A stretch of DNA of 64,000 nucleotides from Natrinema versiforme (GCF_005576615.1 NZ_CP040330.1:2356001-2420000), one strand, 5' to 3'; positions 1 to 64,000 are shown, counted from the first letter of the stretch. Program-made: numbers and translations. Notes: generated by a model from the letters alone, not told the origin.

Positions 1-1
1 T

Positions 2-1129
2 GCACTCAAGCAGATCGGCACGAACTCTTGGCAGCGGATCGGGTGGGTGTTCGTCGTCGCGGGCTTCGTTATCCTCTCGTACTACAGCGTCGTCGCAGGC
101 TGGGTCTTGCAGTACACCGTCTACGGCCTGCAAGGGAACTACGCCGCAGACGGTGCGGCGCAGTTCGGAGCAACAACCGGGGGAATGATGTCGATACTCA
201 CACACGCGGTTTTCATGGCGGCCGTCATCGCCGTCGTCGGATTCGGTATTCGGCGCGGTATCGAATTCTCCGTGAAGCTGATGGTTCCCGCGATCATCAT
301 CCTCTTGGTCGGTCTGGCGGTCTACGCCGGAACGCTCCCGAATGCCGGGGAGGCCTACGCGTACTACCTGTCACCTGATCTGAGTACGATCGCCGCGAAC
401 TGGACCAGTATCTTACCCGCAGCCGCCGCACAGGCGTTCTTCACGCTCTCGCTCGGGATGGGCGTGATGATGACCTATGCATCCTACCTCGGAGAGGATC
501 GTAACCTCGCCAAAGACGCCGTCATCATCGTCGGATTAGACACGGCGATCGCGTTCACCGTCGGCCTCGTCGCGTTCCCGGTCCTCTTCTCCGGTGACCT
601 CGGTATCGCCGACATCGTCGCAATCGGCGACGGACCGGGCTTCATCTTCATCGCACTTTCGCAGGCGTTTAGCAACATTCCGCTCGGCAGCGTTCTCGGG
701 GCGATCTTCTTCGGTACCGTCTTCATCGCGGCGCTCTCGAGCGCGATCAGTATCATGGAGGTCGTGGTTTCCTACCTGATCGACGAACGTGGCGTCGATC
801 GCGTCCCGGCGACGCTCCTCATCGGAACCGCGATCTTCCTCTTCGGCGTTCCCGTCGCGTACGACGGCAGTCTCTCGTGGCTCACGGTCTACGACGAACT
901 CGCTAACAACATCCTGCTCATCCTCGGCGCACTGTTGGTATCCATCTACATCGGCTGGGTGGAGACCGACATCGGCCTCGAGGAACTCGGCAAAGGGATT
1001 CGAAACCTCAGCGGCTGGGGAACGGCCTGGATCTGGGCCCTTCGAGTTCCCGTCGTCGTCACGCTGGTCGTGATCCTCGGGCTGAACGCGATCGGTGCGT
1101 ACGAGGCGATCAGCGGTATTCTCACCTGA
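2..1129 (+). CDS. NSS-family sodium-dependent transporter, 5' truncated by window edge
   Basis: C-terminal part of a sodium:neurotransmitter symporter family carrier, a membrane protein that imports amino acids or related solutes with Na+. The reading frame is open from base 2, so the start lies outside the window; the GTG at 47 is internal. About eight or nine hydrophobic segments follow. The stretch QAFFTLSLGMGVMMTYASYL is typical of the conserved core around TM6-TM7 of prokaryotic NSS proteins. The short C-terminal tail ends near GAYEAISGILT. It converges on the SDR gene with a gap of about 20 bp. The family is clear; the substrate cannot be told. Confidence 0.9.
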   Translation, partial: ALKQIGTNSWQRIGWVFVVAGFVILSYYSVVAGWVLQYTVYGLQGNYAADGAAQFGATTGGMMSILTHAVFMAAVIAVVGFGIRRGIEFSVKLMVPAIIILLVGLAVYAGTLPNAGEAYAYYLSPDLSTIAANWTSILPAAAAQAFFTLSLGMGVMMTYASYLGEDRNLAKDAVIIVGLDTAIAFTVGLVAFPVLFSGDLGIADIVAIGDGPGFIFIALSQAFSNIPLGSVLGAIFFGTVFIAALSSAISIMEVVVSYLIDERGVDRVPATLLIGTAIFLFGVPVAYDGSLSWLTVYDELANNILLILGALLVSIYIGWVETDIGLEELGKGIRNLSGWGTAWIWALRVPVVVTLVVILGLNAIGAYEAISGILT

Positions 1130-1150
1130 TCGGCGGTCCGTTTTCGCCGA

Positions 1151-1885
1151 TCAGGCCTCGCCGTACACTGGCACAGCAGCGCCGCTTGTCACCGCGGCCC
1201 CGTCGCTACAGAGGAAGGCCACCACGTCCGCGATCTCGAGGGGATCGACCCACGAGTCGTGGTCCGCGTCGGGCATCATCTCCCGGTTCATCGGCGTGTC
1301 GATGACGCTCGGCATGACGCTGTTGGCCCGCACCGTCCCGCTGTTTTCCTCGGCGATCGTCTCCATCAGCAGCCGGATGCCGGCCTTCGTGATCCGGTAG
1401 GGGCCGTCCCCCTCGCCGCCCTCGAGCGAGGATCGAGCGCTGATGCTGACGATCGAGCCGTCCGTCTCCTGGAGGTGTGGCAGGGCGTGTTTCGAGGCGA
1501 GAAATGCGGTCTTCAGGTTGATGTCGACGAGCATCTCGAACGCCTCGAGGTCGGTCTCCTCGACGTGGTCGCCGCCGCGCCACGTCCCGGCGATGTTCAG
1601 GAGGTGATCGATCCGGCCGTAGTCGTCGACGACGGCCTCCATCAGGGCCGCGACGTCGTCCTCGTCGGTCAGGTCCGTCTCGTAGAACGCGAGGGCCGAT
1701 TCGTCGTCGGGATCGCGCTCGAGCTGGCTGTCCGCCTCGGCCGGCGCGATCACGTCGACGGCACAGACGGTCGCCCCCGCCTCGAGAAATCGGTCGACTG
1801 CGGCGCTGCCGAGCGCGCCGCTCGCGCCGGTGATCACCGCGACGGTCCCGCTGAAGTCGACGTCGAACGCAGTCGTCACTGCCAT
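1151..1885 (-). CDS. SDR-family NAD(P)-dependent oxidoreductase
   Basis: Classical short-chain dehydrogenase of 244 aa. A Rossmann glycine motif (TGASGALG) lies near the N-terminus, followed by an NxAG-type motif (NIAG), a catalytic-region serine (VSISARSS) and the YRITK catalytic Tyr/Lys pair. The start is taken at ATG 1885 (MAVTTAFDVDF), because the upstream extension to 1927 is proline/arginine-rich and not SDR-like. An aspartate after beta-strand 2 (AVDV) suggests NAD(H) preference. The substrate is unknown. It is transcribed leftward, after the response regulator with a gap of about 70 bp, and may be a single-gene unit. Confidence 0.85.
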   Translation of the reverse strand: MAVTTAFDVDFSGTVAVITGASGALGSAAVDRFLEAGATVCAVDVIAPAEADSQLERDPDDESALAFYETDLTDEDDVAALMEAVVDDYGRIDHLLNIAGTWRGGDHVEETDLEAFEMLVDINLKTAFLASKHALPHLQETDGSIVSISARSSLEGGEGDGPYRITKAGIRLLMETIAEENSGTVRANSVMPSVIDTPMNREMMPDADHDSWVDPLEIADVVAFLCSDGAAVTSGAAVPVYGEA

Positions 1886-1953
1886 ACGAGACGTTCGCGG
1901 GCCGTTCGCATGAAAGGGCGGGGCCATCGGACGGCCGGTCGACCACGTCGGCG

Positions 1954-2400
1954 TTACGAGGAGTCCGTCGGCAGCGCGGCTCGCCTGAACCAGAAGTCGG
2001 CGACCGCTTCGACCATCTCGGCGTACTCCTCGGAATCGGTCGGTTTCGTGAGATACGCGTTGGCCGCGAGTTCGTAGCTCTCGTGGATATCCTCGACGGT
2101 CGCCGATTGGGTCAACACGAGCACGGGGAGTCGCGCGAGCGTCGGCTCGTCCGTCAGCGCCTCGAGGAACTCGAGGCCGTCCATCCGCGGGAGGTCTAGA
2201 TCCAGCAAGACGAGGTCCGGAACCGACGGCGGCTCGTCGCCGCGGTCGGTCAGCCGCAGGAGCGCCTCGTCGCCGTCGGTGGCGACGTGGATCGAGATAT
2301 CGAGATCTAACCCACCGAACGCATCGCGGATGAACTGCACGTCCTCGTCGTCATTTTCGACGAGGAGCACGTCGATCGGTTCGTCGTGTCGACTGCTCAT
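1954..2400 (-). CDS. Response regulator, single receiver domain (Rcp1-like)
   Basis: Stand-alone CheY-like receiver of 148 aa. The acidic pair is at VENDDED, the phospho-acceptor Asp is in LVLLDLDLPRMDG, a Thr sits in VLVLTQS, and the conserved Lys-Pro is in YLTKPTDSEEY. The loop after the phospho-Asp and the length fit the Rcp1-type receivers that haloarchaea use with phytochrome-like or PAS histidine kinases. There is no output domain, so it probably signals by phosphotransfer or protein binding. No kinase gene is adjacent in this window. The start ATG at 2400 gives the normal N-terminus. Confidence 0.88.
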   Translation of the reverse strand: MSSRHDEPIDVLLVENDDEDVQFIRDAFGGLDLDISIHVATDGDEALLRLTDRGDEPPSVPDLVLLDLDLPRMDGLEFLEALTDEPTLARLPVLVLTQSATVEDIHESYELAANAYLTKPTDSEEYAEMVEAVADFWFRRAALPTDSS

Positions 2401-2584
2401 ACTGTTCCCATGACGAATACGTCAGTGACTGTTTCATCCACTCCAGTAATCATGCACTTCTAGTCAGAGTATTCGTTTAAGGCTACTTGCTAAGTAATTT
2501 GGAATCCCGCGGCGAATCGCACCAGCCGCTGTGGATGCAACTCGACGGACGACTAAAGCCGCCGGGGATCGATGAGGGCACTGA

Positions 2585-3250
2585 ATGCGACTCATCGCAC
2601 ACCGGGGGTTCGCCGCGACAGCCCCCGAGAACACGATCGGTGCCGTCCGGGCTGCAGCCGAGCACGCCGACGCCGTCGAGTTCGACGTGCGGCGGTGTGG
2701 CTCCGGCGAACTCGTCGTCGTCCACGACGACACCATCGACCGCGTCACCGACGGCTCCGGGACCGTCGCGGACGCCACCGTGAGCGAACTCACCGCTCAC
2801 TCCGTCCTCGAGTCCGACGAGTCGATCCCGACCCTCGACGCGATGCTCGCGGCCCTGCCGCCGACCGTCGAGGTCAACCTCGAACTGAAAGAGCCCGGTA
2901 TCGCGGGCGACGTGCTCGCGGCGCTCGAGGACGCGGCTATCGACACCCGGGTCGTGACGACCTCCTTTCTCGCCGGCGAACTGCGGACGATCCGCGAGCG
3001 CGACCCGAGTCAGCCGATCGGGTTGCTCGCCAGTCGCCACCTCGAGACGCCGGTCACGACGGCGGTCGAACTCGACTGCGACGTCCTCGGCGCGAGCTGC
3101 TGGCGCTGTCTGGCGACCCGGATCGTGCCGCGTGCGAAAGCCGTGGGGCTCGAGGTCCACTCATGGTCGATCGAACGGCGACCGATGGCGACGCTGCTCG
3201 AGCGGCGCGGCGTCGACTGCGTCTCGGCGGATCGGCCGATCCGCGTCTAA
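2585..3250 (+). CDS. Glycerophosphodiester phosphodiesterase
   Basis: GDPD-family enzyme of 221 aa with a TIM-barrel fold, hydrolysing glycerophosphodiesters to glycerol 3-phosphate and an alcohol. The N-terminal catalytic motif LIAHRGFAATAPENT holds the His-Arg pair and metal Glu; EFDVR supplies the second acidic pair, and VVVHDDTIDRVTDGSG holds the second catalytic His. Further conserved pieces are VNLELKE and the C-terminal VHSWSIE. There is no signal peptide, so it is probably cytoplasmic. The start ATG 2585 lies directly before the LIAHRG strand, as usual for short archaeal UgpQ-type proteins. Confidence 0.92.
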   Translation: MRLIAHRGFAATAPENTIGAVRAAAEHADAVEFDVRRCGSGELVVVHDDTIDRVTDGSGTVADATVSELTAHSVLESDESIPTLDAMLAALPPTVEVNLELKEPGIAGDVLAALEDAAIDTRVVTTSFLAGELRTIRERDPSQPIGLLASRHLETPVTTAVELDCDVLGASCWRCLATRIVPRAKAVGLEVHSWSIERRPMATLLERRGVDCVSADRPIRV

Positions 3251-3367
3251 CCGCTCGGTGCGGAGTGTCCGGCTATCCCACGACCGGCCTCGAGAGTCCG
3301 GTGATTCGCAGTCCACGTCGGACGGCGCAGTGGCCCAGTGGTCCCGTCGTCAGCCATCGGTTTCGCG

Positions 3368-3835
3368 CTAGCGCCCCGGCCGCTGGAATTCGATGGTCAC
3401 GACGCCCTCCGCGAGTTCGTCCGTCGAGCGTATCGCTCCGGTTCGGTACGTCGCATTTCGGTCCACATCGGCTTCGGCCGGCGGGAAGAACAGCACCCGT
3501 TCCCGGGTGTTCTCGTACCGAATAACGCGCGTCTCGTATCCGCTCCAGTAGAGGTCGGCGAGAAACGATTCGCCCTCCTGTACCGAAACGGACGGCTTGT
3601 ACTCGAGGGGCCGAGAGACGACGCGAAACCGCGCGTCCGGATGCCAGTCGCTGCCGTACAGTCTGGCCCGGTCCTCGCGTTCGTTTCGAGCGCGTGTCCG
3701 TTGGGCACCCAGCAGTCCGAGGACGGAACTGCCGAGGAGCAACGCTGCCCGTCGCACGGCCGCTCGTCGCGAGACGGGGACCGCGCCTGAGTCGTCCGTA
3801 TCTATCTCGCGCGCTCTCGAGGCCTCTCGAGTCAA
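3368..3835 (-). CDS. Hypothetical protein with twin-arginine-like hydrophobic N-terminus
   Basis: Not recognised. The 155-aa product has an Arg-rich stretch (SRRAAVRRAALLLGSSVLGL) followed by a hydrophobic segment, which looks like a Tat-type signal or a single membrane anchor, then a soluble domain of about 100 aa rich in beta-prone residues and ending in EFQRPGR. The start is uncertain: TTG at 3835 gives the full length, while a GTG at 3757 would begin close to the hydrophobic stretch. Codon use looks normal for the chromosome. It stands alone between convergent GDPD and the YjbQ gene. A secreted or anchored small protein is the only inference. Confidence 0.6.
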   Translation of the reverse strand: MTREASRAREIDTDDSGAVPVSRRAAVRRAALLLGSSVLGLLGAQRTRARNEREDRARLYGSDWHPDARFRVVSRPLEYKPSVSVQEGESFLADLYWSGYETRVIRYENTRERVLFFPPAEADVDRNATYRTGAIRSTDELAEGVVTIEFQRPGR

Positions 3836-3919
3836 TTCATCGGGCGTACGCCGCGCTGGTACTTGAACGAGATCTGTGAAAATACAGGGCCGCGGTACCG
3901 CCTGTTTGAGAGTCGAGCG

Positions 3920-4309
3920 CTAGTCGCCGACGGTCGTCACGGACACCGTCCGCGTTCGCGGGCCGTCGCACTCGACGAGCAACACCGACTGCCACGTCCC
4001 GAGCGCTAACTCGCCGTCTGCGACCGGAATCGTCACGTCGGGGCCGATCAGCGCCGCTCGCAGGTGCGAGTCCGCGTTCCCGTCCAATTCGTCGTGTGCG
4101 TGCCCCTCGTCGGGCACCAGATCTCGCAGGAACGACTCGAAATCGCCCCGGAGCCGCGGTTCGTCCTCTTGGACGACGAGGCCGGCCGTCGTGTGCTCGA
4201 CGAAGGCCGTACAGGTCCCGGATTCCAGATCGTCGGGGACGGCCGCGGCGATGCGATCGGTCACGTCGACGGTCGTCAGTCGGGACTCGGTCTCGACGGG
4301 AAAGGCCAT
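3920..4309 (-). CDS. YjbQ/UPF0047-family protein
   Basis: YjbQ family protein of 129 aa, sometimes annotated as secondary thiamine-phosphate synthase. Conserved pieces are VEHTTAGLVVQEDEP (the family HTT motif), HAHDELDGNADSHLRAALIG, and the C-terminal GTWQSVLLVECDGPRTR. The start is set at ATG 4309 (MAFPVETESRL), the usual N-terminus; the frame stays open to 4426 but that extension is low-complexity. Family members are small trimeric proteins and the thiamine-related activity is weakly supported, so the family name is safer than the function. The HEAT-repeat gene lies 90 bp upstream on the same strand. Confidence 0.88.
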   Translation of the reverse strand: MAFPVETESRLTTVDVTDRIAAAVPDDLESGTCTAFVEHTTAGLVVQEDEPRLRGDFESFLRDLVPDEGHAHDELDGNADSHLRAALIGPDVTIPVADGELALGTWQSVLLVECDGPRTRTVSVTTVGD

Positions 4310-4401
4310 GTGCGAGTCCACAATCGCGAGAACGGAGTGCGTTCCGGTCGCCGCGGTCGGCGAGGACTGTGGACGGCGGGACGGCGTCTTCGCCGTAGCC
4401 G

Positions 4402-5427
4402 CTACGAGAGTTGCGTGACGGCCCACGCGGCGCGGTCGCGAACCGTCGGTGCCGGGTCCTCGCTCGCGAGATTCTCGAGGTGAGACACGGCCGCCTCGAC
4501 GCGACCGTACCCGAGCGCGGTGCAGACGTTCGCCCGGACGAGCGGGTGATCGTCCGCGAGCAACTCGAGGAGCCGTCCGCGGACCGGTTCGATCGCGGGG
4601 TCGCTCTCGGCGGCGACGCGGGCGATCGCGTCCGCGGCGACGGCTCGCGTCTCCGGATCGTCGCGCGACAGCGCCGCGCCGAGTTCGTCACAGACCGGTT
4701 CGACGGCGGCGGGATCGCAGCGGGCCGCGTCGCCGAGACAGCCGATCGCGGCGTGGCGAAGGGCCGTCTCGTCGTGATCGACGAGCGCGGCAGCGTGGGC
4801 GACGAACTCGAGGGAGGGCAGCGTTCCGTCGGAACGCGCCAGCCGGCCGAGCGCCCGAAGCGCCGGGAGCCCGTACTCGTCCGGGTCCGACGCCAGCGCG
4901 TCGGTGAGGACCGGTACCGCGGGTTCGATCGCCGTCGGCTCCTCCCTCGAGACGTGCGCTATCGCCTGCAGCCCCTCTCGATCGTAGCCGCGCCGCCGCT
5001 CGAGTACGTCGGCGATCGCCGCGGCGTGATCGGCCACGACGTCCGGCCGCTCGGCGGCGACGGCGGCGATGCATCGAAGCAGTTCTCCCGTGGCCGGCTG
5101 CTCCGTGCGTTCGACGGCGACGCCGACGATGGCCGCGGTCGACGGCGCGACATCGGTGGGCGCTTCGGTCGCCAGATCGGCGAGACAGGCGGCTACCTCG
5201 TCGTGAAAATCTATCTCGGGCCGCTCGAGCAGCGCTCGGAGCTTCGGAACCGTCGGCGCGTACGCTGCGGTTTGCCCCCGTTCGTCGATTGCAGTTCGAA
5301 TTCGTCGGACCGCGGTTCGTTGTGCAGTCGGTTCCTCGGCGTCGAGTCGCGTCAGGATCGCTGGCAGATCGACTCCGGTGGCCCCCCGGCCCCGGGGCTC
5401 GATGGCCTCGCCCCCGTCCCCAGTCAT
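4402..5427 (-). CDS. HEAT-repeat protein
   Basis: Alpha-solenoid protein of 341 aa made of HEAT-type helical repeats of about 35-40 residues, such as AVRRIRTAIDERG, HAAIGCLGDAARCDPAAVEPV, AVAADAIARVAAES and VRANVCTALGYGRVEAAVSHL. There is no catalytic motif; such proteins are usually interaction scaffolds. The start is set at ATG 5427 (MTGDGGEAIEP) because a TATA-like TTTATA on this strand at 5451-5456 sits about 27 nt upstream, as expected for a leaderless message; the ATG at 5439 would be too close to that box. The partner is unknown. Confidence 0.8.
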   Translation of the reverse strand: MTGDGGEAIEPRGRGATGVDLPAILTRLDAEEPTAQRTAVRRIRTAIDERGQTAAYAPTVPKLRALLERPEIDFHDEVAACLADLATEAPTDVAPSTAAIVGVAVERTEQPATGELLRCIAAVAAERPDVVADHAAAIADVLERRRGYDREGLQAIAHVSREEPTAIEPAVPVLTDALASDPDEYGLPALRALGRLARSDGTLPSLEFVAHAAALVDHDETALRHAAIGCLGDAARCDPAAVEPVCDELGAALSRDDPETRAVAADAIARVAAESDPAIEPVRGRLLELLADDHPLVRANVCTALGYGRVEAAVSHLENLASEDPAPTVRDRAAWAVTQLS

Positions 5428-5450
5428 CGTGTCCTGCATTGGAGATGGAC

Positions 5451-5456
5451 TATAAA
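5451..5456 (-). promoter_or_regulatory. TATA box of the HEAT-repeat gene
   Basis: TTTATA on the minus strand, centred about 27 nt before ATG 5427. The spacing implies a transcript beginning at or next to the start codon, typical of haloarchaea, and it decides the start of that gene. Confidence 0.55.
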
Positions 5457-5556
5457 GCCGTTCTGGCCGATCGAGTCCGTACAACCGGTTGTTCGAGCCG
5501 GATGTCGGCGAAACCGAACCTGTTCGAAATCGGAAGCGAGCGGCAGCCGAGTGACT

Positions 5557-7587
5557 CTACGCCAGCCACTCGTCGGGCTTGGTGTCGTAATCGACATCGT
5601 CGGCCGCGAGGTGTTCGACCTCCTCCCACGGCACGTCCTCGGTCGTCATCGTCTCGCCGTTGTACCGGATCAGCTTACCCTGCTCTTCGGGCTCGGGCTC
5701 GCGGTTGCGGCGCTTGGCGACCTCGATGTCGTGTTCGTCGACCTCCTTGACGATCGTCAGGAGGTTCACCGGCCGTCCCCACAGCTCGAAGATGCGTTTG
5801 AGGGTTTCCTTCGCTTGCCCCAGATCGAGCATGACGCCGTTGTACTGGTGGCCGAGCAGCAGTTCGTTGGCGTTGTTGTAGTTGCCGTCGTAGACCGCGA
5901 TCGTCGGCTTCCCGAAGTTGGTGAACTGCAGGAGCAGTTTCTTCTTTACGTCCTCGGCCGCGTCGCTGGCGACGTGAAACTGCCCGGTCGCTTGGGAGTG
6001 TTCGTAGGTGAAGTAGTTGTTCTCCGTGATGAACTCCTGGGTCAGGAACTCGTCCAAGAAGGTCACGTCGTTGTGGCTCTCCCGGACGTCGAACATCCGG
6101 TCCCAGCCGGCCGTGAAGTCGACGTTCTCGAGCGCTTCCTCGACCGACGAATAGCGGGCGTCGTCGAACAGGTAGCGGCCGATCCGCTCGAGTTCGTTCT
6201 GGTTGACCCGCGCGAGGAACCCGCGGTTCTGGCGCTTGACCAGCGAGTAGTGCCGGCGGGCCACCCCCTCGTAGGTCAGCACCTTCCACGGGTATTTCGA
6301 CACGTCGATCTCGCCCTCGCGGGCCCGCTCTATGGCCTGTCGGTCGAGCCACTCATCGGGAACGTCATCGAGTTGATCGAGCGTCTCCGGGGTGATCGTC
6401 TCGATCGCCGTCGGCGGCTCGAGGGTCTCGAGGACTTCCTCGAAGTCGACGACATCGGTGAGGTTGCGCCACGAGACGCCCTCGACGCGCAGGAGGTGCT
6501 CGAGCACGTCCCGGCGGTTGGTCGTATTCTCGACGTACTCCCAGAGTTCCATGCCGAGGCTGTAGGGGTTGAGCCCGCCGGAGGCGAGCACCTTCGCCAT
6601 GTGGTCGGCGTAGTTGAGGAACTCGTCGTCGCCGGCGAAGACCTCGTCGGTCATCATCGTCGACTCCCAGTAAGCGGCCCACCCCTCGTTCATCACCTTC
6701 GTCATCTTCTGGGCGGCGAAGTAGTAGGCCTCGGCGCGCATCATGTCGAGGATGTCGCGTTGCCATTCCTCCATCTCGACGCCCCGGTCCGCCTCGTCGT
6801 CGTACTGCTTGCCGTGCTCGCGGACGAACGCCAGCACGTCCTTCTGGGGCTCCTCCGGGAAGCTTCCCGTGATGTCCTCGTCCTCGAGTTTCTCGACCCA
6901 CTCCTCGTTGAACACTTCGCCCTTGATCTCGTCGGAGAGCTCGAGCTCGTCTAACTTTTCGGCGAGGTCCTCGTCGATCTCCTCGATCGCGGGCCCGTCG
7001 ACGTCGAGCCGGCGGCTGAACACCTGATGCTGGTCGATGTTGTCCTCCAGCGAGAGGCAGTGGTCGATCCACTTCTCGACCTCCGCGCGGTCGATCTCGG
7101 GATCGGACATGTACTCGTCGATGGCCCGCGCGTGGCGCTCGAGCATGGCGGCCGCGTTGACCTGATCCTCGTCGGCGCGCCCGCTGGTGAACATGCCGAA
7201 CCAGTCGTTGTTCGCGAAGAAGTCCGAGTGGGCCTCGACGTGGGTGATGACCGCCTTCTGGTCGGCCACCGTGTTCGACTCCTGTAAGAACGCGTGGGCC
7301 GGGTTGTCGTTGTTGACGATCTCGAAGGCCTTCCCGCCGCCGTACTGGCCCTGCTTTTGCTGCTTGTCGTACTGCATGCCCCACCGCCAGTGAGGGTACC
7401 GGGACTGGAACCCGCCGTAGGCGATGAGTTCGTTCATCTCGTCGTAGTCGATGATCCAGTACTTCACCGGGTAGGGATCGAGGCCGAGCTTCTCCGCGAG
7501 GTTCCGCGCCTCCTCGACCGGTTCCTCGAGGTCGCTGGCGATCGCCTGTTTGCGGAATCGGTCCGCGTTGGAATTTGACTTACTCAT
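5557..7587 (-). CDS. SpoVR family protein
   Basis: SpoVR/YcgB family protein of 676 aa. Family features near the N-terminus include KYWIIDYDEMNELIAYGGFQ, the conserved RYPHWRWGM, ITHVEAHSDFFANN with conserved His/Glu, and later ALVF-type blocks such as MTKVMNEGWAAYWES. The biochemical role is unknown; in bacteria the gene travels with the PrkA/YeaG kinase and YeaH and is linked to stationary-phase or stress physiology. ATG 7587 is preferred to GTG 7596 because a GGTGG Shine-Dalgarno-like run lies 5 to 6 nt before it. It is last in a four-gene leftward unit after the YeaH-type gene (gap 47 bp). Confidence 0.93.
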   Translation of the reverse strand: MSKSNSNADRFRKQAIASDLEEPVEEARNLAEKLGLDPYPVKYWIIDYDEMNELIAYGGFQSRYPHWRWGMQYDKQQKQGQYGGGKAFEIVNNDNPAHAFLQESNTVADQKAVITHVEAHSDFFANNDWFGMFTSGRADEDQVNAAAMLERHARAIDEYMSDPEIDRAEVEKWIDHCLSLEDNIDQHQVFSRRLDVDGPAIEEIDEDLAEKLDELELSDEIKGEVFNEEWVEKLEDEDITGSFPEEPQKDVLAFVREHGKQYDDEADRGVEMEEWQRDILDMMRAEAYYFAAQKMTKVMNEGWAAYWESTMMTDEVFAGDDEFLNYADHMAKVLASGGLNPYSLGMELWEYVENTTNRRDVLEHLLRVEGVSWRNLTDVVDFEEVLETLEPPTAIETITPETLDQLDDVPDEWLDRQAIERAREGEIDVSKYPWKVLTYEGVARRHYSLVKRQNRGFLARVNQNELERIGRYLFDDARYSSVEEALENVDFTAGWDRMFDVRESHNDVTFLDEFLTQEFITENNYFTYEHSQATGQFHVASDAAEDVKKKLLLQFTNFGKPTIAVYDGNYNNANELLLGHQYNGVMLDLGQAKETLKRIFELWGRPVNLLTIVKEVDEHDIEVAKRRNREPEPEEQGKLIRYNGETMTTEDVPWEEVEHLAADDVDYDTKPDEWLA

Positions 7588-7634
7588 GGAAACCACCGGG
7601 GTTCGTGAGTTCGAAGCGAACGGCGTGTGCTTCG

Positions 7635-8963
7635 TTACTCATCGGTCTCACTCTCCGTCGAGAGGATATCGTAGATCGCGTCGGTCACGTCGTCCTCGCC
7701 GTTGACGTACGCCACCGCGACATCCTCGGCGTCAGTGCCGAAGTGGCGCTCGAGTTCCTCGGCGTGGGTGGCGTTGATCGCGTTGCCGCTGGGTTGGGTC
7801 TCGACGTAGGCGTGGAGGTTCGCCGGAATCTGCTCCATCATCGGAATGACCCGCTCCTCGGTGTCGTTCGAGGAGTTCTCGGAGTCGCCGGCCGCGAAGA
7901 CGTAGCGGTTCCAGTCGCTCCAGGGGTACTCCTCTAACAGTTGGTTCGCGAGTTCGTACGCGCTCGAGATCTTGGTGCCGCCGCCGCTTCGGATGCCGAA
8001 GAACTCGTCGCGCTCGACCTCCCACGCGTCGGCGTCGTGGGCGATGTAGACGAACTCGGCGTTGTCGTACTTGCCCTGCAGATACCAGTCCAGCGGCGTG
8101 AAGGTCCGCTCGACGAGTTCGCGTTTCTTCTCGCGCATCGAGCCGGAGACGTCGCGGATGTTGACGACGACGACGTTCTTCTCTTTCTCCTCGATGATCT
8201 CGGGGTGGCGGTAGCGCTCGTCTTCCCGTCGGAAGGGGACGTGTTTGACCCCCTCGCGGCGGATCTTCTGCTGGACGCTCTCGCGCTCGACGTTCTCCTC
8301 GACATCCTCGATGGAGTCCCATTTCCCGCGTTCCTCGTCCGGAACGTCGTCGTAGGCCTCCTGAATCCAGGCCATCGACACCGGGAGGCTCTCGCCGCGG
8401 GCCCACTCGAAGACCTCGCGGGGCTCGATCCCCTCGACCTTGCAGAGTTCCCGTAGGAACTCCTCGTCGAAGTCCATCGCGAGCTTTCGCTTGAGTCCCT
8501 CCTTGAACATCCGCTCGAAGTCGAGCGTGCTGTTGGGACCGGTCCGCGTGAGGTCCGTGAACGGCCCCTCCTTTTCCTCGATGACCTTCTTGCCCTTCGG
8601 GTCGAGGTCGAGCCCGAGTTCCTCGTCGAGTTCCTCGGCGAACTCCTCGGGGTCCATCTCGTAGTACTCGTGCTCGCCGCCCTCCTCGCCGGGTTCGCCG
8701 TCCTCGCCGTCGTCGTCGCCCGGCTGGGGCTGGGGTTGGCCGACCGGCTGGCCGGTATCGGGCGTGCCGTCCTCGCCCTGGCCGACCCCGCCCTGATCGC
8801 GCTGGTCGTACTCGAACTCCGGCAGCGAGACGATCTTGACCGGGATGTTGATCTCGCCCGGCCGGCTCTGTCCGAGGTCGCCGTACTGGATGAAGTCGGC
8901 CAGATCCTCGCGGCGCTGCTCGCCGACTTCGCGGAATCGCTCGAGGTCGTCTCTCAGTCCCAT
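7635..8963 (-). CDS. YeaH/YhbH family protein (DUF444), VWA-like
   Basis: DUF444 protein of 442 aa. The N-terminal part is acidic and glycine/proline-rich (around [14 protein letters not shown]), and the C-terminal half holds a von Willebrand A-like fold with a MIDAS-type [18 protein letters not shown] motif. Such proteins are the partner of PrkA kinases in the yeaG-yeaH-ycgB module. The start is set at ATG 8963 ([10 protein letters not shown]); the longer frame to 9101 is unlike the family. The start overlaps the end of the upstream PrkA gene by 10 bp, suggesting translational coupling. The function is unproven beyond a role in kinase-linked stress signalling. Confidence 0.92.
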
Positions 8964-11242
8964 CTGTAGCTCACCTGTCCCATGACGTGTCGGCTGGTCA
9001 GTTCGGCCGACGCCTCCGAGTAGCCGAAGAGGTCGACCATCGTGTCGATCGTGTTCGCTTTCACGGCGGCCGTCTCGGTTCCGCTCGGCGGATCGCTCCA
9101 CTGCCGCGGGTCGAAGTCCTCGAAGGTCCGCTCGACATCGTCCCAGTCGTGGCTCTCGAGGACGGTCTTGATCACCGGGATCGCGGTCAGATCAACGTCC
9201 TCGACCGAGAAGTCCTCGTCGCGGTGTTCCCACGCGTGGCGGTTCAGCGACGTGATAACCTTCTCGCGCCGGAAGCTCCGGACGCTCTCGCGGGGCTGGT
9301 TGCCGTCGTACTCGGACTCGGAGAACCGACCCAGATGCTCGATTTCGAACAGCTTCATCGTCAGCGGGTCGGGTTCGACGCGCTCGCCGCGGTCGTTGTA
9401 CAGCGGCTCCTCGGTCTCCCACGCGTAGACGTGTTCGACGTACTCGGCGACGGTCTCCTCGTCGACGCGTTTGTCGTGCATGATGGCCTCGATGACGTCG
9501 CTCTCCTGCTGGTCGTAGATGTAGTTCTTCACCGGGACGACGCGATTCTCGAACTCCGAGCGCTCGCCCGCTGAGAAGACCGGCGCGTCGATCAGCCCCT
9601 CGACCATGGCGTTGAGCACGTCCCGGGGCATGACGATGTCCTCGACCGACAGATCGGCGTGGTGGCGGTCCCGATCGGTCTGGAGGAGTTCCGCGAGCCG
9701 ATCCCGCGTGTACGTGACCGGGATCCCGTGATCGCCGTCGTCGCCGTCGTCGCCGAAGTCGAACTCCTCTTTCTCCCGGCGGCTGTCGCCCTCCTGCAGG
9801 AAGCCCTGATCGTAGATGAGTGCTTTGTCGACGAGGTCCAGCCCGTTCGGGAGATCCTCCTCGTCTAACCGCGTGACGACCGCGTACAGCGCCGCCGCCT
9901 CGATCGCGTGCGGGGCGAACTCCTGAACCCGCGTCTCGCCGTCGCGATCCTTGACCGTCACCCGCACCGGCGCGCGGATCCGATCGGCGAGTTCGTCGTA
10001 GCTCTCGGCCTCCCAGACGTTCGTCTCGTTCGTGAGTTCGCGCCGGATCAGTTCCGTCTCGAGGCTCAGGTTCGTCAGGTAGCCAAAGCGGTGCTTATCG
10101 AGCCGCCGTTTCAGCGCCTTCAACGGGTCCATGCCGTTCCGATCCGAGTGCTGGTTGAGCTGGGCCTCGAGGTCGGGGTTCGAGATGATCAGCAGTTGGG
10201 AGTCGACATCCATCCCAATCCCCTTGTCCAACTTCACGGACTGCTCGTCGGGGACGTTCAGCAGCTTCTGGAGCAGGTCGGCGTGTTGGGCCGCGTCCTC
10301 GACGATCGTGAGGACGCCGTTGCCCTGCGAGAGGACGCCGTCGTAGCTAAACGCCTGCGGGTTCTTGCGCCCGCGGGAATCCAGTTCCTGCAGCATACCG
10401 TGCATCCACGACCCGACGAGGCGCTCCTTGGGCGGCCCGTCGTCCTCGGAGTGGAGGACGCCGACGCCCTGTCCCGTGTCGACGACGTAGTTCTTCACGC
10501 GGAGGTGGCTCTCGTCGGTGATCGCCGAGAACAGCTCGTCCTCGCCCTCGCGGCGGTAGCGCTCCTCGAGGAAGTCGTAGGCCTCACGGGAGAACGGGTC
10601 GAGTTGGGCGTCGACCTGCACGGGAACGTGATCGTCGAGTTCCCCGTTGAGTTGCTCGAGCAACTCCTCGCGGACGTTCTCGGGGAACACCGACAGCGGG
10701 TGAGCCTGGACGGGGCTCTCGTACCAGTTCTGCTCGTCGGCGGCGCTCGCGGCATCGCTGCCGTAGCTCAGCCCGCGGTCGCTGCCCTCGGCGGTCGAGA
10801 TGTTCCACTCGACCGTGTAGCGCCGTCCCTCCGGCGTCTTCGAGTACTCCCGGAGCCCGTTGACCAGACAGCGCTTGAGTTCGGACTTCCCGGTCGCGGT
10901 CGGCCCCTCGAACCAGATGATCTTCTCGTCTTTGGCCCGGCCCGCGGCGATCGACCGCAGGTCGTCGACGAACCCGTTGAGGACCTCGGTGTTGCCGAGG
11001 ATCGCGTGTTCGCCGTCGTTGTGCGGATCGTCGAAGAAACGGTAGCGCTCCTTCTCTTCGCCCTCCTCGACCACGGTTCGCGTACCCGCGGCCTCGATCG
11101 CCTTGAGTAGATACTTCGACGCGTGGGAGGCGATCGACGGGTTCTCGAAGATCCGATCGACGTAGGAGGCGAGAGTCATCGGCTCCTCGTAGGTCTCCTC
11201 GAGGGCGCGGTCCGCCTCGGTGACGTAGTCATGTCCGGTCAT
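8954..11242 (-). CDS. PrkA-type AAA serine protein kinase, copy 2 (with variant P-loop)
   Basis: PrkA-family protein of 762 aa. The AAA-type P-loop GPTATGKS is at residues 113-120, and the C-terminal kinase-like region has blocks such as [19 protein letters not shown] and [13 protein letters not shown]. It is longer and more divergent than the copy directly upstream. ATG 11242 is separated by one base from the TAG stop of that copy, and the 3' end overlaps the YeaH gene, so the four genes form one tightly packed operon. Whether it phosphorylates proteins itself or mainly works as an AAA partner is not decided by sequence. Confidence 0.9.
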
Positions 11243-11243
11243 G

Positions 11244-13316
11244 CTAGTCTTCCATCTCGGCCTTGGCGACCTCCGCGCCGGCGAACTCGAGCACCTCCTT
11301 TGCTCCGCCCTCGGAGTAGCCCTGTTCGATCAGCGCGTCGATCCACGCCGAGCGCTCGTCGTCGTCGAATTCGTTGGCGCTGACCAGCGCGGAGAAGTTG
11401 ATGTTGTGTTTCTTGTCCTCCCAGAGTTTGCGCTCTAAGGCACGGCGCAGGCGCTCGTTGTCCTGCGGGTTGAACGCCTCGCCCTCGCGGGCCCGGCGGC
11501 TGACCCAGTTCGAGACCTCCTGCCGGAAGTCCTCCTTGCGGTCCTCGGGGATGTCGAGTTTCTCCTCGACGGAGCGCAGGAACGTCTCGTCGGGTTCCTG
11601 CTCGCGGCCCGTCAACTCGTCTTCGATGGTATCGTCGTCGATGTAGGCCATCACGTGGTCCATGTACTTCTCGCCCTGGCGCTGGATCTCGTCGATATCG
11701 TAGGCCAGCGCGTGGCGGACGTCCTCGATGGCCCGCTCCTTGTACTCCTCGCGGACGGTCTCGAGGTAGCGGTAGTACTTCTCGAAGTTCTCCTCGGGGA
11801 TGGAGCCGTGGTGCTCTAGGTTCTCCTCGAAGAAGTTGAACACCGTCAGCGGCGAGAGGAACCCGCGCTGGCGGTGTTTCGAGTCCATGATGGCCTCGGC
11901 GATCTCGTCGCCGATGAACCGGGGCGAGACGCCGACCATGCCCTCGCCGATTTCGGCCTTCTGCTCGGCCTCCTCGCGGAGTTTCTTGATGTCGAGGTCG
12001 TCGCCCTCGTCGATCTCGCCGTTGTAGGCCTTGGCCTTCGAGAGCAGCCCGACGGTCTCGGTGTCGGGCTCCTCGATGCGGGTGAGGACGCCGAACAGGC
12101 CCGCCATCTCGAGCGTGTGGGGCTCGACGTTGATGTCGGGGACGTCGGCGTTTTGCAACATCTTCTCGTAGATGCTGGCCTCGTCCTCGTAGGAGAGGAC
12201 GTAGGGGAAGTCGATCCGCTTGGTGCGGTCGTTGAACGCCTCCATCTTCTCGTCGCCCTTCTTGTCCTTGTACTCGGGCATGTTCGTCCGGCCGACGATC
12301 ACCTGATCGATGTCGATTCGGGGATTGTTCTTGGGCTTGATCGTCTGCTCTTGGGTCGCGTGCAGGAAGTCGTAGAGGAACTCCCGCTGCAGCTTGAGCA
12401 GCTCCTCGCCGGAGAAGATGCCGCGGTTCGCGTTACAGAAGGCCCCCGAGTAGTCGAACGCGCGCGGGTCGGACTCGCCGTAGATGGCGATCTTGGAGTA
12501 GTTGACGTCGCCGGTCAGTTCCGTCTCGTCTTGGTTCTTCTTGTCCTTGGGCTCGAAGGTCTCGAGTCCCTGTCGCTTGTTCTCGTCGGCGACGAAGCGG
12601 ACGATCTCGATGTGATTCTCGAGGACCTGCTGGAGGTCGTCGTCGTAGTAGGCCAGCAGCCTGTCCATGTAGAACTCGCTTTCGGGGTCGAGTGCCTGCT
12701 CGTTTTGAATCGTGTACGGCGCATCGAGGTTCTCGTTCAGGTCGTCGATGACCCGCTGGCGCTGCTCTAAGGGGAGGAGCACGAGCGGGTCCTGATTCAT
12801 CGGGGACCGGACGGTGTCGTCGGCCGGGTCCTGATCCTGAATCACGTCACAGAGGTTGGTCCAGCGGAAGGTGTACATCCGGCCGTCGTCCCGGAGCGTG
12901 TAGTCCTCGAAGTACTTGCGGACCTGCTTGTCGAAGTGGGACTTCCCGGAGCCGACCGGACCGAGCAGGAGCTTGATCCGGCGCTCGGGACCCAGCCGCC
13001 GGGCTCCCGACTTGACCTTGTTGACGAACTCGTGGATCGACTGATGGATCACCTTCCCGTAGAAGGTGTTCTCGCCGTCGCCCAGCGGGTCCTCGCTCGC
13101 GAGTTGGTACTCGACCATCCCTTCGGTCTCGTCGTAGGTGGTGCCGTAGTAGTCGAACATGTCCGCGACGCGCTGGTGGGCGTTGCGGGCCACCTTCGGG
13201 TCCTCGTACACCTCCTCGAGGTACCAGTCGAAGGACTTGGTCTCCCGCAGGTCTGCGGGCATCGATTCCTTGTAGTCCGTACTGAGCTGCTCGAGTGTTT
13301 CGATGTCACCGGTCAT
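11244..13316 (-). CDS. prkA: PrkA-type AAA serine protein kinase, copy 1
   Basis: First gene of the PrkA-PrkA-YeaH-SpoVR operon, 690 aa and of normal PrkA length. The classical P-loop GPVGSGKS is at residues 119-126, preceded by the family region KVIHQSIHEFVNKVKSGARRLG; later come VIVGRTNMPEYKDKKGDEKMEAF and the C-terminal FNFFEENLEHHGSI region seen in PrkA. The start is set at ATG 13316 (MTGDIETLEQL), since the open frame to 13439 is Arg-rich and unlike the family. The presumed role is a stress- or starvation-responsive kinase acting with the downstream genes. Confidence 0.93.
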   Translation of the reverse strand: MTGDIETLEQLSTDYKESMPADLRETKSFDWYLEEVYEDPKVARNAHQRVADMFDYYGTTYDETEGMVEYQLASEDPLGDGENTFYGKVIHQSIHEFVNKVKSGARRLGPERRIKLLLGPVGSGKSHFDKQVRKYFEDYTLRDDGRMYTFRWTNLCDVIQDQDPADDTVRSPMNQDPLVLLPLEQRQRVIDDLNENLDAPYTIQNEQALDPESEFYMDRLLAYYDDDLQQVLENHIEIVRFVADENKRQGLETFEPKDKKNQDETELTGDVNYSKIAIYGESDPRAFDYSGAFCNANRGIFSGEELLKLQREFLYDFLHATQEQTIKPKNNPRIDIDQVIVGRTNMPEYKDKKGDEKMEAFNDRTKRIDFPYVLSYEDEASIYEKMLQNADVPDINVEPHTLEMAGLFGVLTRIEEPDTETVGLLSKAKAYNGEIDEGDDLDIKKLREEAEQKAEIGEGMVGVSPRFIGDEIAEAIMDSKHRQRGFLSPLTVFNFFEENLEHHGSIPEENFEKYYRYLETVREEYKERAIEDVRHALAYDIDEIQRQGEKYMDHVMAYIDDDTIEDELTGREQEPDETFLRSVEEKLDIPEDRKEDFRQEVSNWVSRRAREGEAFNPQDNERLRRALERKLWEDKKHNINFSALVSANEFDDDERSAWIDALIEQGYSEGGAKEVLEFAGAEVAKAEMED

Positions 13317-13977
13317 GGTATCATGGGGTTCCCCCGTCTGCAGTGCGGTCGTCCGCGCGAGTGCGGACGGTGTGAGCGGACGTCGTTCGACCAGCCGCGT
13401 CTCGTGGCCGAACCGTCGGAATCCGTCGCCTCGCGTCACCCGACGTGAACGCGTCGTATTCGTCGAACTCCTCGAGCGGGCGCTCGGGGAGCGCGACCCT
13501 GTCGCGGGCGGCGTGGATGTGCCGTGTCATATGTCATCTCGTACCACTTGACGTTGCGCGATGCCTCGTCAGGGCTCGGGCAACGATGCGCCGGGGACGG
13601 GCGCGGAGTGGATCGGTCCGGCAAACGGATACCGATAGTATTTAATGAGTGAGTAATCCAGCTACTTAGCCTTAGCCCCAAAAGGTATTTGTCAGAACTT
13701 TATTGCAGGAAAATACTGCCAGAACTCTGTGCTGATGTTCGGTATCACACCCCACATTCGGGGGTCGGCGGCATAAGCTACCGGCCTGCAACGTCCACGT
13801 GAACTCGCGCGCGCTGGCTGAATGGTAACGCGACACTCGATTCGGGCCACGGGGCACCCGCTGAGGCGACCGCGCCGGATCACCCGATCCATCGGGATCG
13901 GTCCACTGGCCGGAGCCGCCCCCGCGACCGGCGGCGGTGACGACGAGGATTTAGGGCGGGCGGTCCTACCGGTCGCC
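13317..13977. other. Intergenic region upstream of prkA operon and DUF5820 gene
   Basis: About 660 bp without a convincing gene. Short open frames here are Arg-rich and unlike known families. An A+T-rich patch near 13630-13700 (TATTTAATGAG and ATTTGTCAGAAC nearby) is the best candidate promoter for the leftward prkA operon, which would then have a leader of about 320 nt. No hairpin terminator or riboswitch was recognised. Confidence 0.4.
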
Positions 13978-14409
13978 ATGTCGGATTCGGATGCGGACGA
14001 CGGGCTGGACCGCTCGCGGCTGCCGGACGGCTGGACCGTCTGGAGCCGCGGCGAGGACGGCCGGCTCGTGCTCGCGTATCGGCCGGACGTCTTCAACGCC
14101 GAGGACTTTCCCGCGCCGTGTCTGCCGACGCTGTATCTCACCCACGGCAAGCGGACCCGTCGCCCCGGCGTCAACCCCACCGATACCGCCGATTCCGCGG
14201 ACTGGTTCGTCACGCTCTACCTCGAGCCGGACGTGTCGCTGAACGAGACGCTGCGATTCCCGACTCGAGACGAGGCCCTCGAGCGGACCGTCGAACTCGC
14301 GACGGCGTTCGACGCGGGCGAGATCGACTACCGGGGGCTGTATCAGGTGCCTCGAGAGACGTACTTCGACCGGCTCGACGACCTCACGGGCGACGGCAGC
14401 GACGACTGA
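13978..14409 (+). CDS. Conserved haloarchaeal protein, probably DUF5820
   Basis: Acidic protein of 143 aa with the pattern LPDGWTVWSRGEDGRLVLAY, PAPCLPTLYLTHGKRTRRPG and DWFVTLYLEPDVSLNET, which I associate with the haloarchaeal DUF5820 family. No catalytic motif or membrane segment is visible. The start is set at ATG 13978 (MSDSDADDGLD); the 52-codon upstream extension has no family resemblance. Its function is unknown. It is followed in the same direction by a UPF0179 gene about 100 bp downstream. The family assignment is from memory. Confidence 0.75.
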   Translation: MSDSDADDGLDRSRLPDGWTVWSRGEDGRLVLAYRPDVFNAEDFPAPCLPTLYLTHGKRTRRPGVNPTDTADSADWFVTLYLEPDVSLNETLRFPTRDEALERTVELATAFDAGEIDYRGLYQVPRETYFDRLDDLTGDGSDD

Positions 14410-14505
14410 CTGCCCGATTTTCGACCCGTGAGCGGTCCGTGCCGCGGTTCGGGACCGCGCACTCGGGACGTGAGCCTTAACCGCCAGTGGCGAGTACCGA
14501 ATACT

Positions 14506-14952
14506 ATGTCGACCGTTACGCTCATCGGCTCCCAGTTGGCCGAGCCGGGAACCGAGTTCGTCTACGAGGGCGAAGCCGACGCCTGCGCCGGCTGTCCCTA
14601 CCGCAGTCAGTGTCTCAACCTCTCCACCGGCACGAAGTACCGCGTCACGTCCGTCCGCGAGAACGCCCAGACCCTCGAGTGTGCCATGCACGACGGCGGC
14701 GTTCGCGCCGTCGAAGTCGAACCCGCCCCGACGCGTGCGAACATCACCTCGAAGGGTGCCTTCGCCGGCAGTAAAACGAGCCTGCCGGGCCCCTGCCCGT
14801 ACGTCGAGTGTCCGAGCCACGAGTACTGCGAACCCGACGGCGTCGAGTTCGACGAGGAGTACCGAATTTCGGAAATCGTCGGCGAGCCGCCACACGACGT
14901 CTGTCACCTCGATCGCTCGCTCGAGTTGGTCGAACTCGAGACCGACGGCTGA
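14506..14952 (+). CDS. UPF0179 family protein
   Basis: Archaeal UPF0179 protein of 148 aa. Conserved cysteine clusters CAGCPYRSQC near residues 24-33 and CPYVECPSHEYC around 103-114 suggest a bound metal or Fe-S centre; the N-terminus STVTLIGSQLAEPGTEF is characteristic. ATG 14506 is used because it gives this N-terminus and a CCTTAA TATA-like element lies 26-31 nt upstream. The family is widespread in Euryarchaeota and its biochemical role is not known. It probably has its own promoter despite following the DUF5820 gene. Confidence 0.9.
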   Translation: MSTVTLIGSQLAEPGTEFVYEGEADACAGCPYRSQCLNLSTGTKYRVTSVRENAQTLECAMHDGGVRAVEVEPAPTRANITSKGAFAGSKTSLPGPCPYVECPSHEYCEPDGVEFDEEYRISEIVGEPPHDVCHLDRSLELVELETDG

Positions 14953-15083
14953 CCGCTCGGCCGAACGCACCAATCAACTCGCCGACCGGATCGACGAATT
15001 CCCCGACTCGGCGCGTCTCGAAGATCTCGTTTTTCGCCGGGTGCGCTCCGCTGAATCCGAGCGCGAGTACGGCCTACCAGCCG

Positions 15084-16364
15084 CTACGCGTTGGCGTCGG
15101 CCAGCACGATTAGTCCGGCACCGAGCAGGCCTGCGATCCCCGCGCCGAGGAAGGCGGGCGTATACGTTCCCGTGAGGTCGTAGGTGAGGCCGGCAGCCCA
15201 CGGGGCGAAGAGCCCGGAAACGGCGAAGGAGAGCGAGACGAGTCCGAAGACGGCATTCGGGTTCGCCGTCCCGAACAGCTCGACCGTCAGCGGCGAGAGC
15301 AGGGCCCCGTTTCCGCCGTAGGCGATCCCGAAGACGATGGCGAAGCCGTACAGCCCCGCAGCGGAGTCGACGAGCGGGAGGCACAGCGTCGACACGCCCA
15401 TAAGGGCTGAACAGGCGACGAACGTCCGAACACGACCGAACCGATCCGCGAGCGCACCGATCCCGATCCGGGCCGCCGCCGTCGTCCCACCGATCGCCGC
15501 GAGCGCGATGGCACCCGTCCCCTCACCGAGACCGATGTCACCGGTATAGGGGACGATGTGAACGAGGACGGCGTACAGCGTCGCGTAGACGAACACCCAG
15601 CCCGCAAACACCAGCAGGAACGCTCGCGAGGTCGCGACCGCGACCAATTCCCGTCGATAGGTCTCCCACTCCGGCGGTTCGTGGTCGGGAACGCCGTCCG
15701 GGAACTCCGCTCCCGTCTCGCTCGCGGACGGATCGTCGTCGAACAGCGGCGTTACGACCGCGACGGCGACCGTCGCGGCGACGACGAGCGCGAGCAGGGC
15801 AAGTCGCCACTCGAGGACGCCGACGAGCGCGCTCGCGGCGGGCGACATCGCGACCATCCCGATGCCGAGGCCGGCGGTCGCGATACCGGTCGCGAGGCCG
15901 CGGCGGCGCTGGAACCACCGCGGCACCGTGGCGTAGGAGACGACGTAGATCGCACCGAGACCGACGGCCGTGAGGATCCCGTAGGCGACCAAGAGCCCGC
16001 CGTACGAGTCCGTCCGACTTGTCCAGAGACCGCCCATCGCCAGCGATGCCGCGCCGAACGCCAGCAGCCGACGGACGCCGAGGCGGTCGGCAACCACGCC
16101 CAAGATCGCCGCGGCGAGGTAGATGACGACCGTCTGCAGGGAGAAGACCAGCGAGACGGCCGAGCGCGAAATCCCGAGGTCCCGCTGAATCGGCTCGAGA
16201 AAGACGCCGAACGCATAGGAGAGGCCGAAGACGACGAACGCGCCGACGAAGCCGCCGGCGACGACGTACCAGCCGCGGTAGACGCGGCTGTCGGGAGTCG
16301 AGGCCGCGCCGTCGATCGCTCCGGCCGTCTCGCGCGGTCGATCCGAACCGTCATCGGGACGCAT
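15084..16364 (-). CDS. MFS transporter, 12 TM
   Basis: Major facilitator superfamily permease of 426 aa with about twelve hydrophobic helices and a cytoplasmic loop rich in Asp/Glu in the middle (LFDDDPSASETGAEF). The inter-helix motif VVADRLGVRRLL follows TM2, and ALADRFGRVR is its counterpart in the second half. The N-terminal YRGWYVVAGGFVGAF start is like the oxalate/formate antiporter (OFA) and monocarboxylate-type subgroup. The substrate is unknown, possibly an organic acid. It is divergent from the AtoE-type transporter gene with a 62-bp shared promoter region, so the two may be co-regulated. Confidence 0.88.
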   Translation of the reverse strand: MRPDDGSDRPRETAGAIDGAASTPDSRVYRGWYVVAGGFVGAFVVFGLSYAFGVFLEPIQRDLGISRSAVSLVFSLQTVVIYLAAAILGVVADRLGVRRLLAFGAASLAMGGLWTSRTDSYGGLLVAYGILTAVGLGAIYVVSYATVPRWFQRRRGLATGIATAGLGIGMVAMSPAASALVGVLEWRLALLALVVAATVAVAVVTPLFDDDPSASETGAEFPDGVPDHEPPEWETYRRELVAVATSRAFLLVFAGWVFVYATLYAVLVHIVPYTGDIGLGEGTGAIALAAIGGTTAAARIGIGALADRFGRVRTFVACSALMGVSTLCLPLVDSAAGLYGFAIVFGIAYGGNGALLSPLTVELFGTANPNAVFGLVSLSFAVSGLFAPWAAGLTYDLTGTYTPAFLGAGIAGLLGAGLIVLADANA

Positions 16365-16387
16365 TCGGTCGTACTCTTCTGTCGCGG

Positions 16388-16404
16388 CACATAACGCTTA
16401 ACAC
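16388..16404. promoter_or_regulatory. Divergent TATA elements between MFS and AtoE-type genes
   Basis: On the plus strand GCTTAACAC (16396-16404) is centred 27 nt before ATG 16427. On the minus strand the CGTTATGT element (16388-16395) is centred 27 nt before ATG 16364. Both spacings fit leaderless haloarchaeal promoters, so two nearly abutting boxes serve opposite genes. Confidence 0.45.
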
Positions 16405-16426
16405 GGGATTTGTTATCGCCACACAT

Positions 16427-17869
16427 ATGGGGGCAGCAGACAGAGCGGCCACGACCGGTAACGTCATCGAACGGCTGGGGAACCGAATCGCGAACGTCGT
16501 CGAGCGGTGGATGCCGAGTCCGTTCCTGTTCGCGATTATTCTGTCCTACGTCGTGTTCGCGGTCGGGATGATCGTCGAGGGACAGGGGCCGACGGAGATG
16601 ATCCAACACTGGTACGACGGGTTCTGGGCGTTCCTCACCTTCGCGATGCAGATGGTTCTGATCATCATGACCGGATTCGTGATCGCCTATCACCCGCGGG
16701 TCAACGACGCGCTGCAGCGGCTGGCGACGATCCCGAACACCAGCGGACAGGCCGTCGTCTTGGTCGGCGTGGTCTCGATGGCGCTGGCCTGGATCCACTG
16801 GGGACTGAGCCTGGTCGTCGGAGCGATCTTCGCTCGAGAGATGGGGAAGGCCGCCTACCGCGAGGGGATCGCGGTCCACTACCCGTTGCTCTGCGTGGCG
16901 GGCTACATGGGGCTGGGACTGACGTGGCACTGGGGCCTGTCCGGTTCGGCACCGCTCCTGCTCGCGACGTCGGGCAACGAGTTCATCGAACTCGGCGTCA
17001 TCGACGAGCCAGTCAGTACCTCGGCGACGGTCTTCAGCGGCTACGCGCTCGCGCTCACCGCGCTGTCGATTCTCTTCGCCGCGGTCGTCCTGTTCCTGCT
17101 GACGCCCTCGACGGAGCGCTCGCGGGAGATCACCGAGTATATTCCCGAGAGCGAACTGTTCGAGTCGGCGGCCGACGGCGACGTCGACGACGCTGCGGCG
17201 GACGACGTGGTCGCAGCGGACCAGCGGAGCGACGACCGCGTCCCGGCCGAGACGATCGATAACAGCCGGCTGCTGGGCGGCGTCATCGCGCTGACCGGCG
17301 TCGCGGTAATCGTTTGGGAGTTCGCGACCAGAGGGCTGGATGCGCTGGATCTGAACGTCCTAAACTTCGGATTCTTGTTCGCCGGCCTCGCGATCTACAC
17401 CCGCCCGGCGCTCTATCGCGAGCGGTTCGGCGACGCCGCGGACGCCGCCGCCGGGATCATCCTCCTGTTCCCCTTCTTCGCCGGCATCCAGGGAATGATG
17501 AGCGGGTCCGGGCTGGCGGAAACGATGGCCGAGGCGCTACTGGCGGTCTCGACGCCCGAGACGTTTCCGGTGATCGCGTGGCTCACGGCCGCGATCGTCA
17601 ACCTCTTCGTTCCCTCCGGCGGCGGCGAGTGGATCGTCCTCGGGCCGCCCGTCCTCGAGGCCGCACAGGAGGTCGGGATACCGGTCGGACAGGCGACGAT
17701 CGCCTACGCCGTCGGGGACGCACACACGAACCTGTTGAACCCGTTCTGGGCGCTGCCGCTGCTCGCGATCACGAGGATCCGGGCGCGAGAGATGTTCGGT
17801 TACGCTGTCACGATGTTGCTCGCATTGATCCCGTTCTTGGCGGTCGTGCTGTTCGTGCTGCCGTACTGA
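16427..17869 (+). CDS. AtoE-type short-chain fatty acid transporter
   Basis: Membrane protein of 480 aa of the AtoE short-chain fatty acid permease family. Recognisable blocks are ERWMPSPFLFAIILSYVVFA near the N-terminus, MALAWIHWGLSLVVGAIFAREM, and the C-terminal NLFVPSGGGEWIVLGPPVLEAA with the conserved glycine-rich loop, then GDAHTNLLNPFWALPLLAI. An acidic cytoplasmic loop (about residues 235-285) is haloarchaeal decoration. It is likely to import acetoacetate, butyrate or similar acids, which would feed acetyl-CoA metabolism such as the methylaspartate cycle genes at the right end of the window. It has its own promoter. Confidence 0.9.
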   Translation: MGAADRAATTGNVIERLGNRIANVVERWMPSPFLFAIILSYVVFAVGMIVEGQGPTEMIQHWYDGFWAFLTFAMQMVLIIMTGFVIAYHPRVNDALQRLATIPNTSGQAVVLVGVVSMALAWIHWGLSLVVGAIFAREMGKAAYREGIAVHYPLLCVAGYMGLGLTWHWGLSGSAPLLLATSGNEFIELGVIDEPVSTSATVFSGYALALTALSILFAAVVLFLLTPSTERSREITEYIPESELFESAADGDVDDAAADDVVAADQRSDDRVPAETIDNSRLLGGVIALTGVAVIVWEFATRGLDALDLNVLNFGFLFAGLAIYTRPALYRERFGDAADAAAGIILLFPFFAGIQGMMSGSGLAETMAEALLAVSTPETFPVIAWLTAAIVNLFVPSGGGEWIVLGPPVLEAAQEVGIPVGQATIAYAVGDAHTNLLNPFWALPLLAITRIRAREMFGYAVTMLLALIPFLAVVLFVLPY

Positions 17870-17960
17870 ACGGGATCGGTTGGCGGTTCGGATCTCGAGA
17901 CCGGTCGGTCGAGCGGTCTCGAAGCGTCGGAGAACGGAACGCGATACGCGTCGGGCGGCG

Positions 17961-18314
17961 TTACTGCTCCTCGAGCGCGCTCTCCTCGAGCCACGAGCCG
18001 GCCCAGCACTCGATCTCGTTGAAGACCGGCTCGAGGGACTCGCCCTTGCCGGTGAGGCTGTAGTAGGTCGCGACCGGCGCGTCCTCTTCGATACGGCGTC
18101 GGACGAACCCCATTTCGCCGAGGTCGTCGAGCACGCGCGAGAGGGTCCGCGCGTTCGCGCCGGTCGAGCGCTTGAGTTCGTTAAAGCGCTGCTCGCCGTC
18201 GAGCAGTTCGTGGAGCACCGCCAGCCGCCACTGGGAGCCGATCTGCTCGAGGGAGGCGATGACCGGGCAGGCGTCGTCGAGTTGCTCGCGGGATTGCGTT
18301 TGCGGGGATGACAT
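17961..18314 (-). CDS. HxlR-family winged-helix regulator
   Basis: HxlR/MarR-like DNA-binding protein of 117 aa. The signature is complete: DDACPVIASLEQIGSQWRL, with the Cys near the N-terminus, then VLHELLDGEQRFNELKRSTGANARTLSRVLDDLGEMGFVRR. The Cys can sense oxidants or electrophiles in some family members. The gene is divergent from the flavin reductase gene (135 bp apart), a common arrangement in which the regulator controls the neighbouring flavin enzyme. No clear palindromic operator was picked out between them. Confidence 0.92.
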   Translation of the reverse strand: MSSPQTQSREQLDDACPVIASLEQIGSQWRLAVLHELLDGEQRFNELKRSTGANARTLSRVLDDLGEMGFVRRRIEEDAPVATYYSLTGKGESLEPVFNEIECWAGSWLEESALEEQ

Positions 18315-18449
18315 CGATGGGTTCTGCCAGCGACTACGTCGCGAACTGCTTTAGTAGTTCGGATCCGAACCGGGTAACATCGTGTTAGTAGATTGCCGGC
18401 GAACGCCTGTGATAGCAGCGACCGCGGATCGGTCGTCGGAGGCCGGACG

Positions 18450-19079
18450 ATGACGGACGACGGGTCGACGGCCGGCGACGAGACTGACGGCCTCGAGATC
18501 GATGTCGACGAGCGCGAGGGCTCGCTCTATCGGATCCTCTCGAGTGCGGTCGTCCCGCGGCCGATCGCGTGGGTGAGCACCAAAAGCGAGGACGGTGTCG
18601 ACAACCTCGCGCCGTACAGTTTCTTCACCGTCGCGTCGGTCGACCCGCCGGTCCTGCTGTTCGCACCCGTCGACGGTGCCGAGGGGCTCAAGGACACGCC
18701 GCGGAACGCCCGCGACACCGGCGAGTTCGTCGTCAATCTCGTCACCGAAGACCTCGCTGAGGCGATGAACGAGACCAGCGCCACGCTGCCGGCCGGCGAG
18801 AGCGAGTTCGACCACGCCGACCTCGAGCGGGCCGACTCGACCGCGGTCGACCCGCCGCGCGTCGCCGGCGCGAAGGTGGCCTTCGAGTGTACCCTCCGCG
18901 ATCTGATCGACGTCGGCGGTTCGACGCTCGTCCTCGGCGAGGTCCGCCACGTCCATCTCGCGGAGTCGGTAACGACCGACGGAAAAATAGACATCGACGA
19001 GATCGACGCCGTCGGCCGGCTCGCGGGGAGTCTCTACGCGCGGACGGATGATCGCTTCTCGCTCGAGCGGCCGTCGTAG
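18450..19079 (+). CDS. Flavin reductase-like domain protein
   Basis: FMN-binding flavin reductase-like protein of 209 aa (split-barrel fold). Family motifs are SSAVVPRPIAWVSTKSEDGVDNLAPYSFFTVAS, VLLFAPVDGAEGLKDTPRNARDTGEFVVNLV and the C-terminal DEIDAVGRLAGSLYAR. The start is set at ATG 18450 (MTDDGSTAGDE). It has an acidic N-terminal tail of about 15 residues. It probably reduces or binds FMN for a partner monooxygenase or acts as an NADPH:flavin reductase; no partner is adjacent. The HxlR gene on the opposite side is the likely regulator. Confidence 0.9.
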   Translation: MTDDGSTAGDETDGLEIDVDEREGSLYRILSSAVVPRPIAWVSTKSEDGVDNLAPYSFFTVASVDPPVLLFAPVDGAEGLKDTPRNARDTGEFVVNLVTEDLAEAMNETSATLPAGESEFDHADLERADSTAVDPPRVAGAKVAFECTLRDLIDVGGSTLVLGEVRHVHLAESVTTDGKIDIDEIDAVGRLAGSLYARTDDRFSLERPS

Positions 19080-19150
19080 GCTGTCCTCGACGCCGCCGAG
19101 TGGCGACTCGAGCCGGCAGTACTGGTCTCTCGGCACCGTCTCGGCACCGG

Positions 19151-19909
19151 TCAGTCCTCCCGCAGGTCGCCGGTAATCTCGAGAAACGCGTCCTCGAGGC
19201 TGGTGGCGTCGCCGCGCTCGGCGCGGGACGCGAGCGTTTTGGGGTCGCCCTCGGCGACGAGGGACCCCTCGTAGAGGACGCCGACCACGTCGGCCAGTTC
19301 GTCGACCACGGGGAGGGCATGCGTCGAGAGGAAGACGGTGGTTCCGTTTGCCGCGAGGTCGGCGATCGTCTCGCGGACCGTCCGCGCTGCCCGCGGATCG
19401 AGCCCACTGGTCGGTTCGTCGAGGAAGACCACGTCCGGCTCGTGCATGATCGCCTGTATGAGCCCCGTCTTCTGTCGCATTCCCTTCGAGTAGGTGACGA
19501 TTCGGTCGTCGGCATCGTCGGCGAGGTCGAACCGCTCGAGGAGCGACTCGATGCGTCCCTCGAGTTCGGCCGGGTCCATATCGCGCAAGCCGCCGTGGTA
19601 CTGGAGTTGCTCGCGGGCCGTGAGCGTCTCGCGGATCGGCGGCGACTCCGGGAGGTAGCCGATGTGGTCGATAATCGCTTCTCGGTCGGTAATCGGTGCG
19701 CCGGCGACGCGACCCGATCCGCCGGTCGGCGAAACCAGCGCCGTCAGTAGCCGGATCGTGGTCGTCTTCCCCGCGCCGTTCGGTCCCAGAAAGCCGTAGA
19801 CCGTGCCGGGATCGATCGCGATTGTTAGGTCATCGACGGCGGTCGTGTCTCCGTACTCCTTGGTCAGTCCGTCCGTCACGATCGCCGGCTCGTCGCTCGT
19901 TTCTGTCAT
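19151..19909 (-). CDS. ABC-2 type exporter ATP-binding protein
   Basis: ABC ATPase of 252 aa with Walker A GPNGAGKTT, signature YSKGMRQKTGL (SKGM in place of SGGQ, typical of ABC-2/NatA-type exporters), Walker B VVFLDEPTSGLDP and the H-loop STHALPV. It is read leftward 6 bp after the permease gene at 19916-21574, so the two form an operon and one exporter. The substrate is unknown. The same SKGM signature is seen in the separate rightward ABC cluster at 22258, so the two systems may be distant duplicates. Confidence 0.93.
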   Translation of the reverse strand: MTETSDEPAIVTDGLTKEYGDTTAVDDLTIAIDPGTVYGFLGPNGAGKTTTIRLLTALVSPTGGSGRVAGAPITDREAIIDHIGYLPESPPIRETLTAREQLQYHGGLRDMDPAELEGRIESLLERFDLADDADDRIVTYSKGMRQKTGLIQAIMHEPDVVFLDEPTSGLDPRAARTVRETIADLAANGTTVFLSTHALPVVDELADVVGVLYEGSLVAEGDPKTLASRAERGDATSLEDAFLEITGDLRED

Positions 19910-19915
19910 CTGAAA

Positions 19916-21574
19916 TCACGTCGTTCGGTACTGTCGGTATCGCCTGACTGCGATTCGGTACGCCACGCTCGAGATCGCGACAGCGATGAGCGCCGAGAGA
20001 AGGAGCGAGCCGACCCGAACGGCGGTCGCCGGCACGCCGATCCCGACCCCGCCTTCGTAGACCGCCGAAACGTTGCCCAGCGCCGCCGGCAGTCCCGCGA
20101 CCGACACAACCCCGAACACGATCGCGAGCCTGTAAAACGGTTCCCAGCCGCGCTCTGCGTACGTTGGAATATCGGTGAAAAACGCGGGGACGGGGGCAAG
20201 CGCCTCGCGGTCGACCCCCAACCCGATCGCGGCGGCGACCGTGGTCGCACACGCACAGACGGCGACGCCGAGGAGGACAACCGCCAGCGACTCGAGGAGC
20301 GTGGCAGAACTGAACAGCCCGATCGGGACGACGACGATAGCCACGGCCGGGACGCCGGCGACGACCGCGGCGAGCACCAAGCCGGCGACGAACTGCCGTC
20401 CTCCGACCGTCGTGAGGAGCATCGGGAAAACGCGATACGCGACCGCAACGGGATCGGAGCCGAAGGCGACACCGGCCGCCAGTCCCAGCGACGCCGCGAC
20501 CAGCACCAACAGCGGCACGCCGACGATTCCGAACACGGGAAGGACGATCACGCTCACGAACACCAGGACGTACGCCGTGTTCAACAGGCCCCGCGGGGCG
20601 CGGCGTTCGACGAGCCACCGCTCTCGAGCGACCGTCCGGACCGGCCGGGAGATCCGATTCTCGAGGAGACGGTCTAACCGTCCCTCACGGACGAGGGGGT
20701 GCGAGCCGCCGGTGCCGCCGGAACCGACCGGTTCGGCCTCCCAGAGCCGGCGAACGAGAACGGTCGTCGCGCCCGCGAGAAGCGCTACCGCGGGAACGAG
20801 GAGGCCGAGAGCGGCCAGTCCGTGACGCGCTTCGATACCTGCTCGGTCGCCCGCACCCAGAAGCGCCAGATCGACGAACCAGGTCCCCGAGAGGGAACCG
20901 AAGCCGGCGAGGGCGGGAACGGCCGCCGCGACCGCATCCCGAAATACGAGGGCCACACCGAGTATCACCGCCCAGCCGAACAGCGCGAACAAATCCCTGT
21001 AGAACCGGCCACTCGAGAGTCGCGTCCCGACGAACTGCACGGCGAGCCTGCCCGCAACGCCGACCACGACCGACAGCGCCGTCGTCCCTGCGACCGCGAC
21101 GACGACCGTGAGTGCGACTGCCGGCGATCGGAGTCCGAGCGCGATCCCGCAGGCGACGGCGAGTGTCGGTGCGACCAGTGAGACGGTGATCCACGCGAAG
21201 ACGAACCCGAGCAACCCCAGCCCGGCGGCTCTCGCCGTGACGGTCGTCAACAGCATCTCGGGCTCGAGGCGGGAGAACCGGTCGTGTGTCAGCGTGGCGC
21301 TCCGCCAGACCGGCCACACGAACGCGAAGAGGCCGGCGATCCACAGTTCGTGGGCCGGTAACGGCCGGCCCAACGCGAGATCGCGAGCGACCGAGTGGGC
21401 GGCCACGCCGAGCGCGATGGAGATTGCGAGTCCGACCCCAACGAGGAGCCATCTGCGAGCCCGCGACCAACCGGCTTCGCGGCGGTAGCATCGCCACTCC
21501 ATGCGGGCGATGTCGACGCCGTGATCGACCAAACGGCGGGCGCTCGTAACGCGTTCCGTTGCCGTACTCGTCAT
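19916..21574 (-). CDS. ABC-2 type exporter permease
   Basis: Large membrane protein of 552 aa with about twelve hydrophobic segments and an Arg-rich N-terminus (ARMEWRCYRREAGWSRARRW). No catalytic motif is present. It resembles the long haloarchaeal permeases paired with NatA-like ATPases. It is the first gene of a leftward pair with the ATPase 6 bp downstream, which is strong evidence for a single transporter. The start ATG 21574 gives a normal cytoplasmic N-terminus. The presumed substrate class (lipid, peptide or drug) cannot be told. Confidence 0.8.
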   Translation of the reverse strand: MTSTATERVTSARRLVDHGVDIARMEWRCYRREAGWSRARRWLLVGVGLAISIALGVAAHSVARDLALGRPLPAHELWIAGLFAFVWPVWRSATLTHDRFSRLEPEMLLTTVTARAAGLGLLGFVFAWITVSLVAPTLAVACGIALGLRSPAVALTVVVAVAGTTALSVVVGVAGRLAVQFVGTRLSSGRFYRDLFALFGWAVILGVALVFRDAVAAAVPALAGFGSLSGTWFVDLALLGAGDRAGIEARHGLAALGLLVPAVALLAGATTVLVRRLWEAEPVGSGGTGGSHPLVREGRLDRLLENRISRPVRTVARERWLVERRAPRGLLNTAYVLVFVSVIVLPVFGIVGVPLLVLVAASLGLAAGVAFGSDPVAVAYRVFPMLLTTVGGRQFVAGLVLAAVVAGVPAVAIVVVPIGLFSSATLLESLAVVLLGVAVCACATTVAAAIGLGVDREALAPVPAFFTDIPTYAERGWEPFYRLAIVFGVVSVAGLPAALGNVSAVYEGGVGIGVPATAVRVGSLLLSALIAVAISSVAYRIAVRRYRQYRTT

Positions 21575-21714
21575 CGTCTCTGGGCCGCGATCCGCTCCAT
21601 CGCTCGATCGGCTGGCGGACTGTGCATCGGCGGCTTCCGTCCGCTAGTTAGTAAAGTTATATGTTTGCTGGCGGCCCGTCGGCTTCGATAATCGGTTCGG
21701 ATACGAGACTGTCG

Positions 21715-22137
21715 CTACTGATCGACCGTTTCGCCTCCCTCGAGCAGCGCCTCGAGGTTCTCCAGTGCTCGCAGACAGACGGGGACATAGCCCGTGCCGT
21801 GCAGCGGTAGTTCGAAGGCGATCCGACAGCGATCCGTGCCGAGGTCGTCGACCCGGTGGCCGGCGGCGGGGAACCCGGTCACGCGCCACGTCCAGCGGCG
21901 GGCCGTACACGATGTGATCCGAAACGGCAGCCACGCGCCGGGGACGCGAATCCGGCCGGTCGTGTCGGCTCGAATCCGGTGGTCCGTCGCCTCGACGCCA
22001 TTGACGAGCGGCGACCACTCCGGCCACTGTGTCGTATCGACGAGGGCGTCCCACGCCTCGACCGCGGGGACGGACAGGACGTGCGAGACCTCGAGCCGAC
22101 GCCCGTCCGGGGTCCGCGCGGTCCGGATCTGAGTCAT
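21715..22137 (-). CDS. SRPBCC-family protein
   Basis: Small START/SRPBCC-fold protein of 140 aa. Features are RRLEVSHVLSVPAVEAWDALVDTTQWPEWSPLVNGVE, with the WPEWSP motif of polyketide cyclase/dehydrase-like ligand-binding proteins, and the strand pair PFRITSCTARRWTWRVTGFPA followed by a C-terminal helix (CLRALENLEALLE). The start is set at ATG 22137 (MTQIRTARTPDG). The family binds hydrophobic ligands; the ligand here is unknown. It is a single leftward gene between two ABC clusters read in opposite directions. Confidence 0.82.
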   Translation of the reverse strand: MTQIRTARTPDGRRLEVSHVLSVPAVEAWDALVDTTQWPEWSPLVNGVEATDHRIRADTTGRIRVPGAWLPFRITSCTARRWTWRVTGFPAAGHRVDDLGTDRCRIAFELPLHGTGYVPVCLRALENLEALLEGGETVDQ

Positions 22138-22257
22138 CGGTCGGGAGTTCGGTGTCCACGACAATGGGGTTTCCGCGACGCGAGCAGCAGTCGCTCGAGC
22201 CGGACAGTCGCCGGCCGCTAGACTTTACTGGGGTGGCTCCCTCCGTCGGCCTATCCA

Positions 22258-23178
22258 ATGGCCATACTCGAGGTAGACGATCTCCGGAAGGAGTACGGCG
22301 GCTTCACCGCGGTCGAGGGAAGCTCCTTCGCGATCGAGCGCGGCGAGGTCTTCGGCGTGGTCGGTCCCAACGGCGCGGGGAAGACGACGACGCTGAAGAT
22401 GCTGGCCGGGCTGATCGAGCCCACCGCCGGCACCGCCGTCGTCGCCGGTCACACGCCCGGCGAGCCGGCGATGCAGCGCCGGCTTGGCTTCCTCCCCGAG
22501 GAGTCACCGCTGTACGAGGAGATGACCGCGATCGACTACCTCGAGTTCTTCGCCGACCTCTACGACGTGCCCGCGGACGTGGCCCGCGAGCGGATTCACG
22601 ACTCGCTGGATCGACTGGATCTCGAGCACCGCGACCGGCGGATCGGCAACATGTCGAAGGGGATGCAGCGCAAGGTCGCGATCGCGCGGGCCCTGGTCAA
22701 CGACCCCGACGTGCTGATCTTCGACGAGCCGGCGTCGGGGCTGGACCCGCTGACGACCAACTACATCATCGAGTTCACCCGCGAACTGAGCGAGGAGGGC
22801 AAGACGATCGTCTTCAGCGCGCACAACCTCTTTCACGTCGAGAGCATCTGCGACCGGATCGTCATCATGAACGACGGCCGGATCGTCGCCCGCGGTACGT
22901 TAGAGGCGATCCGAGACGCCCACGGCGGCACGGAGTACCACGTCTACGCGACCGACGACGGCAGCGCCGGTCTCGACGCGACGGTGGGGCCGCTCGAGGT
23001 CACCCGCGAGAACGGGCAGGTCCGCCACGTCGTCGGCGACATGGCCGCCGTCGATGCGGTCCGGGACGCTGTCGAAGCGGCCGGCGGCCGTGTGACCGAC
23101 ATCCAGACGGAGACGCCGAGCCTCGAGGAGATCTTCCTCGAGGTCGCGAGCGAGCCAGCGGAGGAATCCGAGGCGTGA
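22258..23178 (+). CDS. ABC-2 type exporter ATP-binding protein
   Basis: ABC ATPase of 306 aa with Walker A GPNGAGKTTTLKML, signature MSKGMQRKVAIA, Walker B VLIFDEPASGLDP and the His loop FSAHNLFHVE. The additional C-terminal domain of about 80 aa (from about residue 225) is typical of NatA-like ATPases. It starts the rightward cluster 22258-26253; its TGA overlaps the GTG start of the next gene (GTGA), so translation is coupled. With the two permeases downstream it forms one heteromeric exporter, perhaps a sodium or antibiotic exporter. A weak CTTTACT element lies about 30 nt before the start. Confidence 0.93.
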   Translation: MAILEVDDLRKEYGGFTAVEGSSFAIERGEVFGVVGPNGAGKTTTLKMLAGLIEPTAGTAVVAGHTPGEPAMQRRLGFLPEESPLYEEMTAIDYLEFFADLYDVPADVARERIHDSLDRLDLEHRDRRIGNMSKGMQRKVAIARALVNDPDVLIFDEPASGLDPLTTNYIIEFTRELSEEGKTIVFSAHNLFHVESICDRIVIMNDGRIVARGTLEAIRDAHGGTEYHVYATDDGSAGLDATVGPLEVTRENGQVRHVVGDMAAVDAVRDAVEAAGGRVTDIQTETPSLEEIFLEVASEPAEESEA

Positions 23179-25091
23179 GCGACGGTCGCCTCCGCGGAAT
23201 TGTCGCGCGACTTCGGCTGTTCGTCCGTCACCTCCGCGGGGTTCTCGCACGCACGGCCAGAATCGCCCGCTGGGAGGTCTCCCGGAGCGTCGGCACCGTC
23301 GACCGGAAGACGGTGCTGGTCCTCCTCGTGATGGCGCTCGCGATCGGCACCGCCGGGTTCACGGCCGCCGGCGACGGCCTCGGGCTCGAGCGGGAGATCT
23401 ACGTCGTCGGCGTCGACGAGGACAGCCGTTATCACGACGTCGCAGTCCACAGCGAGCAGTTCCGGCCGGTGTCGCTTTCGGAGATCGAGTCCGAGGGCGG
23501 CGGCGATGCGAACGCCGATACCGTCTCGATCCGCGGCGACGCGACCGTCGACGTCGTGGTGACTCGAGACGGGCGGATCGGCCACACCGGCGACAACGGC
23601 GAGGCCGCCTACGACGCCTTTCGCGACGCCGTCGGTGAGTACAACGCGAAGCTGATGGACGAGGAGGACGATCAGGCGGCCGCGTATCCGGTGCTCGTCT
23701 CGCTGGAGTACCAGCAACGAGATCTCGGCGGCTCGAGCGATTCCGGAACGACCGACGGGAGCGGGAGCAGCGGCGGTGGGACCGGGGACGAAACCAGCGG
23801 CGGAGACGGAGCCGGCGAGAGTGCGGACGGCAGCGGTGGAGGCGACCCCGCGACCGGCGGGGGAGCGGACGGTACCGACGGCGGCGGGGACGGCCCCCTG
23901 CAGGTTCCGAACGTCGGCGACGGGTCGACGGCGTCGACCGCGCCGGGAACGCCGGGTTCGATCGCGCCGCCGTTCCCCTTCCAGTCGCTCGTGCTCGCGT
24001 TCCTGTTCGTCGTCCCGATGAACTTCGTCATTCAGGCCTACGGGAGCACGATCATGGACGAACGGGTCAAGCGGCGGGGCGAACTGCTGCTTGTCTCGCC
24101 GGTCTCTCGCTACGAGATCGTCGCGGGGAAGACGCTGCCGTACCTGCTCGGGCTGATCGGCATCGTCGTCGCCATCGCGCTCGCGATCGGCGGCGGGCCG
24201 ATCGCCGTCGCCGCGGCGCTGCCCATCGCGTTGCTGTTCTTGGCGGCGACGTTCGCCGGCGCGATGCTCGCCCGCTCGTTCAAGGAACTGACCTTCGTCA
24301 CGGTCACAATCAGCGTCGTGCTGACGACGTACACGTTCATTCCGGCGATCTTCACCGACGTCCACTCGATCGCGCTGATCTCGCCGCTGACGCTGGTCGT
24401 GACCGACCTCCAAGACGGCTCGATCCGACTGGGGGAGTACCTCTTCTCGACCGGGCCGTTCTACCTGTGTGCGGCCGTGCTCTTCCTGCTGGGGATCGGC
24501 GTCTACCGCGAGGAGGACATGTTCGCCCAGAAGCCGATCCCGACGAAGGTCGTCGACGCGATCGCGAGTCGCATCCGCGGCCGGCGAAGCGTCTTCGTCC
24601 TCTCGATCCTCTTCATCCCGTTCGTCTTCGCGGGCCAACTCCTCGCCGTCGCCCTGCTGTTCGCCCTGCCGGAGTCGTTCGCGGTGCCGGTCATCGTCGT
24701 CGTCGCCGCCGCGATCGAGGAAGTCGCGAAGAGCGTCCACGTCTACGCCGGCTTCGCCCGCTCGCGGTTCGACGCGACGCTCCGGACCGCCGCCGTCCTG
24801 GGCGTGCTCTCCGGAGCCGGCTTCTTCGTCGGCGAGAAGCTCACCCACGTCGTCCAGTTCGTCGGCCTGCCCGACCTGTCGGTCGGCCTCGCCGCCTTCG
24901 GGCCGGCCGTCTCGAGCGACCCGCTGATACTCGTCGCGGTCTTTCTCGCGCCGCTTGCCTTGCACGTCGCGACCGCCGTCTGTTCGGCGGTCGGCGCGAG
25001 CCGCGGTCGGACCGGCTACGCGGCCGGCTTCCTCGCCGCGACGCTCGTTCACGCGGCCTACAATCTGGGGGTGATCCTCCTTGTCTCGTGA
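23175..25091 (+). CDS. ABC-2 permease fused to a PrsW-like membrane protease domain
   Basis: Product of 638 aa starting at GTG 23175, which overlaps the stop of the ATPase gene. Residues 1 to about 420 are an ABC-2 permease with one N-terminal helix, a long extracellular region with a Gly/Ser-rich linker (residues 190-250), then a bundle of helices. Residues from about 450 to the C-terminus look like a PrsW/CPBP-type intramembrane protease: EEVAKSVHVYAGFARSRF, GAGFFVGEKLTHVVQ, LHVATAVCSAVG and LVHAAYNLGVILL keep the spaced Glu/Glu and His residues. The fusion is unusual. It is followed by an overlapping permease gene. Confidence 0.85.
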   Translation: MSDGRLRGIVARLRLFVRHLRGVLARTARIARWEVSRSVGTVDRKTVLVLLVMALAIGTAGFTAAGDGLGLEREIYVVGVDEDSRYHDVAVHSEQFRPVSLSEIESEGGGDANADTVSIRGDATVDVVVTRDGRIGHTGDNGEAAYDAFRDAVGEYNAKLMDEEDDQAAAYPVLVSLEYQQRDLGGSSDSGTTDGSGSSGGGTGDETSGGDGAGESADGSGGGDPATGGGADGTDGGGDGPLQVPNVGDGSTASTAPGTPGSIAPPFPFQSLVLAFLFVVPMNFVIQAYGSTIMDERVKRRGELLLVSPVSRYEIVAGKTLPYLLGLIGIVVAIALAIGGGPIAVAAALPIALLFLAATFAGAMLARSFKELTFVTVTISVVLTTYTFIPAIFTDVHSIALISPLTLVVTDLQDGSIRLGEYLFSTGPFYLCAAVLFLLGIGVYREEDMFAQKPIPTKVVDAIASRIRGRRSVFVLSILFIPFVFAGQLLAVALLFALPESFAVPVIVVVAAAIEEVAKSVHVYAGFARSRFDATLRTAAVLGVLSGAGFFVGEKLTHVVQFVGLPDLSVGLAAFGPAVSSDPLILVAVFLAPLALHVATAVCSAVGASRGRTGYAAGFLAATLVHAAYNLGVILLVS

Positions 25092-26253
25092 TCGCGACCG
25101 CGGTCGTGATCCCGAGCGGCAGTCGGACTCGAGTTCGAGCCGACGAGGCCCGAATCCGCCGGCTCGAGCCGACGGCGGCACCGAGTCGGGATCGACGTGG
25201 GGTGCCCGCTGGGCGGTCGCTCGCCGGGAGCTGCGCTCGCTGCGCTCCGAGAAGACGATCGTGCTGGCGCTGGCGATTCAGCTGTTCATCGCGGCCTTTT
25301 CGTCGTTTCTGGTCGTCGGGCTCGTCTCGCTGTACGATCCGGGCTCGGTCGACGGCTACCAGACGGAGGTCGCCGTCACCGGCGACGACACCGAGGCCCT
25401 CCTTTCGGTCTCGAACCAGCGCGACGGCGTCACCGCCCAGCGGTACGACGACCGCACGGCCGCCTACGAGGCGTTCGAAGCCGGCGCGGTGTCGGCCGTC
25501 CTCGACGCGAACCGGAACGACGAGGGCCGGCTTAGCGTCATCGTCACCGCCCCCGAAGAAGGGTTACAGACCACCCTGCTCGTCGTTCAGCTTCGAGACA
25601 CCTTAGAGAACGTCGAGCGCGTCGAGCGCCAGCAAAACGCCGAGTCCGGGCGACTCGAGCAGTCGCCGGTCCCAGTCCCGTCTCAGGTTCAGGCGAGTCC
25701 CTACGCCGGCTTCACCTACACCATCCTGCTGCCGCTGCTGTGTTTCCTGCCGGTGTTCATCAGCGGCTCGATCGTCGTCGATTCGCTGATCGAGGAGCGC
25801 CAGCGGGGGACCCTCGAGTTGCTCCGGGTCGCGCCGCTCTCGCTCGCGGACGTGATCGACGCGAAACTGTTGGCGATCGCGGCGCTGGCACCGCTGCAGG
25901 CGATCGCGTGGCTCTTCCTGCTGACGGCGAACGGCACGTCGATCGCGGGTCCCGCGGCCCTGGTCGTGTTGGTGGCCGCGCTCTCCCTGCTCGTCGTCAC
26001 GGTCGGGGTCGCGATCGCACTGTGGGCACCGGACCGCCGGCAGGCCCAGTTGCTCTACTCCGTGGCCACCGTCGGCGCGCTGGTCGTCGCGACGATCCTG
26101 CCCGAACACCCCGCGAACACCGTCGCGAAGTTCTCGATCGGGAATCCGACGGCGACGACGTGGGCGTTACTCGCCGGCTACTGCCTGCTCGCGGTCGGCG
26201 CGTTCGTCGCGCTCAGGCGGTGGATCGACCGGCTCGAGCCGGATTCGCTGTAG
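25081..26253 (+). CDS. ABC-2 type exporter permease, TTG start
   Basis: Second permease of the cluster, 390 aa, with one N-terminal helix, an extracellular domain of about 120 aa, then five or six helices around SPYAGFTYTILLPLLCFLPVFI and LIEERQRGTLELLRVAPLSLADVIDAKLLA, the ABC-2 membrane core. The start is TTG 25081: it overlaps the previous gene by 11 bp and is preceded by GGGGGTGAT at 25067-25075, matching the 16S anti-Shine-Dalgarno with a 5-nt spacer; no in-frame ATG suits. It completes the ATPase-permease-permease operon begun at 22258. Confidence 0.85.
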   Translation: MSRDRDRGRDPERQSDSSSSRRGPNPPARADGGTESGSTWGARWAVARRELRSLRSEKTIVLALAIQLFIAAFSSFLVVGLVSLYDPGSVDGYQTEVAVTGDDTEALLSVSNQRDGVTAQRYDDRTAAYEAFEAGAVSAVLDANRNDEGRLSVIVTAPEEGLQTTLLVVQLRDTLENVERVERQQNAESGRLEQSPVPVPSQVQASPYAGFTYTILLPLLCFLPVFISGSIVVDSLIEERQRGTLELLRVAPLSLADVIDAKLLAIAALAPLQAIAWLFLLTANGTSIAGPAALVVLVAALSLLVVTVGVAIALWAPDRRQAQLLYSVATVGALVVATILPEHPANTVAKFSIGNPTATTWALLAGYCLLAVGAFVALRRWIDRLEPDSL

Positions 26254-26345
26254 GTGCTCGAGGCGGATTCGACCCGCCCGGATTTCGGAACCGCTGCAAT
26301 GGCAGATCCTAAACGCTTTGTCCGTCTACGAGTGCGTGTCTGCTA

Positions 26346-28208
26346 ATGAGTAATCCAGATCAGGAGCGGACGGACCGCGATCCGCCCGACCAGGAGCGGC
26401 GAGCGCAAGCGCCGCCCGAGCAGGAACAGGTTCGAGAGGCCGTCGAACGGTCCAGAAGCGGTGCGCCAGCGGTCGGCGCGGTCGTCCGCGATCGATTCTC
26501 CGCCGACGAGGTCTTCCAGCGGATCGTCGCCGCGGCCGACGAGGAGGTCACCTCGGGGAGCCGCGAACTGTTCTTCAGCGGTATCGCCGCCGGCTTCGCG
26601 ATTACGATCACGGTCTTGCTGTACGCCTCGCTGTACGCCTCGACCGGCGGCCATCCGATACTGAGCGCGCTGCTCTATCCGCTCGGCTTCATCTACATCA
26701 TCATCGGCGGCTACCAGCTCTACACCGAGAACACGCTGCCGCCGGTCGCGCTCTCCCTCGAGCGAATCGCGAGCATCCCCGCCCTCCTGCGCCACTGGAC
26801 GATCGTGCTCGCCGGCAACTTCACCGGCAGCGCGCTCGGTGCGGCGGCGCTCGCGTGGGGCGGCGTGTTCTCGCCCGAAGCGGCCGACGCGGCGATGTAT
26901 CTCGGAACCCACGGCATGGAGACGGCGTGGCTCGATCTCTTCTTCAAGGCGACCTTCGCCGGCCTGATCGTCGCCGGCGTCGTCTGGGTGGAGTACGCCG
27001 CCCGCGAGACGATCGCCAGGATCGTCATCGTCTACATGGCCTTCCTCGCGATCCCGATCGGGAACCTGTTCCACGTCGTCACCTCCTTTACCGAGATGGC
27101 CTACGTCGTCTTCCTCGGCGAATTCGACCTCTTCGTCGGCCTCTCGCAGTTCGTCCTGCCGGTCCTCCTCGGGAACACCATCGGCGGCATCTTACTGGTG
27201 ACCGTCGTCAACTACTTCCAGACGAGCGAACGCCGCCTCGAGTCGGCCCGGTTCGAGGGCAACGAGCGCCAGCTCTCGATGCGGGAGTGGCTGTTCGGAG
27301 GGTACGCCGGTCGGTCGTACGTTCCCCTGATCGACACCGCGGAGTCGTCGGTGACCGACAACGGGGAGACCTACCGCGTGCTCGTCCCGATATCGAATCC
27401 CCGAACCGAGTCGCGGATCGTGGACCTGGCCTGTACGCTGGCAAACAACCACGAGAACGCGGTCGTCCACGCCGTCCACATCGTCCAAGTACCGGACCGG
27501 CGATCGATGCGGTACGGCTCCGGGCGCAACCAACGGATCGTCTCCGAGTCCGAAAACCAGATGGAGGAGATCCGCGAGACGGTCTCGTCGTACGATATCG
27601 GCTGCGAGACCTCGACGGTCGTCTCCCACCGCTCGTTCGAGGACGTCTTCGACACCGCAGAGCGCGAGCGGGCGGACCTCGTCGTGCTCGGCTGGGGCGA
27701 CGATCGGCCGTGGGGCGCGGGGCGCTCCGAGGGCCGAATCAGCAATCTGACCAGCAACCTCCCCTGTGACTTCCTCGTCCTGAAGGATCGGGATCTGGAC
27801 ACCTCGAAAATCCTCCTCCCGACCGCGGGCGGTCCGGACTCGGACCTGAGCGCCGAAGTCGCGCGAACGCTCGAGCAGGCGGACGGGTCGTCTGTCTCGC
27901 TCCTGCACGTCGTCGACGACGCCGAGGAGCGCGCCGGTGGCCGGACGTTCCTCGCGAACTGGGCCGCCGAACACGACCTCGAGAATGCCGATCTCACGAT
28001 CGACGACACCGGCGACATCGAAGGAGCGATCTGTCGGGAAGCGGCCGATCACTCGCTCGTGATCATCGGCGCGACGGAAGCGGGGCTGCTGTCGCGGCTC
28101 GTAAGCGACTCCCTCCACATGGACGTCGTCAACGAGGTCGACAGCTCGGTACTGCTGGCCGAACGACCCAGCAAGCGGAACGTCCTCCGGAGACTGTTCG
28201 GACGGTAA
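26346..28208 (+). CDS. FNT-family channel fused to two universal stress (Usp) domains
   Basis: Chimeric protein of 620 aa. Residues 1-60 are a hydrophilic tail; residues about 65-300 are a formate/nitrite transporter-like channel with six helices (FSGIAAGFAITITVLLYASL, FIYIIIGGYQLYTENTL, LAGNFTGSALGAAAL, FLAIPIGNLFHVV, VLLGNTIGGILLVTVVNYF). Residues about 335-475 and 485-610 are two Usp domains (YRVLVPISNPRTESRIVDLA; ILLPTAGGPDSDLSAEVART; HSLVIIGATEAGLLSRLVS). It is a membrane channel for a small monovalent ion such as formate or nitrite, with a cytoplasmic nucleotide-sensing part. A single rightward gene. FNT-Usp fusions occur in haloarchaea. Confidence 0.9.
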   Translation: MSNPDQERTDRDPPDQERRAQAPPEQEQVREAVERSRSGAPAVGAVVRDRFSADEVFQRIVAAADEEVTSGSRELFFSGIAAGFAITITVLLYASLYASTGGHPILSALLYPLGFIYIIIGGYQLYTENTLPPVALSLERIASIPALLRHWTIVLAGNFTGSALGAAALAWGGVFSPEAADAAMYLGTHGMETAWLDLFFKATFAGLIVAGVVWVEYAARETIARIVIVYMAFLAIPIGNLFHVVTSFTEMAYVVFLGEFDLFVGLSQFVLPVLLGNTIGGILLVTVVNYFQTSERRLESARFEGNERQLSMREWLFGGYAGRSYVPLIDTAESSVTDNGETYRVLVPISNPRTESRIVDLACTLANNHENAVVHAVHIVQVPDRRSMRYGSGRNQRIVSESENQMEEIRETVSSYDIGCETSTVVSHRSFEDVFDTAERERADLVVLGWGDDRPWGAGRSEGRISNLTSNLPCDFLVLKDRDLDTSKILLPTAGGPDSDLSAEVARTLEQADGSSVSLLHVVDDAEERAGGRTFLANWAAEHDLENADLTIDDTGDIEGAICREAADHSLVIIGATEAGLLSRLVSDSLHMDVVNEVDSSVLLAERPSKRNVLRRLFGR

Positions 28209-28338
28209 CCGGAATTTCGCCCGACCGCCGGCGACGCCGTCTCCTCGTCGCCCGTCGTCGCACGAACCGAAGCGTGACGAGCCCGTGATCGATTGCCGCC
28301 CCACGTACTGTTTTCCCGCAGTTTCGCGTAGAACCGGT

Positions 28339-29313
28339 ATGGAGTACACGACCCTCGGTTCGACCGGGATGGAAGTCAGCCGGCTCTGTCTGGGCTGTAT
28401 GAGCTTCGGCTCGAGCGACTGGCGCGAGTGGGTCTTAGAGGACGAGGAGAGTACAGCGATCATCGACCGCGCGATCGACCTCGGAATCAACTTCTTCGAT
28501 ACCGCGAACCTGTACTCAAAGGGCGAGTCCGAACGGATTCTGGGAGAGGCGCTCGAGGGCCACCGCGAGGAGTCGGTCGTCGCGACGAAGGGCTACTTCC
28601 GGATGCGCGAGGACGACCCGAACTCGGGCGGGCTCTCCCGCAAGGCGATCGAACAGGAACTCGCCGCGAGCCGCGAGCGACTGGGGATGGACACCATCGA
28701 CCTCTACCAGATCCACCGCTGGGACGACGACACGCCAATCGAGACGACGCTGCGCGCGCTCGACGACGCCGTTCGACGGGGTCACATCCGATACATCGGC
28801 GGCTCCTCGATGTGGGCCCACCAGTTCGCCGAGTCGCTGCACGCGAGCGACCGGCTCGACCTCGAGCGGTTCGTCACGATGCAGAACCACTACAACCTCG
28901 TCTACCGCGAGGAGGAACGCGAGATGCTACCACTCTGTGAGAAGGCGGACGTGGGCGTCCTCCCGTGGTCGCCGCTGGCTCGGGGCTATCTCACGCGTCC
29001 CCACGAGGAGATCGACGCCACGACCCGCGGCGAGAGTGAAGAGCACATGTACGACCATCCCTACCGCGAGGGCGGCGGCCGCGAGATCAACGACCGTGTC
29101 GCCGAAATCGCCGCCGAGAAGGGCGCGACGATGGCCCAGATCTCGCTCGCGTGGTTGCTCCACAAGGACTGGGTCGACGCGCCCATCGTCGGCACAACCA
29201 GCGTCGAACACCTAGAGCAGGCCGTCGAAGCCCTCGAGATCGAGTTATCGGAGTCAGACATGGCGTACCTCGAGGAGCCCTACGAGCCGGTTCCGGTGTC
29301 CGGTCACCAGTGA
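28339..29313 (+). CDS. Aldo/keto reductase
   Basis: Aldo-keto reductase of 324 aa of the YajO/Tas-like group. The catalytic tetrad is visible: Asp and Tyr in NFFDTANLYSKGESERILGEAL, Lys in VVATKGYF and His in DLYQIHRWDDDTP. The C-terminal NADPH-binding part is ISLAWLLHKDWVDAPIVGTTSVEHLEQAVEAL. The start is set at ATG 28339 (MEYTTLGSTGMEVSRLCLG), the normal family N-terminus. The true substrate is unknown; such enzymes reduce aldehydes or ketones. It is a single gene converging with a small DUF2892 gene. Confidence 0.92.
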   Translation: MEYTTLGSTGMEVSRLCLGCMSFGSSDWREWVLEDEESTAIIDRAIDLGINFFDTANLYSKGESERILGEALEGHREESVVATKGYFRMREDDPNSGGLSRKAIEQELAASRERLGMDTIDLYQIHRWDDDTPIETTLRALDDAVRRGHIRYIGGSSMWAHQFAESLHASDRLDLERFVTMQNHYNLVYREEEREMLPLCEKADVGVLPWSPLARGYLTRPHEEIDATTRGESEEHMYDHPYREGGGREINDRVAEIAAEKGATMAQISLAWLLHKDWVDAPIVGTTSVEHLEQAVEALEIELSESDMAYLEEPYEPVPVSGHQ

Positions 29314-29343
29314 GCCGTCGCGGCAATCGGTCGCGTTCCGGTC

Positions 29344-29568
29344 TCACTCCCGGGAACAGGACGCGGCGTCGGTCGTGTCGATACCCAGCAGGTAGTTCCC
29401 GCCGCAGAACCGCGTCGCGACGTTGAACAGCAGACCGGACGCTGCGATCCCGGCCGTCACCGCGATGAGGCGTCGATCGGCGATCGCCGCCGCGACGGCG
29501 ACTGCGAGCAACCAAATTCCGAGCGCTCCCCTGACGATTCGGTCCAATCCGCCGACGTTTCGCTGCAT
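29344..29568 (-). CDS. DUF2892 / YgaP-like transmembrane protein
   Basis: Small protein of 74 aa. QRNVGGLDRIVRGALGIWLLAVAVAAAIA gives the DUF2892 pattern (N-terminal MxxNVGxxDRxxR followed by a first helix), then a second helix (IAVTAGIAASGLLFNVATRFC) and a Cys-containing tail (CGGNYLLGIDTT). The start is set at ATG 29568. Such domains occur alone or fused to rhodanese in YgaP. The role is unknown, possibly sulfur-related. It converges with the aldo/keto reductase gene. Confidence 0.82.
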   Translation of the reverse strand: MQRNVGGLDRIVRGALGIWLLAVAVAAAIADRRLIAVTAGIAASGLLFNVATRFCGGNYLLGIDTTDAASCSRE

Positions 29569-29706
29569 ACCCGACCGAACGGGCTCCCGGCAGTAATCGA
29601 TACGGCCGAAGATTTCGTCCACGTTTATACCGTTCCCCGAGCGTCCGTTTGCACTCGGCTCACCCCCGGGAAAATCGTTTTCGATCGAACAGTCGTACGG
29701 TGAACT

Positions 29707-30363
29707 ATGAAGCGCGTCCGCATCACTCTGGATCCGCAGGGGAGCTACGCACCGCCGATATACGACCGCCTCGCGGGCGGGGCGACCTATCTCGAGCGAG
29801 CGTTGATCGTCAACTGGAACGTCGCGACCCCGCCGACGGCGTTCCTGTTCCGACTCGAGGGCGAGTACCGCCGCTTCGAACGCGTGCTGGCGGAGAGCGA
29901 GACGGTTACCGAGTACGAGGTGCTCCCGGTCACCGATCGGGAGTGTTACTGTTTCTTCGAGGGCGAGGTCTCGCGGGCCGCGCGCTCGCTGTTCGAGACC
30001 TTCACTCGCGGGGGCCTCGTGACGGTGCCACCGATCGAATGCAACGCGGACGGGACGAACACGTTTACCATCGTCGGGACGGCGGCCGACGTTCAGGCCG
30101 CGGTCGAGGGGGCTCCCGACGCGGTCGACGTCACCATCGAGACGGTCGGTGGGGAACGGGTCGCCGCCGACAGCGTCGTCAGCCGACTGCCCGCCCGCCA
30201 GCGAGAAGCGGTCGAAATCGCCCTCGAACTCGGCTATTACGACGTTCCGCGCGATGCGACCAGCGAGGATGTCGCCCGCGAGTTAGGGTGTGCGACCGCG
30301 ACCGCAGCGGAGCACCTCCAGAAGGCCGAGTCGACGGTGATGGGATCCCTGCTTGATCGGTGA
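29707..30363 (+). CDS. Bat-type HTH domain transcriptional regulator
   Basis: Archaeal regulator of 218 aa with an N-terminal sensor-like domain of unknown ligand (residues 1-150) and the C-terminal HTH-10 (bat) domain: LPARQREAVEIALELGYYDVPRDATSEDVARELGCATATAAEHLQKAESTV. Such proteins are common haloarchaeal regulators named after the bacterio-opsin activator. ATG 29707 fits the family N-terminus MKRVRITLDPQ. It stands alone; no adjacent target is obvious. Expression is probably from a promoter in the 140-bp region after the DUF2892 gene. Confidence 0.9.
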   Translation: MKRVRITLDPQGSYAPPIYDRLAGGATYLERALIVNWNVATPPTAFLFRLEGEYRRFERVLAESETVTEYEVLPVTDRECYCFFEGEVSRAARSLFETFTRGGLVTVPPIECNADGTNTFTIVGTAADVQAAVEGAPDAVDVTIETVGGERVAADSVVSRLPARQREAVEIALELGYYDVPRDATSEDVARELGCATATAAEHLQKAESTVMGSLLDR

Positions 30364-30394
30364 CCGGTTGCTCCGGCGGTTTCGCGAACCCGGG

Positions 30395-30949
30395 TCACGG
30401 GAGCCGCTCCGCGGCCTCGCGGAGGTCCGACTCGGTCTCCCACCGGTAGAGCCGATCGTTCGCCTCGAGCAGATCGAACACCCCGTCCTCCATCCAGCCG
30501 TAGGGGTGGTCCGCCTCGGCGTCGGGGTAGGTCCGCTTGAGCACGTGGGTCTTCTCGAAGTACTCCTCGGTGCCCGCGAGCAGCCCCTGTTCGACGAGGA
30601 AGCCGCTGGGTTCCCGCTCGGCGACGCCGACGACGTGGCTCACGAGGTCCGCGAGCAGACAGAACTTCTGGATCCCGTTGTCCCACTCGCCGCGGACGTC
30701 GACCATCCGGACGGCGTAGGCGTCCCGACGGCGGTTCAGCCGGTCGACGACGAGGTTCAGCCGGCGGATCGGCTCGCTGTCGTAGTTCCCGAGGACGAAG
30801 TACGACCGCTCGCTCTCGTAAATCGGTCGGAGATCGCTCAACGCGTGGAGGACCTCCTCGTTGTCCGCGAGCGAGAGCTCCTCGGCCTCGAGTCGCTCCG
30901 TCGCGCTCGCGAGAACCTCCTCGGGAACCGGCGGATCGTCGCCTGTCAT
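30395..30949 (-). CDS. Conserved hypothetical protein, nucleic-acid or metabolism role unknown
   Basis: Not recognised. An acidic product of 184 aa, entirely soluble and mostly helical, with well-conserved-looking blocks NYDSEPIRRLNLVVDRLNRRRDAYAVRMVDVRGEW, QKFCLLADLVSHVVGVAEREPSGFLVEQG and YPDAEADHPYGWMEDGVFDLLEANDRLYRW. ATG 30949 (MTGDDPPV) is preferred over GTG 30955. Codon use is normal chromosomal. It is divergent from the HTH gene at 31089, and the palindrome at 31026-31058 lies between the two starts (about 75 bp from this one), so it could be controlled by that regulator. Confidence 0.7.
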   Translation of the reverse strand: MTGDDPPVPEEVLASATERLEAEELSLADNEEVLHALSDLRPIYESERSYFVLGNYDSEPIRRLNLVVDRLNRRRDAYAVRMVDVRGEWDNGIQKFCLLADLVSHVVGVAEREPSGFLVEQGLLAGTEEYFEKTHVLKRTYPDAEADHPYGWMEDGVFDLLEANDRLYRWETESDLREAAERLP

Positions 30950-31025
30950 ACCCACTGATTCTCGTGAATTACTGATAGTGGTTTCCGTGTCGTTTCCGTT
31001 TCCGATACTGTCGAGAGGGAGAGGG

Positions 31026-31058
31026 GTTTACCGCAGAGTAATTTACTGCAGGGTAAAC
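31026..31058. promoter_or_regulatory. Interrupted palindrome (operator-like) before the winged-helix gene
   Basis: A symmetric element centred at 31042: GTTTACC (31026-31032), AGTAA then a central T then TTACT (31037-31047), and GGTAAAC (31052-31058). All pairs in these arms match, with mismatched 4-nt gaps between. It lies 31 bp before ATG 31089, where the TATA box of that leaderless gene would be, and about 75 bp before the divergent gene. An autoregulatory operator for the encoded winged-helix protein is the natural reading. Confidence 0.6.
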
Positions 31059-31088
31059 TACTTGGTGCCGCGATCCGTATCCGGCCGT

Positions 31089-31502
31089 ATGAGCACCGAC
31101 GTGGGGACTCCCGAGGGGCAGACCGCCCGGGAACTCGTCCGCTTCGTGACCCAAGAAACGCGCTTTGCGCTGCTTTCCAATATCCTCCAGCATCCCGAGA
31201 GGCTGCCGTCGATGTACGAACTCGAGCAGCTGAACCCGAGCGTGAGCGACGCGACGGTCTACAAGCACGTCCAGAAACTGATCGACGCCGGAATGGTCGA
31301 GGCGGTCGCGCTGCCCGAGGACGAACGCCAGCAGGGCTATCCGTGGAAGTTCTACCGCCTGACCGACGAGGGCCGCGAGTTCCTCGCAAACCACAACCTG
31401 CTCGCGGCCGAGGAAACGCTGCGACGGATCTACGAGACGATTTCCGATAAGCCCGAGAAGATGATCCGATACGAGAACGCCCCCCGTCCCGACCTCGAGT
31501 GA
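31089..31502 (+). CDS. Winged-helix transcriptional regulator
   Basis: DNA-binding protein of 137 aa. Residues from about 15: TARELVRFVTQETRFALLSNILQHPERLPSMYELEQLNPSVSDATVYKHVQKLIDAGMVEAVALPEDERQQGYPWKFYRLTDEGREFLANHN, a clear winged helix with the wing in the QGYPWKFYRLT hairpin (PadR/ArsR-like haloarchaeal group). The C-terminal helix (AAEETLRRIYETISDKPEK) may dimerise. The start is ATG 31089. The large palindrome just upstream probably binds this protein. Confidence 0.85.
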   Translation: MSTDVGTPEGQTARELVRFVTQETRFALLSNILQHPERLPSMYELEQLNPSVSDATVYKHVQKLIDAGMVEAVALPEDERQQGYPWKFYRLTDEGREFLANHNLLAAEETLRRIYETISDKPEKMIRYENAPRPDLE

Positions 31503-31579
31503 GTCCCGGCGCGCACCGCTTTCAGCGAGCGGTGACCGCCGACCGGTGATCAATCGCCGCGCCTCGAGATAGGTCCGGT

Positions 31580-32482
31580 TCAGTCCTGGCTCGAGTCGCC
31601 GTCGCTCGCCCCGATGGTGAGCACCGGCACGTCCGCGTGCCTGACGGTTCGTTCGGTCGTACTTCCGAGGAGATAGCGCTCGAGGCCGGTTCGCCCGTGG
31701 GTCCCCATCGCGATCAATTCGATGTCGTTCTCGTCGGCATACTCGAGGAGGCCGGTGGACGGAATCCCCTCTCGGACGGCGGTAACGGCGTCCACGTCGG
31801 CGTCTTGCGCTCGCGTTGCGACCGCTTCAGTCGCCGCTTCGCCCTCGGATTCGAACGCGTCGAGGAGGTCGCTCGGCGCGGCAACGTGCGGACTGGCTGC
31901 GAGGGTGCTGACATCGACGATGTTGACCGCATGCACGCGTGCGTCCGCCCGCTTTGCGATCGCGAGCCCGTGCTCGACCGCGGCGGCCGCGGCGTCGCTC
32001 CCGTCGGTGGGCAGGAGGATTTCGTCGTAGTTCTCGATCGGCTCGTCACCGTCGGTCGCCCGCGCGGTCAGCACCGGAACGGGTGACTGGCGGACGACGC
32101 GTTCGGTGACGCTGCCCGCGACGTAGCGGTTCACTCCCGTTCGGCCATGGGTCCCCATCGCGATCAATTCGATCCCGTGCTCGTCGGCGTACTCGAGGAT
32201 TTCCTCGGGCGGGTATCCTCTGCGGATCGCCGAGCGAATGTCGTCCCCCTCAGTCGCTATCGCTTCGATTCGCTCGATTGCCGCCGCGCCGTCTTCCTCG
32301 AGTCGGGCGACGAACTCCTCGTCGACGCCGCCGGCGTTGAAGAGCCCGCCCGCGGCGGCCACGTCGACGACGGTGAGGAGGTGAACCGGCGCGTCGAACC
32401 AGCGGGCGATGGCCAGCGCGTGTTCGGCGGCCCGGACCGCGTGCTCGCTGCCGTCCGTCGGGACGAGAATAGCGTTGTACAT
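31580..32482 (-). CDS. Tandem universal stress protein
   Basis: Universal stress protein of 300 aa with two Usp repeats. Each has the strand pattern ILVPTDGSEHAVRAAEHALAIA / ILLPTDGSDAAAAAVEHGLAIAKRA and the ATP-binding-type loop GTHGRTGVNRYVAGSVTERVVRQSPVPVL / GTHGRTGLERYLLGSTTERTVRHADVPVL (G-2x-G-9x-G(S/T)). The nearly identical second halves show a gene-internal duplication. The start is set at ATG 32482 (MYNAILVPTDGS). It is cytoplasmic, probably binding ATP as a dimer or pseudo-dimer. A single leftward gene. Confidence 0.93.
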   Translation of the reverse strand: MYNAILVPTDGSEHAVRAAEHALAIARWFDAPVHLLTVVDVAAAGGLFNAGGVDEEFVARLEEDGAAAIERIEAIATEGDDIRSAIRRGYPPEEILEYADEHGIELIAMGTHGRTGVNRYVAGSVTERVVRQSPVPVLTARATDGDEPIENYDEILLPTDGSDAAAAAVEHGLAIAKRADARVHAVNIVDVSTLAASPHVAAPSDLLDAFESEGEAATEAVATRAQDADVDAVTAVREGIPSTGLLEYADENDIELIAMGTHGRTGLERYLLGSTTERTVRHADVPVLTIGASDGDSSQD

Positions 32483-32605
32483 CGTCGACACCGTGTTTCC
32501 GTTGGGTCGCGCGCTCCTTAAGCCACCCCGCAATTCCTGCGCATCGGGAACACGTCGCTCGGCGAGCAGTGGGGCGTGTCCGAATAACCCGGCACACCGC
32601 CGTGA

Positions 32606-32851
32606 CTACCAGCACTCGAGTGCAAGGGAGACGAGGAGCCCGCCGTGCCAGACGACGACCGCGGCCGCGTACCGCGGATCGGTCGCCGGGACCGGCGGGT
32701 GGCGGACGACCGCCTCCCACAGGAACAGCGTCGCCAGCAGTGCGCCACCGAGGAGCCCGTATCGAGGAGTGATCCCGGTGTAGAGCCCAACAGCGGCACC
32801 GAGAAGCAGCGACGCGAGCATCCCGGCGAGCAGTCGATCGTAGTAATCCAT
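32606..32851 (-). CDS. Small membrane protein, 81 aa
   Basis: Short hydrophobic protein with about three predicted membrane segments (AGMLASLLLGAAVGLYTG, LLGGALLATLFLWEAVV and AAVVVWHGGLLVSLAL) and an N-terminal MDYYDRLLAG. It looks like a conserved haloarchaeal protein of unknown function; codon use fits the chromosome. It lies alone between the tandem Usp gene and tenA, with its start facing the 185-bp gap before tenA. No function is proposed. Confidence 0.7.
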   Translation of the reverse strand: MDYYDRLLAGMLASLLLGAAVGLYTGITPRYGLLGGALLATLFLWEAVVRHPPVPATDPRYAAAVVVWHGGLLVSLALECW

Positions 32852-33036
32852 CCCTATCGGAGGCTAGTATCTCTTGCAGGAAAAATCGGCAGTCGGTTCC
32901 AACGCGGTCGGAGTCGGGACGGGAATCTACGGTCCGTCAATTCGGACGTGACACGGCTCCTCGAGGCGCCCATCGAAACCCAACTCGCTGCGGCCAGTGC
33001 CCCCTCTCGAGAACTCAGCCACCGGTCGGGAGGGAT

Positions 33037-33714
33037 CTACTGCTCGTCCCCCGGAATTCCCCACCCCTCCTGTCGGTAGGCCATCTCCCAGAACCGGTAC
33101 TCGAGCCGGGCGCTCGTGAGGAAGGCGTCTTCCATCGCCTCGTACTGGTCGGGGTGGCGCTCGCCGCAGCGATCGACGAAGGTCCGCATCCAGTCGACGA
33201 CCTCACGGAACTCGTCGCTCGTGTACGTCTCGATGAAGGGCGTGTACCGGTGGTCTTCGTCGGGTGCCAGTTCGGCCATGTGCTCGGCGATGTCGAGGTA
33301 GCCCTGTCCGCAGGGGTAGATCGCGGCCGCGATTTCCGGAAGCGTTCCCTCGTGGGCGGTTCGCAACAGGAAGTTCGTGTAGGCGACACAGGTCGGCGCC
33401 TTCCGGACTGACTCGAGATCCGCCGGAGAGAGCCCGTAGTCGGCGGCGAACTCGCGGTGGAGGTCCATCTCCTCGTCGAGTGTGGTGTGTGCGACCCCGA
33501 ACAGGTGGGTCATCGTGTCCTCCTCGCGCGCCTTCGTTCCCGCGATCGCGAATACGCGCGCGTAGTCGAGCAGGTACCGGTAGTCCTGTCGCACCCACGT
33601 TCGAAACGCGTCGTCGGCGAGCGTGCCGTCCGCGAGTTCCGTCACGAAGGGATGGCTCGTCTGTGCGTCCCAGACGTCTGCGCCCGCCTCGAGGAGTCGA
33701 TCACTGGTTGCCAT
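33037..33714 (-). CDS. tenA: TenA family protein (aminopyrimidine aminohydrolase / thiaminase II)
   Basis: TenA-like protein of 225 aa that salvages the pyrimidine of degraded thiamine (thiaminase II family). The conserved FRTWVRQDYRYLLDYARVFA block is near the N-terminus; the active-site Cys is in IYPCGQGYLDIAEHM, and the C-terminal Glu in FWEMAYRQEGW fits the catalytic acid of the family. The start is set at ATG 33714 (MATSDRLLEAG) from the family N-terminus and the A+T-rich element CTAATATTAG centred 28 nt upstream. It is a single leftward gene; no thiamine riboswitch was seen before it. Confidence 0.92.
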   Translation of the reverse strand: MATSDRLLEAGADVWDAQTSHPFVTELADGTLADDAFRTWVRQDYRYLLDYARVFAIAGTKAREEDTMTHLFGVAHTTLDEEMDLHREFAADYGLSPADLESVRKAPTCVAYTNFLLRTAHEGTLPEIAAAIYPCGQGYLDIAEHMAELAPDEDHRYTPFIETYTSDEFREVVDWMRTFVDRCGERHPDQYEAMEDAFLTSARLEYRFWEMAYRQEGWGIPGDEQ

Positions 33715-33736
33715 GATCGGGAAGACGGTCGCCACG

Positions 33737-33746
33737 CTAATATTAG
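33737..33746 (-). promoter_or_regulatory. TATA-region palindrome of tenA
   Basis: CTAATATTAG, a perfect 10-bp palindrome centred about 28 nt before the tenA ATG at 33714, where the TATA box is expected. It is flanked by partly matching CCAC/GTGG. It may simply be the TATA element, or it may also bind a regulator. Confidence 0.4.
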
Positions 33747-33834
33747 TGGCTGATATGAGCTGGTTGTCGACGAGCGGCGATCGAGACCAGTTCGGAACCG
33801 AATCGGGTCGAACAGCGGCAAATCGCGGAGTCGC

Positions 33835-34374
33835 CTAGGACAGTCGTGCGGCGATGTCGGCTTCGGTGATGATCCCGACGGTTTCGCCGGCCTCGGTGAT
33901 CATCACGGCCTTGTAGTGCTCGAGGAGGTTGCTGATTTCGTCTAACGTGGCGTCCTTCGAGACGGTCGGGAAGCTCTCGCTCATGTGTTCCTCGATGGGT
34001 TCGTCGCGGTCCTCGGAGTCGAGGTGGACGAGGTCGCTCTGGCTGATCGATCCGACTGGAATGCCGTCCTGAATGACCGCGAGTTGGGAGTAGGCCTCTT
34101 CCTCCATTTTCTGGGCGGCGTCGCTGACGGGGTCGCCGGGACCGACGCTGACGACGGCCTCATTCATCAGGTCCTCGGCACGGATGACGTCGCTTTCGGC
34201 CTTTTCCAAGGCGTTGACGATCCGGCGGAGCGTCGAGAGACGCGGGTCCACGTCGCCGCCCTCGATCCGGGCGATCAGCGGCTGCGAGACGTCGGCCGTG
34301 TCCGCGAGTTCGCTCTGCGTGAGTCCGAGTTCGGTGCGGCGTTGTCGGAGGTCGGCAGGCGTTGGGAGTTCCAT
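33835..34374 (-). CDS. HTH plus tandem CBS domain transcriptional regulator
   Basis: Regulator of 179 aa. Residues 5-58 are an XRE-type helix-turn-helix: DLRQRRTELGLTQSELADTADVSQPLIARIEGGDVDPRLSTLRRIVNAL. Residues about 68-178 are two CBS domains (MNEAVVSVGPGDPVSDAAQKMEEEAYSQLAVI; MSESFPTVSKDATLDEISNLLEHYKAVMITEAGETVGIITEADI) that usually bind adenosyl ligands and sense energy state. ATG 34374 is chosen because a TATA-like CTATAA on this strand (34394-34399) lies about 23 nt upstream. This architecture is common in archaea; the target is unknown. Confidence 0.92.
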   Translation of the reverse strand: MELPTPADLRQRRTELGLTQSELADTADVSQPLIARIEGGDVDPRLSTLRRIVNALEKAESDVIRAEDLMNEAVVSVGPGDPVSDAAQKMEEEAYSQLAVIQDGIPVGSISQSDLVHLDSEDRDEPIEEHMSESFPTVSKDATLDEISNLLEHYKAVMITEAGETVGIITEADIAARLS

Positions 34375-34442
34375 ATCGAACAATAACCACGGGTTATAGA
34401 AAGGGTTTTGGGTCGGCTATCGATTTTGGCGGGACGGCGGGG

Positions 34443-35030
34443 CTACTCGAGGCCGCGAGTCACTCGAGCGATCGCTCCGCCGACGCTGCCCCACACGAGG
34501 CCCCACAGTGCACCGACCAAGAGGACGAATCCGGCCCATAGAAGAAAACCAATGACCGCCGGCGGAAACGCCACGGTGAGGAGCACCGCTCCGACGCCGC
34601 CCGCCGAGTGCGCTCCGAGTCCCGCGGCCACAGCGAACAGACAAACGACGACGATCGAACCGACGAGGCCGAGTGCGGTTCCGTAGATCCCACCGCGAAC
34701 GACGCTTCCCAACCGGTAGCCCGCGTAGCCGAGGACGGCGGTCGTCGCCAGCGCGAGCGCGTCGATCACATCGCTGGCGGCGACGGCGATCGCCCCCGCG
34801 ACACACAGCGTCCCGACCGCGAACTTCGCTCCGGGCCCCAGCGACCGGCGAATCGATTCCCCGCCGTCGGCCGATGCCACCCCCGCTTGGAACGCGTATC
34901 CGACCGCGCAGAGGGCCACCAGAGCGACGGCCGTCTCGAGGTCGGCGGAAACGAGGGCGATAGCGCCCAGAATCACCAGTACGCTCCCGCCCAGTCTGAC
35001 CCGCGACCGGAGCGACGTTCTCGCAGTCAT
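34443..35030 (-). CDS. Haloarchaeal multi-pass membrane protein, unknown function
   Basis: Hydrophobic product of 195 aa with five to six membrane segments (VLVILGAIALVSADLETAVALVALCAVGYAF; FAVGTLCVAGAIAVAAS; LALATTAVLGYAGYRLG; ALGLVGSIVVVCLFAVAAGLG; VLLTVAFPPAVIGFLLWAGFVLLVGALWGLVWG). The start is set at ATG 35030 (MTARTSLRSRVRLGG), which gives a short basic N-terminus. No family is recognised with confidence. It precedes the CBS-HTH gene on the same strand by about 70 bp. The foldback element at 35164-35247 lies upstream of its start. Confidence 0.72.
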   Translation of the reverse strand: MTARTSLRSRVRLGGSVLVILGAIALVSADLETAVALVALCAVGYAFQAGVASADGGESIRRSLGPGAKFAVGTLCVAGAIAVAASDVIDALALATTAVLGYAGYRLGSVVRGGIYGTALGLVGSIVVVCLFAVAAGLGAHSAGGVGAVLLTVAFPPAVIGFLLWAGFVLLVGALWGLVWGSVGGAIARVTRGLE

Positions 35031-35163
35031 GAGGGATGTCTGACCGTACGCTTCCCTTTGACAAGTCACATTCGGTGACTAGAGGGCTCTCCGGCCGGAG
35101 TCCCGCATCGGTCGGTCCTCGGAGCCGGCGTTCGAAACAGCTGCTAGAATAGCCGACGCTCAC

Positions 35164-35247
35164 TATAGTAGCCACTGAAACGATTTACATACTGATCGCC
35201 ACGCTGTCGTGCGATCAGATGTACAATGACTTTCAGTGGCTACTATA
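35164..35247. repeat. 84-bp foldback (MITE-like) element with 17-bp perfect terminal repeats
   Basis: TATAGTAGCCACTGAAA at 35164-35180 is exactly inverted at 35231-35247. Inside, TGATCGC and GCGATCA pair again, with partial pairing of the TTTACATAC and GATGTACAA parts, so almost the whole 84 bp can fold as one hairpin. There is no coding capacity and no recognised transposase nearby. It looks like a non-autonomous foldback or MITE inserted between the DUF555 gene and a membrane-protein gene. No target duplication could be established by eye. Confidence 0.65.
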
Positions 35248-35300
35248 AGTATTTGCAACACCGATCGAACGGCTCGAGCACCGAATCGGTGGATTCGGTC

Positions 35301-35660
35301 TTAGTCCTCGTCGTCTTCTTCGGTCTCTATGAGATCGACGACCGACAACGGTACGTCGCGCAGCGCCCCGCCGACCTCGCTCTTCGCGATTCGCGAGGCG
35401 TGTTCTTCGCCGTCGGCATTGAAGACTTCCATCTCGAGTGCGAGTCCGACGAGCGCGGTATCGGCCGCGATAAAGGCGGAGTCGAACGGTTCGCCGCAGG
35501 CGGGACAGCCCGTCGCGCCGACCTCGACTTCGACGTAGTCCATGTCTTCGCTGTTGAGTCGCTTCCCGGCTTCGCTGACGGCGACTCCGATCGCGTCGTC
35601 GATCGCATCGACGTCACGAACGAGCCATGCCGCTTCCATCGCGACGAGATAGTTTCCCAT
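35301..35660 (-). CDS. DUF555 / UPF0212 family protein
   Basis: Archaeal DUF555 protein of 119 aa. The start GNYLVAMEAAWLVRDVDAIDDAIGVAVSEAGKRLN and the cysteine pair in VEVGATGCPACGEPFDSAFIAADTALVGLALEMEVFNADGEEHASRIAKSEVG are characteristic. ATG 35660 (MGNYLVAMEAAW) is chosen over the upstream open frame to 35759 because it gives this N-terminus. The CPAC pair suggests a metal site. The function is unknown; the family is conserved across Euryarchaeota. Confidence 0.92.
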   Translation of the reverse strand: MGNYLVAMEAAWLVRDVDAIDDAIGVAVSEAGKRLNSEDMDYVEVEVGATGCPACGEPFDSAFIAADTALVGLALEMEVFNADGEEHASRIAKSEVGGALRDVPLSVVDLIETEEDDED

Positions 35661-35955
35661 ACGGGGTGGTTGGTCCGAGGGGTTTCCTGCTTTGCGGTTC
35701 GTCCGCGCCGTCGCGCTCCCGGCCGCCGAGCGTGCGCACGTGAACGGGATAATTCTCATACGTTACGAGACACCCCCGCATCGATTGCCACCGACATACC
35801 TGTACATCGGCTCGAGTGAATATCCAGTTGTTCCTCCAACAACTACAGTTTAATCGCGAGCGGGCGTCGACCCAATTGTGTGTTAACTACCGTTATAAAT
35901 TCAGTTTTTCAAGAAGACTTATATACACCCTCCGTCTGGGCATCGATGAACGCTG

Positions 35956-36126
35956 ATGATATCCCGCGCGTACCACGCGACCCTGTTCGCACTGTACCAA
36001 CTCTGTATCGTGGTCGGCATCGTCGCGATGCCGGTCGCGATGGCCGCCCGTCAGGCCGGTCTCACCCTCCCGATCCACCGGGTCCTCGCAAACGTCGAAG
36101 AAGCCTACGAAGACACGCAGCGATAA
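35956..36126 (+). CDS. Conserved 56-aa membrane microprotein
   Basis: Short gene: ATG 35956 to TAA 36124-36126. The product begins MISRAYHATLFALYQLCIVV, continues through a single hydrophobic helix (GIVAMPVAMAARQAG) and ends LANVEEAYEDTQR. I believe similar short proteins occur in other haloarchaea, but that is from memory. A TATA box CTTATATA (35918-35925) lies about 34 nt upstream. Codon use is normal chromosomal. The overlapping open frame from 35946 is less protein-like. The function is unknown. Confidence 0.6.
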   Translation: MISRAYHATLFALYQLCIVVGIVAMPVAMAARQAGLTLPIHRVLANVEEAYEDTQR

Positions 36127-36275
36127 GGACGGCACTGATCGACGGCGATTGATCGCCGACTGATTTTCCCGCCCACCGACCGCCGACCCGCAGGACTCGA
36201 AGCCGCGGCCGGCTCGCCGCTCGAGCCGCGATCGGGGGCCAAGGGAAGCGGAAACCGCAGTGGTGACCGCCGGTG

Positions 36276-36282
36276 TTTTATA
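36276..36282 (+). promoter_or_regulatory. TATA box of psmB
   Basis: TTTTATA centred about 29 nt before ATG 36308, the usual distance for a leaderless or nearly leaderless haloarchaeal transcript. Confidence 0.55.
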
Positions 36283-36307
36283 CCGTCCCGGTCGTACGGT
36301 ACGATCA

Positions 36308-37039
36308 ATGCGTACGCCCACACACGACTCCGATTTCTCTCGGACGGTCGACCAGTTGGCCGACGATCCGAACCCCTACGAGCCGGAGGTCGGATCGATG
36401 CCCCAGAACGACCTGACGCAGGCCGATCTGGACAACGTCAACAAGACCGGGACGACGACGATCGGCATCTCCACCGCCGACGGCGTCATCATCGCGACGG
36501 ACATGCGCGCCAGCCTCGGTGGCCGCTTCGTCTCGAACAAGAACGTTCAGAAGGTCGAGCAGATCCACCCGACCGCCGCGCTCACGCTGGTCGGATCGGT
36601 CGGCGGTGCCCAGTCGTTCATCTCGACGCTCCGCGCCGAGGTCAACCTCTACGAGGCCCGACGCGGCGAGGGAATGAGCATCGACGCGCTGGCGACGCTG
36701 GCCGGTAACTTCGCCCGCGGCGGCCCGTTCTTCGCCATCCACCCGATTCTGGGCGGCGTCGACGAGGAGGGAAGCCACGTCTACAGCATCGACCCCGCAG
36801 GCGGCGTCATGGAAGACGACTACACCGTCACCGGGAGCGGGATGCAACTCGCCTACGGGCACTTAGAACAGGCCTACGAACCGGACATGTCCAACGAGGA
36901 AGCGAAGACGGTCGCCGCCCGCGGCATCAAGTCCGCCGTCGAGCGCGACACCGGCTCGGGCAACGGCGTCTTCCTCGCGGAGATCACCGACGAGGGCGTC
37001 GACATCCACGGCCACCACGACTTCGACGAGGTCCTCTAA
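36308..37039 (+). CDS. psmB: Proteasome beta subunit
   Basis: Beta subunit of the 20S proteasome, 243 aa. A propeptide of about 48 residues ends in NVNKTG; cleavage after this Gly would expose the catalytic Thr (TTTIGISTADG), residue 49. Active-site Asp and Lys follow in IIATDMRASLGGRFVSNKNVQKV, and the conserved GSGMQLAYG and GNGVFLAEI blocks complete the NTN-hydrolase fold. ATG 36308 (MRTPTHDSDFSRTVDQL) fits both the propeptide length of haloarchaeal beta subunits and the TATA box. The alpha subunit gene is not in this window. It is a single gene. Confidence 0.96.
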   Translation: MRTPTHDSDFSRTVDQLADDPNPYEPEVGSMPQNDLTQADLDNVNKTGTTTIGISTADGVIIATDMRASLGGRFVSNKNVQKVEQIHPTAALTLVGSVGGAQSFISTLRAEVNLYEARRGEGMSIDALATLAGNFARGGPFFAIHPILGGVDEEGSHVYSIDPAGGVMEDDYTVTGSGMQLAYGHLEQAYEPDMSNEEAKTVAARGIKSAVERDTGSGNGVFLAEITDEGVDIHGHHDFDEVL

Positions 37040-37185
37040 CGGGTCGAAACGGGCAGCTTCTCTGTTTTCTCCGCCGCCCAGCGGTCAGCCTGTCGAGTCA
37101 GCGGCGTTTCGAGTTCGACGAGTAGTGGACACGAGGACCGTGCGAGCGAAGGGGCCGCGAATAAACGACGGGAGAAAACTGCCGA

Positions 37186-38310
37186 CTAGTCGAGTCGCGT
37201 CGTCTGCTCGAGTTGCGCCTCCGAGATCCGGGACTCCTCGAGCCGGGTCGCCCGTCCGGACTCGCTCGAGCGGTAGATCGCGTCGATGACCCGTTGGACG
37301 GTCAGGGCCTCTTCGACCGTGTTCGACTCCGGCGTCGCACCCACGGCAATCGTCTCGAGGAACTGCTCGTCTTGCTTCCCGTAGCCGGTCAGCGTCTCGT
37401 CGCCGGTCATATTGACATCGGCGTAGTGATCGCAGCCGGCCGTGCCGGCCTCGAGAAGCCGCAGGTTCGTGTCGCCGATATCGAACTGGGCACCCGCCTG
37501 CGTGCCGCGGACTTTGAAGTCCATGCTCTCCTCGCGGTTGGTCGCCCACGCGGCCTCGAGGGAAATCGTCTGGCCCTCCGCCGTGCGGATGAAGGCGCTG
37601 ACGGAGTCGTCGACCTCGTAGGTCTCCGCTTCGGCGTCCCAGTTGTCGCCGAAGCCGTCGGGATCGGCGTACTCCGCGTCGGTACCGAACGTCGTCCGGG
37701 CGACGCCCGACACTTCGGTGATCTCGGGGAAGTCGAGCGCGTAGAGCGCGAGGTCGAGCGCGTGGACGCCGATGTCGAGTAAGGCACCGCCGCCGGCGAG
37801 TTCGGGGTCGGTGAACCACGAGCCGGGACCGGGGACGCCGCGCCGGCGGACGTAGTCGGCCTCGACGTGGGTCAGGTCGCCGAAGCGGCCGCGGGCGTGT
37901 TGTTCGTCGAACATGGCCATCGACGCGGCGTGGCGGTTGTGAAAGCCGACCATACAGATGCCGTCCGATCGGGCCGCCGCCTCGGCGATCCGTTCCGCGC
38001 TCTCTACGGTGTGTGCGAGCGGCTTCTCGACGAGGACGTCGAGTCCCTGCTCGAGGGCAGCGACGGCGATCGGTTCGTGGAACCGGTTGGGCGTGGTAAC
38101 GATGACGGCGTCGACTGCGTCGTCGACGACGAGTTCGTCGTGGGTCTCGTAGGTCTGCGCGCCGAACTCCTCGGCGAAGCGGTCGCGTTGCTCCGGGACG
38201 AGGTCGACGCCCGCAACGACATCAGCGCCGAGGTCGCGAATGCTTCGTGCGTGGAGATTGCCCATGCCACCGAGGCCGACGATGCCGACACCGATTCCGT
38301 CGCCGATCAT
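37186..38310 (-). CDS. Gfo/Idh/MocA family oxidoreductase
   Basis: NAD(P)-dependent dehydrogenase of 374 aa acting on sugar- or inositol-like polyols. The N-terminal Rossmann motif is VGIVGLGGMGNLHARSIRDLG, the catalytic Lys is in the EKP block (DVLVEKPLAHTVESAERI), and the C-terminal GFO/IDH domain includes GGGALLDIGVHALDLALYAL with the conserved Asp/His. The start is set at ATG 38310 (MIGDGIGVGIVG). It is divergent from the ThuA-like gene across 352 bp; the two families commonly occur together in sugar catabolism, so joint control is likely. The substrate is unknown. Confidence 0.92.
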   Translation of the reverse strand: MIGDGIGVGIVGLGGMGNLHARSIRDLGADVVAGVDLVPEQRDRFAEEFGAQTYETHDELVVDDAVDAVIVTTPNRFHEPIAVAALEQGLDVLVEKPLAHTVESAERIAEAAARSDGICMVGFHNRHAASMAMFDEQHARGRFGDLTHVEADYVRRRGVPGPGSWFTDPELAGGGALLDIGVHALDLALYALDFPEITEVSGVARTTFGTDAEYADPDGFGDNWDAEAETYEVDDSVSAFIRTAEGQTISLEAAWATNREESMDFKVRGTQAGAQFDIGDTNLRLLEAGTAGCDHYADVNMTGDETLTGYGKQDEQFLETIAVGATPESNTVEEALTVQRVIDAIYRSSESGRATRLEESRISEAQLEQTTRLD

Positions 38311-38662
38311 GTGTCGGCCCTCGGTTCCGTCCCAGCAGAGAGAAAGGTGCAGTGAGAAACCATTTGTTTCGATGTCAGTTGTGTCCGATCCCGTTCCATA
38401 GAGGATGGGAGTCGGCGATCGAAATAAGGGTTGTGACCGATTAATCTGTGCAACCATTCCGTATTTCACGTATTACTATACAATTACGGCAGCAGACTTC
38501 AGATGTATTGACTGAATCTAGTATTCCAATTCGACGTTTACGTCGCGCGGATCGACCGAGCGATACCGGCGGTGTGACAGCGACGCGTTGCCGCGATCGC
38601 TCGTCGGAATCACACGGGTAACAGCCGATAGTATAAGCATCCGTCGCGCGGACCGGTCCGCC
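38311..38662. other. Divergent promoter region between Gfo/Idh/MocA and ThuA-like genes
   Basis: About 350 bp without a gene. It is noticeably A+T-richer than its neighbours between 38440 and 38530 (for example TTTCACGTATTACTATACAATTACGG), which probably contains the promoters. TATAAG at 38632-38637, about 28 nt before ATG 38663, is a likely TATA box for the ThuA-like gene. No clear operator palindrome was recognised. Confidence 0.45.
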
Positions 38663-39358
38663 ATGGTCGCAGTCACGATCTGGAACGAGTTCCGCCACGA
38701 ACGCGAGGACGACGCCGTCGCGGCCGTCTATCCCGACGGCATCCACGAGACCCTCGCCGAAATCCTCGTCGACGACCACGAGGTTCGGACCGCGACGCTC
38801 GACGAACCCGAGCACGGACTCACCGACGACGCCCTCGAGTCGACGGACGTCCTGCTGTGGTGGGGTCACGAGGCTCACGACGAGGTCGCGGACGAAATCG
38901 CCGACCGCGTCCAGGAACGCGTCCTCGAGGGGATGGGCTTTCTCCCCCTGCACTCGAGTCACTACGCGAAGCCCTTCAAGCGGCTCATGGGAACCTCCTG
39001 TAACCTGCAGTACCGCGAGGACGGCGGCACCGAGCGGCTCTGGGTCGTCGATCCCGGACATCCGATCGCCGACGGACTCGAGGAATCGATCGAACTCCCG
39101 AAAACCGAGATGTACGGCGAGCCGTTCGACGTTCCGGAACCCGACCGGCAGGTGTTCGCCAGCTGGTTCGAGGGCGGCGAGGTGTTCCGGTCGGGTATCT
39201 GTTATCGGCGCGGCAACGGCCGGATCTTCTACTTCCGACCGGGCCACGAGACGTATCCGATCTACGAGAACGAGGTCGTTCGACGGGTGCTACGCAACGC
39301 CGTCGACTGGGCCGCTCCGACGGAGGGCTCGCCACGGACGTTCGGCGAGCGCGCGTGA
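38663..39358 (+). CDS. ThuA-like domain (trehalose utilization) protein
   Basis: ThuA family protein of 231 aa with a class I glutamine amidotransferase-like fold. Typical blocks are [92 protein letters not shown] and [34 protein letters not shown] 38663 ([10 protein letters not shown]) gives the family N-terminus. Its role in trehalose or other sugar use is assumed from family and from the divergent Gfo/Idh/MocA gene; the exact reaction is not established. It converges with the isomerase gene 6 bp downstream. Confidence 0.9.
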
Positions 39359-39364
39359 GCGCGC

Positions 39365-40216
39365 TTACAGTTCCTGCCGGCCTTCGTCGGTGACGACGCT
39401 CTCGAGCAGTTCGACCGGCGTCGCGTCGTAGGCGGGGTTCTCGACGTCGAACCCGTCGGCGGGCTCGGGCATGACCTCGCTGCCCGGCCGGAACTCGTTC
39501 TCGAAGACGAACCCCTCGCTGACGATCTTCGAGGCCGAGCCGAGGACGGTGACCGGTACGTCGAGTTGGGCGGCCGTCGCCGCGATCGGGAACGTCCCGA
39601 CGCGGTTGTACAGCGTGTCGTCGACGATACAGTCCATGCCGACGATGACCCGGTCACACTCCTCGAGGTAGAGCCCGTGGGCGCTGTCGGTGATCAGTGT
39701 CGTCTCGACGCCCTCGAGGTCGGCGAGCGTCCGGGCGGTCTTGCGTCCGATGTACCGCGGCCGGGCCTCGGTGACGTAGACCTCGAACGTCTTGCCGGCC
39801 GCAGTCGCCTGCTCGAGGGCCTGGATTACCGTCGAAGAGTAGTCATGAGTCAAGATCGTCGCGCCGTCCTCGAGGGCCTCGGCGGCGTTTTCGGCCGCCA
39901 GCCGCTTGCCGGACTCGATTCGCGAGACGACCTCGTCGATCTTCTCGCTGGTGAGCCGCCGGGCCGCCTCGACGGTGTCGGGATCGGCGTCGGTCACGTC
40001 GCCGACGACCTCCCGCACGGCGTTTTGCAGCGAGGCGTGAGAGGGGTTCGCCCGCCGGAGCACGGAGCCGTTGCGCTCGAGTGCACGGGTGTACTCCTCG
40101 ACGGTGGCAAAGTCCCGCTCGACTAACTCCTCGAGGGCCTGGGCCGCGTGGACCGCAACCACCGAGGAGCTGTGCGTCTGCATCTCCCGAATTTCCTCGG
40201 CCGTCTCGTCGATCAT
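39365..40216 (-). CDS. Ribose-1,5-bisphosphate isomerase (eIF2B-like)
   Basis: Protein of 283 aa of the archaeal R15P isomerase/eIF2B-alpha family, converting ribose 1,5-bisphosphate to ribulose 1,5-bisphosphate in the AMP-to-3-phosphoglycerate route. Blocks include GATILTHDYSSTVIQALEQATAAGKTFEVYVTEARPRYIG, then the conserved DSAHGLYLEECDRVIVGMDCIVDDTLYNRVGTFPIAATAAQLDVPV with the catalytic-region Cys and Asp, and the FEN motif near the C-terminus. Translation initiation factor subunit annotation is common but less likely in archaea. The AMP phosphorylase and RuBisCO genes are not in this window. Confidence 0.88.
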   Translation of the reverse strand: MIDETAEEIREMQTHSSSVVAVHAAQALEELVERDFATVEEYTRALERNGSVLRRANPSHASLQNAVREVVGDVTDADPDTVEAARRLTSEKIDEVVSRIESGKRLAAENAAEALEDGATILTHDYSSTVIQALEQATAAGKTFEVYVTEARPRYIGRKTARTLADLEGVETTLITDSAHGLYLEECDRVIVGMDCIVDDTLYNRVGTFPIAATAAQLDVPVTVLGSASKIVSEGFVFENEFRPGSEVMPEPADGFDVENPAYDATPVELLESVVTDEGRQEL

Positions 40217-40302
40217 ACTCTGATGGTTTCCGGTCAGCGCAAAAGGTGTTCCGGGTGCTCTCAGCGGTCCCGTCGCGCGGTCGCCGGCCTCCGCCGCCGT
40301 CG

Positions 40303-40626
40303 TTACGCGTCGCCGTCGAATTCGAATAGCCGCTGCAACTCGCTCTCGATTCGGTCGACGAGTTCCGCGAGGACGGCATCGAACTGCTCGTGGTCGGCCA
40401 CCGCACCGACTCGCTCCTGCGGGTTCTCGGGGAGTTCGACGCGGAACTCGCCGTTCCCCTCGTAGAACGGCTCGCTCTCGCTCAGCACCTGCCGGTCGAT
40501 CGCCTTGAGAACCGTCGAGTCGTATTGGCCGTGGAGTTGCTGGTAGGCCGACGAGTAGGCCTCCTCGAGTTCCTCGAAGTAGTAGACGTATTTCTCCTCG
40601 AACTTCTCGGGGTCGAACTCGGTCAT
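40303..40626 (-). CDS. Haloarchaeal protein, probably DUF5783
   Basis: Small acidic, helical protein of 107 aa: TEFDPEKFEEKYVYYFEELEEAYSSAYQQLHGQYDSTVLKAIDRQVLSESEPFYEGNGEFRVELPENP. This pattern matches what I know as DUF5783. ATG 40626 (MTEFDPEKFEEK) is chosen; the upstream open frame is Arg-rich. No motif suggests function. It is likely cytoplasmic and is followed leftward by the isomerase gene after about 85 bp. Confidence 0.78.
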   Translation of the reverse strand: MTEFDPEKFEEKYVYYFEELEEAYSSAYQQLHGQYDSTVLKAIDRQVLSESEPFYEGNGEFRVELPENPQERVGAVADHEQFDAVLAELVDRIESELQRLFEFDGDA

Positions 40627-40734
40627 AGACCGTCCGTCGGCGCGCGGCCGGGTAAACGGTTCGGGACGCCGCCGTCTCCCCACAGTCTCGCCGCCGCCCG
40701 CACGCTTACGTTCTCGAGGCCCCTAGGACCGCCG

Positions 40735-41058
40735 ATGACAGTCACCGTCCGGTACACCTGTCCCCACTGCGGAGCCGTCGTGAGCCTCGAGCGCCCGCCG
40801 GATCTGGCGGACCGGTCGGTGACGACGGTCAGCCAGCCGGGCTGGGAGTACGCCGCCCCGGACGATCCGGACCGCGAGTCGGCCGACGGGATCGAGTTCA
40901 TCTGCGGCGAGGACGGCACCGTCACCGACCTCGAGGGCGAGCCGCTCGAGGGCTGTGGCCGGCCGTTCTACCTCAATTTCGTGCGCTACGAACAGGGGGT
41001 CGAACTCGATCCCGATCCCCCGACCTACGGCGGGCCGCGGTTCGATTTCAACGCGTAG
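40735..41058 (+). CDS. Zinc-ribbon-like hypothetical protein
   Basis: Acidic protein of 107 aa starting at ATG 40735. An N-terminal CPHC pair (VRYTCPHCGAVVSLERPPDL) and a second Cys pair (C...C in EFICGEDGTVTDLEGEPLEGCGRPFYLNFVRYEQG) suggest one zinc ribbon. The rest is Pro/Asp-rich. Such haloarchaeal proteins have no known function. It is a single rightward gene divergent from the DUF5783 gene. Confidence 0.7.
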   Translation: MTVTVRYTCPHCGAVVSLERPPDLADRSVTTVSQPGWEYAAPDDPDRESADGIEFICGEDGTVTDLEGEPLEGCGRPFYLNFVRYEQGVELDPDPPTYGGPRFDFNA

Positions 41059-41153
41059 CTCTGCTTTCGGTCCGTGCCAGATCACTGAAGTTGACTGGAC
41101 CGCGAGCACCGAGGAGTAGAAACAGGCATTAGGATACCACTTCAGGTCGGCGT

Positions 41154-42296
41154 ATGGGAGGGAGCTACTCGACGAGGACGCTCTTTTTCGCCGACGAGAT
41201 GCCGGATGGCGAGCCGTTCGTCCGCCGGACCGTCGAGCGACTTCGCGAGAACGGTCTTGATACAGACACCGCGCTCGACGACGCTGCCGCCGACATCGCG
41301 ACAGGGAACGGCGGGAGTATCGAAGTTCGACTCGACGACTATCCCATCGAGGTTCGGTTCGATTTCGAGGCATCAGCCGAGGCGCCGGACACGGTACTGT
41401 GGCTTGACGGGCCGGATGAATCCGCATTCGAAGAGTATGATGTCCCGCTTGATACGGCCCGCGACCGCGCAGATCGGCTCGCCGATGCGATTGCGGACCT
41501 TGCCGTCGAGATCGACCCGTGGCTCGCCGTCGGATGGATCCCCTATCCCCATCAGGACGTCCATCCGTATCCGGAGGGGTATCCGCCGAAGACCCGCCTT
41601 GAGCGGCTGGGGTGGGTAACGGTGTTCGGTGAGCCGTTTCACGAGCAGTTTGGGGGTCGTGAGCGGCTACTCGAGGCACCGGCGCGGAACGTCTGCGACC
41701 TCGAAAACGGTGCCGTACTCGTCCGCGAGTCGACGATACCGGGGACTGATCGCAGTGACACGGACTCTGGACCCGCTCCGTCGACGGACGACTACCTCTT
41801 CGGGGGCGAATCACTCGCGGAGCTACGCGCCGAAATCGAACGTCAACGGCGCACGTACGTGGACCCGTTTCGCGACCTCGAGGAGGGCGAATTGGCCAGC
41901 GACATCGTGATGTGCGAAGACCACGCACCCTTCGAGTTCGAGGGGATGGACGATCCGTCGTTCCCCGACGATCTCGACAGGGGCGATCGATGTCACGTAC
42001 TCTGTGTTCGTCGCGACGGCGACACGCTCTGGGAAGGGAACAACGGCGAGTTCGTTCGTCGGTTGGTCGATGTGGACGGCCGTCCCATCGGGGAAATGCC
42101 CGACGGCGTTCCGGACCACCGAGAGATGATCTCGCTCGTGATTTCGACCGAGTACGATGGCGCTTCGTCGCTAGATCTGTACCGCATGGACAGTCCCGAA
42201 GATCCGAGCGTCGTCGGTGGTCTCCTCGGCCTCGAACGCGCTTCCGACGGCGAGAGCATCTGGCAGGACAGGAACGAGCCCGTCACGCGGGACTGA
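41154..42296 (+). CDS. Hypothetical protein, 380 aa
   Basis: Not recognised. A soluble, very acidic protein of 380 aa without membrane segments, beginning GGSYSTRTLFFADEMPDGEPFVRRTVERLRENGLDTDTALDD. A central region has several Trp/Pro-rich pieces (WLAVGWIPYPHQDVHPYPEGYPP, GERLGWVTVFGEPFHEQFGGRERLL), and the C-terminal region reads like a beta domain (CHVLCVRRDGDTLWEGNNGEFVRRLVDVDGRPIG). Base composition is a little less G+C-rich at third positions than in its neighbours, a hint of separate origin. It stands alone. Confidence 0.65.
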   Translation: MGGSYSTRTLFFADEMPDGEPFVRRTVERLRENGLDTDTALDDAAADIATGNGGSIEVRLDDYPIEVRFDFEASAEAPDTVLWLDGPDESAFEEYDVPLDTARDRADRLADAIADLAVEIDPWLAVGWIPYPHQDVHPYPEGYPPKTRLERLGWVTVFGEPFHEQFGGRERLLEAPARNVCDLENGAVLVRESTIPGTDRSDTDSGPAPSTDDYLFGGESLAELRAEIERQRRTYVDPFRDLEEGELASDIVMCEDHAPFEFEGMDDPSFPDDLDRGDRCHVLCVRRDGDTLWEGNNGEFVRRLVDVDGRPIGEMPDGVPDHREMISLVISTEYDGASSLDLYRMDSPEDPSVVGGLLGLERASDGESIWQDRNEPVTRD

Positions 42297-42383
42297 TCGT
42301 CGGTTCGCCATTGAAGCGGACAGCTGCGTCGGCCGAACGGGTTCGAACACAACCCTTTTCGACGCTGGCAAGTAGCTAGTGAC

Positions 42384-43460
42384 ATGGACGAAGACGCCGT
42401 TCGCGACCATCTCCGTGCGGTCGAGGATCCGGAACTCGGCGACGATATCGTGTCGCTCGGGCTCGTCAACGACATCACCGTCGACGGCGAGCAGGTCGAC
42501 ATCGACCTCGCGCTGGGGGCTCCCTACTCGCCGACCGAGAGCGACATCGCCGCGGAGGTCCGCGAGGTCCTGACCGCCGAGGGCCTCGAGCCGGACCTGA
42601 CCGCGAGCGTCCCCGATCGCGACGATCTGACCAGCGAGGAACAGGTGCTGCCGAACGTCAAGAACGTCATCGCCGTCGCCTCCGGGAAGGGCGGCGTCGG
42701 CAAGTCGACCGTTGCGGTCAACCTCGCGGCCGGCCTCTCGCAGCTCGGCGCGCGCGTCGGCCTCTTCGATGCCGACGTCTACGGGCCGAACGTCCCGCGG
42801 ATGGTCGACGCCGACGAGCCGCCGATGGCGACGGAGGACGAAACCCTCGTTCCCCCCGAGAAGTACGGCGTGAAGCTGATGAGCATGGCCTTCCTCACCG
42901 GCGAGGACGACCCCGTCATCTGGCGCGGTCCGATGGTCCACAAAGTCATCACCCAGTTGACCGAGGACGTCGAGTGGGGCCATCTGGACTACCTCGTCGT
43001 CGACCTTCCGCCGGGGACCGGCGACACCCAGCTGACGATGCTCCAGACGATGCCCGTCACCGGCGCGGTCATCGTCACGACGCCACAGGACGTCGCGCTC
43101 GACGACGCCCGCAAGGGCCTCGAGATGTTCGCCAAACACGATACCGTCGTGCTCGGCATCGCCGAGAACATGTCGACGTTCGCCTGCCCCGACTGCGGCG
43201 GCGAACACGACATCTTCGGCTCCGGCGGCGGCGAGGAGTTCGCCGACGAACACGAACTGCCCTTCCTCGGCTCGATCCCGCTCGATCCGGCCGTCCGCGA
43301 GGGCGGCGACGGCGGCAAGCCGACGGTCCTCAAGGACGCGGACGGGACCAGCGACGCCCTGCGCACGATCACCGAGAACGTCGCCAACAACACCGGGATC
43401 GTCCACCGGCAAGGGATCTCCCAGACCCGGCGCAGCGAGGCCGCCTCGCCCGACCGATGA
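42384..43460 (+). CDS. Mrp/NBP35-family iron-sulfur carrier ATPase
   Basis: ApbC/Mrp-type protein of 358 aa that carries Fe-S clusters to apoproteins. The N-terminal DUF59/MIP18 domain (residues 1-90) is followed by the deviant Walker A GKGGVGKST (VASGKGGVGKSTVAVNLAAGL), then LFDADVYGPNVPRM and DYLVVDLPPGTGDTQLTMLQTMP. The CxxC for cluster binding is in FACPDCGGEHDIFGSGGG. The ATG at 42384 fits. The TGA overlaps the ATG of the next gene (ATGA), so the pair is an operon. Confidence 0.95.
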   Translation: MDEDAVRDHLRAVEDPELGDDIVSLGLVNDITVDGEQVDIDLALGAPYSPTESDIAAEVREVLTAEGLEPDLTASVPDRDDLTSEEQVLPNVKNVIAVASGKGGVGKSTVAVNLAAGLSQLGARVGLFDADVYGPNVPRMVDADEPPMATEDETLVPPEKYGVKLMSMAFLTGEDDPVIWRGPMVHKVITQLTEDVEWGHLDYLVVDLPPGTGDTQLTMLQTMPVTGAVIVTTPQDVALDDARKGLEMFAKHDTVVLGIAENMSTFACPDCGGEHDIFGSGGGEEFADEHELPFLGSIPLDPAVREGGDGGKPTVLKDADGTSDALRTITENVANNTGIVHRQGISQTRRSEAASPDR

Positions 43461-43720
43461 GTTCCGGCCGCGACGACGGCGGGGAGGGAACCGCCGCCGA
43501 CAACGACGACGGGTTCGACCCCGATCCCGAGCGCGTCAAGCGCCTCCGCGAGATCGCCGATGACGTTCGCGGCGACACCAGCGAGAGCAAACAGCTCGCC
43601 AACATCCTGTACCGAACGAGCGACCTCTACGACGAGACCGAGGAGACCTCGCCCGAGGAGATCGTCCGCAACGTGAAGTTCATTCTCGAGGTCAACGAGC
43701 GCGGCGGTCTCGGCCGCTGA
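43457..43720 (+). CDS. Small conserved haloarchaeal protein linked to Mrp
   Basis: Helical acidic protein of 87 aa: FDPDPERVKRLREIADDVRGDTSESKQLANILYRTSDLYDETEETSPEEIVRNVKFILEVNERGGLGR. It starts at ATG 43457, overlapping the stop of the Mrp gene by 4 bp, so it is probably translationally coupled. There is no motif that tells its function. A role as a partner of the Mrp ATPase is only suggested by this arrangement. Confidence 0.75.
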   Translation: MSSGRDDGGEGTAADNDDGFDPDPERVKRLREIADDVRGDTSESKQLANILYRTSDLYDETEETSPEEIVRNVKFILEVNERGGLGR

Positions 43721-43813
43721 GCTCGCCATCGAGTCGTCCCCCACCTTTTCGGGCGGCGGACCGAGAGCCAGCGGGAGCGCGTCGCTTTTGGGGCTGCCAC
43801 GCGAGAAACGAGT

Positions 43814-44455
43814 GTGGACGCGAATCAACGGTCTCGAGCGAACCCCTACGGCATGGACGAGGAGTGTACGAACTGTCCGGCGCTCTGTGAGACGCGCACG
43901 CAGGTCGTCCACGGCTACGGCGACGTCGGCGCTGACTTCCTGTTCGTCGGCGAGCGCCCGACGGCGCGGGCGGACGAGACCGGCATCCCCTTCGCCGGCG
44001 AGGGTGGCAGCGACGGCGACGGCGGGTTGCGACGGATGCTCGAGCGGCTGGGCCTCTGTGACGTGACCGCGCCGGCCCAGGAACCCGAACTCGAGAACGT
44101 CTACCTGACGAACCTCACCCGCTGTCGGGACCCTGACCGGCAGCCGACCGACGAGGAGATCGGCAACTGCGAACCCTATCTCAGCGCCGAGATTCGGATG
44201 ATCAACCCCGAGATCCTCGTTCCCGTCGGCGAGCGGGCGCTGACGGAACTCGGCGTCGAGTACACGACGACGCCGGTCGAGGATCTCGCGCTGCCCGACG
44301 ATCACGCCGAACGGATTCGGGGTCGCGGGTTCGAACTCGTCCCCATGATCGAGCCGCGCGAGCAGACGGACGACCAGACCCAAGCGTGGCTCGAGGCCTT
44401 CGCGGAGCTGATGGCGACGGACTATCGGCAGACGAAGGGCCGGCGGGGACGATAG
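43814..44455 (+). CDS. Uracil-DNA glycosylase superfamily protein (family 4-like), divergent motifs
   Basis: UDG-fold protein of 213 aa starting at GTG 43814. N-terminal CTNCPALCETR gives two or three Cys, as in the Fe-S-binding family 4 enzymes. The glycosylase motif region FLFVGERPTARADETGIPFAGEGG replaces the usual GEAPG-type motif, and the C-terminal position normally read HPS is LVPMIEPREQ. Thus the fold is likely retained but key catalytic positions differ. It may act in DNA repair with altered specificity or be non-catalytic. It is a single gene with GTG start. Confidence 0.8.
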   Translation: MDANQRSRANPYGMDEECTNCPALCETRTQVVHGYGDVGADFLFVGERPTARADETGIPFAGEGGSDGDGGLRRMLERLGLCDVTAPAQEPELENVYLTNLTRCRDPDRQPTDEEIGNCEPYLSAEIRMINPEILVPVGERALTELGVEYTTTPVEDLALPDDHAERIRGRGFELVPMIEPREQTDDQTQAWLEAFAELMATDYRQTKGRRGR

Positions 44456-44484
44456 GTGACTGCGATACCTGCGACTGCAGGTGA

Positions 44485-44703
44485 CTACCAGTAGGCGTTC
44501 TCGAGCCAGCGTTTCGATCGGGCACCGACGAGGGTCAACGCGCCGACGACGAGGACCACGACGGCGAGCACGCCGATCGTGGACGCGAAGTACTCGCCGG
44601 AGGTATTGGTCAGGTAGCCGCTGCCGAATCCGTAGACGCCGAGGGCTGCGAGCGCGACGATCACGAGCGTCCCGAGCAGGCCGGCGATCGATCGTTCGTC
44701 CAT
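44485..44703 (-). CDS. Small two-helix membrane protein
   Basis: Protein of 72 aa with two membrane helices: IAGLLGTLVIVALAALGVYGFG and TIGVLAVVVLVVGALTLVGARS, followed by a C-terminal KRWLENAYW. It starts at ATG 44703, about 110 bp from the divergent gene at 44814. Composition is normal chromosomal. The function is unknown, and homologues in haloarchaea are likely but not checked. Confidence 0.7.
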   Translation of the reverse strand: MDERSIAGLLGTLVIVALAALGVYGFGSGYLTNTSGEYFASTIGVLAVVVLVVGALTLVGARSKRWLENAYW

Positions 44704-44813
44704 ACCGGACCGGAGACGCTACTCCATTATAATTCGTCGCCATCCCGTCGCTCGTTCGGCCACTCGATCCGCGGAAGCGCCGCGTTCAAGGACCGTGCGC
44801 TCGAGTATCGAGT

Positions 44814-45554
44814 ATGATCGTCGTCGTTCCGGTCGATCCGCCGCGAGACGGGCTCGTTCTCTCGTCGCTCGTCGACCAGACGCCGCTGACCGACGCCGAG
44901 GCGCGCTCGCTCTACGAGGCCGCCGTCGCCGATGTCCTGTGGGCCGTCGCAGGGAGCGGCGGCGACCTTCTGCTCAATTATCGCGACGCCGAGACCCTGC
45001 CGGAGGCACACGCCGACGGCGACGCCGAAGCCGAGGTTCGGGCGCTCGCCCTCGACGCGCTCGGCGGCGATGCAGAGGTCCGCTTCGAACGGCAGGTCGG
45101 CTCGAGCCGGTCGGCTCGCGTCGGCAACACCGTCACGCACCTGCTCGAGCAGGAAGGGGCCCAGAGCGTGGGGGTGCTCGAGCCCACGGTGCCGCTGGTC
45201 AACCGGACGGAGATCGACGGGGCGGCGATGTCGCTGCGCCGCCACGAGGTCGTCCTCGGCCCGTCCGACGAGGGGAGCGTCTATTTCGCGGGCTTTTCGG
45301 ACCCGATCGATTTCGCCGACGCGTACGCCACGCCGGCGCTCTCGACGCTGAGCCGCCGCGCGAGCGAGGGCGGTCTCGGCGTCGGGTTCGCGCCCACGCT
45401 CCCGACCGTGGCGACCCCGGCCGGGCTCCGAGCGACCGTCGCCGGACTCGAGGCCCGGCAGGCGGCCAAGCGACCGGGCGCGGAAGCGACGGCGGCGCTC
45501 GTGGACGAACTCGGGCTGACGGTCGGGGACGACGGCAGCCTCGAGCGCGAATAG
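44814..45554 (+). CDS. DUF2064-like / nucleotide-diphospho-sugar transferase-fold protein
   Basis: Soluble protein of 246 aa. The N-terminal VVPVDPPRDGLVLSSLVDQTPLTDAEARSLYEAAVADVLWAV and the later VGVLEPTVPLVNRTEIDGAAMSLRRHEVVLGPSDEGSVYFAGFSDPIDF resemble DUF2064/GT-A-like proteins (for example CofC-related). The GPSDEGSVYFAG segment is like the nucleotide-binding strand of that fold. The reaction is unknown. It starts at ATG 44814. It ends about 40 bp before the tRNA gene; a T-rich run (CTTTTT at 45565-45570) just before the tRNA could be its terminator. Confidence 0.65.
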   Translation: MIVVVPVDPPRDGLVLSSLVDQTPLTDAEARSLYEAAVADVLWAVAGSGGDLLLNYRDAETLPEAHADGDAEAEVRALALDALGGDAEVRFERQVGSSRSARVGNTVTHLLEQEGAQSVGVLEPTVPLVNRTEIDGAAMSLRRHEVVLGPSDEGSVYFAGFSDPIDFADAYATPALSTLSRRASEGGLGVGFAPTLPTVATPAGLRATVAGLEARQAAKRPGAEATAALVDELGLTVGDDGSLERE

Positions 45555-45595
45555 ACCGACAACCCTTTTTGAACGTGTGGCAAAGCGGGAGGTGA

Positions 45596-45679
45596 GGTGG
45601 GGTGGCAGAGCGGCCCAACGCGCCTGCCTTGAGAGCAGGTGGCTGTCAAGCCTCATGGGTTCAAATCCCATCCCCACCG
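45596..45679 (+). tRNA. tRNA-Ser(UGA)
   Basis: An 84-nt class II tRNA without encoded CCA. The acceptor arms GGTGGGG (45596-45602) and CCCCACC (45672-45678) pair fully, with G73 at 45679. The anticodon stem CCTGC/GCAGG encloses CTTGAGA, so the anticodon is TGA (reads UCA, serine). A long variable arm (GGCTGTCAAGCC part) is present, and the T arm ATGGG-TTCAAAT-CCCAT is complete. It also serves as the left attachment site of the integrated element; all but its first five bases recur at 54023-54101. Confidence 0.95.
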
Positions 45680-45692
45680 CTTCCTTGCGATT

Positions 45693-45712
45693 TTGGTGAA
45701 ACCGATCACCAA
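45693..45712. promoter_or_regulatory. Inverted repeat TTGGTGA-N6-TCACCAA beside the attachment site
   Basis: Perfect 7-bp arms TTGGTGA (45693-45699) and TCACCAA (45706-45712), 13 bp inside element A. A related site, TTGGTGA-N6-TCACATT, is at 45993-46012. The same half-site is in the control region at 50405-50432 and 50640-50648. Such repeated motifs near an attachment site could bind a recombinase or excision factor, or the element's repressor. Confidence 0.45.
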
Positions 45713-46051
45713 CTTGTCAATCCTCGAGTCGCTCTCACCCAGATAAGATTGATCCACGGTGATAAATCTCCGCCACGGTGGTCCAAGGCTAATCGAAGTA
45801 GGATTGAATCTCAAACCTCGCTACGGTTACAGCATCGGGAGGGATTCTTACCGCATTCCCCGCAAGCAACCGCCTTGTAGTAGTGCTACCCACCCCAGAT
45901 ACGGTATGAAAGTGGAACGACTTCACCTTGGTATTCCACCACATTATCTTTTATAAGGGATCAAGAACAGTAGCATCTATTGATGAAGTAGGTTGGTGAG
46001 ATGGATCACATTGGTACTCCAATACAGGTAGTAGAAAAAATTCAGGTTCAC

Positions 46052-46089
46052 AAAACCCTCTCCCCACACAAGGTGGGGATTCGGGTTTT
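46052..46089. repeat. Nested hairpin in element A
   Basis: AAAACCC (46052-46058) pairs with GGGTTTT (46083-46089), and inside it CCCCAC (46062-46067) pairs with GTGGGG (46073-46078) around the loop ACAAG. The 38-bp structure has two stems separated by 3 and 4 unpaired bases. It lies in non-coding DNA and could be a terminator, a small structured RNA or a replication hairpin. Confidence 0.5.
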
Positions 46090-46350
46090 ACGAAAGAACG
46101 TAAGAATAGCACCTCCACCTACGGAGCACTCCTAAAACGGTGTTGGTTGGGAAGAAAGCATAATCCTGTGAAACTCCCCTCCGCATTCAACTGGATCTGT
46201 CTTTCAATCCTTTATAAGTATCAAATTCAGTCTTACTTGATGTAGGAGTTAGAAGAACTTCTACAAAGCAAACCATTATCGATATCAACCGAAATATCGA
46301 ATGTATTATCGTCAGACATGGGATAAGCGGGTGAGACTATCTGTTCCTTA

Positions 46351-46968
46351 TCACTCGCTTGTCAGTTCTTTTACTTTTGTAGCTGCTTTTCTCCAATCTA
46401 CACTGTATTTCTCGGCAAGGTGCTTGAATCGAGGGAGATCGTGATTGTATACACGTTCACCATTGTGGTCCATGATATCTCTCACCTGAATCCTATCTTC
46501 ATACTCTTCTGGCCGCTCTATTGTCCTATTTTGAGCAACTAAAATAGAGCCAAGAGCAAGCGCCTCAAGCCCGCCAAACCTATTGAAGCCTCTTCCATCC
46601 AACTGTTGAACCAAACGTTTCACATCGTCTTTGAGGCGGGTAGAAAGGTGGAGTGAGTCACACAACGACTCTGCAAGTTTCACCTTATCAGCGTTTGATC
46701 TTTTACCAGTATCATCATTGTAGTAGCCATGCTGATGTTTCCAAAGTCGACTATATTTTGCTGAGTCTTTGGCTTGATCGGCATGAAACGTCGTTCGTTG
46801 CTGTCCTTGGGCTGCATGCCGATTTTTCGGTCTATCTTGATCTTTTAAGGCTTCACCGCTGGTAAGAGAACCATCACCTTTGCCTGCAACAACAGGTTGT
46901 TCATCGTCTGTTTCACCGATCTGCTCGCCAACTCTACAATCGTAACTATATGTACTTGCTTGAGACAT
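46351..46968 (-). CDS. Element A protein, possibly with a cyclin-like helical domain
   Basis: Not recognised. Protein of 205 aa, the last gene of the leftward block. The N-terminal 60 residues are polar and disordered-looking. Residues about 95-150 (NADKVKLAESLCDSLHLSTRLKDDVKRLVQQL, then GGLEALALGSILVAQN) have the helix spacing of a TFB/cyclin repeat, and the C-terminal FKHLAEKYSVDWRKAATKVKEL could complete it. This is only an impression. An AT-rich tract upstream (47010-47021) might give it its own promoter. Composition matches element A, not the chromosome. Confidence 0.6.
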   Translation of the reverse strand: MSQASTYSYDCRVGEQIGETDDEQPVVAGKGDGSLTSGEALKDQDRPKNRHAAQGQQRTTFHADQAKDSAKYSRLWKHQHGYYNDDTGKRSNADKVKLAESLCDSLHLSTRLKDDVKRLVQQLDGRGFNRFGGLEALALGSILVAQNRTIERPEEYEDRIQVRDIMDHNGERVYNHDLPRFKHLAEKYSVDWRKAATKVKELTSE

Positions 46969-47049
46969 GGGAAAGAAATCGACAGTGTTCCGCTGTCGAA
47001 TTAACTGTTTAAAAATTTATGCAACCGTGGGGCGAGAAAGAATATTATT

Positions 47050-48930
47050 TCATTCTTGCATATATTCGGATTCTATCTCGAGTTGCGTTTCATCGAATGA
47101 TATGCTAACGCCAAGTTCGGTCGTATACCGCTCATCAGCCGCAACGCGGTGTTTAACACCATTCACTTCATACGTGATAGGTGGCATATCGCTGTTTTCG
47201 AACACACCATTACAAGCCATTACTGATTTGATATAATCGTATGGGAGAATGTATGGCTCTCCTTTGATTGTGATATTTCCTTCAGTTTCTTCTTCGAGAT
47301 GTTTTCTAAATTCCTTCTTTGCTTCCCGAATTGTGTCTTCAAGTACTTTTGTATCAGCTTCTACAACAGGACCAGAATACTCATACCCACCTGTCCGCTC
47401 GAGTAGCGGTGGGTACGTCACTTTCACTCGAGCAAAACGTGAAGATGTCCACGCACTTGGACGATAGCTCCCCTCCTCCACACTTCTTGTCATGGCTTCC
47501 ATGTGCGATTCACCATACACTTCTAACGTGTTGAATGGTTTAATGTCGTAGAGAGCCTGATTCTCGAGGGTGGTTATTGTCGCGAAGGCATCACGATCAG
47601 TTATGTCACTTATATCGCCAGTTGCATCGCCTGCTTCTTTCCACTCCTCGTCGGAAAACAATCTACGACTGAAGGCACCAATATCAGTGTCTTCACTTGG
47701 CTCTCCAAGACCAGCATTCGTGTTATCGAAAAGGAGAACTGGTCCCTGCTCGCTCGGTTCAAAGTGCCACTTCCCATCAAGCCTTCCAGCAAACCAATTT
47801 AGAAGATCAACCATATTATTACGATTCATCTGGAAGTGTTTTTGGCCACCTCTAATTCCGCTGGTTATGTCAGTGCCAAACGCCCAATCAAATATATCGT
47901 CGACAAGATCGTCAACGTTGAGTTGGAATTGACCTACAACTGGTAGATCGCCAGTAAGTGCAAAGTCTTCCGAACGAGCTTCGTTTCCACCGAGGTTGGA
48001 CGTATCTTCTTTCTCCGCTTTAACCGACTGAATACCAGCAATATACGTTTTCACGTCGTCAAAAATGGTACGACGTTGAATACCAACAGGACGTGACGCT
48101 TCATCAACTCCATCAATGGCGAAGTTAATAACTTGCTCTATCGTTGGTTCTTCATACGACTTGGAGACCTGAATGCCTCTCATTAGGTCCGCAGGGTCGT
48201 AGACCCACATTTTCATTGAACCATTCTGACTCGCTGGACCTACTCCACCCACGTAGCCATAGTGGGCTATCTGGTAGGTGTCATAATCATGATCGTAGAG
48301 ATAGATCCTACATTCGTCGTACTCGTCTCCATCGGTCTGGAAACCATTGATATACTGAATGATAGATTCGCCATCCCATTCAGCGGGGAATTCAACCTTT
48401 GCAGTGCGGGTGATATCCGCTGGACCATCTTTGTTGATCCACAACTCACAGAGCGTTATCGGAATTCGGACCCATTCGTCGCCATCTTTAATCTCCACTC
48501 GAGCCTCAGCCTTTTTTGGCGGGTTTTCTGACTTTGTAGAGAGGTCGCGAACGAGACTTTGAGTAGTGAGATTGTCTGGATCGACGTATTCTGAGAGATT
48601 GAAATCCTGTCTCCGAGCACCAGTGAAACTCTCCTCGTGTTCGGCGGAAACTGTTATTCCAAGTTGATCTTTCTCAAGATCAAGCTCTTCAGTTTCAACT
48701 TTCAGTTCTATGTGTGCTCTGTATCTATTGTAGCTAAGTTGCTCACTTGAAATGACACTGGCAGTTGCGTCGTCACTTGGATTCACACCACTTCCACTAT
48801 AGACAGCACTTGTCACGTCAGCAGGACAGTTACTTACATCAACATAGAACCGATAAGTTTCCTCTTGGAGTAGTGGATTTTCCCACTTCCCAAGTAGGTT
48901 AACAGACTCTAATTGTAGAAATTCGACCAT
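47050..48930 (-). CDS. Large element A protein, phage-tail-hub-like at best
   Basis: Not firmly recognised. A 626-aa soluble acidic protein with no signal peptide or membrane helix. The central stretch PADITRTAKVEFPAEWDGESIIQYINGF, RIYLYDHDYDTYQIAHYGYVGGVGPASQNGSMKMWVYDPADLMRGIQVSK and EEPTIEQVINFAIDGV resembles the layout of tail baseplate hub or late-control proteins (a VxG-type beta barrel followed by a helical segment), but I cannot confirm this. It is the largest gene of the leftward block and is separated by 2 bp from the micro-ORF upstream. Confidence 0.75.
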   Translation of the reverse strand: MVEFLQLESVNLLGKWENPLLQEETYRFYVDVSNCPADVTSAVYSGSGVNPSDDATASVISSEQLSYNRYRAHIELKVETEELDLEKDQLGITVSAEHEESFTGARRQDFNLSEYVDPDNLTTQSLVRDLSTKSENPPKKAEARVEIKDGDEWVRIPITLCELWINKDGPADITRTAKVEFPAEWDGESIIQYINGFQTDGDEYDECRIYLYDHDYDTYQIAHYGYVGGVGPASQNGSMKMWVYDPADLMRGIQVSKSYEEPTIEQVINFAIDGVDEASRPVGIQRRTIFDDVKTYIAGIQSVKAEKEDTSNLGGNEARSEDFALTGDLPVVGQFQLNVDDLVDDIFDWAFGTDITSGIRGGQKHFQMNRNNMVDLLNWFAGRLDGKWHFEPSEQGPVLLFDNTNAGLGEPSEDTDIGAFSRRLFSDEEWKEAGDATGDISDITDRDAFATITTLENQALYDIKPFNTLEVYGESHMEAMTRSVEEGSYRPSAWTSSRFARVKVTYPPLLERTGGYEYSGPVVEADTKVLEDTIREAKKEFRKHLEEETEGNITIKGEPYILPYDYIKSVMACNGVFENSDMPPITYEVNGVKHRVAADERYTTELGVSISFDETQLEIESEYMQE

Positions 48931-48932
48931 AT

Positions 48933-49022
48933 TTATTTAAATTCCTTAGACCCCTCTTCATTTTCAGTGTCGTTCTCAGAACGGTACTCTGTCTCACCGC
49001 AAACAGTGGTGATTTCATCCAT
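48933..49022 (-). CDS. Possible 29-aa micro-ORF in element A
   Basis: ATG at 49022 overlaps the stop of the upstream gene (TAATG) and the frame ends with TAA 3 bp before the start of the large gene. The product begins MDEITTVCGETEYRSEN and ends SKEFK. The tight packing supports translation, but the length is too short to judge. It would be coupled to its neighbours. Confidence 0.35.
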   Translation of the reverse strand: MDEITTVCGETEYRSENDTENEEGSKEFK

Positions 49023-49660
49023 TAGAATTGAGATGTGCTGATATTGATTCCACCGTTGGTTGTTCGGTTCACCTCACCCCGATTCTGCTTATGGCGTTCT
49101 TCTTGCTCCGCACTCGTTTTCCCCTTCAAAACACGAGTATCAACGAGAGTCTGTCGAACTTCACTCGAGCGGATATTGGCGGTAGAAAAATTCTCGGCCA
49201 GAATATCAGCCATTTCGCTGATAGAGAGACCATGTTCAAGATAGAGGATTGACAAGAAAAGCGGGTTCTGTGGATCGATCATGTCCTCTGGTAGCTCGTC
49301 GCCAAGAAGTTGGTCAAGACGGGAAACAGATACATCAAAACTCCCGCCTGTTGGAAGGTCAATCCCGTGAAGCTCCGCAGCTTTATCCACAACTCCTACA
49401 TCCACGTTCAATTCGGCGGCTATCTCTTCCTTGTCATGGATACTCCCATGATTAGCGAGTTTTTCGATGTCGTTGTTACTGGGTCTCAACAACTCCCCTT
49501 CATCTGGGTAATCACTATATCCGCGTTCTAAGAGGGGCAATTCAGTCTGAAAGCCAACTATCTCTCTATCAGACAGAATCTCTTCTACGTCGTCTGAACG
49601 CCCTTCTTTTGCCTTTCCATCCCGCTTTCTCCCCTCGATAATGTCCTTCGCTTCAATCAT
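49022..49660 (-). CDS. Element A protein with HTH-like segments
   Basis: Not recognised by family. A 212-aa product from ATG 49660 (MIEAKDIIEGRKRDGKAK), polar and highly charged. Two segments look like helix-turn-helix units: NDIEKLANHGSIHDKEEIAAELNVDVGVVDKAAELHG near the middle and GLSISEMADILAENFSTANIRSSEVRQTLVDTRVLKGK near the end. It may be a DNA-binding or virion-assembly protein. The start is set at ATG 49660 because the longer frame to 49720 would overlap the preceding gene. Confidence 0.7.
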   Translation of the reverse strand: MIEAKDIIEGRKRDGKAKEGRSDDVEEILSDREIVGFQTELPLLERGYSDYPDEGELLRPSNNDIEKLANHGSIHDKEEIAAELNVDVGVVDKAAELHGIDLPTGGSFDVSVSRLDQLLGDELPEDMIDPQNPLFLSILYLEHGLSISEMADILAENFSTANIRSSEVRQTLVDTRVLKGKTSAEQEERHKQNRGEVNRTTNGGINISTSQF

Positions 49661-49661
49661 A

Positions 49662-49940
49662 TTAATATTCACTCCTTGGAACTGCGTAAAATGCCTTCTC
49701 TGTCGCACAATCAACTGCAAGAAACTGGCTGCCAGATTCTAACTCAATTTCTCCCTCATCAACAGCCAGAATTACGTATTCAGTTATCTCTCCAATACCA
49801 CCTACTCCAATGTGAAGTGTGCCATATCCCAACTGTGGGCTACCAAGTCTATCAGTGGTGATCCGCTTGATGTTACTTGGCAACTCGACGATTTTCCCGC
49901 TCTCGGGTTTGAAATCAGTTGAATAGATTTCTGTAGCCAT
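49662..49940 (-). CDS. Small element A protein 1 (beta-rich)
   Basis: Unknown protein of 92 aa: ATEIYSTDFKPESGKIVELPSNIKRITTDRLGS, then VILAVDEGEIELESGSQFLAVDCATEKAFYAVPRS. Mostly beta-prone, no membrane segment. The pattern I-x-LP-x-NI is shared with the adjacent 81-aa protein (SIELPTNI), so the two may be related. It is read leftward, 2 bp after that gene, and 1 bp before the HTH-like gene. A structural or host-interaction role is only a guess. Confidence 0.7.
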   Translation of the reverse strand: MATEIYSTDFKPESGKIVELPSNIKRITTDRLGSPQLGYGTLHIGVGGIGEITEYVILAVDEGEIELESGSQFLAVDCATEKAFYAVPRSEY

Positions 49941-49942
49941 TC

Positions 49943-50188
49943 TTAGACTTCCTCAAGATACTCGAAACTGGTTGAGTCAAAATTAAGAACTAACACATCA
50001 GTGGCGATAGGGGGCTGTGGGTTGTTACCCGCCAATTCCCTACGACGTGTATAGGTTGCAGTAGTTTCACTTTCATCTTCAACCACATACAACCATTCTC
50101 CACTAACATGGATCGCACTTTCAGTAATGTTTGTAGGTAGTTCGATACTCTCTCCCTCGCTAACTCGATATTTATTGATAGCAGCCAT
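49943..50188 (-). CDS. Small element A protein 2 (beta-rich)
   Basis: Unknown protein of 81 aa: AAINKYRVSEGESIELPTNITESAIHVSGEWLYVVEDESETTATYTRRRELAG, ending in VLVLNFDSTSFEYLEEV. It shares an ESIELPTNI-type segment with the following 92-aa protein. There is no hydrophobic helix. It is in a tight leftward block: 2 bp from the neighbours on each side. Composition is like the element. Confidence 0.68.
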   Translation of the reverse strand: MAAINKYRVSEGESIELPTNITESAIHVSGEWLYVVEDESETTATYTRRRELAGNNPQPPIATDVLVLNFDSTSFEYLEEV

Positions 50189-50190
50189 TA

Positions 50191-50364
50191 TTAGAAAATT
50201 TCCTCAATCGTTTCTTCACCCTCTTCACGCAGTAGGGCCTTGCAACCCTCTTCAATTACCTTTCCTTGGGGAACGAAACTATCCCCGTAAATCAGGTGCT
50301 TGGTGGTCTTAACGACGAACTTTTCGCGTTCTGAGACTCGTACGGTCTTATCTCGACTTGCCAT
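50191..50364 (-). CDS. 57-aa protein heading the leftward block of element A
   Basis: Short gene, ATG 50364 to TAA 50191-50193, encoding 57 aa that begin MASRDKTVRVSEREKFVVKT and end EEGEETIEEIF. It lies 2 bp upstream of the 81-aa gene with no other candidate. The compact, charged sequence with a basic N-terminus is plausible for a DNA-binding or structural protein. It is the first gene of the block and faces the divergent control region at 50365-50648. Confidence 0.6.
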   Translation of the reverse strand: MASRDKTVRVSEREKFVVKTTKHLIYGDSFVPQGKVIEEGCKALLREEGEETIEEIF

Positions 50365-50404
50365 AATTGTGTAGCACAGACAGCATGACAGTTCACCCGT
50401 TTAG

Positions 50405-50432
50405 ATCACCAATTCTCTCGTACATTGGTGAT
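50405..50432. promoter_or_regulatory. Operator-like inverted repeat in element A divergent control region
   Basis: ATCACCAAT (50405-50413), 10 nt, ATTGGTGAT (50424-50432): perfect 9-bp arms in the 284-bp region between the leftward block and the 98-aa gene. A third exact ATTGGTGAT lies at 50640-50648, abutting the ATG of that gene. The TTGGTGA core is also at the left end of the element (45693, 45993). A repressor or recombination factor of the element is the likely ligand. Confidence 0.55.
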
Positions 50433-50648
50433 TCACTGGCTAACTCGAGTGATTGGGTCAGCCAATTTCATAGGTCGCTCTGTCCTACTGCCTCTATTAT
50501 GTGACTAATTACAGGTAAATTCGAATACTTATAAAATCGGGGTGAAAGTGAAAACAACAGCCATGCAGTCTTGCGATTTGGCCTGAAAAACCGAAAGAGG
50601 TAGTGATTCGGTAACTATCTGGTATTCATTTGGGGAGTTATTGGTGAT

Positions 50649-50945
50649 ATGAAATTAAGTGAAAGTACTCGAGAGAGGGAAGTACCGATGCAGTCCATGA
50701 TGGCGGAAAACGAACGTGCAGCAGTTCGAAGTGGCTACGAATACGCGCAGGATCTTGCAAGCGGGGTAGCAGACCAATTCCCCAATGGAACAAAGATCAA
50801 TCCGAGGGAAGAGATTCTCTGGGCGGCAGAACAGGTGACTGACGATCCTCAAGAGCGGAATGAACTTCTACCATACGTGTGTTATGGATTCCAGCAAGGT
50901 ACTCTCGATCGACTGTATAAGGGGATAGATCGATATCGGTTGTAG
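50649..50945 (+). CDS. 98-aa hypothetical protein of element A
   Basis: Unknown acidic helical protein: KLSESTREREVPMQSMMAENERAAVRSGYEYAQDLASGVADQFPNGTKINPREEILWAAEQVTDDPQERNELLPYVCYGFQQGTLDRLYKG. Start ATG 50649 is immediately preceded by ATTGGTGAT, whose GGTGAT could also be a Shine-Dalgarno with no spacer. TTATAAAA (50529-50536) is a likely TATA box; it would give a leader of about 90 nt with a 7-codon reading frame at 50563. Divergent from the leftward block. Possibly a regulator. Confidence 0.6.
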   Translation: MKLSESTREREVPMQSMMAENERAAVRSGYEYAQDLASGVADQFPNGTKINPREEILWAAEQVTDDPQERNELLPYVCYGFQQGTLDRLYKGIDRYRL

Positions 50946-51140
50946 GGACATGGGGATAGTGTAGTAACGGAAAGGTAGTTTTTCGCGCTGATATCCTCCT
51001 ATTTTCGCGGACGGCCATGCCTTGCTTGAGCGCACGCACGTAAGGGCCAGAATCTCATTAGGAGGGATATCGCAGAAACAACAGTGAATGCAATTCACAT
51101 TCTAAGAAGACTTTTCCATTCGGTACCCTGTCACTCTGAT

Positions 51141-51566
51141 ATGGAAAGGAGAAAGGTACTCACAGCATTCGGTACTGTCCTGGTTAGTGGATGTCTCTCG
51201 AGTAGCAGTAATGAAGGTAATGGGAATGGTGAGCAACAGGAAGATCCTGTGATGAACGCAGAGTATGTTGGGACCACTGAAGAGCACAATGAGACTGCAA
51301 TCGAATCAGTCGAATATTCAATCGATGGAGCTTGCAGGGCGACGATTTCTGTAGTTTTCGCAAATCAGAAACCAGCGGAAGGCTATATCGGAGTGAGATT
51401 GTATAGAAACGAGGAAGAGGTAGGTGCAACCAGCCAACAGTTGGGTAAATTCGGCGATAACACGACTGAGAATGTTGATTTGCAATACTGCGAGTTTGAA
51501 AAATATAACTCCTTCCGCTTAGCAGTACTTCAGCCTGAAGAGGAAAAAGAAAATCAATCCGAATAG
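51141..51566 (+). CDS. Secreted Tat lipoprotein of element A
   Basis: Protein of 141 aa. The N-terminus MERRKVLTAFGTVLVSGCLS has the Arg-Arg start, hydrophobic stretch and lipobox Cys at about residue 17 of a Tat-exported haloarchaeal lipoprotein. After an acidic Gly/Ser/Asn linker comes a beta-rich domain (YSIDGACRATISVVFANQKPAEGYIGVRLYRNEEEV) with three Cys. It would be anchored on the outer face of the membrane. The start is set at ATG 51141; the frame upstream to 51084 does not suit. Possibly surface exclusion or host interaction. Confidence 0.75.
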   Translation: MERRKVLTAFGTVLVSGCLSSSSNEGNGNGEQQEDPVMNAEYVGTTEEHNETAIESVEYSIDGACRATISVVFANQKPAEGYIGVRLYRNEEEVGATSQQLGKFGDNTTENVDLQYCEFEKYNSFRLAVLQPEEEKENQSE

Positions 51567-51787
51567 GACACAGAAATTCCCTTAGAACCGCACCGCAACC
51601 ACTACACTCCCCACCTTACTACAATACTATGAACTGTATCAACTTAATACTTACCCAAGTAGGTGAAGCTCTTCCTATGTCCATAGTTTGGCTCGAGGGA
51701 CGTTTCGGTTTCAAGACGATGGAAACCATTCAGACAATCTTGAGACGGATCTATGAGTCTGCAATTGGCTTAGGAGATAATTGAGGG

Positions 51788-52390
51788 TTATTCCGCCATG
51801 GCTGTTCCAATACGTCGTTCAGTTGGCGCATGGAGATAGGGTTTGATCGCATTATAGCTATTCCACCCACCGATATTCATCATAGTACGGGCGTCAACAG
51901 TGTTTTCCCTTTCTGTGAGGTGGTAATTGGCCCATGAGCGGCGTAGATCATGGGAAGATACGTTGATCCATCTTTCATTATCAGTTTCCTCTGCTACGTC
52001 TTGAGCGGCTTCACGGACCCATCTACGGACTGACGATGCTGATACTGAGATAATTGATTCATCTTCATCCCGATCTCTTTCTCGAGTGAACTTAGAGATA
52101 TTCCGCTCTACTCTCTCTGGCATCCACGCATCACGCATTTTCGGATCTCCACCGTCTGTGTTCTTACCCTCTACCTGGAACAGCCAACAGTCACCTTCTT
52201 CGCTCCACCGAATATCGTTCAGTGTGACCTTTGGTACTTCATCACTCCGAAGGCCGCACTGTGTCATGAATTGAATAGCGATCTCCCTTTGCCAATCGGT
52301 TCGACCTGCTGCTTGCTCGAGTTGCTTGCATTCGTCACGGTTCAACCAGCATTTCTTACGCCCACTGCTTGCTTCCTCAATGGCTACCAT
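51788..52390 (-). CDS. Short tyrosine recombinase (catalytic domain only)
   Basis: Integrase-like protein of 200 aa that lacks most of the N-terminal core-binding domain. Catalytic landmarks are the Arg in MTQCGLRSDEV, HDLRRSWANYHL (His-x-x-Arg) and the later GGWNSYNAIKPYLHAPTE, with Trp-Tyr and the nucleophile candidate Tyr in PYLHAP. It starts at ATG 52390. Its promoter region (52391-52412) contains GTTCTA and TAGAAC as a dyad, possibly autoregulatory. It could act on its own site or with the 382-aa integrase next to it. Confidence 0.85.
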   Translation of the reverse strand: MVAIEEASSGRKKCWLNRDECKQLEQAAGRTDWQREIAIQFMTQCGLRSDEVPKVTLNDIRWSEEGDCWLFQVEGKNTDGGDPKMRDAWMPERVERNISKFTRERDRDEDESIISVSASSVRRWVREAAQDVAEETDNERWINVSSHDLRRSWANYHLTERENTVDARTMMNIGGWNSYNAIKPYLHAPTERRIGTAMAE

Positions 52391-52705
52391 GTTCTACACA
52401 AGTTGTTAGAACTATTCGCTTATCAAAGTGGCGGTTAGTCTCTCCAAGCCGAATATCACTTATAAAGAAGCGCCTCAATGATACTCCCCGTAAGCAAGTA
52501 GACAAAGAACTTGTGTATATTCCCTTCTCCCACCCCTTGGAAATTAGAACCATTGCCGTGGCACTAATTCACAGGGCTGGGGTGGAATGACTTTCCGTGA
52601 GAGAACCAAATTTATCTCAGCATATATGGAATCCCCCTTCGGCCAATTGGGTCCCATATTTCTGGCTACTGGTTGAGAACCCGATTAACAGATTCAGAAA
52701 GAGAA
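52391..52705. other. Gap between the two recombinase genes
   Basis: About 315 bp without a gene. A dyad GTTCTA (52391-52396) and TAGAAC (52407-52412), with ACAAGTTGT between them, abuts the start of the short recombinase. An AT-rich patch near 52448-52458 (CACTTATAAAG) may be a promoter. Otherwise nothing was recognised. Confidence 0.4.
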
Positions 52706-53854
52706 CTATCCCATACGATCAAGAGCGTTCCTGCGGTCTTCTACAGGGGCTTGATCGTACTTGAAGGTCGTTCGGGGGGATTGGTGCCGTAACTGGCTCT
52801 GTGCCGCTGCAAGGCCACCCTCTCTCGCCATATACGTCCCTACAGAGTGGCGAAGACTGTACCATGTTAGTGAGCGATTCTCCATATTGATGTTTGCTAC
52901 CTCTGCTATTTTTTCGAGTACGTATTTGAGCGACGATGAGCGGTATGGATTTCCGTGACGGGTTAACCAGAGTTGATCACTATCTGTATACTTATCGTAC
53001 AGTTGTCTCTCCCTGAGCCAATTCTGTAGCAACTCTGCTGTAGATCGCTGTAGTGAGACAATCCAGTTCTCACGGTTCTTACTCGACTCTTCTTTGGGGA
53101 TACGGAGAACTGCGTTATCGATATCGACCCACTGGACTGTTGCCCTCGCTACTTCAATGGGGCGTAAACCAGCATCAAGTGAGACACAAATGAGAGAGGC
53201 GTATTTGAATCCCTCTGCGTTTTCAAAGTCAGAGGGCTGTACTGCTGATACTGGTTTGTCAAGACGATAAGATAGGTATTCTTTCCACCGCTGTCGTTCT
53301 TCTGGCGACATAGCTGCATAAGCGGGAATAGAGTCCCATTGCAGTGCTGCTTCTCTAAGCCTCTGACGTTCCTCTCTGGTCAAATAGTCCTGTGGTGATG
53401 TTCCTGTAGCGCCATTGAAGGTGATTTCTGGTTCCCACTCATCCCCTTTGAACCGAAAGAACATCTTCAGCGATTTCTGGATATTCGACTTGTGGCTCTC
53501 ACTGTAGTCACTATAGGCTAACTCTTGTGTATAGGTATCTGCATGGTCTGTCGTAACAGCAGTAGTGTATCCATCGTTGTTGTCCCAGACCCATCTATAG
53601 AATACGTCAGTATCGTGAGCACGCCGCTTTACTACATCGAAGGAATATCCCTTGGCTGAATCAGGATCTTTCCCGAGGTGTAGCATCCAGTTGATTAGTT
53701 CTTCACGGTGATGTCGGTAGTCAGTCCGCTGCTTAGTATTCAATCGCTCTCTCGTTGGCTCAGGGATAAGAACAATCGTTCCCTCATCAGTACTGATTGT
53801 GTCCTTATCTGGCGTACGTTGAGTATCGAAGTCAGCTTCCTCGTGTACTGTCAT
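52706..53854 (-). CDS. Tyrosine recombinase (integrase), element A
   Basis: XerC/D-like integrase of 382 aa. An N-terminal core-binding domain (ELINWMLHLGKDPDSAKGYSFDVVKRRAHDTDVFYRW) is followed by the catalytic domain: Arg I in SLDAGLRPIEVARA, Lys in VLRIPKEESSKNRENW, His/Arg II in LTWYSLRHSVGTYM, His III in LRHQSPRTTFKYDQAP and Tyr in FKYDQ. The start ATG 53854 lies about 170 bp from the broken tRNA copy. It is read leftward away from that site. This is the likely integrase for the tRNA-Ser site; a remnant of a relative survives at 55414-55446. Confidence 0.93.
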   Translation of the reverse strand: MTVHEEADFDTQRTPDKDTISTDEGTIVLIPEPTRERLNTKQRTDYRHHREELINWMLHLGKDPDSAKGYSFDVVKRRAHDTDVFYRWVWDNNDGYTTAVTTDHADTYTQELAYSDYSESHKSNIQKSLKMFFRFKGDEWEPEITFNGATGTSPQDYLTREERQRLREAALQWDSIPAYAAMSPEERQRWKEYLSYRLDKPVSAVQPSDFENAEGFKYASLICVSLDAGLRPIEVARATVQWVDIDNAVLRIPKEESSKNRENWIVSLQRSTAELLQNWLRERQLYDKYTDSDQLWLTRHGNPYRSSSLKYVLEKIAEVANINMENRSLTWYSLRHSVGTYMAREGGLAAAQSQLRHQSPRTTFKYDQAPVEDRRNALDRMG

Positions 53855-53964
53855 TATATTCGATACCCTATTTCGATCAATAATTCATCCAATCGAGCTT
53901 GGATTAGCATCATGGTTTGGTCACTCCCTTAGCGAGAGCGAACACGAGGTGAGGTGGGTTCCGT

Positions 53965-54020
53965 CCGAAATCGTACGATTTCGGCGGGAATAGTGGAGTC
54001 GAACCGTAGGGAGACTCCAC
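53965..54020. repeat. Palindrome and stem-loop beside the right attachment site
   Basis: A 20-bp perfect palindrome (53965-53984, core AAATCGTACGATTT) is followed by GTGGAGTC (53993-54000) and GACTCCAC (54013-54020), an 8-bp stem with a 12-nt loop that ends two bases before the tRNA repeat. They resemble short haloarchaeal palindromic repeats and could be recombinase arm sites. Confidence 0.5.
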
Positions 54021-54022
54021 GT

Positions 54023-54101
54023 GGTGGCAGAGCGGCCCAACGCGCCTGCCTTGAGAGCAGGTGGCTGTCAAGCCTCATGGGTTCAAATCCCATCCCCACC
54101 G
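54023..54101 (+). pseudogene. Partial tRNA-Ser copy (right attachment site of element A)
   Basis: Identical over 79 bp to bases 6-84 of the tRNA-Ser gene at 45596-45679. The preceding bases are unrelated, so the 5' acceptor strand is lost and the acceptor stem cannot form (only G-C pairs at 3 of 7 positions). It cannot be a functional tRNA. It marks the right boundary of element A. Confidence 0.9.
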
Positions 54102-54103
54102 TT

Positions 54104-54133
54104 GCTGTCGCGAACAATCCCGTGAGCGACAGC
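54104..54133. repeat. Stem-loop between attachment sites
   Basis: GCTGTCGC (54104-54111) and GCGACAGC (54126-54133), an 8-bp stem with a 14-nt loop, directly behind the partial tRNA. It belongs to the 85-bp spacer between two tRNA-derived fragments. Confidence 0.5.
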
Positions 54134-54354
54134 GAGGTCGATGGGATTTGAATCAGGGAGTGAAACGAGCGCAGCGAGTGGAACGACCGTGGTTCAAATC
54201 CCATCCCCACTGCTTCCTTGCGATTTTAAGGGATCGTATCACCATCAGCTCTATCCTCGAACTGCTCTCACCTAGATAAGGATCTCACCGAGAGAAGCGA
54301 TAATGTGCTACAGAATCTGTATCCTTATAGGAGTAGCAGTATATGGCCGTAGCA

Positions 54355-54888
54355 ATGTCAGATAGTGTGAGTGAAATTGGCGCAAATGAGAGAGACTCTC
54401 TTAGAGCGATTGGGGATGATGCCCTAAATATATTTAGAGCAGGTTTGTATTTAATTGTAATATACATTTCAATACTTTCTCTGACATTGAACACAGGTGG
54501 AAGTGACTACATCGAGAATGTTATCAATTCATCTTATACAATTAATGGAATTGTCTTCTGGATTGGGTCACTCACAAGCAGTATATTAACCCACAGAATG
54601 GCACGACGGGTAACACTCCAAGAACACTACTCTCAGTTGGGACGGATAGACGATAAGTTTGACATTCTAAATTTTGCCACTGCCAGCACCGTTGGCCTAT
54701 TGATTTCCGTATTTTCGCTTATCTTCGGTCTTCTTGCAGGTTGGTCGAATACCGTGAACGAGTCATCAACAGGTGTAGGCATTGAGCAACCAATTGCCAT
54801 CATCGGATTATCATTTATCTTTATAGTTTCTATTTACAGCATACTATCGATCATAGATATATTGAGAGACAGATGGGGGCCCTATTAG
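54355..54888 (+). CDS. Four-helix membrane protein of element B
   Basis: Unknown protein of 177 aa with about four membrane helices: AGLYLIVIYISILSLTLN, NGIVFWIGSLTSSILTH, TVGLLISVFSLIFGLLAGWS and AIIGLSFIFIVSIYSILSIIDIL. Start ATG 54355 (MSDSVSEIG) is chosen since CTTATAG (54324-54330) is centred 28 nt before it; the earlier ATG 54343 is too close. Composition is A+T-rich like the elements. It is followed by a gene for a membrane-tethered protein. Confidence 0.7.
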   Translation: MSDSVSEIGANERDSLRAIGDDALNIFRAGLYLIVIYISILSLTLNTGGSDYIENVINSSYTINGIVFWIGSLTSSILTHRMARRVTLQEHYSQLGRIDDKFDILNFATASTVGLLISVFSLIFGLLAGWSNTVNESSTGVGIEQPIAIIGLSFIFIVSIYSILSIIDILRDRWGPY

Positions 54889-54955
54889 GAAGATCCTACG
54901 ACTGTCATAGCGTTTCATCATTGGGTTAAATACATTCCACTTCTATATCTGAAAT

Positions 54956-55417
54956 ATGGTGAATGATCTTGCTGTCGGGATACTAACAGTTCTCGGTGGG
55001 GCTATTAGTGGCTTCATTGGAATATCCTATTCAGAATATCAAAGCCGGCGAAAACAACGTAAAGAATTGAAAGAATGGTATAACACAACGATATTATTAG
55101 CGAAACGAGTAGAACGAATTCACTCAGAGGATTTTAACGGAAGTGGGGATTATATTGGGGATGCACTATCAGGCGTAATTGGACGACTGACGGAGCATTT
55201 AATGGATTCCCCAAGTGATGTTGACACTGAAATCCTCAACCGTTGTGAAGAGTTAGCAGCCGAATGTGAAAACGCACGGGCCTTCCTGAGAGCTGATAGA
55301 ATAAGAAATACACGCGCCAGTTCTGAACAGGGGCCTCCAACCAGAAATGCCGTCGAAAAGGCACGAGATGTTAGAGTAATGGCTGAGGACGCAAAGACAG
55401 ATGTTGGCTGGCTCTAA
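54956..55417 (+). CDS. Membrane-anchored hypothetical protein of element B
   Basis: Unknown protein of 153 aa with one N-terminal helix (LAVGILTVLGGAISGFIGISYSEY), then a basic stretch (QSRRKQRKELKEW) and a helical soluble part (CEELAAECENARAFLRADRIRN). ATG 54956 is preceded by TTAAATA centred 27 nt upstream, so it has its own promoter. Its stop overlaps the stop of the recombinase remnant on the opposite strand. It may form a membrane complex with the four-helix protein; a defence or exclusion function is a guess. Confidence 0.7.
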   Translation: MVNDLAVGILTVLGGAISGFIGISYSEYQSRRKQRKELKEWYNTTILLAKRVERIHSEDFNGSGDYIGDALSGVIGRLTEHLMDSPSDVDTEILNRCEELAAECENARAFLRADRIRNTRASSEQGPPTRNAVEKARDVRVMAEDAKTDVGWL

Positions 55418-55446
55418 CCCATCCGATCAAGAGCGTTTCTGCGATC
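55414..55446 (-). pseudogene. C-terminal remnant of a tyrosine recombinase gene
   Basis: Read on the minus strand, 55446-55414 encodes DRRNALDRMG and a TAG stop. These ten residues are the exact C-terminus of the 382-aa integrase of element A, but with different codons (for example CGG for CGT). The frame breaks right upstream, so the rest of the gene has been deleted. Orientation and position next to the right T-arm fragment mirror element A. Confidence 0.75.
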
Positions 55447-55484
55447 TAAACAGTAGAATTTGAATCAGCGAGCGAAACGACCGT

Positions 55485-55504
55485 GGTTCAAATACAATCC
55501 CTAC
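55485..55504. repeat. Degenerate T-arm fragment (right edge of element B)
   Basis: Corresponds to the 20 bases at 45658-45677 of the tRNA, differing at several positions (AATACAATCCCTAC). It follows CGACCGT, as does the fragment at 54191-54210. It is the outermost trace of the tRNA-Ser integrations seen. Confidence 0.65.
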
Positions 55505-55820
55505 TATTCCCAACAATTCTTGACCACACGCAACAAGGGGGGGAGAACAGGTCGGACAAGATCTAATACCGTGATTGAAACCGCTAGTCCTGTTATCGTG
55601 GCAACACGGAATCGCCACGCCCTCCCCAACCGATTCGTTCGCTCGCCCTGCTCGCTTCACTCATCCCTCGCACACTGTTGTCGGCCGGCTTCGCTTTCAC
55701 TCAGCCGGCCAACAGCGCGCGCCATCGCGGTGGTCGATCAGTCCGGACGGCTCGAAGAGACGCGACACCAAGCGCTAGCTAGTGAAAAGAGAGCGCCAAA
55801 GCAGAAGAACCGCTCCGGAT
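55505..55820. other. Gap between element B and the GntP gene
   Basis: About 315 bp without a convincing gene. A strong hairpin lies at 55675-55715: CTGTTG and GGCCGGC pair with GCCGGCCAACAG, with a bulge. It could be a terminator of the leftward GntP gene or a palindromic repeat. Above it is A+T-richer element-like sequence, below it chromosomal-like G+C-rich sequence, so the island probably ends at about 55.5-55.6 kb. Confidence 0.45.
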
Positions 55821-57233
55821 CTATGCGAGCGGGAAGAGCGTCGAGAGCAGCAGGCTCGTGAGCAGTCCGGAGACGGAGATGATCGTCGTCAGGACGGTCC
55901 ACGTTCGGAGCGTCTCGCCCTGCGTGAGTCCGCCGATCTCCTTGACCAGCCAGAAGCCGGAATCGTTGTACCACGAGAAGATGTTGGCACCAGCGCCGAT
56001 CACCATCACGAGATAGGCGACGTGCACCTCGAGCTGGCCGGTGAGCGGGGCCATGATCCCGGCGGCGGTGAGCATCGCGGCCGTCGCCGATCCCTGCGCG
56101 ATGCGAACGATCGCGGCGATGAGCCACGCAGTGACCAGCAGGCCGATACCGATGCCCTGGAGGGCACCTGCGAGGTAGTCGCCGATCCCGGAGGCGGCGA
56201 GGAGCGCACCGAAGGCACCACCGGCGGCGGTGATCGCCGCGATGTTACCGCCGCTTTTTAGCGCCTCCGTGAGTTCGTCAGTCCACTCGCTCTGGGAAAG
56301 GTTGTTGTGCCGCATGAAGGTGTACGCCGCGGCGAGGGCGGCGATCGTGAGCGCGACGTTCTTGCCGCCGAGGAACGCGGCGACCGGCTCGATGACGCCA
56401 AGCGCGGGCACGACTTCCTGGAACCCCTCGACGACGGTCAGCGAAGCGATGAGGACGACGGCCAGCACGATCGGTGCCGACGACTCGAGCATGCCTGGGA
56501 GGGAACTCGTCGGCTTGTCGGCGACGGTCTCGAGTTCCTCGGTCGTCGTCGACATCGTGTCGCGCAACGGGATGTCGAGCCTGGCGTTGATCCACCGGCC
56601 GTAGACGAGGCCGGCGACGATCGCCGCCGGGATGGCGGTCGCGATTCCGATGGCGATCGTCATCCCCAGATCCGTCTCGAGTTCGGCCGCGACGGCCAAC
56701 GGACCCGGCGTCGGGGGGACGAAGACGTGCGTGGTCGCCGCGCCGGCCCCGACGACGACGATGAACAGCGTGTAGTCCCGACCCACGCGGGCGCGCATCG
56801 ACCGTGCGAGGGGTGCCATGAGGTAGAAGACGCTGTCGAAGAAGACGGGGACGGCGAGGAAGGAACTGCTTCCCAGCAGGGAGATGTCCGAGTTGGACTC
56901 GCCGAGGACGTTCTGAAAGCTCCGGACGATCCGCTGGGCCGCCCCGCTCTCGAGCATCGATTTGCCGATGACTGCGGCCATCAGGATCGGGATACCGATC
57001 CCGGCCATGTTCTCCCCGAAGGCGGTCGCGACTTGAGAGCCGGCATCGGACGCGCCGAAGTCGGCGACGAAGACCGTGTTGACGACGCCGACGGTGAACC
57101 CGGCGATGATCAAGCCAATAAACGCCGGGAGGTCGAGCCAGACCAGCAACGCGACGACTGCGATAAGACCGATGACGAACGTAATTAACGGACTATGCGC
57201 GAAGTCCACCGCTTGCAGCGGTATAAACGCCAT
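55821..57233 (-). CDS. GntP-family permease
   Basis: Gluconate:H+ symporter family membrane protein of 470 aa with about 12 helices. Characteristic blocks are IGIPILMAAVIGKSMLESGAAQRIVRSF, YLMAPLARSMRARVGRDYTLFIVVVGAGAATTHVFVPPTPGPLAVAAELETDLG (the PPTPGP motif region) and the C-terminal ATAAMLTAAGIMAPLTGQLEVHVAYLVMVIGAGANIFSWYNDSGFWLVKEIGG. ATG 57233 (MAFIPLQAVDF) is preferred over the frame to 57257. The substrate could be gluconate or another hydroxy acid; since it precedes methylaspartate-cycle genes it may bring in an organic acid used there. Confidence 0.92.
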   Translation of the reverse strand: MAFIPLQAVDFAHSPLITFVIGLIAVVALLVWLDLPAFIGLIIAGFTVGVVNTVFVADFGASDAGSQVATAFGENMAGIGIPILMAAVIGKSMLESGAAQRIVRSFQNVLGESNSDISLLGSSSFLAVPVFFDSVFYLMAPLARSMRARVGRDYTLFIVVVGAGAATTHVFVPPTPGPLAVAAELETDLGMTIAIGIATAIPAAIVAGLVYGRWINARLDIPLRDTMSTTTEELETVADKPTSSLPGMLESSAPIVLAVVLIASLTVVEGFQEVVPALGVIEPVAAFLGGKNVALTIAALAAAYTFMRHNNLSQSEWTDELTEALKSGGNIAAITAAGGAFGALLAASGIGDYLAGALQGIGIGLLVTAWLIAAIVRIAQGSATAAMLTAAGIMAPLTGQLEVHVAYLVMVIGAGANIFSWYNDSGFWLVKEIGGLTQGETLRTWTVLTTIISVSGLLTSLLLSTLFPLA

Positions 57234-57448
57234 GCGTGAATCGTACCCATCCCACACCTATTATTAATCCTTACGATCATAGTAAATTATTGTTTTCCGG
57301 CTGTCAGGTCTGATAACTACTCGACGGCGGCGAGAGTCGCGGACACCGCTACCGAGAGACGGAGGGCAAACGGTGAGCGGCTCCGATACCGATCTACCGA
57401 CGCCGAAAACTAGATCGATCGGCCGGCGATTCAGCGTGATTCGACCGT

Positions 57449-58492
57449 TCAGCGGTACGACAGCTCGAGGTCCCGCGCCCGGTCGAGCAGATCCTCGTCG
57501 TAGTACTCCTCGGTCTGTGCGGGTCGGATGTCGTCGATGGCGCGGACCTTCTGGACGGTGTTGCGGAAGTTCTTGAACGTGGCTTCGTCGACCATCTGGC
57601 CGTCGATGGTGACCGCGCCGGTGCCCTCGCGTTTTGCCTCGTTGAACCGCTCGATCTTGTGGACGTCGCGCTCGAGTTCCTCAGGCGTGGGCATGTGGAC
57701 GGTGTTGGCCTGGATCGTCTGCTTAGGGTACAGCGACCACGAGCCGTCAAGGCCGAGTTGCGCTTCGTGTTCGACCTGGTCGGCGTACTCGTCGGCGTTG
57801 TAGTAGGTCAGGCCGGCACGCTCTTTGAACAGGTCGTCGAAGGGGCCGCCGATCGAGAGCAGGCTGCCGGCGCTGGCCTCGTTCGAGAGGGCCTCGAGCA
57901 GGCCGTCCCAGCGGGGCATGCCGTCGCCGAGGTCCCGACCGCCGAGTTCGGCGGCGTAGTCGACGGGGCCGAAGACGAGTGCGGTGAGTCGGGAGTCCTC
58001 GCCGAACTTCGAGATTTCGCGGAGGTCCGAGCGGGCGCGGCCGGTTTCGATGATGATCGAGAGGCCGATCGAGCCGTCGTCGTAGCCGTGTTCGGCCTCG
58101 GCCTCGGCGACGACCTCGGCGGCGCGTTTCACGTCCTCGAGGCGGCCGACCTTGGGGACGACGACGCCGTCGATCTCGTCGCCGAGCTCGCCGACGAGGC
58201 GGTCGATCTGGTCGCGCCCTTTCTCGCAGTACTCCTCGTCCTCGTAGCTCCACTCGACGCGGGGCCAGATCTCACCGGGGAACTCATACTGGGGCACCTT
58301 CTCGATGGTGTTCTCGAGCCCCTCGGCTTTCATGTCCGGTGCGGTCCCGTCTTCCATGTCGGGGACGAGCCAGTCGGGGGCCTGGAAACCCTCCGCCTCG
58401 AGCGCGGAGGTCAGGTACTTCGCCGAGTCGTCTTTCGGAACGGCGGCCGGTGCGGTCTGGAACGTGCGGCAGAGTCGGATGTCCTCGCTCAT
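57449..58492 (-). CDS. Beta-methylmalyl-CoA / malyl-CoA lyase (HpcH/HpaI-type)
   Basis: CitE-like lyase of 347 aa: DWLVPDMEDGTAPDMKAEGLENTIEKVP near the start, then GVVVPKVGRLEDVKRAAEVV, LSIIIETGRARSDLREI, ALVFGPVDYAAELGG and GLDGSWSLYPKQTIQANTVHMPT. These hold the Glu, Asp and Arg of the metal and CoA site. In the methylaspartate cycle it cleaves beta-methylmalyl-CoA to glyoxylate and propionyl-CoA. Start ATG 58492 (MSEDIRLCRTFQTAP); the longer open frame upstream is spurious. It is downstream of mesaconyl-CoA hydratase by about 60 bp. Confidence 0.92.
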   Translation of the reverse strand: MSEDIRLCRTFQTAPAAVPKDDSAKYLTSALEAEGFQAPDWLVPDMEDGTAPDMKAEGLENTIEKVPQYEFPGEIWPRVEWSYEDEEYCEKGRDQIDRLVGELGDEIDGVVVPKVGRLEDVKRAAEVVAEAEAEHGYDDGSIGLSIIIETGRARSDLREISKFGEDSRLTALVFGPVDYAAELGGRDLGDGMPRWDGLLEALSNEASAGSLLSIGGPFDDLFKERAGLTYYNADEYADQVEHEAQLGLDGSWSLYPKQTIQANTVHMPTPEELERDVHKIERFNEAKREGTGAVTIDGQMVDEATFKNFRNTVQKVRAIDDIRPAQTEEYYDEDLLDRARDLELSYR

Positions 58493-58551
58493 GTGTCTGT
58501 GGTCGTGTCTGGATTCGCGGTTGGCTGCGGTCGTTCGTCTGGTCGTGCGTC

Positions 58552-59679
58552 TCAGTTCGGTCGCGTTCGGATCTCGGCGGTTCGCGTCCCCGAGTAGACC
58601 GGTTCGTCGTCCTGATTGAACGCGATGTGCTCGAAGGTGACGGTGCCGGCCTCGTCGCTCGAGGCCGTGGCTTCGGCCTCGATCACGCGCGTGAACGCGT
58701 AGACGGTGTCGCCCACGGCGACGAACGTGTGGAACGATTCGTCGTCGAAGCCGACCTCGCGCCACGTCCGCTCGTCCGAGCGGGCGTGGCCCAGCGCGGT
58801 CGACCGGGTCACGTCGCCGTAGGTGACGATGTCGCCCGACGGCGAGTCGGCCATCACGTCGACGTTGTGGTGTTGTTTGGCCGTGTTGAGCGTCGCCAGC
58901 GGCAGGGACGCGACGGTCACGTCGTCCTGCGTGCGACCCCGTTCGTGTCGATAGGCGACAGCTGCGTTCTCGTCGCCGGCTCGCTCGAGGGCCTCGACGA
59001 AGTCCTCGTAGTAGCCGCCCTCGGGCGAGATGAACTCGTCGGGGAGTTCGGGCTCGTCGCCGTCTTCCTCGGCGGCCGTGGCACTGCCGCTCCCGTCCGT
59101 CGCCACGGGCTCGCGGCGCGGGATCATGTTCGTGCGCTCGTAGGAGCAGAGCACGTCGCCGGTTGCGGCGTCTTTGCCGCGGGTGCGCCACGAGACGATG
59201 CCGTACTCGGGCCGGGAACTCGAGGTCGCGCAGTTGACGACCTCGCTCTCGACGTGGAGTTCAGTGCCCGCGTAGACCGGCGTCCCGGGGAACCGCACGT
59301 CGGTCCGCCCGAGGAAGTAGCCCCCCTTCTCGCTCAGGTCCTCGACGGTGATGCCGAGGGTGGCGGCGGTGAGGTAGTCCGGGTGGATCGGCGGCTCCTC
59401 GAATCCGCGTGCCGCCGCGGCGTCGGTCCGCCAGTAGGCCGGGTCGTGATTGAGCGTCTGGCTCATCCACTGTTGGTTCCCCCACTCAGTGAGCGTGAGT
59501 CCGGGGTCGTGCTCGATGAGGTCGCCCTCCGCGAAGTCCTCGAAGAAATTGCCCTTCTCCTTGGTCTCGGCCCGCTCGAGCGCCTGTGCGAACGTGTCGG
59601 GATCGGTCCAGTCAATCGGTCGCGGTTCGCTTCGCTCTCCGCTCCCGTTGTCGGAATCCCGTTGTGATTCCCTAGTCAT
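58552..59679 (-). CDS. mch: Mesaconyl-CoA hydratase
   Basis: Two hot-dog/MaoC-like domains in 375 aa. The N-terminal block GNFFEDFAEGDLIEHDPGLTLTEWGNQQWMSQTLNHDPAYW and the central PIHPDYLTAATLGITVEDLSEKGGYFLGRTDVRFPGTPVYAGTELHVESEVV are characteristic; the C-terminal domain contains DTVYAFTRVIEAEA. It hydrates mesaconyl-CoA to beta-methylmalyl-CoA. ATG 59679 overlaps the stop of the ammonia-lyase gene by 8 bp. A Gly/Ser/Glu-rich spacer (GSATAAEEDGDEPE) separates the domains. Confidence 0.92.
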   Translation of the reverse strand: MTRESQRDSDNGSGERSEPRPIDWTDPDTFAQALERAETKEKGNFFEDFAEGDLIEHDPGLTLTEWGNQQWMSQTLNHDPAYWRTDAAAARGFEEPPIHPDYLTAATLGITVEDLSEKGGYFLGRTDVRFPGTPVYAGTELHVESEVVNCATSSSRPEYGIVSWRTRGKDAATGDVLCSYERTNMIPRREPVATDGSGSATAAEEDGDEPELPDEFISPEGGYYEDFVEALERAGDENAAVAYRHERGRTQDDVTVASLPLATLNTAKQHHNVDVMADSPSGDIVTYGDVTRSTALGHARSDERTWREVGFDDESFHTFVAVGDTVYAFTRVIEAEATASSDEAGTVTFEHIAFNQDDEPVYSGTRTAEIRTRPN

Positions 59680-61018
59680 CTGCGGTCACCTCGTCAGTGT
59701 CCGTGTCGGGCGTTAACTGTTCCCGTTCCCGTCTGGCGATCGTCCGCCGCATCTCGTTCTCGACGATCATGTACCCCTCGTCGAAGCCCATCCCGGGCTT
59801 TGCGAGCACCTGCGCGGCGTCGGTCGCGAGCGCGACGTGGGCGCAGGCCCGCGCGGAGGTTTCCGTCTCGTTGCAGGTGCCGCCGAGGTAGGCTCGTGTT
59901 TCGGTCCCCTCACAGTAGCGGACGGCCTGCCCGCTGCGGTGGATACCCCCGAGGTCGGGCGTCTTGACCTGTACGAGGTCCGCCGCTTCGGCGTCGACGA
60001 ACGCCTGCACGTCCTCGAAGGTGTTACACCACTCGTCGGCCACGATGTCGACGCCGACGCCGGCCTCAGCCAGCCCCTCGCGGAGTTCGACCATCGCGTC
60101 GATCTGATCCGCGCGATTCCCGGCGTCCATCGGCCCCTCGATCTGGATCGGGTACGGGGCCGCGGCCGCCTCGAGCGCGGCGAAGTAGTCGACCACTTCC
60201 TCGCGGTCGTAGGGTGCCGCGAAGATCTCGCCGATCATGCCGTAGACGTCGATGTGGAAGCGGGGCTCGTACCCCTCGGGCCCCAGCTCCTGCGAGCGCT
60301 CGACGAGCCACTCGACGTACTCGAGCAGGACCTCGCCGTCCTCGCCGATCTTCTCGACGCTGTTGATCAGCGCGTGGGGCAGGACCGGCACGCCCTTGAC
60401 GAACATCTTTTCCGTGTTGTTGTAGCGGTCGTCGCCGGACTGGCCGAAGACCGGCACCGGCTCCGTCGCGGGCTCGGTTCCCAAGGCATCGGCCAGCACG
60501 TCCGTCCGCGTCGTGTTCTCGGCCTCGGCCGCTGCGGCGAGCAGCGCCTGCGAGACGCCGTAGCGGATCGCCGTGTGCAGGCGGTCGCCAGCACCAGACG
60601 CATTCGCGTCTGGTTGGCTCGAGGAAGCACCGCTTCCTCGAACGTCTACTTGCATGTTCTCGAGGGCCTCCGCGTTGTCGAGAAAGTCAGTGGCGTCCCG
60701 CCCCTCGAGTTCGTCGGCAACGGGGCCCTCGATGACGGGGGCGTACTCCGCGGCCTGAAAGAGCGGGTCGCGCCCGCCGGCACCGGAGTACTGGACCGCG
60801 GCGCAGTCGCCCCGCACCACGGTACCGTCGGCGAGTTCGATGTCGACGATGATCGTCTCACCGGCTTGGCGAATCTCGTCGAAGCCGTCGGTGACGGGGT
60901 CGCCCTCGTAGGTGAACCCGTCCTGCTGTGCGCCCCGCTTGATCGCGCGCTGGTCGTCGAAGAAGAACCCGGAATAACCGGGCGTGGCGTGTATTCCTGT
61001 AATTTCCATATCAGACAT
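59672..61018 (-). CDS. mal: Methylaspartate ammonia-lyase
   Basis: Enolase-superfamily lyase of 448 aa that converts methylaspartate to mesaconate and ammonia. Motifs include FFFDDQRAIKRGAQQDGFTYEG at the N-terminus, then ALINSVEKIGEDG, FHIDVYGMIGE, IQIEGPMDAGNRADQIDAMVEL, VDIVADEWCNTFEDVQAFVDAEAADLVQVKTPDLGGI with the catalytic Lys, and CNETETSARACAHVALAT. The region RGSGASSSQPDANASGAG (about residues 127-144) looks like a short insert and is encoded by two adjacent hairpins. Start ATG 61018 overlaps the stop of the mutase E gene; ATG 61009 is an alternative. Confidence 0.94.
   Translation of the reverse strand: MSDMEITGIHATPGYSGFFFDDQRAIKRGAQQDGFTYEGDPVTDGFDEIRQAGETIIVDIELADGTVVRGDCAAVQYSGAGGRDPLFQAAEYAPVIEGPVADELEGRDATDFLDNAEALENMQVDVRGSGASSSQPDANASGAGDRLHTAIRYGVSQALLAAAAEAENTTRTDVLADALGTEPATEPVPVFGQSGDDRYNNTEKMFVKGVPVLPHALINSVEKIGEDGEVLLEYVEWLVERSQELGPEGYEPRFHIDVYGMIGEIFAAPYDREEVVDYFAALEAAAAPYPIQIEGPMDAGNRADQIDAMVELREGLAEAGVGVDIVADEWCNTFEDVQAFVDAEAADLVQVKTPDLGGIHRSGQAVRYCEGTETRAYLGGTCNETETSARACAHVALATDAAQVLAKPGMGFDEGYMIVENEMRRTIARREREQLTPDTDTDEVTADD
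60594..60641. repeat. Two tandem perfect hairpins inside the mal gene
   Basis: CCAGACGC-ATTC-GCGTCTGG (60594-60613) and TCGAGGAAGC-ACC-GCTTCCTCGA (60619-60641), stems of 8 and 10 bp, separated by five bases. They lie within the coding sequence and supply a Ser/Ala/Gly-rich stretch. They resemble inserted short palindromic elements. Confidence 0.65.
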
Positions 61019-62444
61019 CACCCTGTGGTCGGCCGATGAGTTTCCCGTCGCTGATCGCGTCGACGTCGTCCGCGACCATCCGGAACGACTGGTCGCGGCC
61101 CTCGGTGTCGGCGCGCTGGGACAGTCTGGCCTTGTGAATCTCCTTGATGTCGTCGTCCATCTCGAGGTCGGCCCACTCGAAGATGCGGACGCGACCGTCG
61201 TCGTCCCGGGCGGGCAGGACAGCGCCCGCCGCGCTGTCGCTGGGTGCGAACGGAACGTCGAGCGCGCCGGAGTCGAAGGCTTTGAGCGTCCCTTGGACGA
61301 CGTCGCCGTCGCCGTGCTCGAAGATGGTGTCCATCAGACACCGGGTCTCGCGCTCGATGAGGTCCTGTTCCTCCTCGATGCCGTCGATGTCGATCTGCTG
61401 TTCGATCGCCATGTCGATGACCTGCCGCGTCGTGCGCAGGCCGGCCGAGTTGGCCTCCTTGGTCGGCACCCCCTGGAACTCCTGTGGGGACTTGGTGATG
61501 ACCTTGTCCGGCCGAGCGATGGCGGCGGTCATGCCCCCGAGGCTGATGACGCCGTTGGCGCGGGCCTCGTCCGGCGGGAAGCCGCCCATCCACTCGTGGA
61601 AGACGGTCGTGACGACGACCTCGTCCGGGAGGTACTCGTTGCCGAGTTTCTTCAGGGCGTTCAGGGCGGCCACGTCCTGGACGACGTTGCCGACCTGCCC
61701 GTAGCCGAGCGTGATCGAGCGCACGCCCTGCGTGGCGGCGAGCTGGCCCTCGACGATCATGATCGCGATCGCGATCGACGGCGGGACCAAGGTGCCGGTA
61801 AGGGGACCGAACGGCTCGCGGTTGATCCGAACGCCGCGTTCGGTGTAGGCCCCCGCCAGCCGGTCGACGAACTGCCACTTCTCGATGGTCTCCTCTAAGC
61901 CGTGGCGTTTCGTGTACGGAATGTTGTAGGAGATCGGGCCGCCCTCGAAGCTCTGGAAGCCGCCGGCGAAGGTAATCGCGGCGAGCAGTCGAGCGTCCGG
62001 GGTGCCGTGGCGGACCTCGATCGGCGCGTCGATCGCGTCGATCAGTTCGCGACAGCCGTCGACGCCGTGGTTCACCGCCGGGAAGCCGTTGAGCGTGTCG
62101 TCGCCCGTCTCGAGGGCCTTGTCGAGGCCCTGCTGGGCCTTCTCGTACTCGTTGTCGCGCGTATACGAGTCGATGGTGGTCGGCAGGAGATCGGCCTGCC
62201 CCTCCTGATGGAGGTATCGCAGCAGTTCGATCTGGTCGTCGAGCCGGGGGACGCCGGCCCGCGGTTGGAGGAGGGGTTTGTCGGCCGACTCGAGGATGTC
62301 GGCGAATCGCTTGTGATCCGGCAGCGACTCGTGGTACTCGATGGCTTCCTCGAAGTCGACGGCTTCGCCCGTCGGCCAGTTCGACCGAATTTCCTCGTCG
62401 ATACGCCGTAGCTCGTCGGACGGAATCCGTTCGTCTCGTATCAT
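61011..62444 (-). CDS. glmE: Glutamate mutase (methylaspartate mutase) large subunit E
   Basis: Large subunit of adenosylcobalamin-dependent glutamate mutase, 477 aa. Conserved areas include RAGVPRLDDQIELLRYLHQEGQADLLPTTIDSYTRDNEYEKA, EVRHGTPDARLLAAITFAGGFQSFEGGPISYNIPYTKRHGLEETI and TQGVRSITLGYGQVGNVVQDVAAL. With the small subunit it interconverts glutamate and threo-3-methylaspartate. ATG 62444 abuts the stop of the S-subunit gene (TAG|ATG), and the 3' end overlaps mal, so the genes are translationally coupled. The alternative name is mamB. Confidence 0.95.
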   Translation of the reverse strand: MIRDERIPSDELRRIDEEIRSNWPTGEAVDFEEAIEYHESLPDHKRFADILESADKPLLQPRAGVPRLDDQIELLRYLHQEGQADLLPTTIDSYTRDNEYEKAQQGLDKALETGDDTLNGFPAVNHGVDGCRELIDAIDAPIEVRHGTPDARLLAAITFAGGFQSFEGGPISYNIPYTKRHGLEETIEKWQFVDRLAGAYTERGVRINREPFGPLTGTLVPPSIAIAIMIVEGQLAATQGVRSITLGYGQVGNVVQDVAALNALKKLGNEYLPDEVVVTTVFHEWMGGFPPDEARANGVISLGGMTAAIARPDKVITKSPQEFQGVPTKEANSAGLRTTRQVIDMAIEQQIDIDGIEEEQDLIERETRCLMDTIFEHGDGDVVQGTLKAFDSGALDVPFAPSDSAAGAVLPARDDDGRVRIFEWADLEMDDDIKEIHKARLSQRADTEGRDQSFRMVADDVDAISDGKLIGRPQGDV

Positions 62445-62885
62445 CTAGGAACTAATCGTGGCGCGTTCCGACTCCGTCGGTGTGATCTGGAGATCCTCGC
62501 GCAGCGCGGCGACCGCGTCTTCGGGATCGGTTTCGGAGTCGAAGACGCGGTCGAACCCGAGCTCCCGGAAGGTCTTCCGGGTCTGCTCGAAGTCGTCCTG
62601 TCCGACGGCGAGGTTGCCGCCGATGTAGCTGACCGCGTCGACGCCCCGCTCCTCGAGGACGCCGTGGAATCCCTGACAGTCCTGCTCGGCGTGGCCGTAG
62701 AGCGACGAGACCAGTACAGCCTGTGCGTCGTGGGCTACCGCAGCCTCGGCGAACTCCTCTTGGGAGGTCTGAACGCCGAGGTTCACGACATCGAAGCCGG
62801 CTGCACTGAAGGCTTGCTCTAAGATTGTGATGCCAACGACGTGGGCATCGGAGCCGATCACGCCGAGGACGACCGTTTGGGACAT
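62445..62885 (-). CDS. glmS: Glutamate mutase (methylaspartate mutase) small subunit S
   Basis: Cobalamin-binding subunit, 146 aa. The cobalamin-binding motif D-x-H-x-x-G is seen in GVIGSDAHVVGITILEQAF, followed by the VNLGVQTSQEEF, LVSSLYGHAE and YIGGNLAVG strands of the Rossmann-like B12 domain. The start is set at ATG 62885 (MSQTVVLGVIGSD), in agreement with the TATA-like element centred about 29 nt upstream; the frame to 62927 is probably not translated. First gene of the leftward methylaspartate-cycle operon. Also called mamA. Confidence 0.95.
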   Translation of the reverse strand: MSQTVVLGVIGSDAHVVGITILEQAFSAAGFDVVNLGVQTSQEEFAEAAVAHDAQAVLVSSLYGHAEQDCQGFHGVLEERGVDAVSYIGGNLAVGQDDFEQTRKTFRELGFDRVFDSETDPEDAVAALREDLQITPTESERATISS

Positions 62886-62911
62886 CGTGTTCGGAACCAT
62901 GAGGAACTCGG

Positions 62912-62917
62912 GTATAA
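62912..62917 (-). promoter_or_regulatory. TATA box of the methylaspartate-cycle operon
   Basis: TTTATA on the minus strand (TATAAA at 62912-62917 on the plus), centred about 29 nt before the ATG at 62885. It fits the leaderless or nearly leaderless pattern and supports ATG 62885 as the start. Confidence 0.5.
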
Positions 62918-63060
62918 ACTTAATCATCTTCCATGATAATACTCCTTATACATCCTAACAGCGTCCCTATGGCGATCGTTCACACTCAACGCGATGCTCG
63001 AGGATAACTTCATGATCGATAGTAAAGTTTAGGTGCTGGTTTCGCAAGGTGGCTACACAC

Positions 63061-64000
63061 ATGGGAGCACTCTCGAACCTTCGCGTCGTGGATCTGACCC
63101 AGGTGCTCGCTGGGCCGTACTGTACGATGCTGCTCGCGGACCTCGGAGCGGACGTCGTCAAGATCGAGCGACCGGGCGGCGATATGATCCGGTCGAACCC
63201 GCCGTTCGTCGACGATCCCGAGGAAGAAGCCTACGGCGGCTACTTCCAGAGCGTCAACCGCGGCAAGAAGAGCATCGAACTGGACTTCGGCGAGGAGGAA
63301 GACCGCGAGGACTTCCTCTCGCTCGTCGAGGAGGCCGACATCGTCGTCGAGAACTACCGTTCGGGCACGATGGAGAAGTACGGGCTGGGCTACGAGACGC
63401 TGACGGAGTACAATCCGGACCTCATCTACTCCTCGATCCGGGGCTTCGGCGACCCGCGGACGGGCGAAACCGAGCGGCAGGGCCAGCCCTCCTTCGACCT
63501 CATCGCGCAGGCGCTGGGCGGCGTCATGGAGACCACCGGCCAGCCCGACGGCCCGCCCACGAAGACCGGTCCCGGCGTCGGCGACCTCTTTACCGCGACG
63601 CTGAACTGCATCGGCATTCTGGCCGCCGTGAACCACCGCGAACAGACCGGCGAGGGCCAGTACGTCGACACCGCCATGTACGACTCGATGCTCAGTTTCA
63701 CCGAGCGCGCCATCTACCAGCAGTCCTACACCGGCGAGGCCCCCACCCGCCGGGGTAACTCCCACCCGACGCTGTTCCCCTACGACGCCTTCGAAACCGC
63801 CGACGGCTACGCCGTCATCGCCGCGTTCAACAACAACCACTGGGCCGAACTCTGCGACGTGATGGGCCGCGAGGACTTGGCCGAGGAGTACCCCACGACC
63901 CCCGAACGACTCGAGCACCGCGAGGCCCTCCGCGAGGAACTCGCCGCGTGGGCCATCGAGCAGACGAACGACGAACTCGTCGGCGCGCTCGAGGGACGGG
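63061..64000 (+). CDS. mct: Family III CoA-transferase, probably succinyl-CoA:mesaconate CoA-transferase, cut at window end
   Basis: CaiB/BaiF-type CoA-transferase, at least 313 aa. The N-terminus GALSNLRVVDLTQVLAGPYCTMLLADLGADVVKIERP is typical, followed by QSVNRGKKSIELDF and a catalytic-region Asp in SFDLIAQALGG. The frame runs to the window end, so the C-terminus is missing. It begins at ATG 63061, divergent from the mutase operon by 175 bp. In the methylaspartate cycle it would transfer CoA from succinyl-CoA to mesaconate. Family III also includes other enzymes, so the substrate is inferred from context. Confidence 0.9.
   Translation, partial: MGALSNLRVVDLTQVLAGPYCTMLLADLGADVVKIERPGGDMIRSNPPFVDDPEEEAYGGYFQSVNRGKKSIELDFGEEEDREDFLSLVEEADIVVENYRSGTMEKYGLGYETLTEYNPDLIYSSIRGFGDPRTGETERQGQPSFDLIAQALGGVMETTGQPDGPPTKTGPGVGDLFTATLNCIGILAAVNHREQTGEGQYVDTAMYDSMLSFTERAIYQQSYTGEAPTRRGNSHPTLFPYDAFETADGYAVIAAFNNNHWAELCDVMGREDLAEEYPTTPERLEHREALREELAAWAIEQTNDELVGALEGR

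What the first reader, a model, noticed from the sequence alone, without database searches (positions are those of the whole stretch)
45596..55504. Stack of repeated integrations at one tRNA-Ser gene
The intact tRNA-Ser(UGA) is followed by three traces of it: a 79-bp copy (54023-54101), a T-arm fragment (54191-54210) and a degenerate T-arm fragment (55485-55504). The left ends of elements A and B match over about 70 bp (45679-45752 versus 54212-54282), and the right ends share ATTTGAATCAG before the fragment. The simplest reading is that related elements inserted one after another and decayed in order, with the outermost most degraded. Tandem accretion at one tRNA with visible age order is informative for the family's history.
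Basis: seen in the sequence. Interest (0 to 1): 0.8.

Follow-up and report, generated by a model that had tools for sequence, protein, structure and literature searches.

The report
Hairpin cassettes trailing haloarchaeal tRNA genes
The supposed stack of decayed viruses behind one tRNA gene is really two inserted elements in a row of tiny hairpin cassettes that end in copies of the tRNA's own tail, and such cassettes follow many tRNA genes in nearly all salt-loving archaea yet seem not to have been described.

Summary
The sequence observations are correct. The single-cause reading (successive related elements decaying in order) is only half right.

Real integrations: element A (45680-54022), a tailed-virus-derived element with two tyrosine recombinases, ends in a 79-bp tRNA copy that is its attR. 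A relative with the same anatomy sits at the same tRNA in another genus. Element B (54213-55453) is a decayed relative: matching left end plus a 34-bp scrap of A-type integrase.

But the T-arm fragments and the shared 'ATTTGAATCAG' are not element ends. They occur in relatives with no element: 24 of 28 congeners carry 1-3 units of ~90-200 bp here, built as [hairpin M1]-[inverted T-arm]-[hairpin M2]-[copy of tRNA nt 52/53-73].

Such units follow all kinds of tRNA, each ending in a copy of its own tRNA. The core motif is in 265/292 haloarchaeal genomes, 2/204 other genomes of the phylum, and no haloarchaeal genome for the reversed control. In the host about 21 of 48 chromosomal tRNAs have them. 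At tRNA-Phe, sister species differ by exactly one unit plus the ~20-nt copy.

Best reading: mobile, recombining non-coding cassettes anchored at tRNA 3' ends, into which larger elements also integrate. Mechanism inferred; Rfam and open-access papers gave no description.

The parts
45596..45679 (+). Intact tRNA-Ser(UGA), which is also attL of element A
   Evidence: ARAGORN; Rfam tRNA 52.3 bits
45680..54022 (.). Element A, integrated 8.3-kb tailed-virus-derived element
   Evidence: Bounded by tRNA and 79-bp copy; same anatomy at the same tRNA in G111
45682..45766 (+). Left end of A, shared with B, G111, G001 and G027
47050..48930 (-). 626-aa protein, baseplate-hub-like
   Evidence: tblastn to Haloarcula tailed virus 2 'baseplate hub', 30% identity, 76% of query, E=1e-56
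51788..52390 (-). 200-aa tyrosine recombinase, catalytic domain only
   Evidence: Phage_integrase E=1.3e-10; PHROG 216 integrase
52706..53854 (-). 382-aa XerA-like tyrosine recombinase, the likely integrase of A
   Evidence: Phage_integrase E=2.1e-19; 92% identical in G111
54023..54101 (+). 79-bp copy of the tRNA lacking its first nucleotides: attR of A and old chromosomal boundary
   Evidence: 79/79 identity; equivalent copy in G111 matches that host's own tRNA allele
54102..54143 (+). Module M1 (first hairpin) of tail unit 1, type TTGCTGTCGC..GCGACAGC
   Evidence: Same module directly behind the tRNA in L006, L009, L021, L022, L029, L031
54140..54152 (-). Inverted T-arm copy (iT) of tail unit 1
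   Evidence: GATGGGATTTGAA, 13/13 complementary to the T copy
54153..54190 (+). Module M2 (second hairpin) of tail unit 1, type TCAGGGAG..GACCGTGG
   Evidence: Same type in congeners and in 69 contigs of GTDB species
54191..54212 (+). T copy 2 (tRNA nt 52-73) closing tail unit 1; site after which element B begins
   Evidence: positional identity profile
54213..55453 (.). Element B, decayed relative of A with two small open reading frames (54343-54888 and 54956-55417)
   Evidence: Left end homologous to A; second protein found in only 3 of 194 haloarchaea, own genome included
55414..55447 (-). Scrap of A-type integrase C-terminus (LDRRNALDRMG*)
   Evidence: 30/34 identical, score 26 against a shuffled maximum of 14
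55456..55506 (+). Decayed tail unit 2: inverted T-arm, M2 and T copy 3 (five mismatches in 22)

Best explanation
Two layers lie on top of each other. Layer 1 (shown): an old, class-wide array of non-coding 'tail units' behind the tRNA. Each unit is hairpin M1, an inverted T-arm (iT), hairpin M2 and a direct copy (T) of tRNA nt 52/53-73. Here there is one good unit (54102-54212) and one decayed unit (55456-55506). Layer 2 (shown): two integrative elements of one family. A (45680-54022) entered the tRNA itself and left a 79-bp attR. B (54213-55453) lies after the T copy of unit 1 and has lost most of its integrase and its right end. How the units work (inferred): they are minimal mobile cassettes whose T copy, and perhaps iT, act as recombination sites. 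Whole units are gained or lost between T copies, M1 and M2 are reassorted at T and iT, and the real tRNA keeps its 3' end intact. A tyrosine recombinase of the kind carried by A, acting in trans, or short-repeat homologous recombination would do this. I give 0.45 to cassettes moved by site-specific recombination; the rivals share the rest.
For: Units in element-free congeners at the same tRNA. Class-wide: 265/292 genomes, reversed-pattern control 0; 41/43 haloarchaea against 2/204 other genomes of the phylum. A stricter pattern gives 72 sites over 84,980 species, all titles halophilic archaea apart from one unspecified Euryarchaeota MAG with 2 sites, 66/72 directly 3' of a tRNA. Loci picked by pattern alone: 56/59 have the matching-strand tRNA upstream. 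The copy is sharply bounded, nt 52/53-73 at 0.88-1.00 identity, nt 51 at 0.17, and tRNA-specific, 10.2/11 to own tRNA against 4.7/11 to others. iT also fits its own tRNA better, Wilcoxon p ~ 1e-22. iT-M2-T hairpin median z -4.7. Exact presence/absence of one unit plus T copy at tRNA-Phe, including sister pairs G003/G005 and G010/G011 and the close pair G007/G008. M1 x M2 reassortment. A T-copy variant (TTCACAATCC) travels with one M2 type across three different M1s. Elements.
Against: No enzyme is linked to the units and no excised circle or new insertion has been seen. Presence/absence alone cannot separate gain from precise loss by recombination between ~22-bp direct repeats. The gamma M1 module is found only at this tRNA-Ser in 29 genomes, which favours local recombination over free transposition. 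The same unit body at different tRNAs with T copies matched to each is not explained by a simple attP x attB crossover. B's use of T copy 2 as attB is inferred: the unit could also have been gained between tRNA and B later.
Confidence: 0.8

Rival explanations
1. One reading: the fragments are attR scars of successive related elements, outermost oldest.
For: A and B are related, and B is more decayed. Tandem integration at one locus is known for archaeal elements (PMC8371274).
Against: The fragment with the same M1/iT/M2 modules lies behind the tRNA in congeners with no element, behind all sorts of tRNAs, and as a precise ~100-bp insertion between sister species. In the host nearly all T copies lie within 0.7 kb of the tRNA, with few larger elements.
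Confidence: 0.07
2. The units are functional RNA or DNA structures of tRNA genes (3'-end processing decoy, terminator or fork barrier), kept by selection and multiplied by slippage or homologous recombination.
For: Class-wide conservation, stable hairpins, T-runs right after tRNA and after copies, iT fitting its own tRNA.
Against: Over half of the host's chromosomal tRNAs lack a unit. Orthologous tRNAs are with or without it in sister species. Module sequences differ completely at the same locus.
Confidence: 0.22
3. Pure homologous recombination: old multi-unit arrays decay by recombination between the ~22-bp T copies and between iT copies, and spread between species by allelic exchange; no dedicated mobility.
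For: Gamma M1 confined to one locus; M1/M2 combinations break at iT; a T variant moves with its M2; one M1 core is inverted in G027.
Against: The same unit type lies in four different downstream flank backgrounds at tRNA-Phe, with empty sites in each. Near-identical bodies lie at different tRNAs in related genomes, each with matched T copy. 22 bp is short for homologous recombination.
Confidence: 0.25
4. Insertion with target-site duplication at the tRNA 3' end by a Cas1/casposase-like or single-strand transposase; T is the ~20-22-bp duplication and iT a guide.
For: T copy matches whichever tRNA is hit; exact 20-22-bp duplication at occupied against empty sites.
Against: No terminal inverted repeats seen at unit ends; a T variant inherited with its M2 shows that T can be cassette-borne; no such enzyme linked to the units.
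Confidence: 0.1

Closest known systems
tRNA-targeted integrative elements with tyrosine recombinases (SSV, pNOB8, pT26-2, SNJ2 families; PMC8371274)
   Same: A and B: integrase, tRNA restored at attL, direct tRNA repeat at attR; tandem insertions are known in archaea
   Different: A's att spans nearly the whole tRNA (79 bp). The tail units have no genes, are ~90-200 bp, occur behind all kinds of tRNA and contain an inverted T-arm
CIMEs / ICE tandem accretion (from memory, not tested)
   Same: Gene-poor segments flanked by att sites, accreted in tandem at one site
   Different: CIMEs are kilobases long and known at few loci; these units are ~100 bp, hairpin-built and class-wide
E. coli tyrT 178-bp repeats ending in tRNA-Tyr 3' end (from memory, not tested)
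   Same: Tandem non-coding units each ending in a short copy of the tRNA 3' end
   Different: One locus in one species group; no report known to me of an inverted T-arm, shuffled modules or occurrence at many tRNAs
Integron cassette arrays (attC)
   Same: Short segments ending in a hairpin whose arms are inverted core sites; module turnover next to a fixed site
   Different: No integron integrase found; no cargo ORF in units; the site is the tRNA T-arm, not attI
MITEs, REP palindromes and haloarchaeal palindrome-associated elements (PMC3119063)
   Same: Short non-coding palindromic repeats
   Different: Units sit almost only at tRNA 3' ends and carry that tRNA's own sequence; the one M1 module searched (gamma) was not dispersed

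Membership tests
tRNA-targeted integrative element (A) | Tyrosine recombinase gene inside the element | tested here: met
   52706-53854 and 51788-52390
tRNA-targeted integrative element (A) | Direct repeat of target tRNA at both ends, intact tRNA at one end | tested here: met
   79/79 bp; intact tRNA at 45596
tRNA-targeted integrative element (A) | Independent relative with the same boundaries and/or empty site | tested here: met
   G111 element; empty site in congeners
tRNA-targeted integrative element (B) | Tyrosine recombinase gene inside the element | tested here: not met
   Only a 34-bp C-terminal scrap remains; B is filed only as a decayed relative
tRNA-targeted integrative element (tail units) | Encodes an integrase or any gene | tested here: not met
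   Units are ~90-200 bp hairpin DNA
tRNA-targeted integrative element (tail units) | Flanked by direct copies of the tRNA 3' end, with an empty site in relatives | tested here: met
Integron cassettes | Integron integrase next to the array | tested here: not met
   None at the window array; A's recombinases score far below the integron-integrase cut-off (19.1 of 265 bits)
Integron cassettes | Hairpin recombination site with inverted core sites | tested here: inconclusive
   iT-M2-T hairpin median z -4.7, but no recombination assay
Known RNA family | Match to an Rfam model | tested here: not met
   Only tRNA and unrelated or sub-threshold hits on 12 loci
E. coli tyrT-type tRNA repeats | Homology to the E. 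coli repeat | not tested
   Recalled from memory; open-access searches gave no text

The most novel reading that the evidence does not exclude
Haloarchaea as a class carry integron-like arrays anchored at their tRNA genes: gene-free hairpin cassettes that recombine at the universal T-arm sequence, are gained and lost as units, exchange their two hairpin modules, and provide extra landing sites downstream of the real tRNA for viruses and plasmids.
Probability: 0.35. Interest if true: 0.92.

Novelty: new variant of a known kind. Interest (0 to 1): 0.78.

Why it matters
tRNA genes are a main landing site of mobile DNA in archaea, and short tRNA fragments are routinely read as att scars of lost elements. 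In haloarchaea that reading is unsafe: T-arm fragments within a few hundred bp of a tRNA are usually tail units. The units are present across the class and behind many tRNAs, turn over between sister species, and carry both a direct and an inverted copy of the tRNA's own T-arm. What moves them, whether they serve the tRNA or the elements that target it, and whether A-type recombinases act on them can all be tested in culturable species.

Tried and rejected
Fragments as attR scars of lost elements: rejected, since they occur without elements. Shared left ends as chromosomal flank: rejected, absent from element-free congeners. iT as a constant sequence carried by all units: first suggested by an ungapped count (1.75/4 own against 1.19/4 others), corrected by gapped alignment, which shows iT fits its own tRNA. 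Dispersed REP-like repeats: gamma M1 occurs only at tRNA-Ser. Viral carriers: no viral contig has the strict pattern; the looser pattern gave 17 contigs, none shown to be a haloarchaeal tail unit. A-type integrase in IMG/VR: none. Element A in plasmids: none. Defence (PADLOC) families in A and B: none. Rfam: none for the units. Literature: nine open-access searches found no description of the units, but subscription papers were not searched.

Full report
Setting. The window lies on the main chromosome of a haloarchaeon (G000).

Observation. All reported repeats are there at the stated coordinates. The 79-bp copy is identical to the tRNA from 45601 to 45679. T copies 2 and 3 differ from the tRNA 3' end at one and five of 22 positions. 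The left ends of A and B are related well above chance (score 39, shuffled maximum 19.5).

Element A. 45680-54022 holds two tyrosine recombinases and a 626-aa protein related to the baseplate hub of Haloarcula tailed virus 2 (30% identity over 76% of the query, E=1e-56), so it derives at least in part from a tailed virus. Its 382-aa recombinase is 92% identical to one in G111, another genus of the family. There a 6.2-kb element sits at the same tRNA-Ser with a related left end, the same integrase position and a near-complete tRNA copy at its right end, beginning at the same tRNA position. In both genomes the copy carries the alleles of the host's own tRNA. The 79-bp copy is therefore attR of a family with an unusually long att.

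Element B. 54213-55453 begins with an A-like left end and ends with 34 bp of A-type integrase C-terminus (30/34, 'LDRRNALDRMG*') fused to the inverted T-arm of an old tail unit. It is a decayed relative. One of its two proteins has detectable relatives in only 2 of 193 other haloarchaea. In G027 an A-like left end lies after the third T-arm copy, behind two units. Either such elements can use array T copies as targets, or units were gained between tRNA and element after integration; the data do not decide.

The fragments are something else. In 24 of 28 congeners the tRNA is followed by 1-3 units, in nearly all of them without any element: M1 hairpin, inverted T-arm (iT), M2 hairpin, direct T copy. 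Unit 1 of the window (54102-54212) has the same M1 as L006, L009, L021, L022, L029 and L031 and the same M2 type as L011, L014, L016, L019, L025, L028, L032 and L033. M1 and M2 are reassorted: the window's M1 type appears with three M2 types, and another M1 type with four (my reading). One M1 core is inverted in G027.

Breadth. In the host, other tRNAs (Gly, Ile, Lys, Phe, Val, Arg, Ser, Glu, Met, Pro, His, Asp, Leu) are followed by units ending in a copy of their own 3' end. Nearly all lie within 0.7 kb, and I count about 21 of 48 chromosomal tRNA genes with at least one copy. GGATTYGAA-N18-48-TTCRAATCC occurs in 265 of 292 genomes of the class (72 of 77 genera); the reversed control occurs in none. 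In a phylum sample it is in 41 of 43 haloarchaea and 2 of 204 others (reversed control in one of those others). A stricter M2-type pattern across 84,980 species gave 69 contigs and 72 sites; all record titles are halophilic archaea except two contigs of one unspecified Euryarchaeota MAG. 66 of 72 sites lie directly 3' of a tRNA, and most of the rest are at contig ends. Of 59 loci chosen by pattern alone, 56 have the tRNA upstream on the right strand.

Anatomy. Over 153 tRNA/copy pairs identity is 0.88-1.00 from nt 52/53 to 73 and 0.17 at nt 51. The search that found the pairs required at most five mismatches in nt 54-73, so the plateau is partly selected, but the 5' edge and the fall after nt 73 are not. 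tRNA-specific positions match the own tRNA at 10.2/11 against 4.7/11 for others. iT fits its own tRNA better than others (10.6 against 8.6, p ~ 1e-22). The iT-M2-T hairpin has median z -4.7 and M1 median z -1.5 with DNA parameters. No Rfam family matches. Copies get worse with distance: 0.68, 1.28, 1.44, 3.0 mismatches for units 1-4 (n = 95, 29, 9, 4).

Turnover. At tRNA-Phe in 29 Natrinema genomes, sites with and without a unit share the same downstream flank, and the difference is exactly one unit plus a 20-nt T copy. Pairs G003/G005 (flank identity 0.96 after the T copy against 0.52 directly after the tRNA) and G015/G014 (0.93 against 0.49) are the cleanest. G003/G005, G010/G011 and G023/G002 are sister pairs on the tree of the upstream 1.4 kb; G007/G008 are near neighbours. 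One unit type occurs in four flank backgrounds, each of which also occurs empty. This shows whole-unit turnover but not whether gain or loss dominates.

Mechanism. A T-copy variant (TTCACAATCC) accompanies the same M2 with three different M1s (L245, L248, L254), so iT-M2-T can move as a block carrying its own T. Yet near-identical unit bodies (92.6% over 122 bp) sit at tRNA-Leu and tRNA-Val in two related genomes with T copies matching each tRNA, which simple attP x attB exchange does not give. Site-specific recombination at T and iT, helped by homologous recombination, is my preferred reading (0.45). Homologous recombination alone, a function for the tRNA, and target-site duplication remain open.

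Known or new. Tandem integration at archaeal tRNAs is known (PMC8371274), so A and B are a new member of a known kind. For the tail units nine searches of open-access papers found nothing; subscription literature was not searched, so they may have been noted elsewhere. The nearest precedent I recall, the E. coli tyrT repeats, was not tested here.

Noticed in passing
G000 contig C3 23121-25911 (L049, L052, L056): Cluster of about 12 tRNA genes within 2.8 kb on a secondary contig of the host genome, as in some large viruses or plasmids.
   Followed up: no
L012, L013, L018, L029, L030, L031 (tRNA-Ser); similar in L245 (tRNA-Phe): A ~60-bp insert with two hairpins (GTCGTTCGAAA..TTTCGTGATGACGA..TCGAACCACGAG) lies inside M1 modules and inside M2 modules: a mini-element nested in the tail units.
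   Followed up: no
L281 (G000:C2:2806700-2822700): tRNA-Gly(tcc) has a second T copy 5.8 kb downstream, a possible further integrated element.
   Followed up: no
L308, L309, L310, L314, L315, L318, L320: Seven GC-rich viral contigs carry a nearly perfect palindrome GGATTTGAACC[AG]TG[GT][AT]CCTCTGG..CCAGAGG[AT][AC]CA[CT]GGTTCAAATCC, an inverted duplication resembling a tRNA T-arm region; possibly an attP or tRNA feature of other prophages.
   Followed up: partly
window 51788-52390: Second recombinase in A, 200 aa, with the catalytic domain only.
   Followed up: partly
G483 and G541: The only two non-haloarchaeal genomes of the phylum sample with the general motif.
   Followed up: no
L011 and L014: The T-loop variant TTCGAATCC appears in the array T copy alone (L011) or in both tRNA and T copy (L014) while iT keeps TTTGAA, which suggests exchange between tRNA and array copies.
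   Followed up: no
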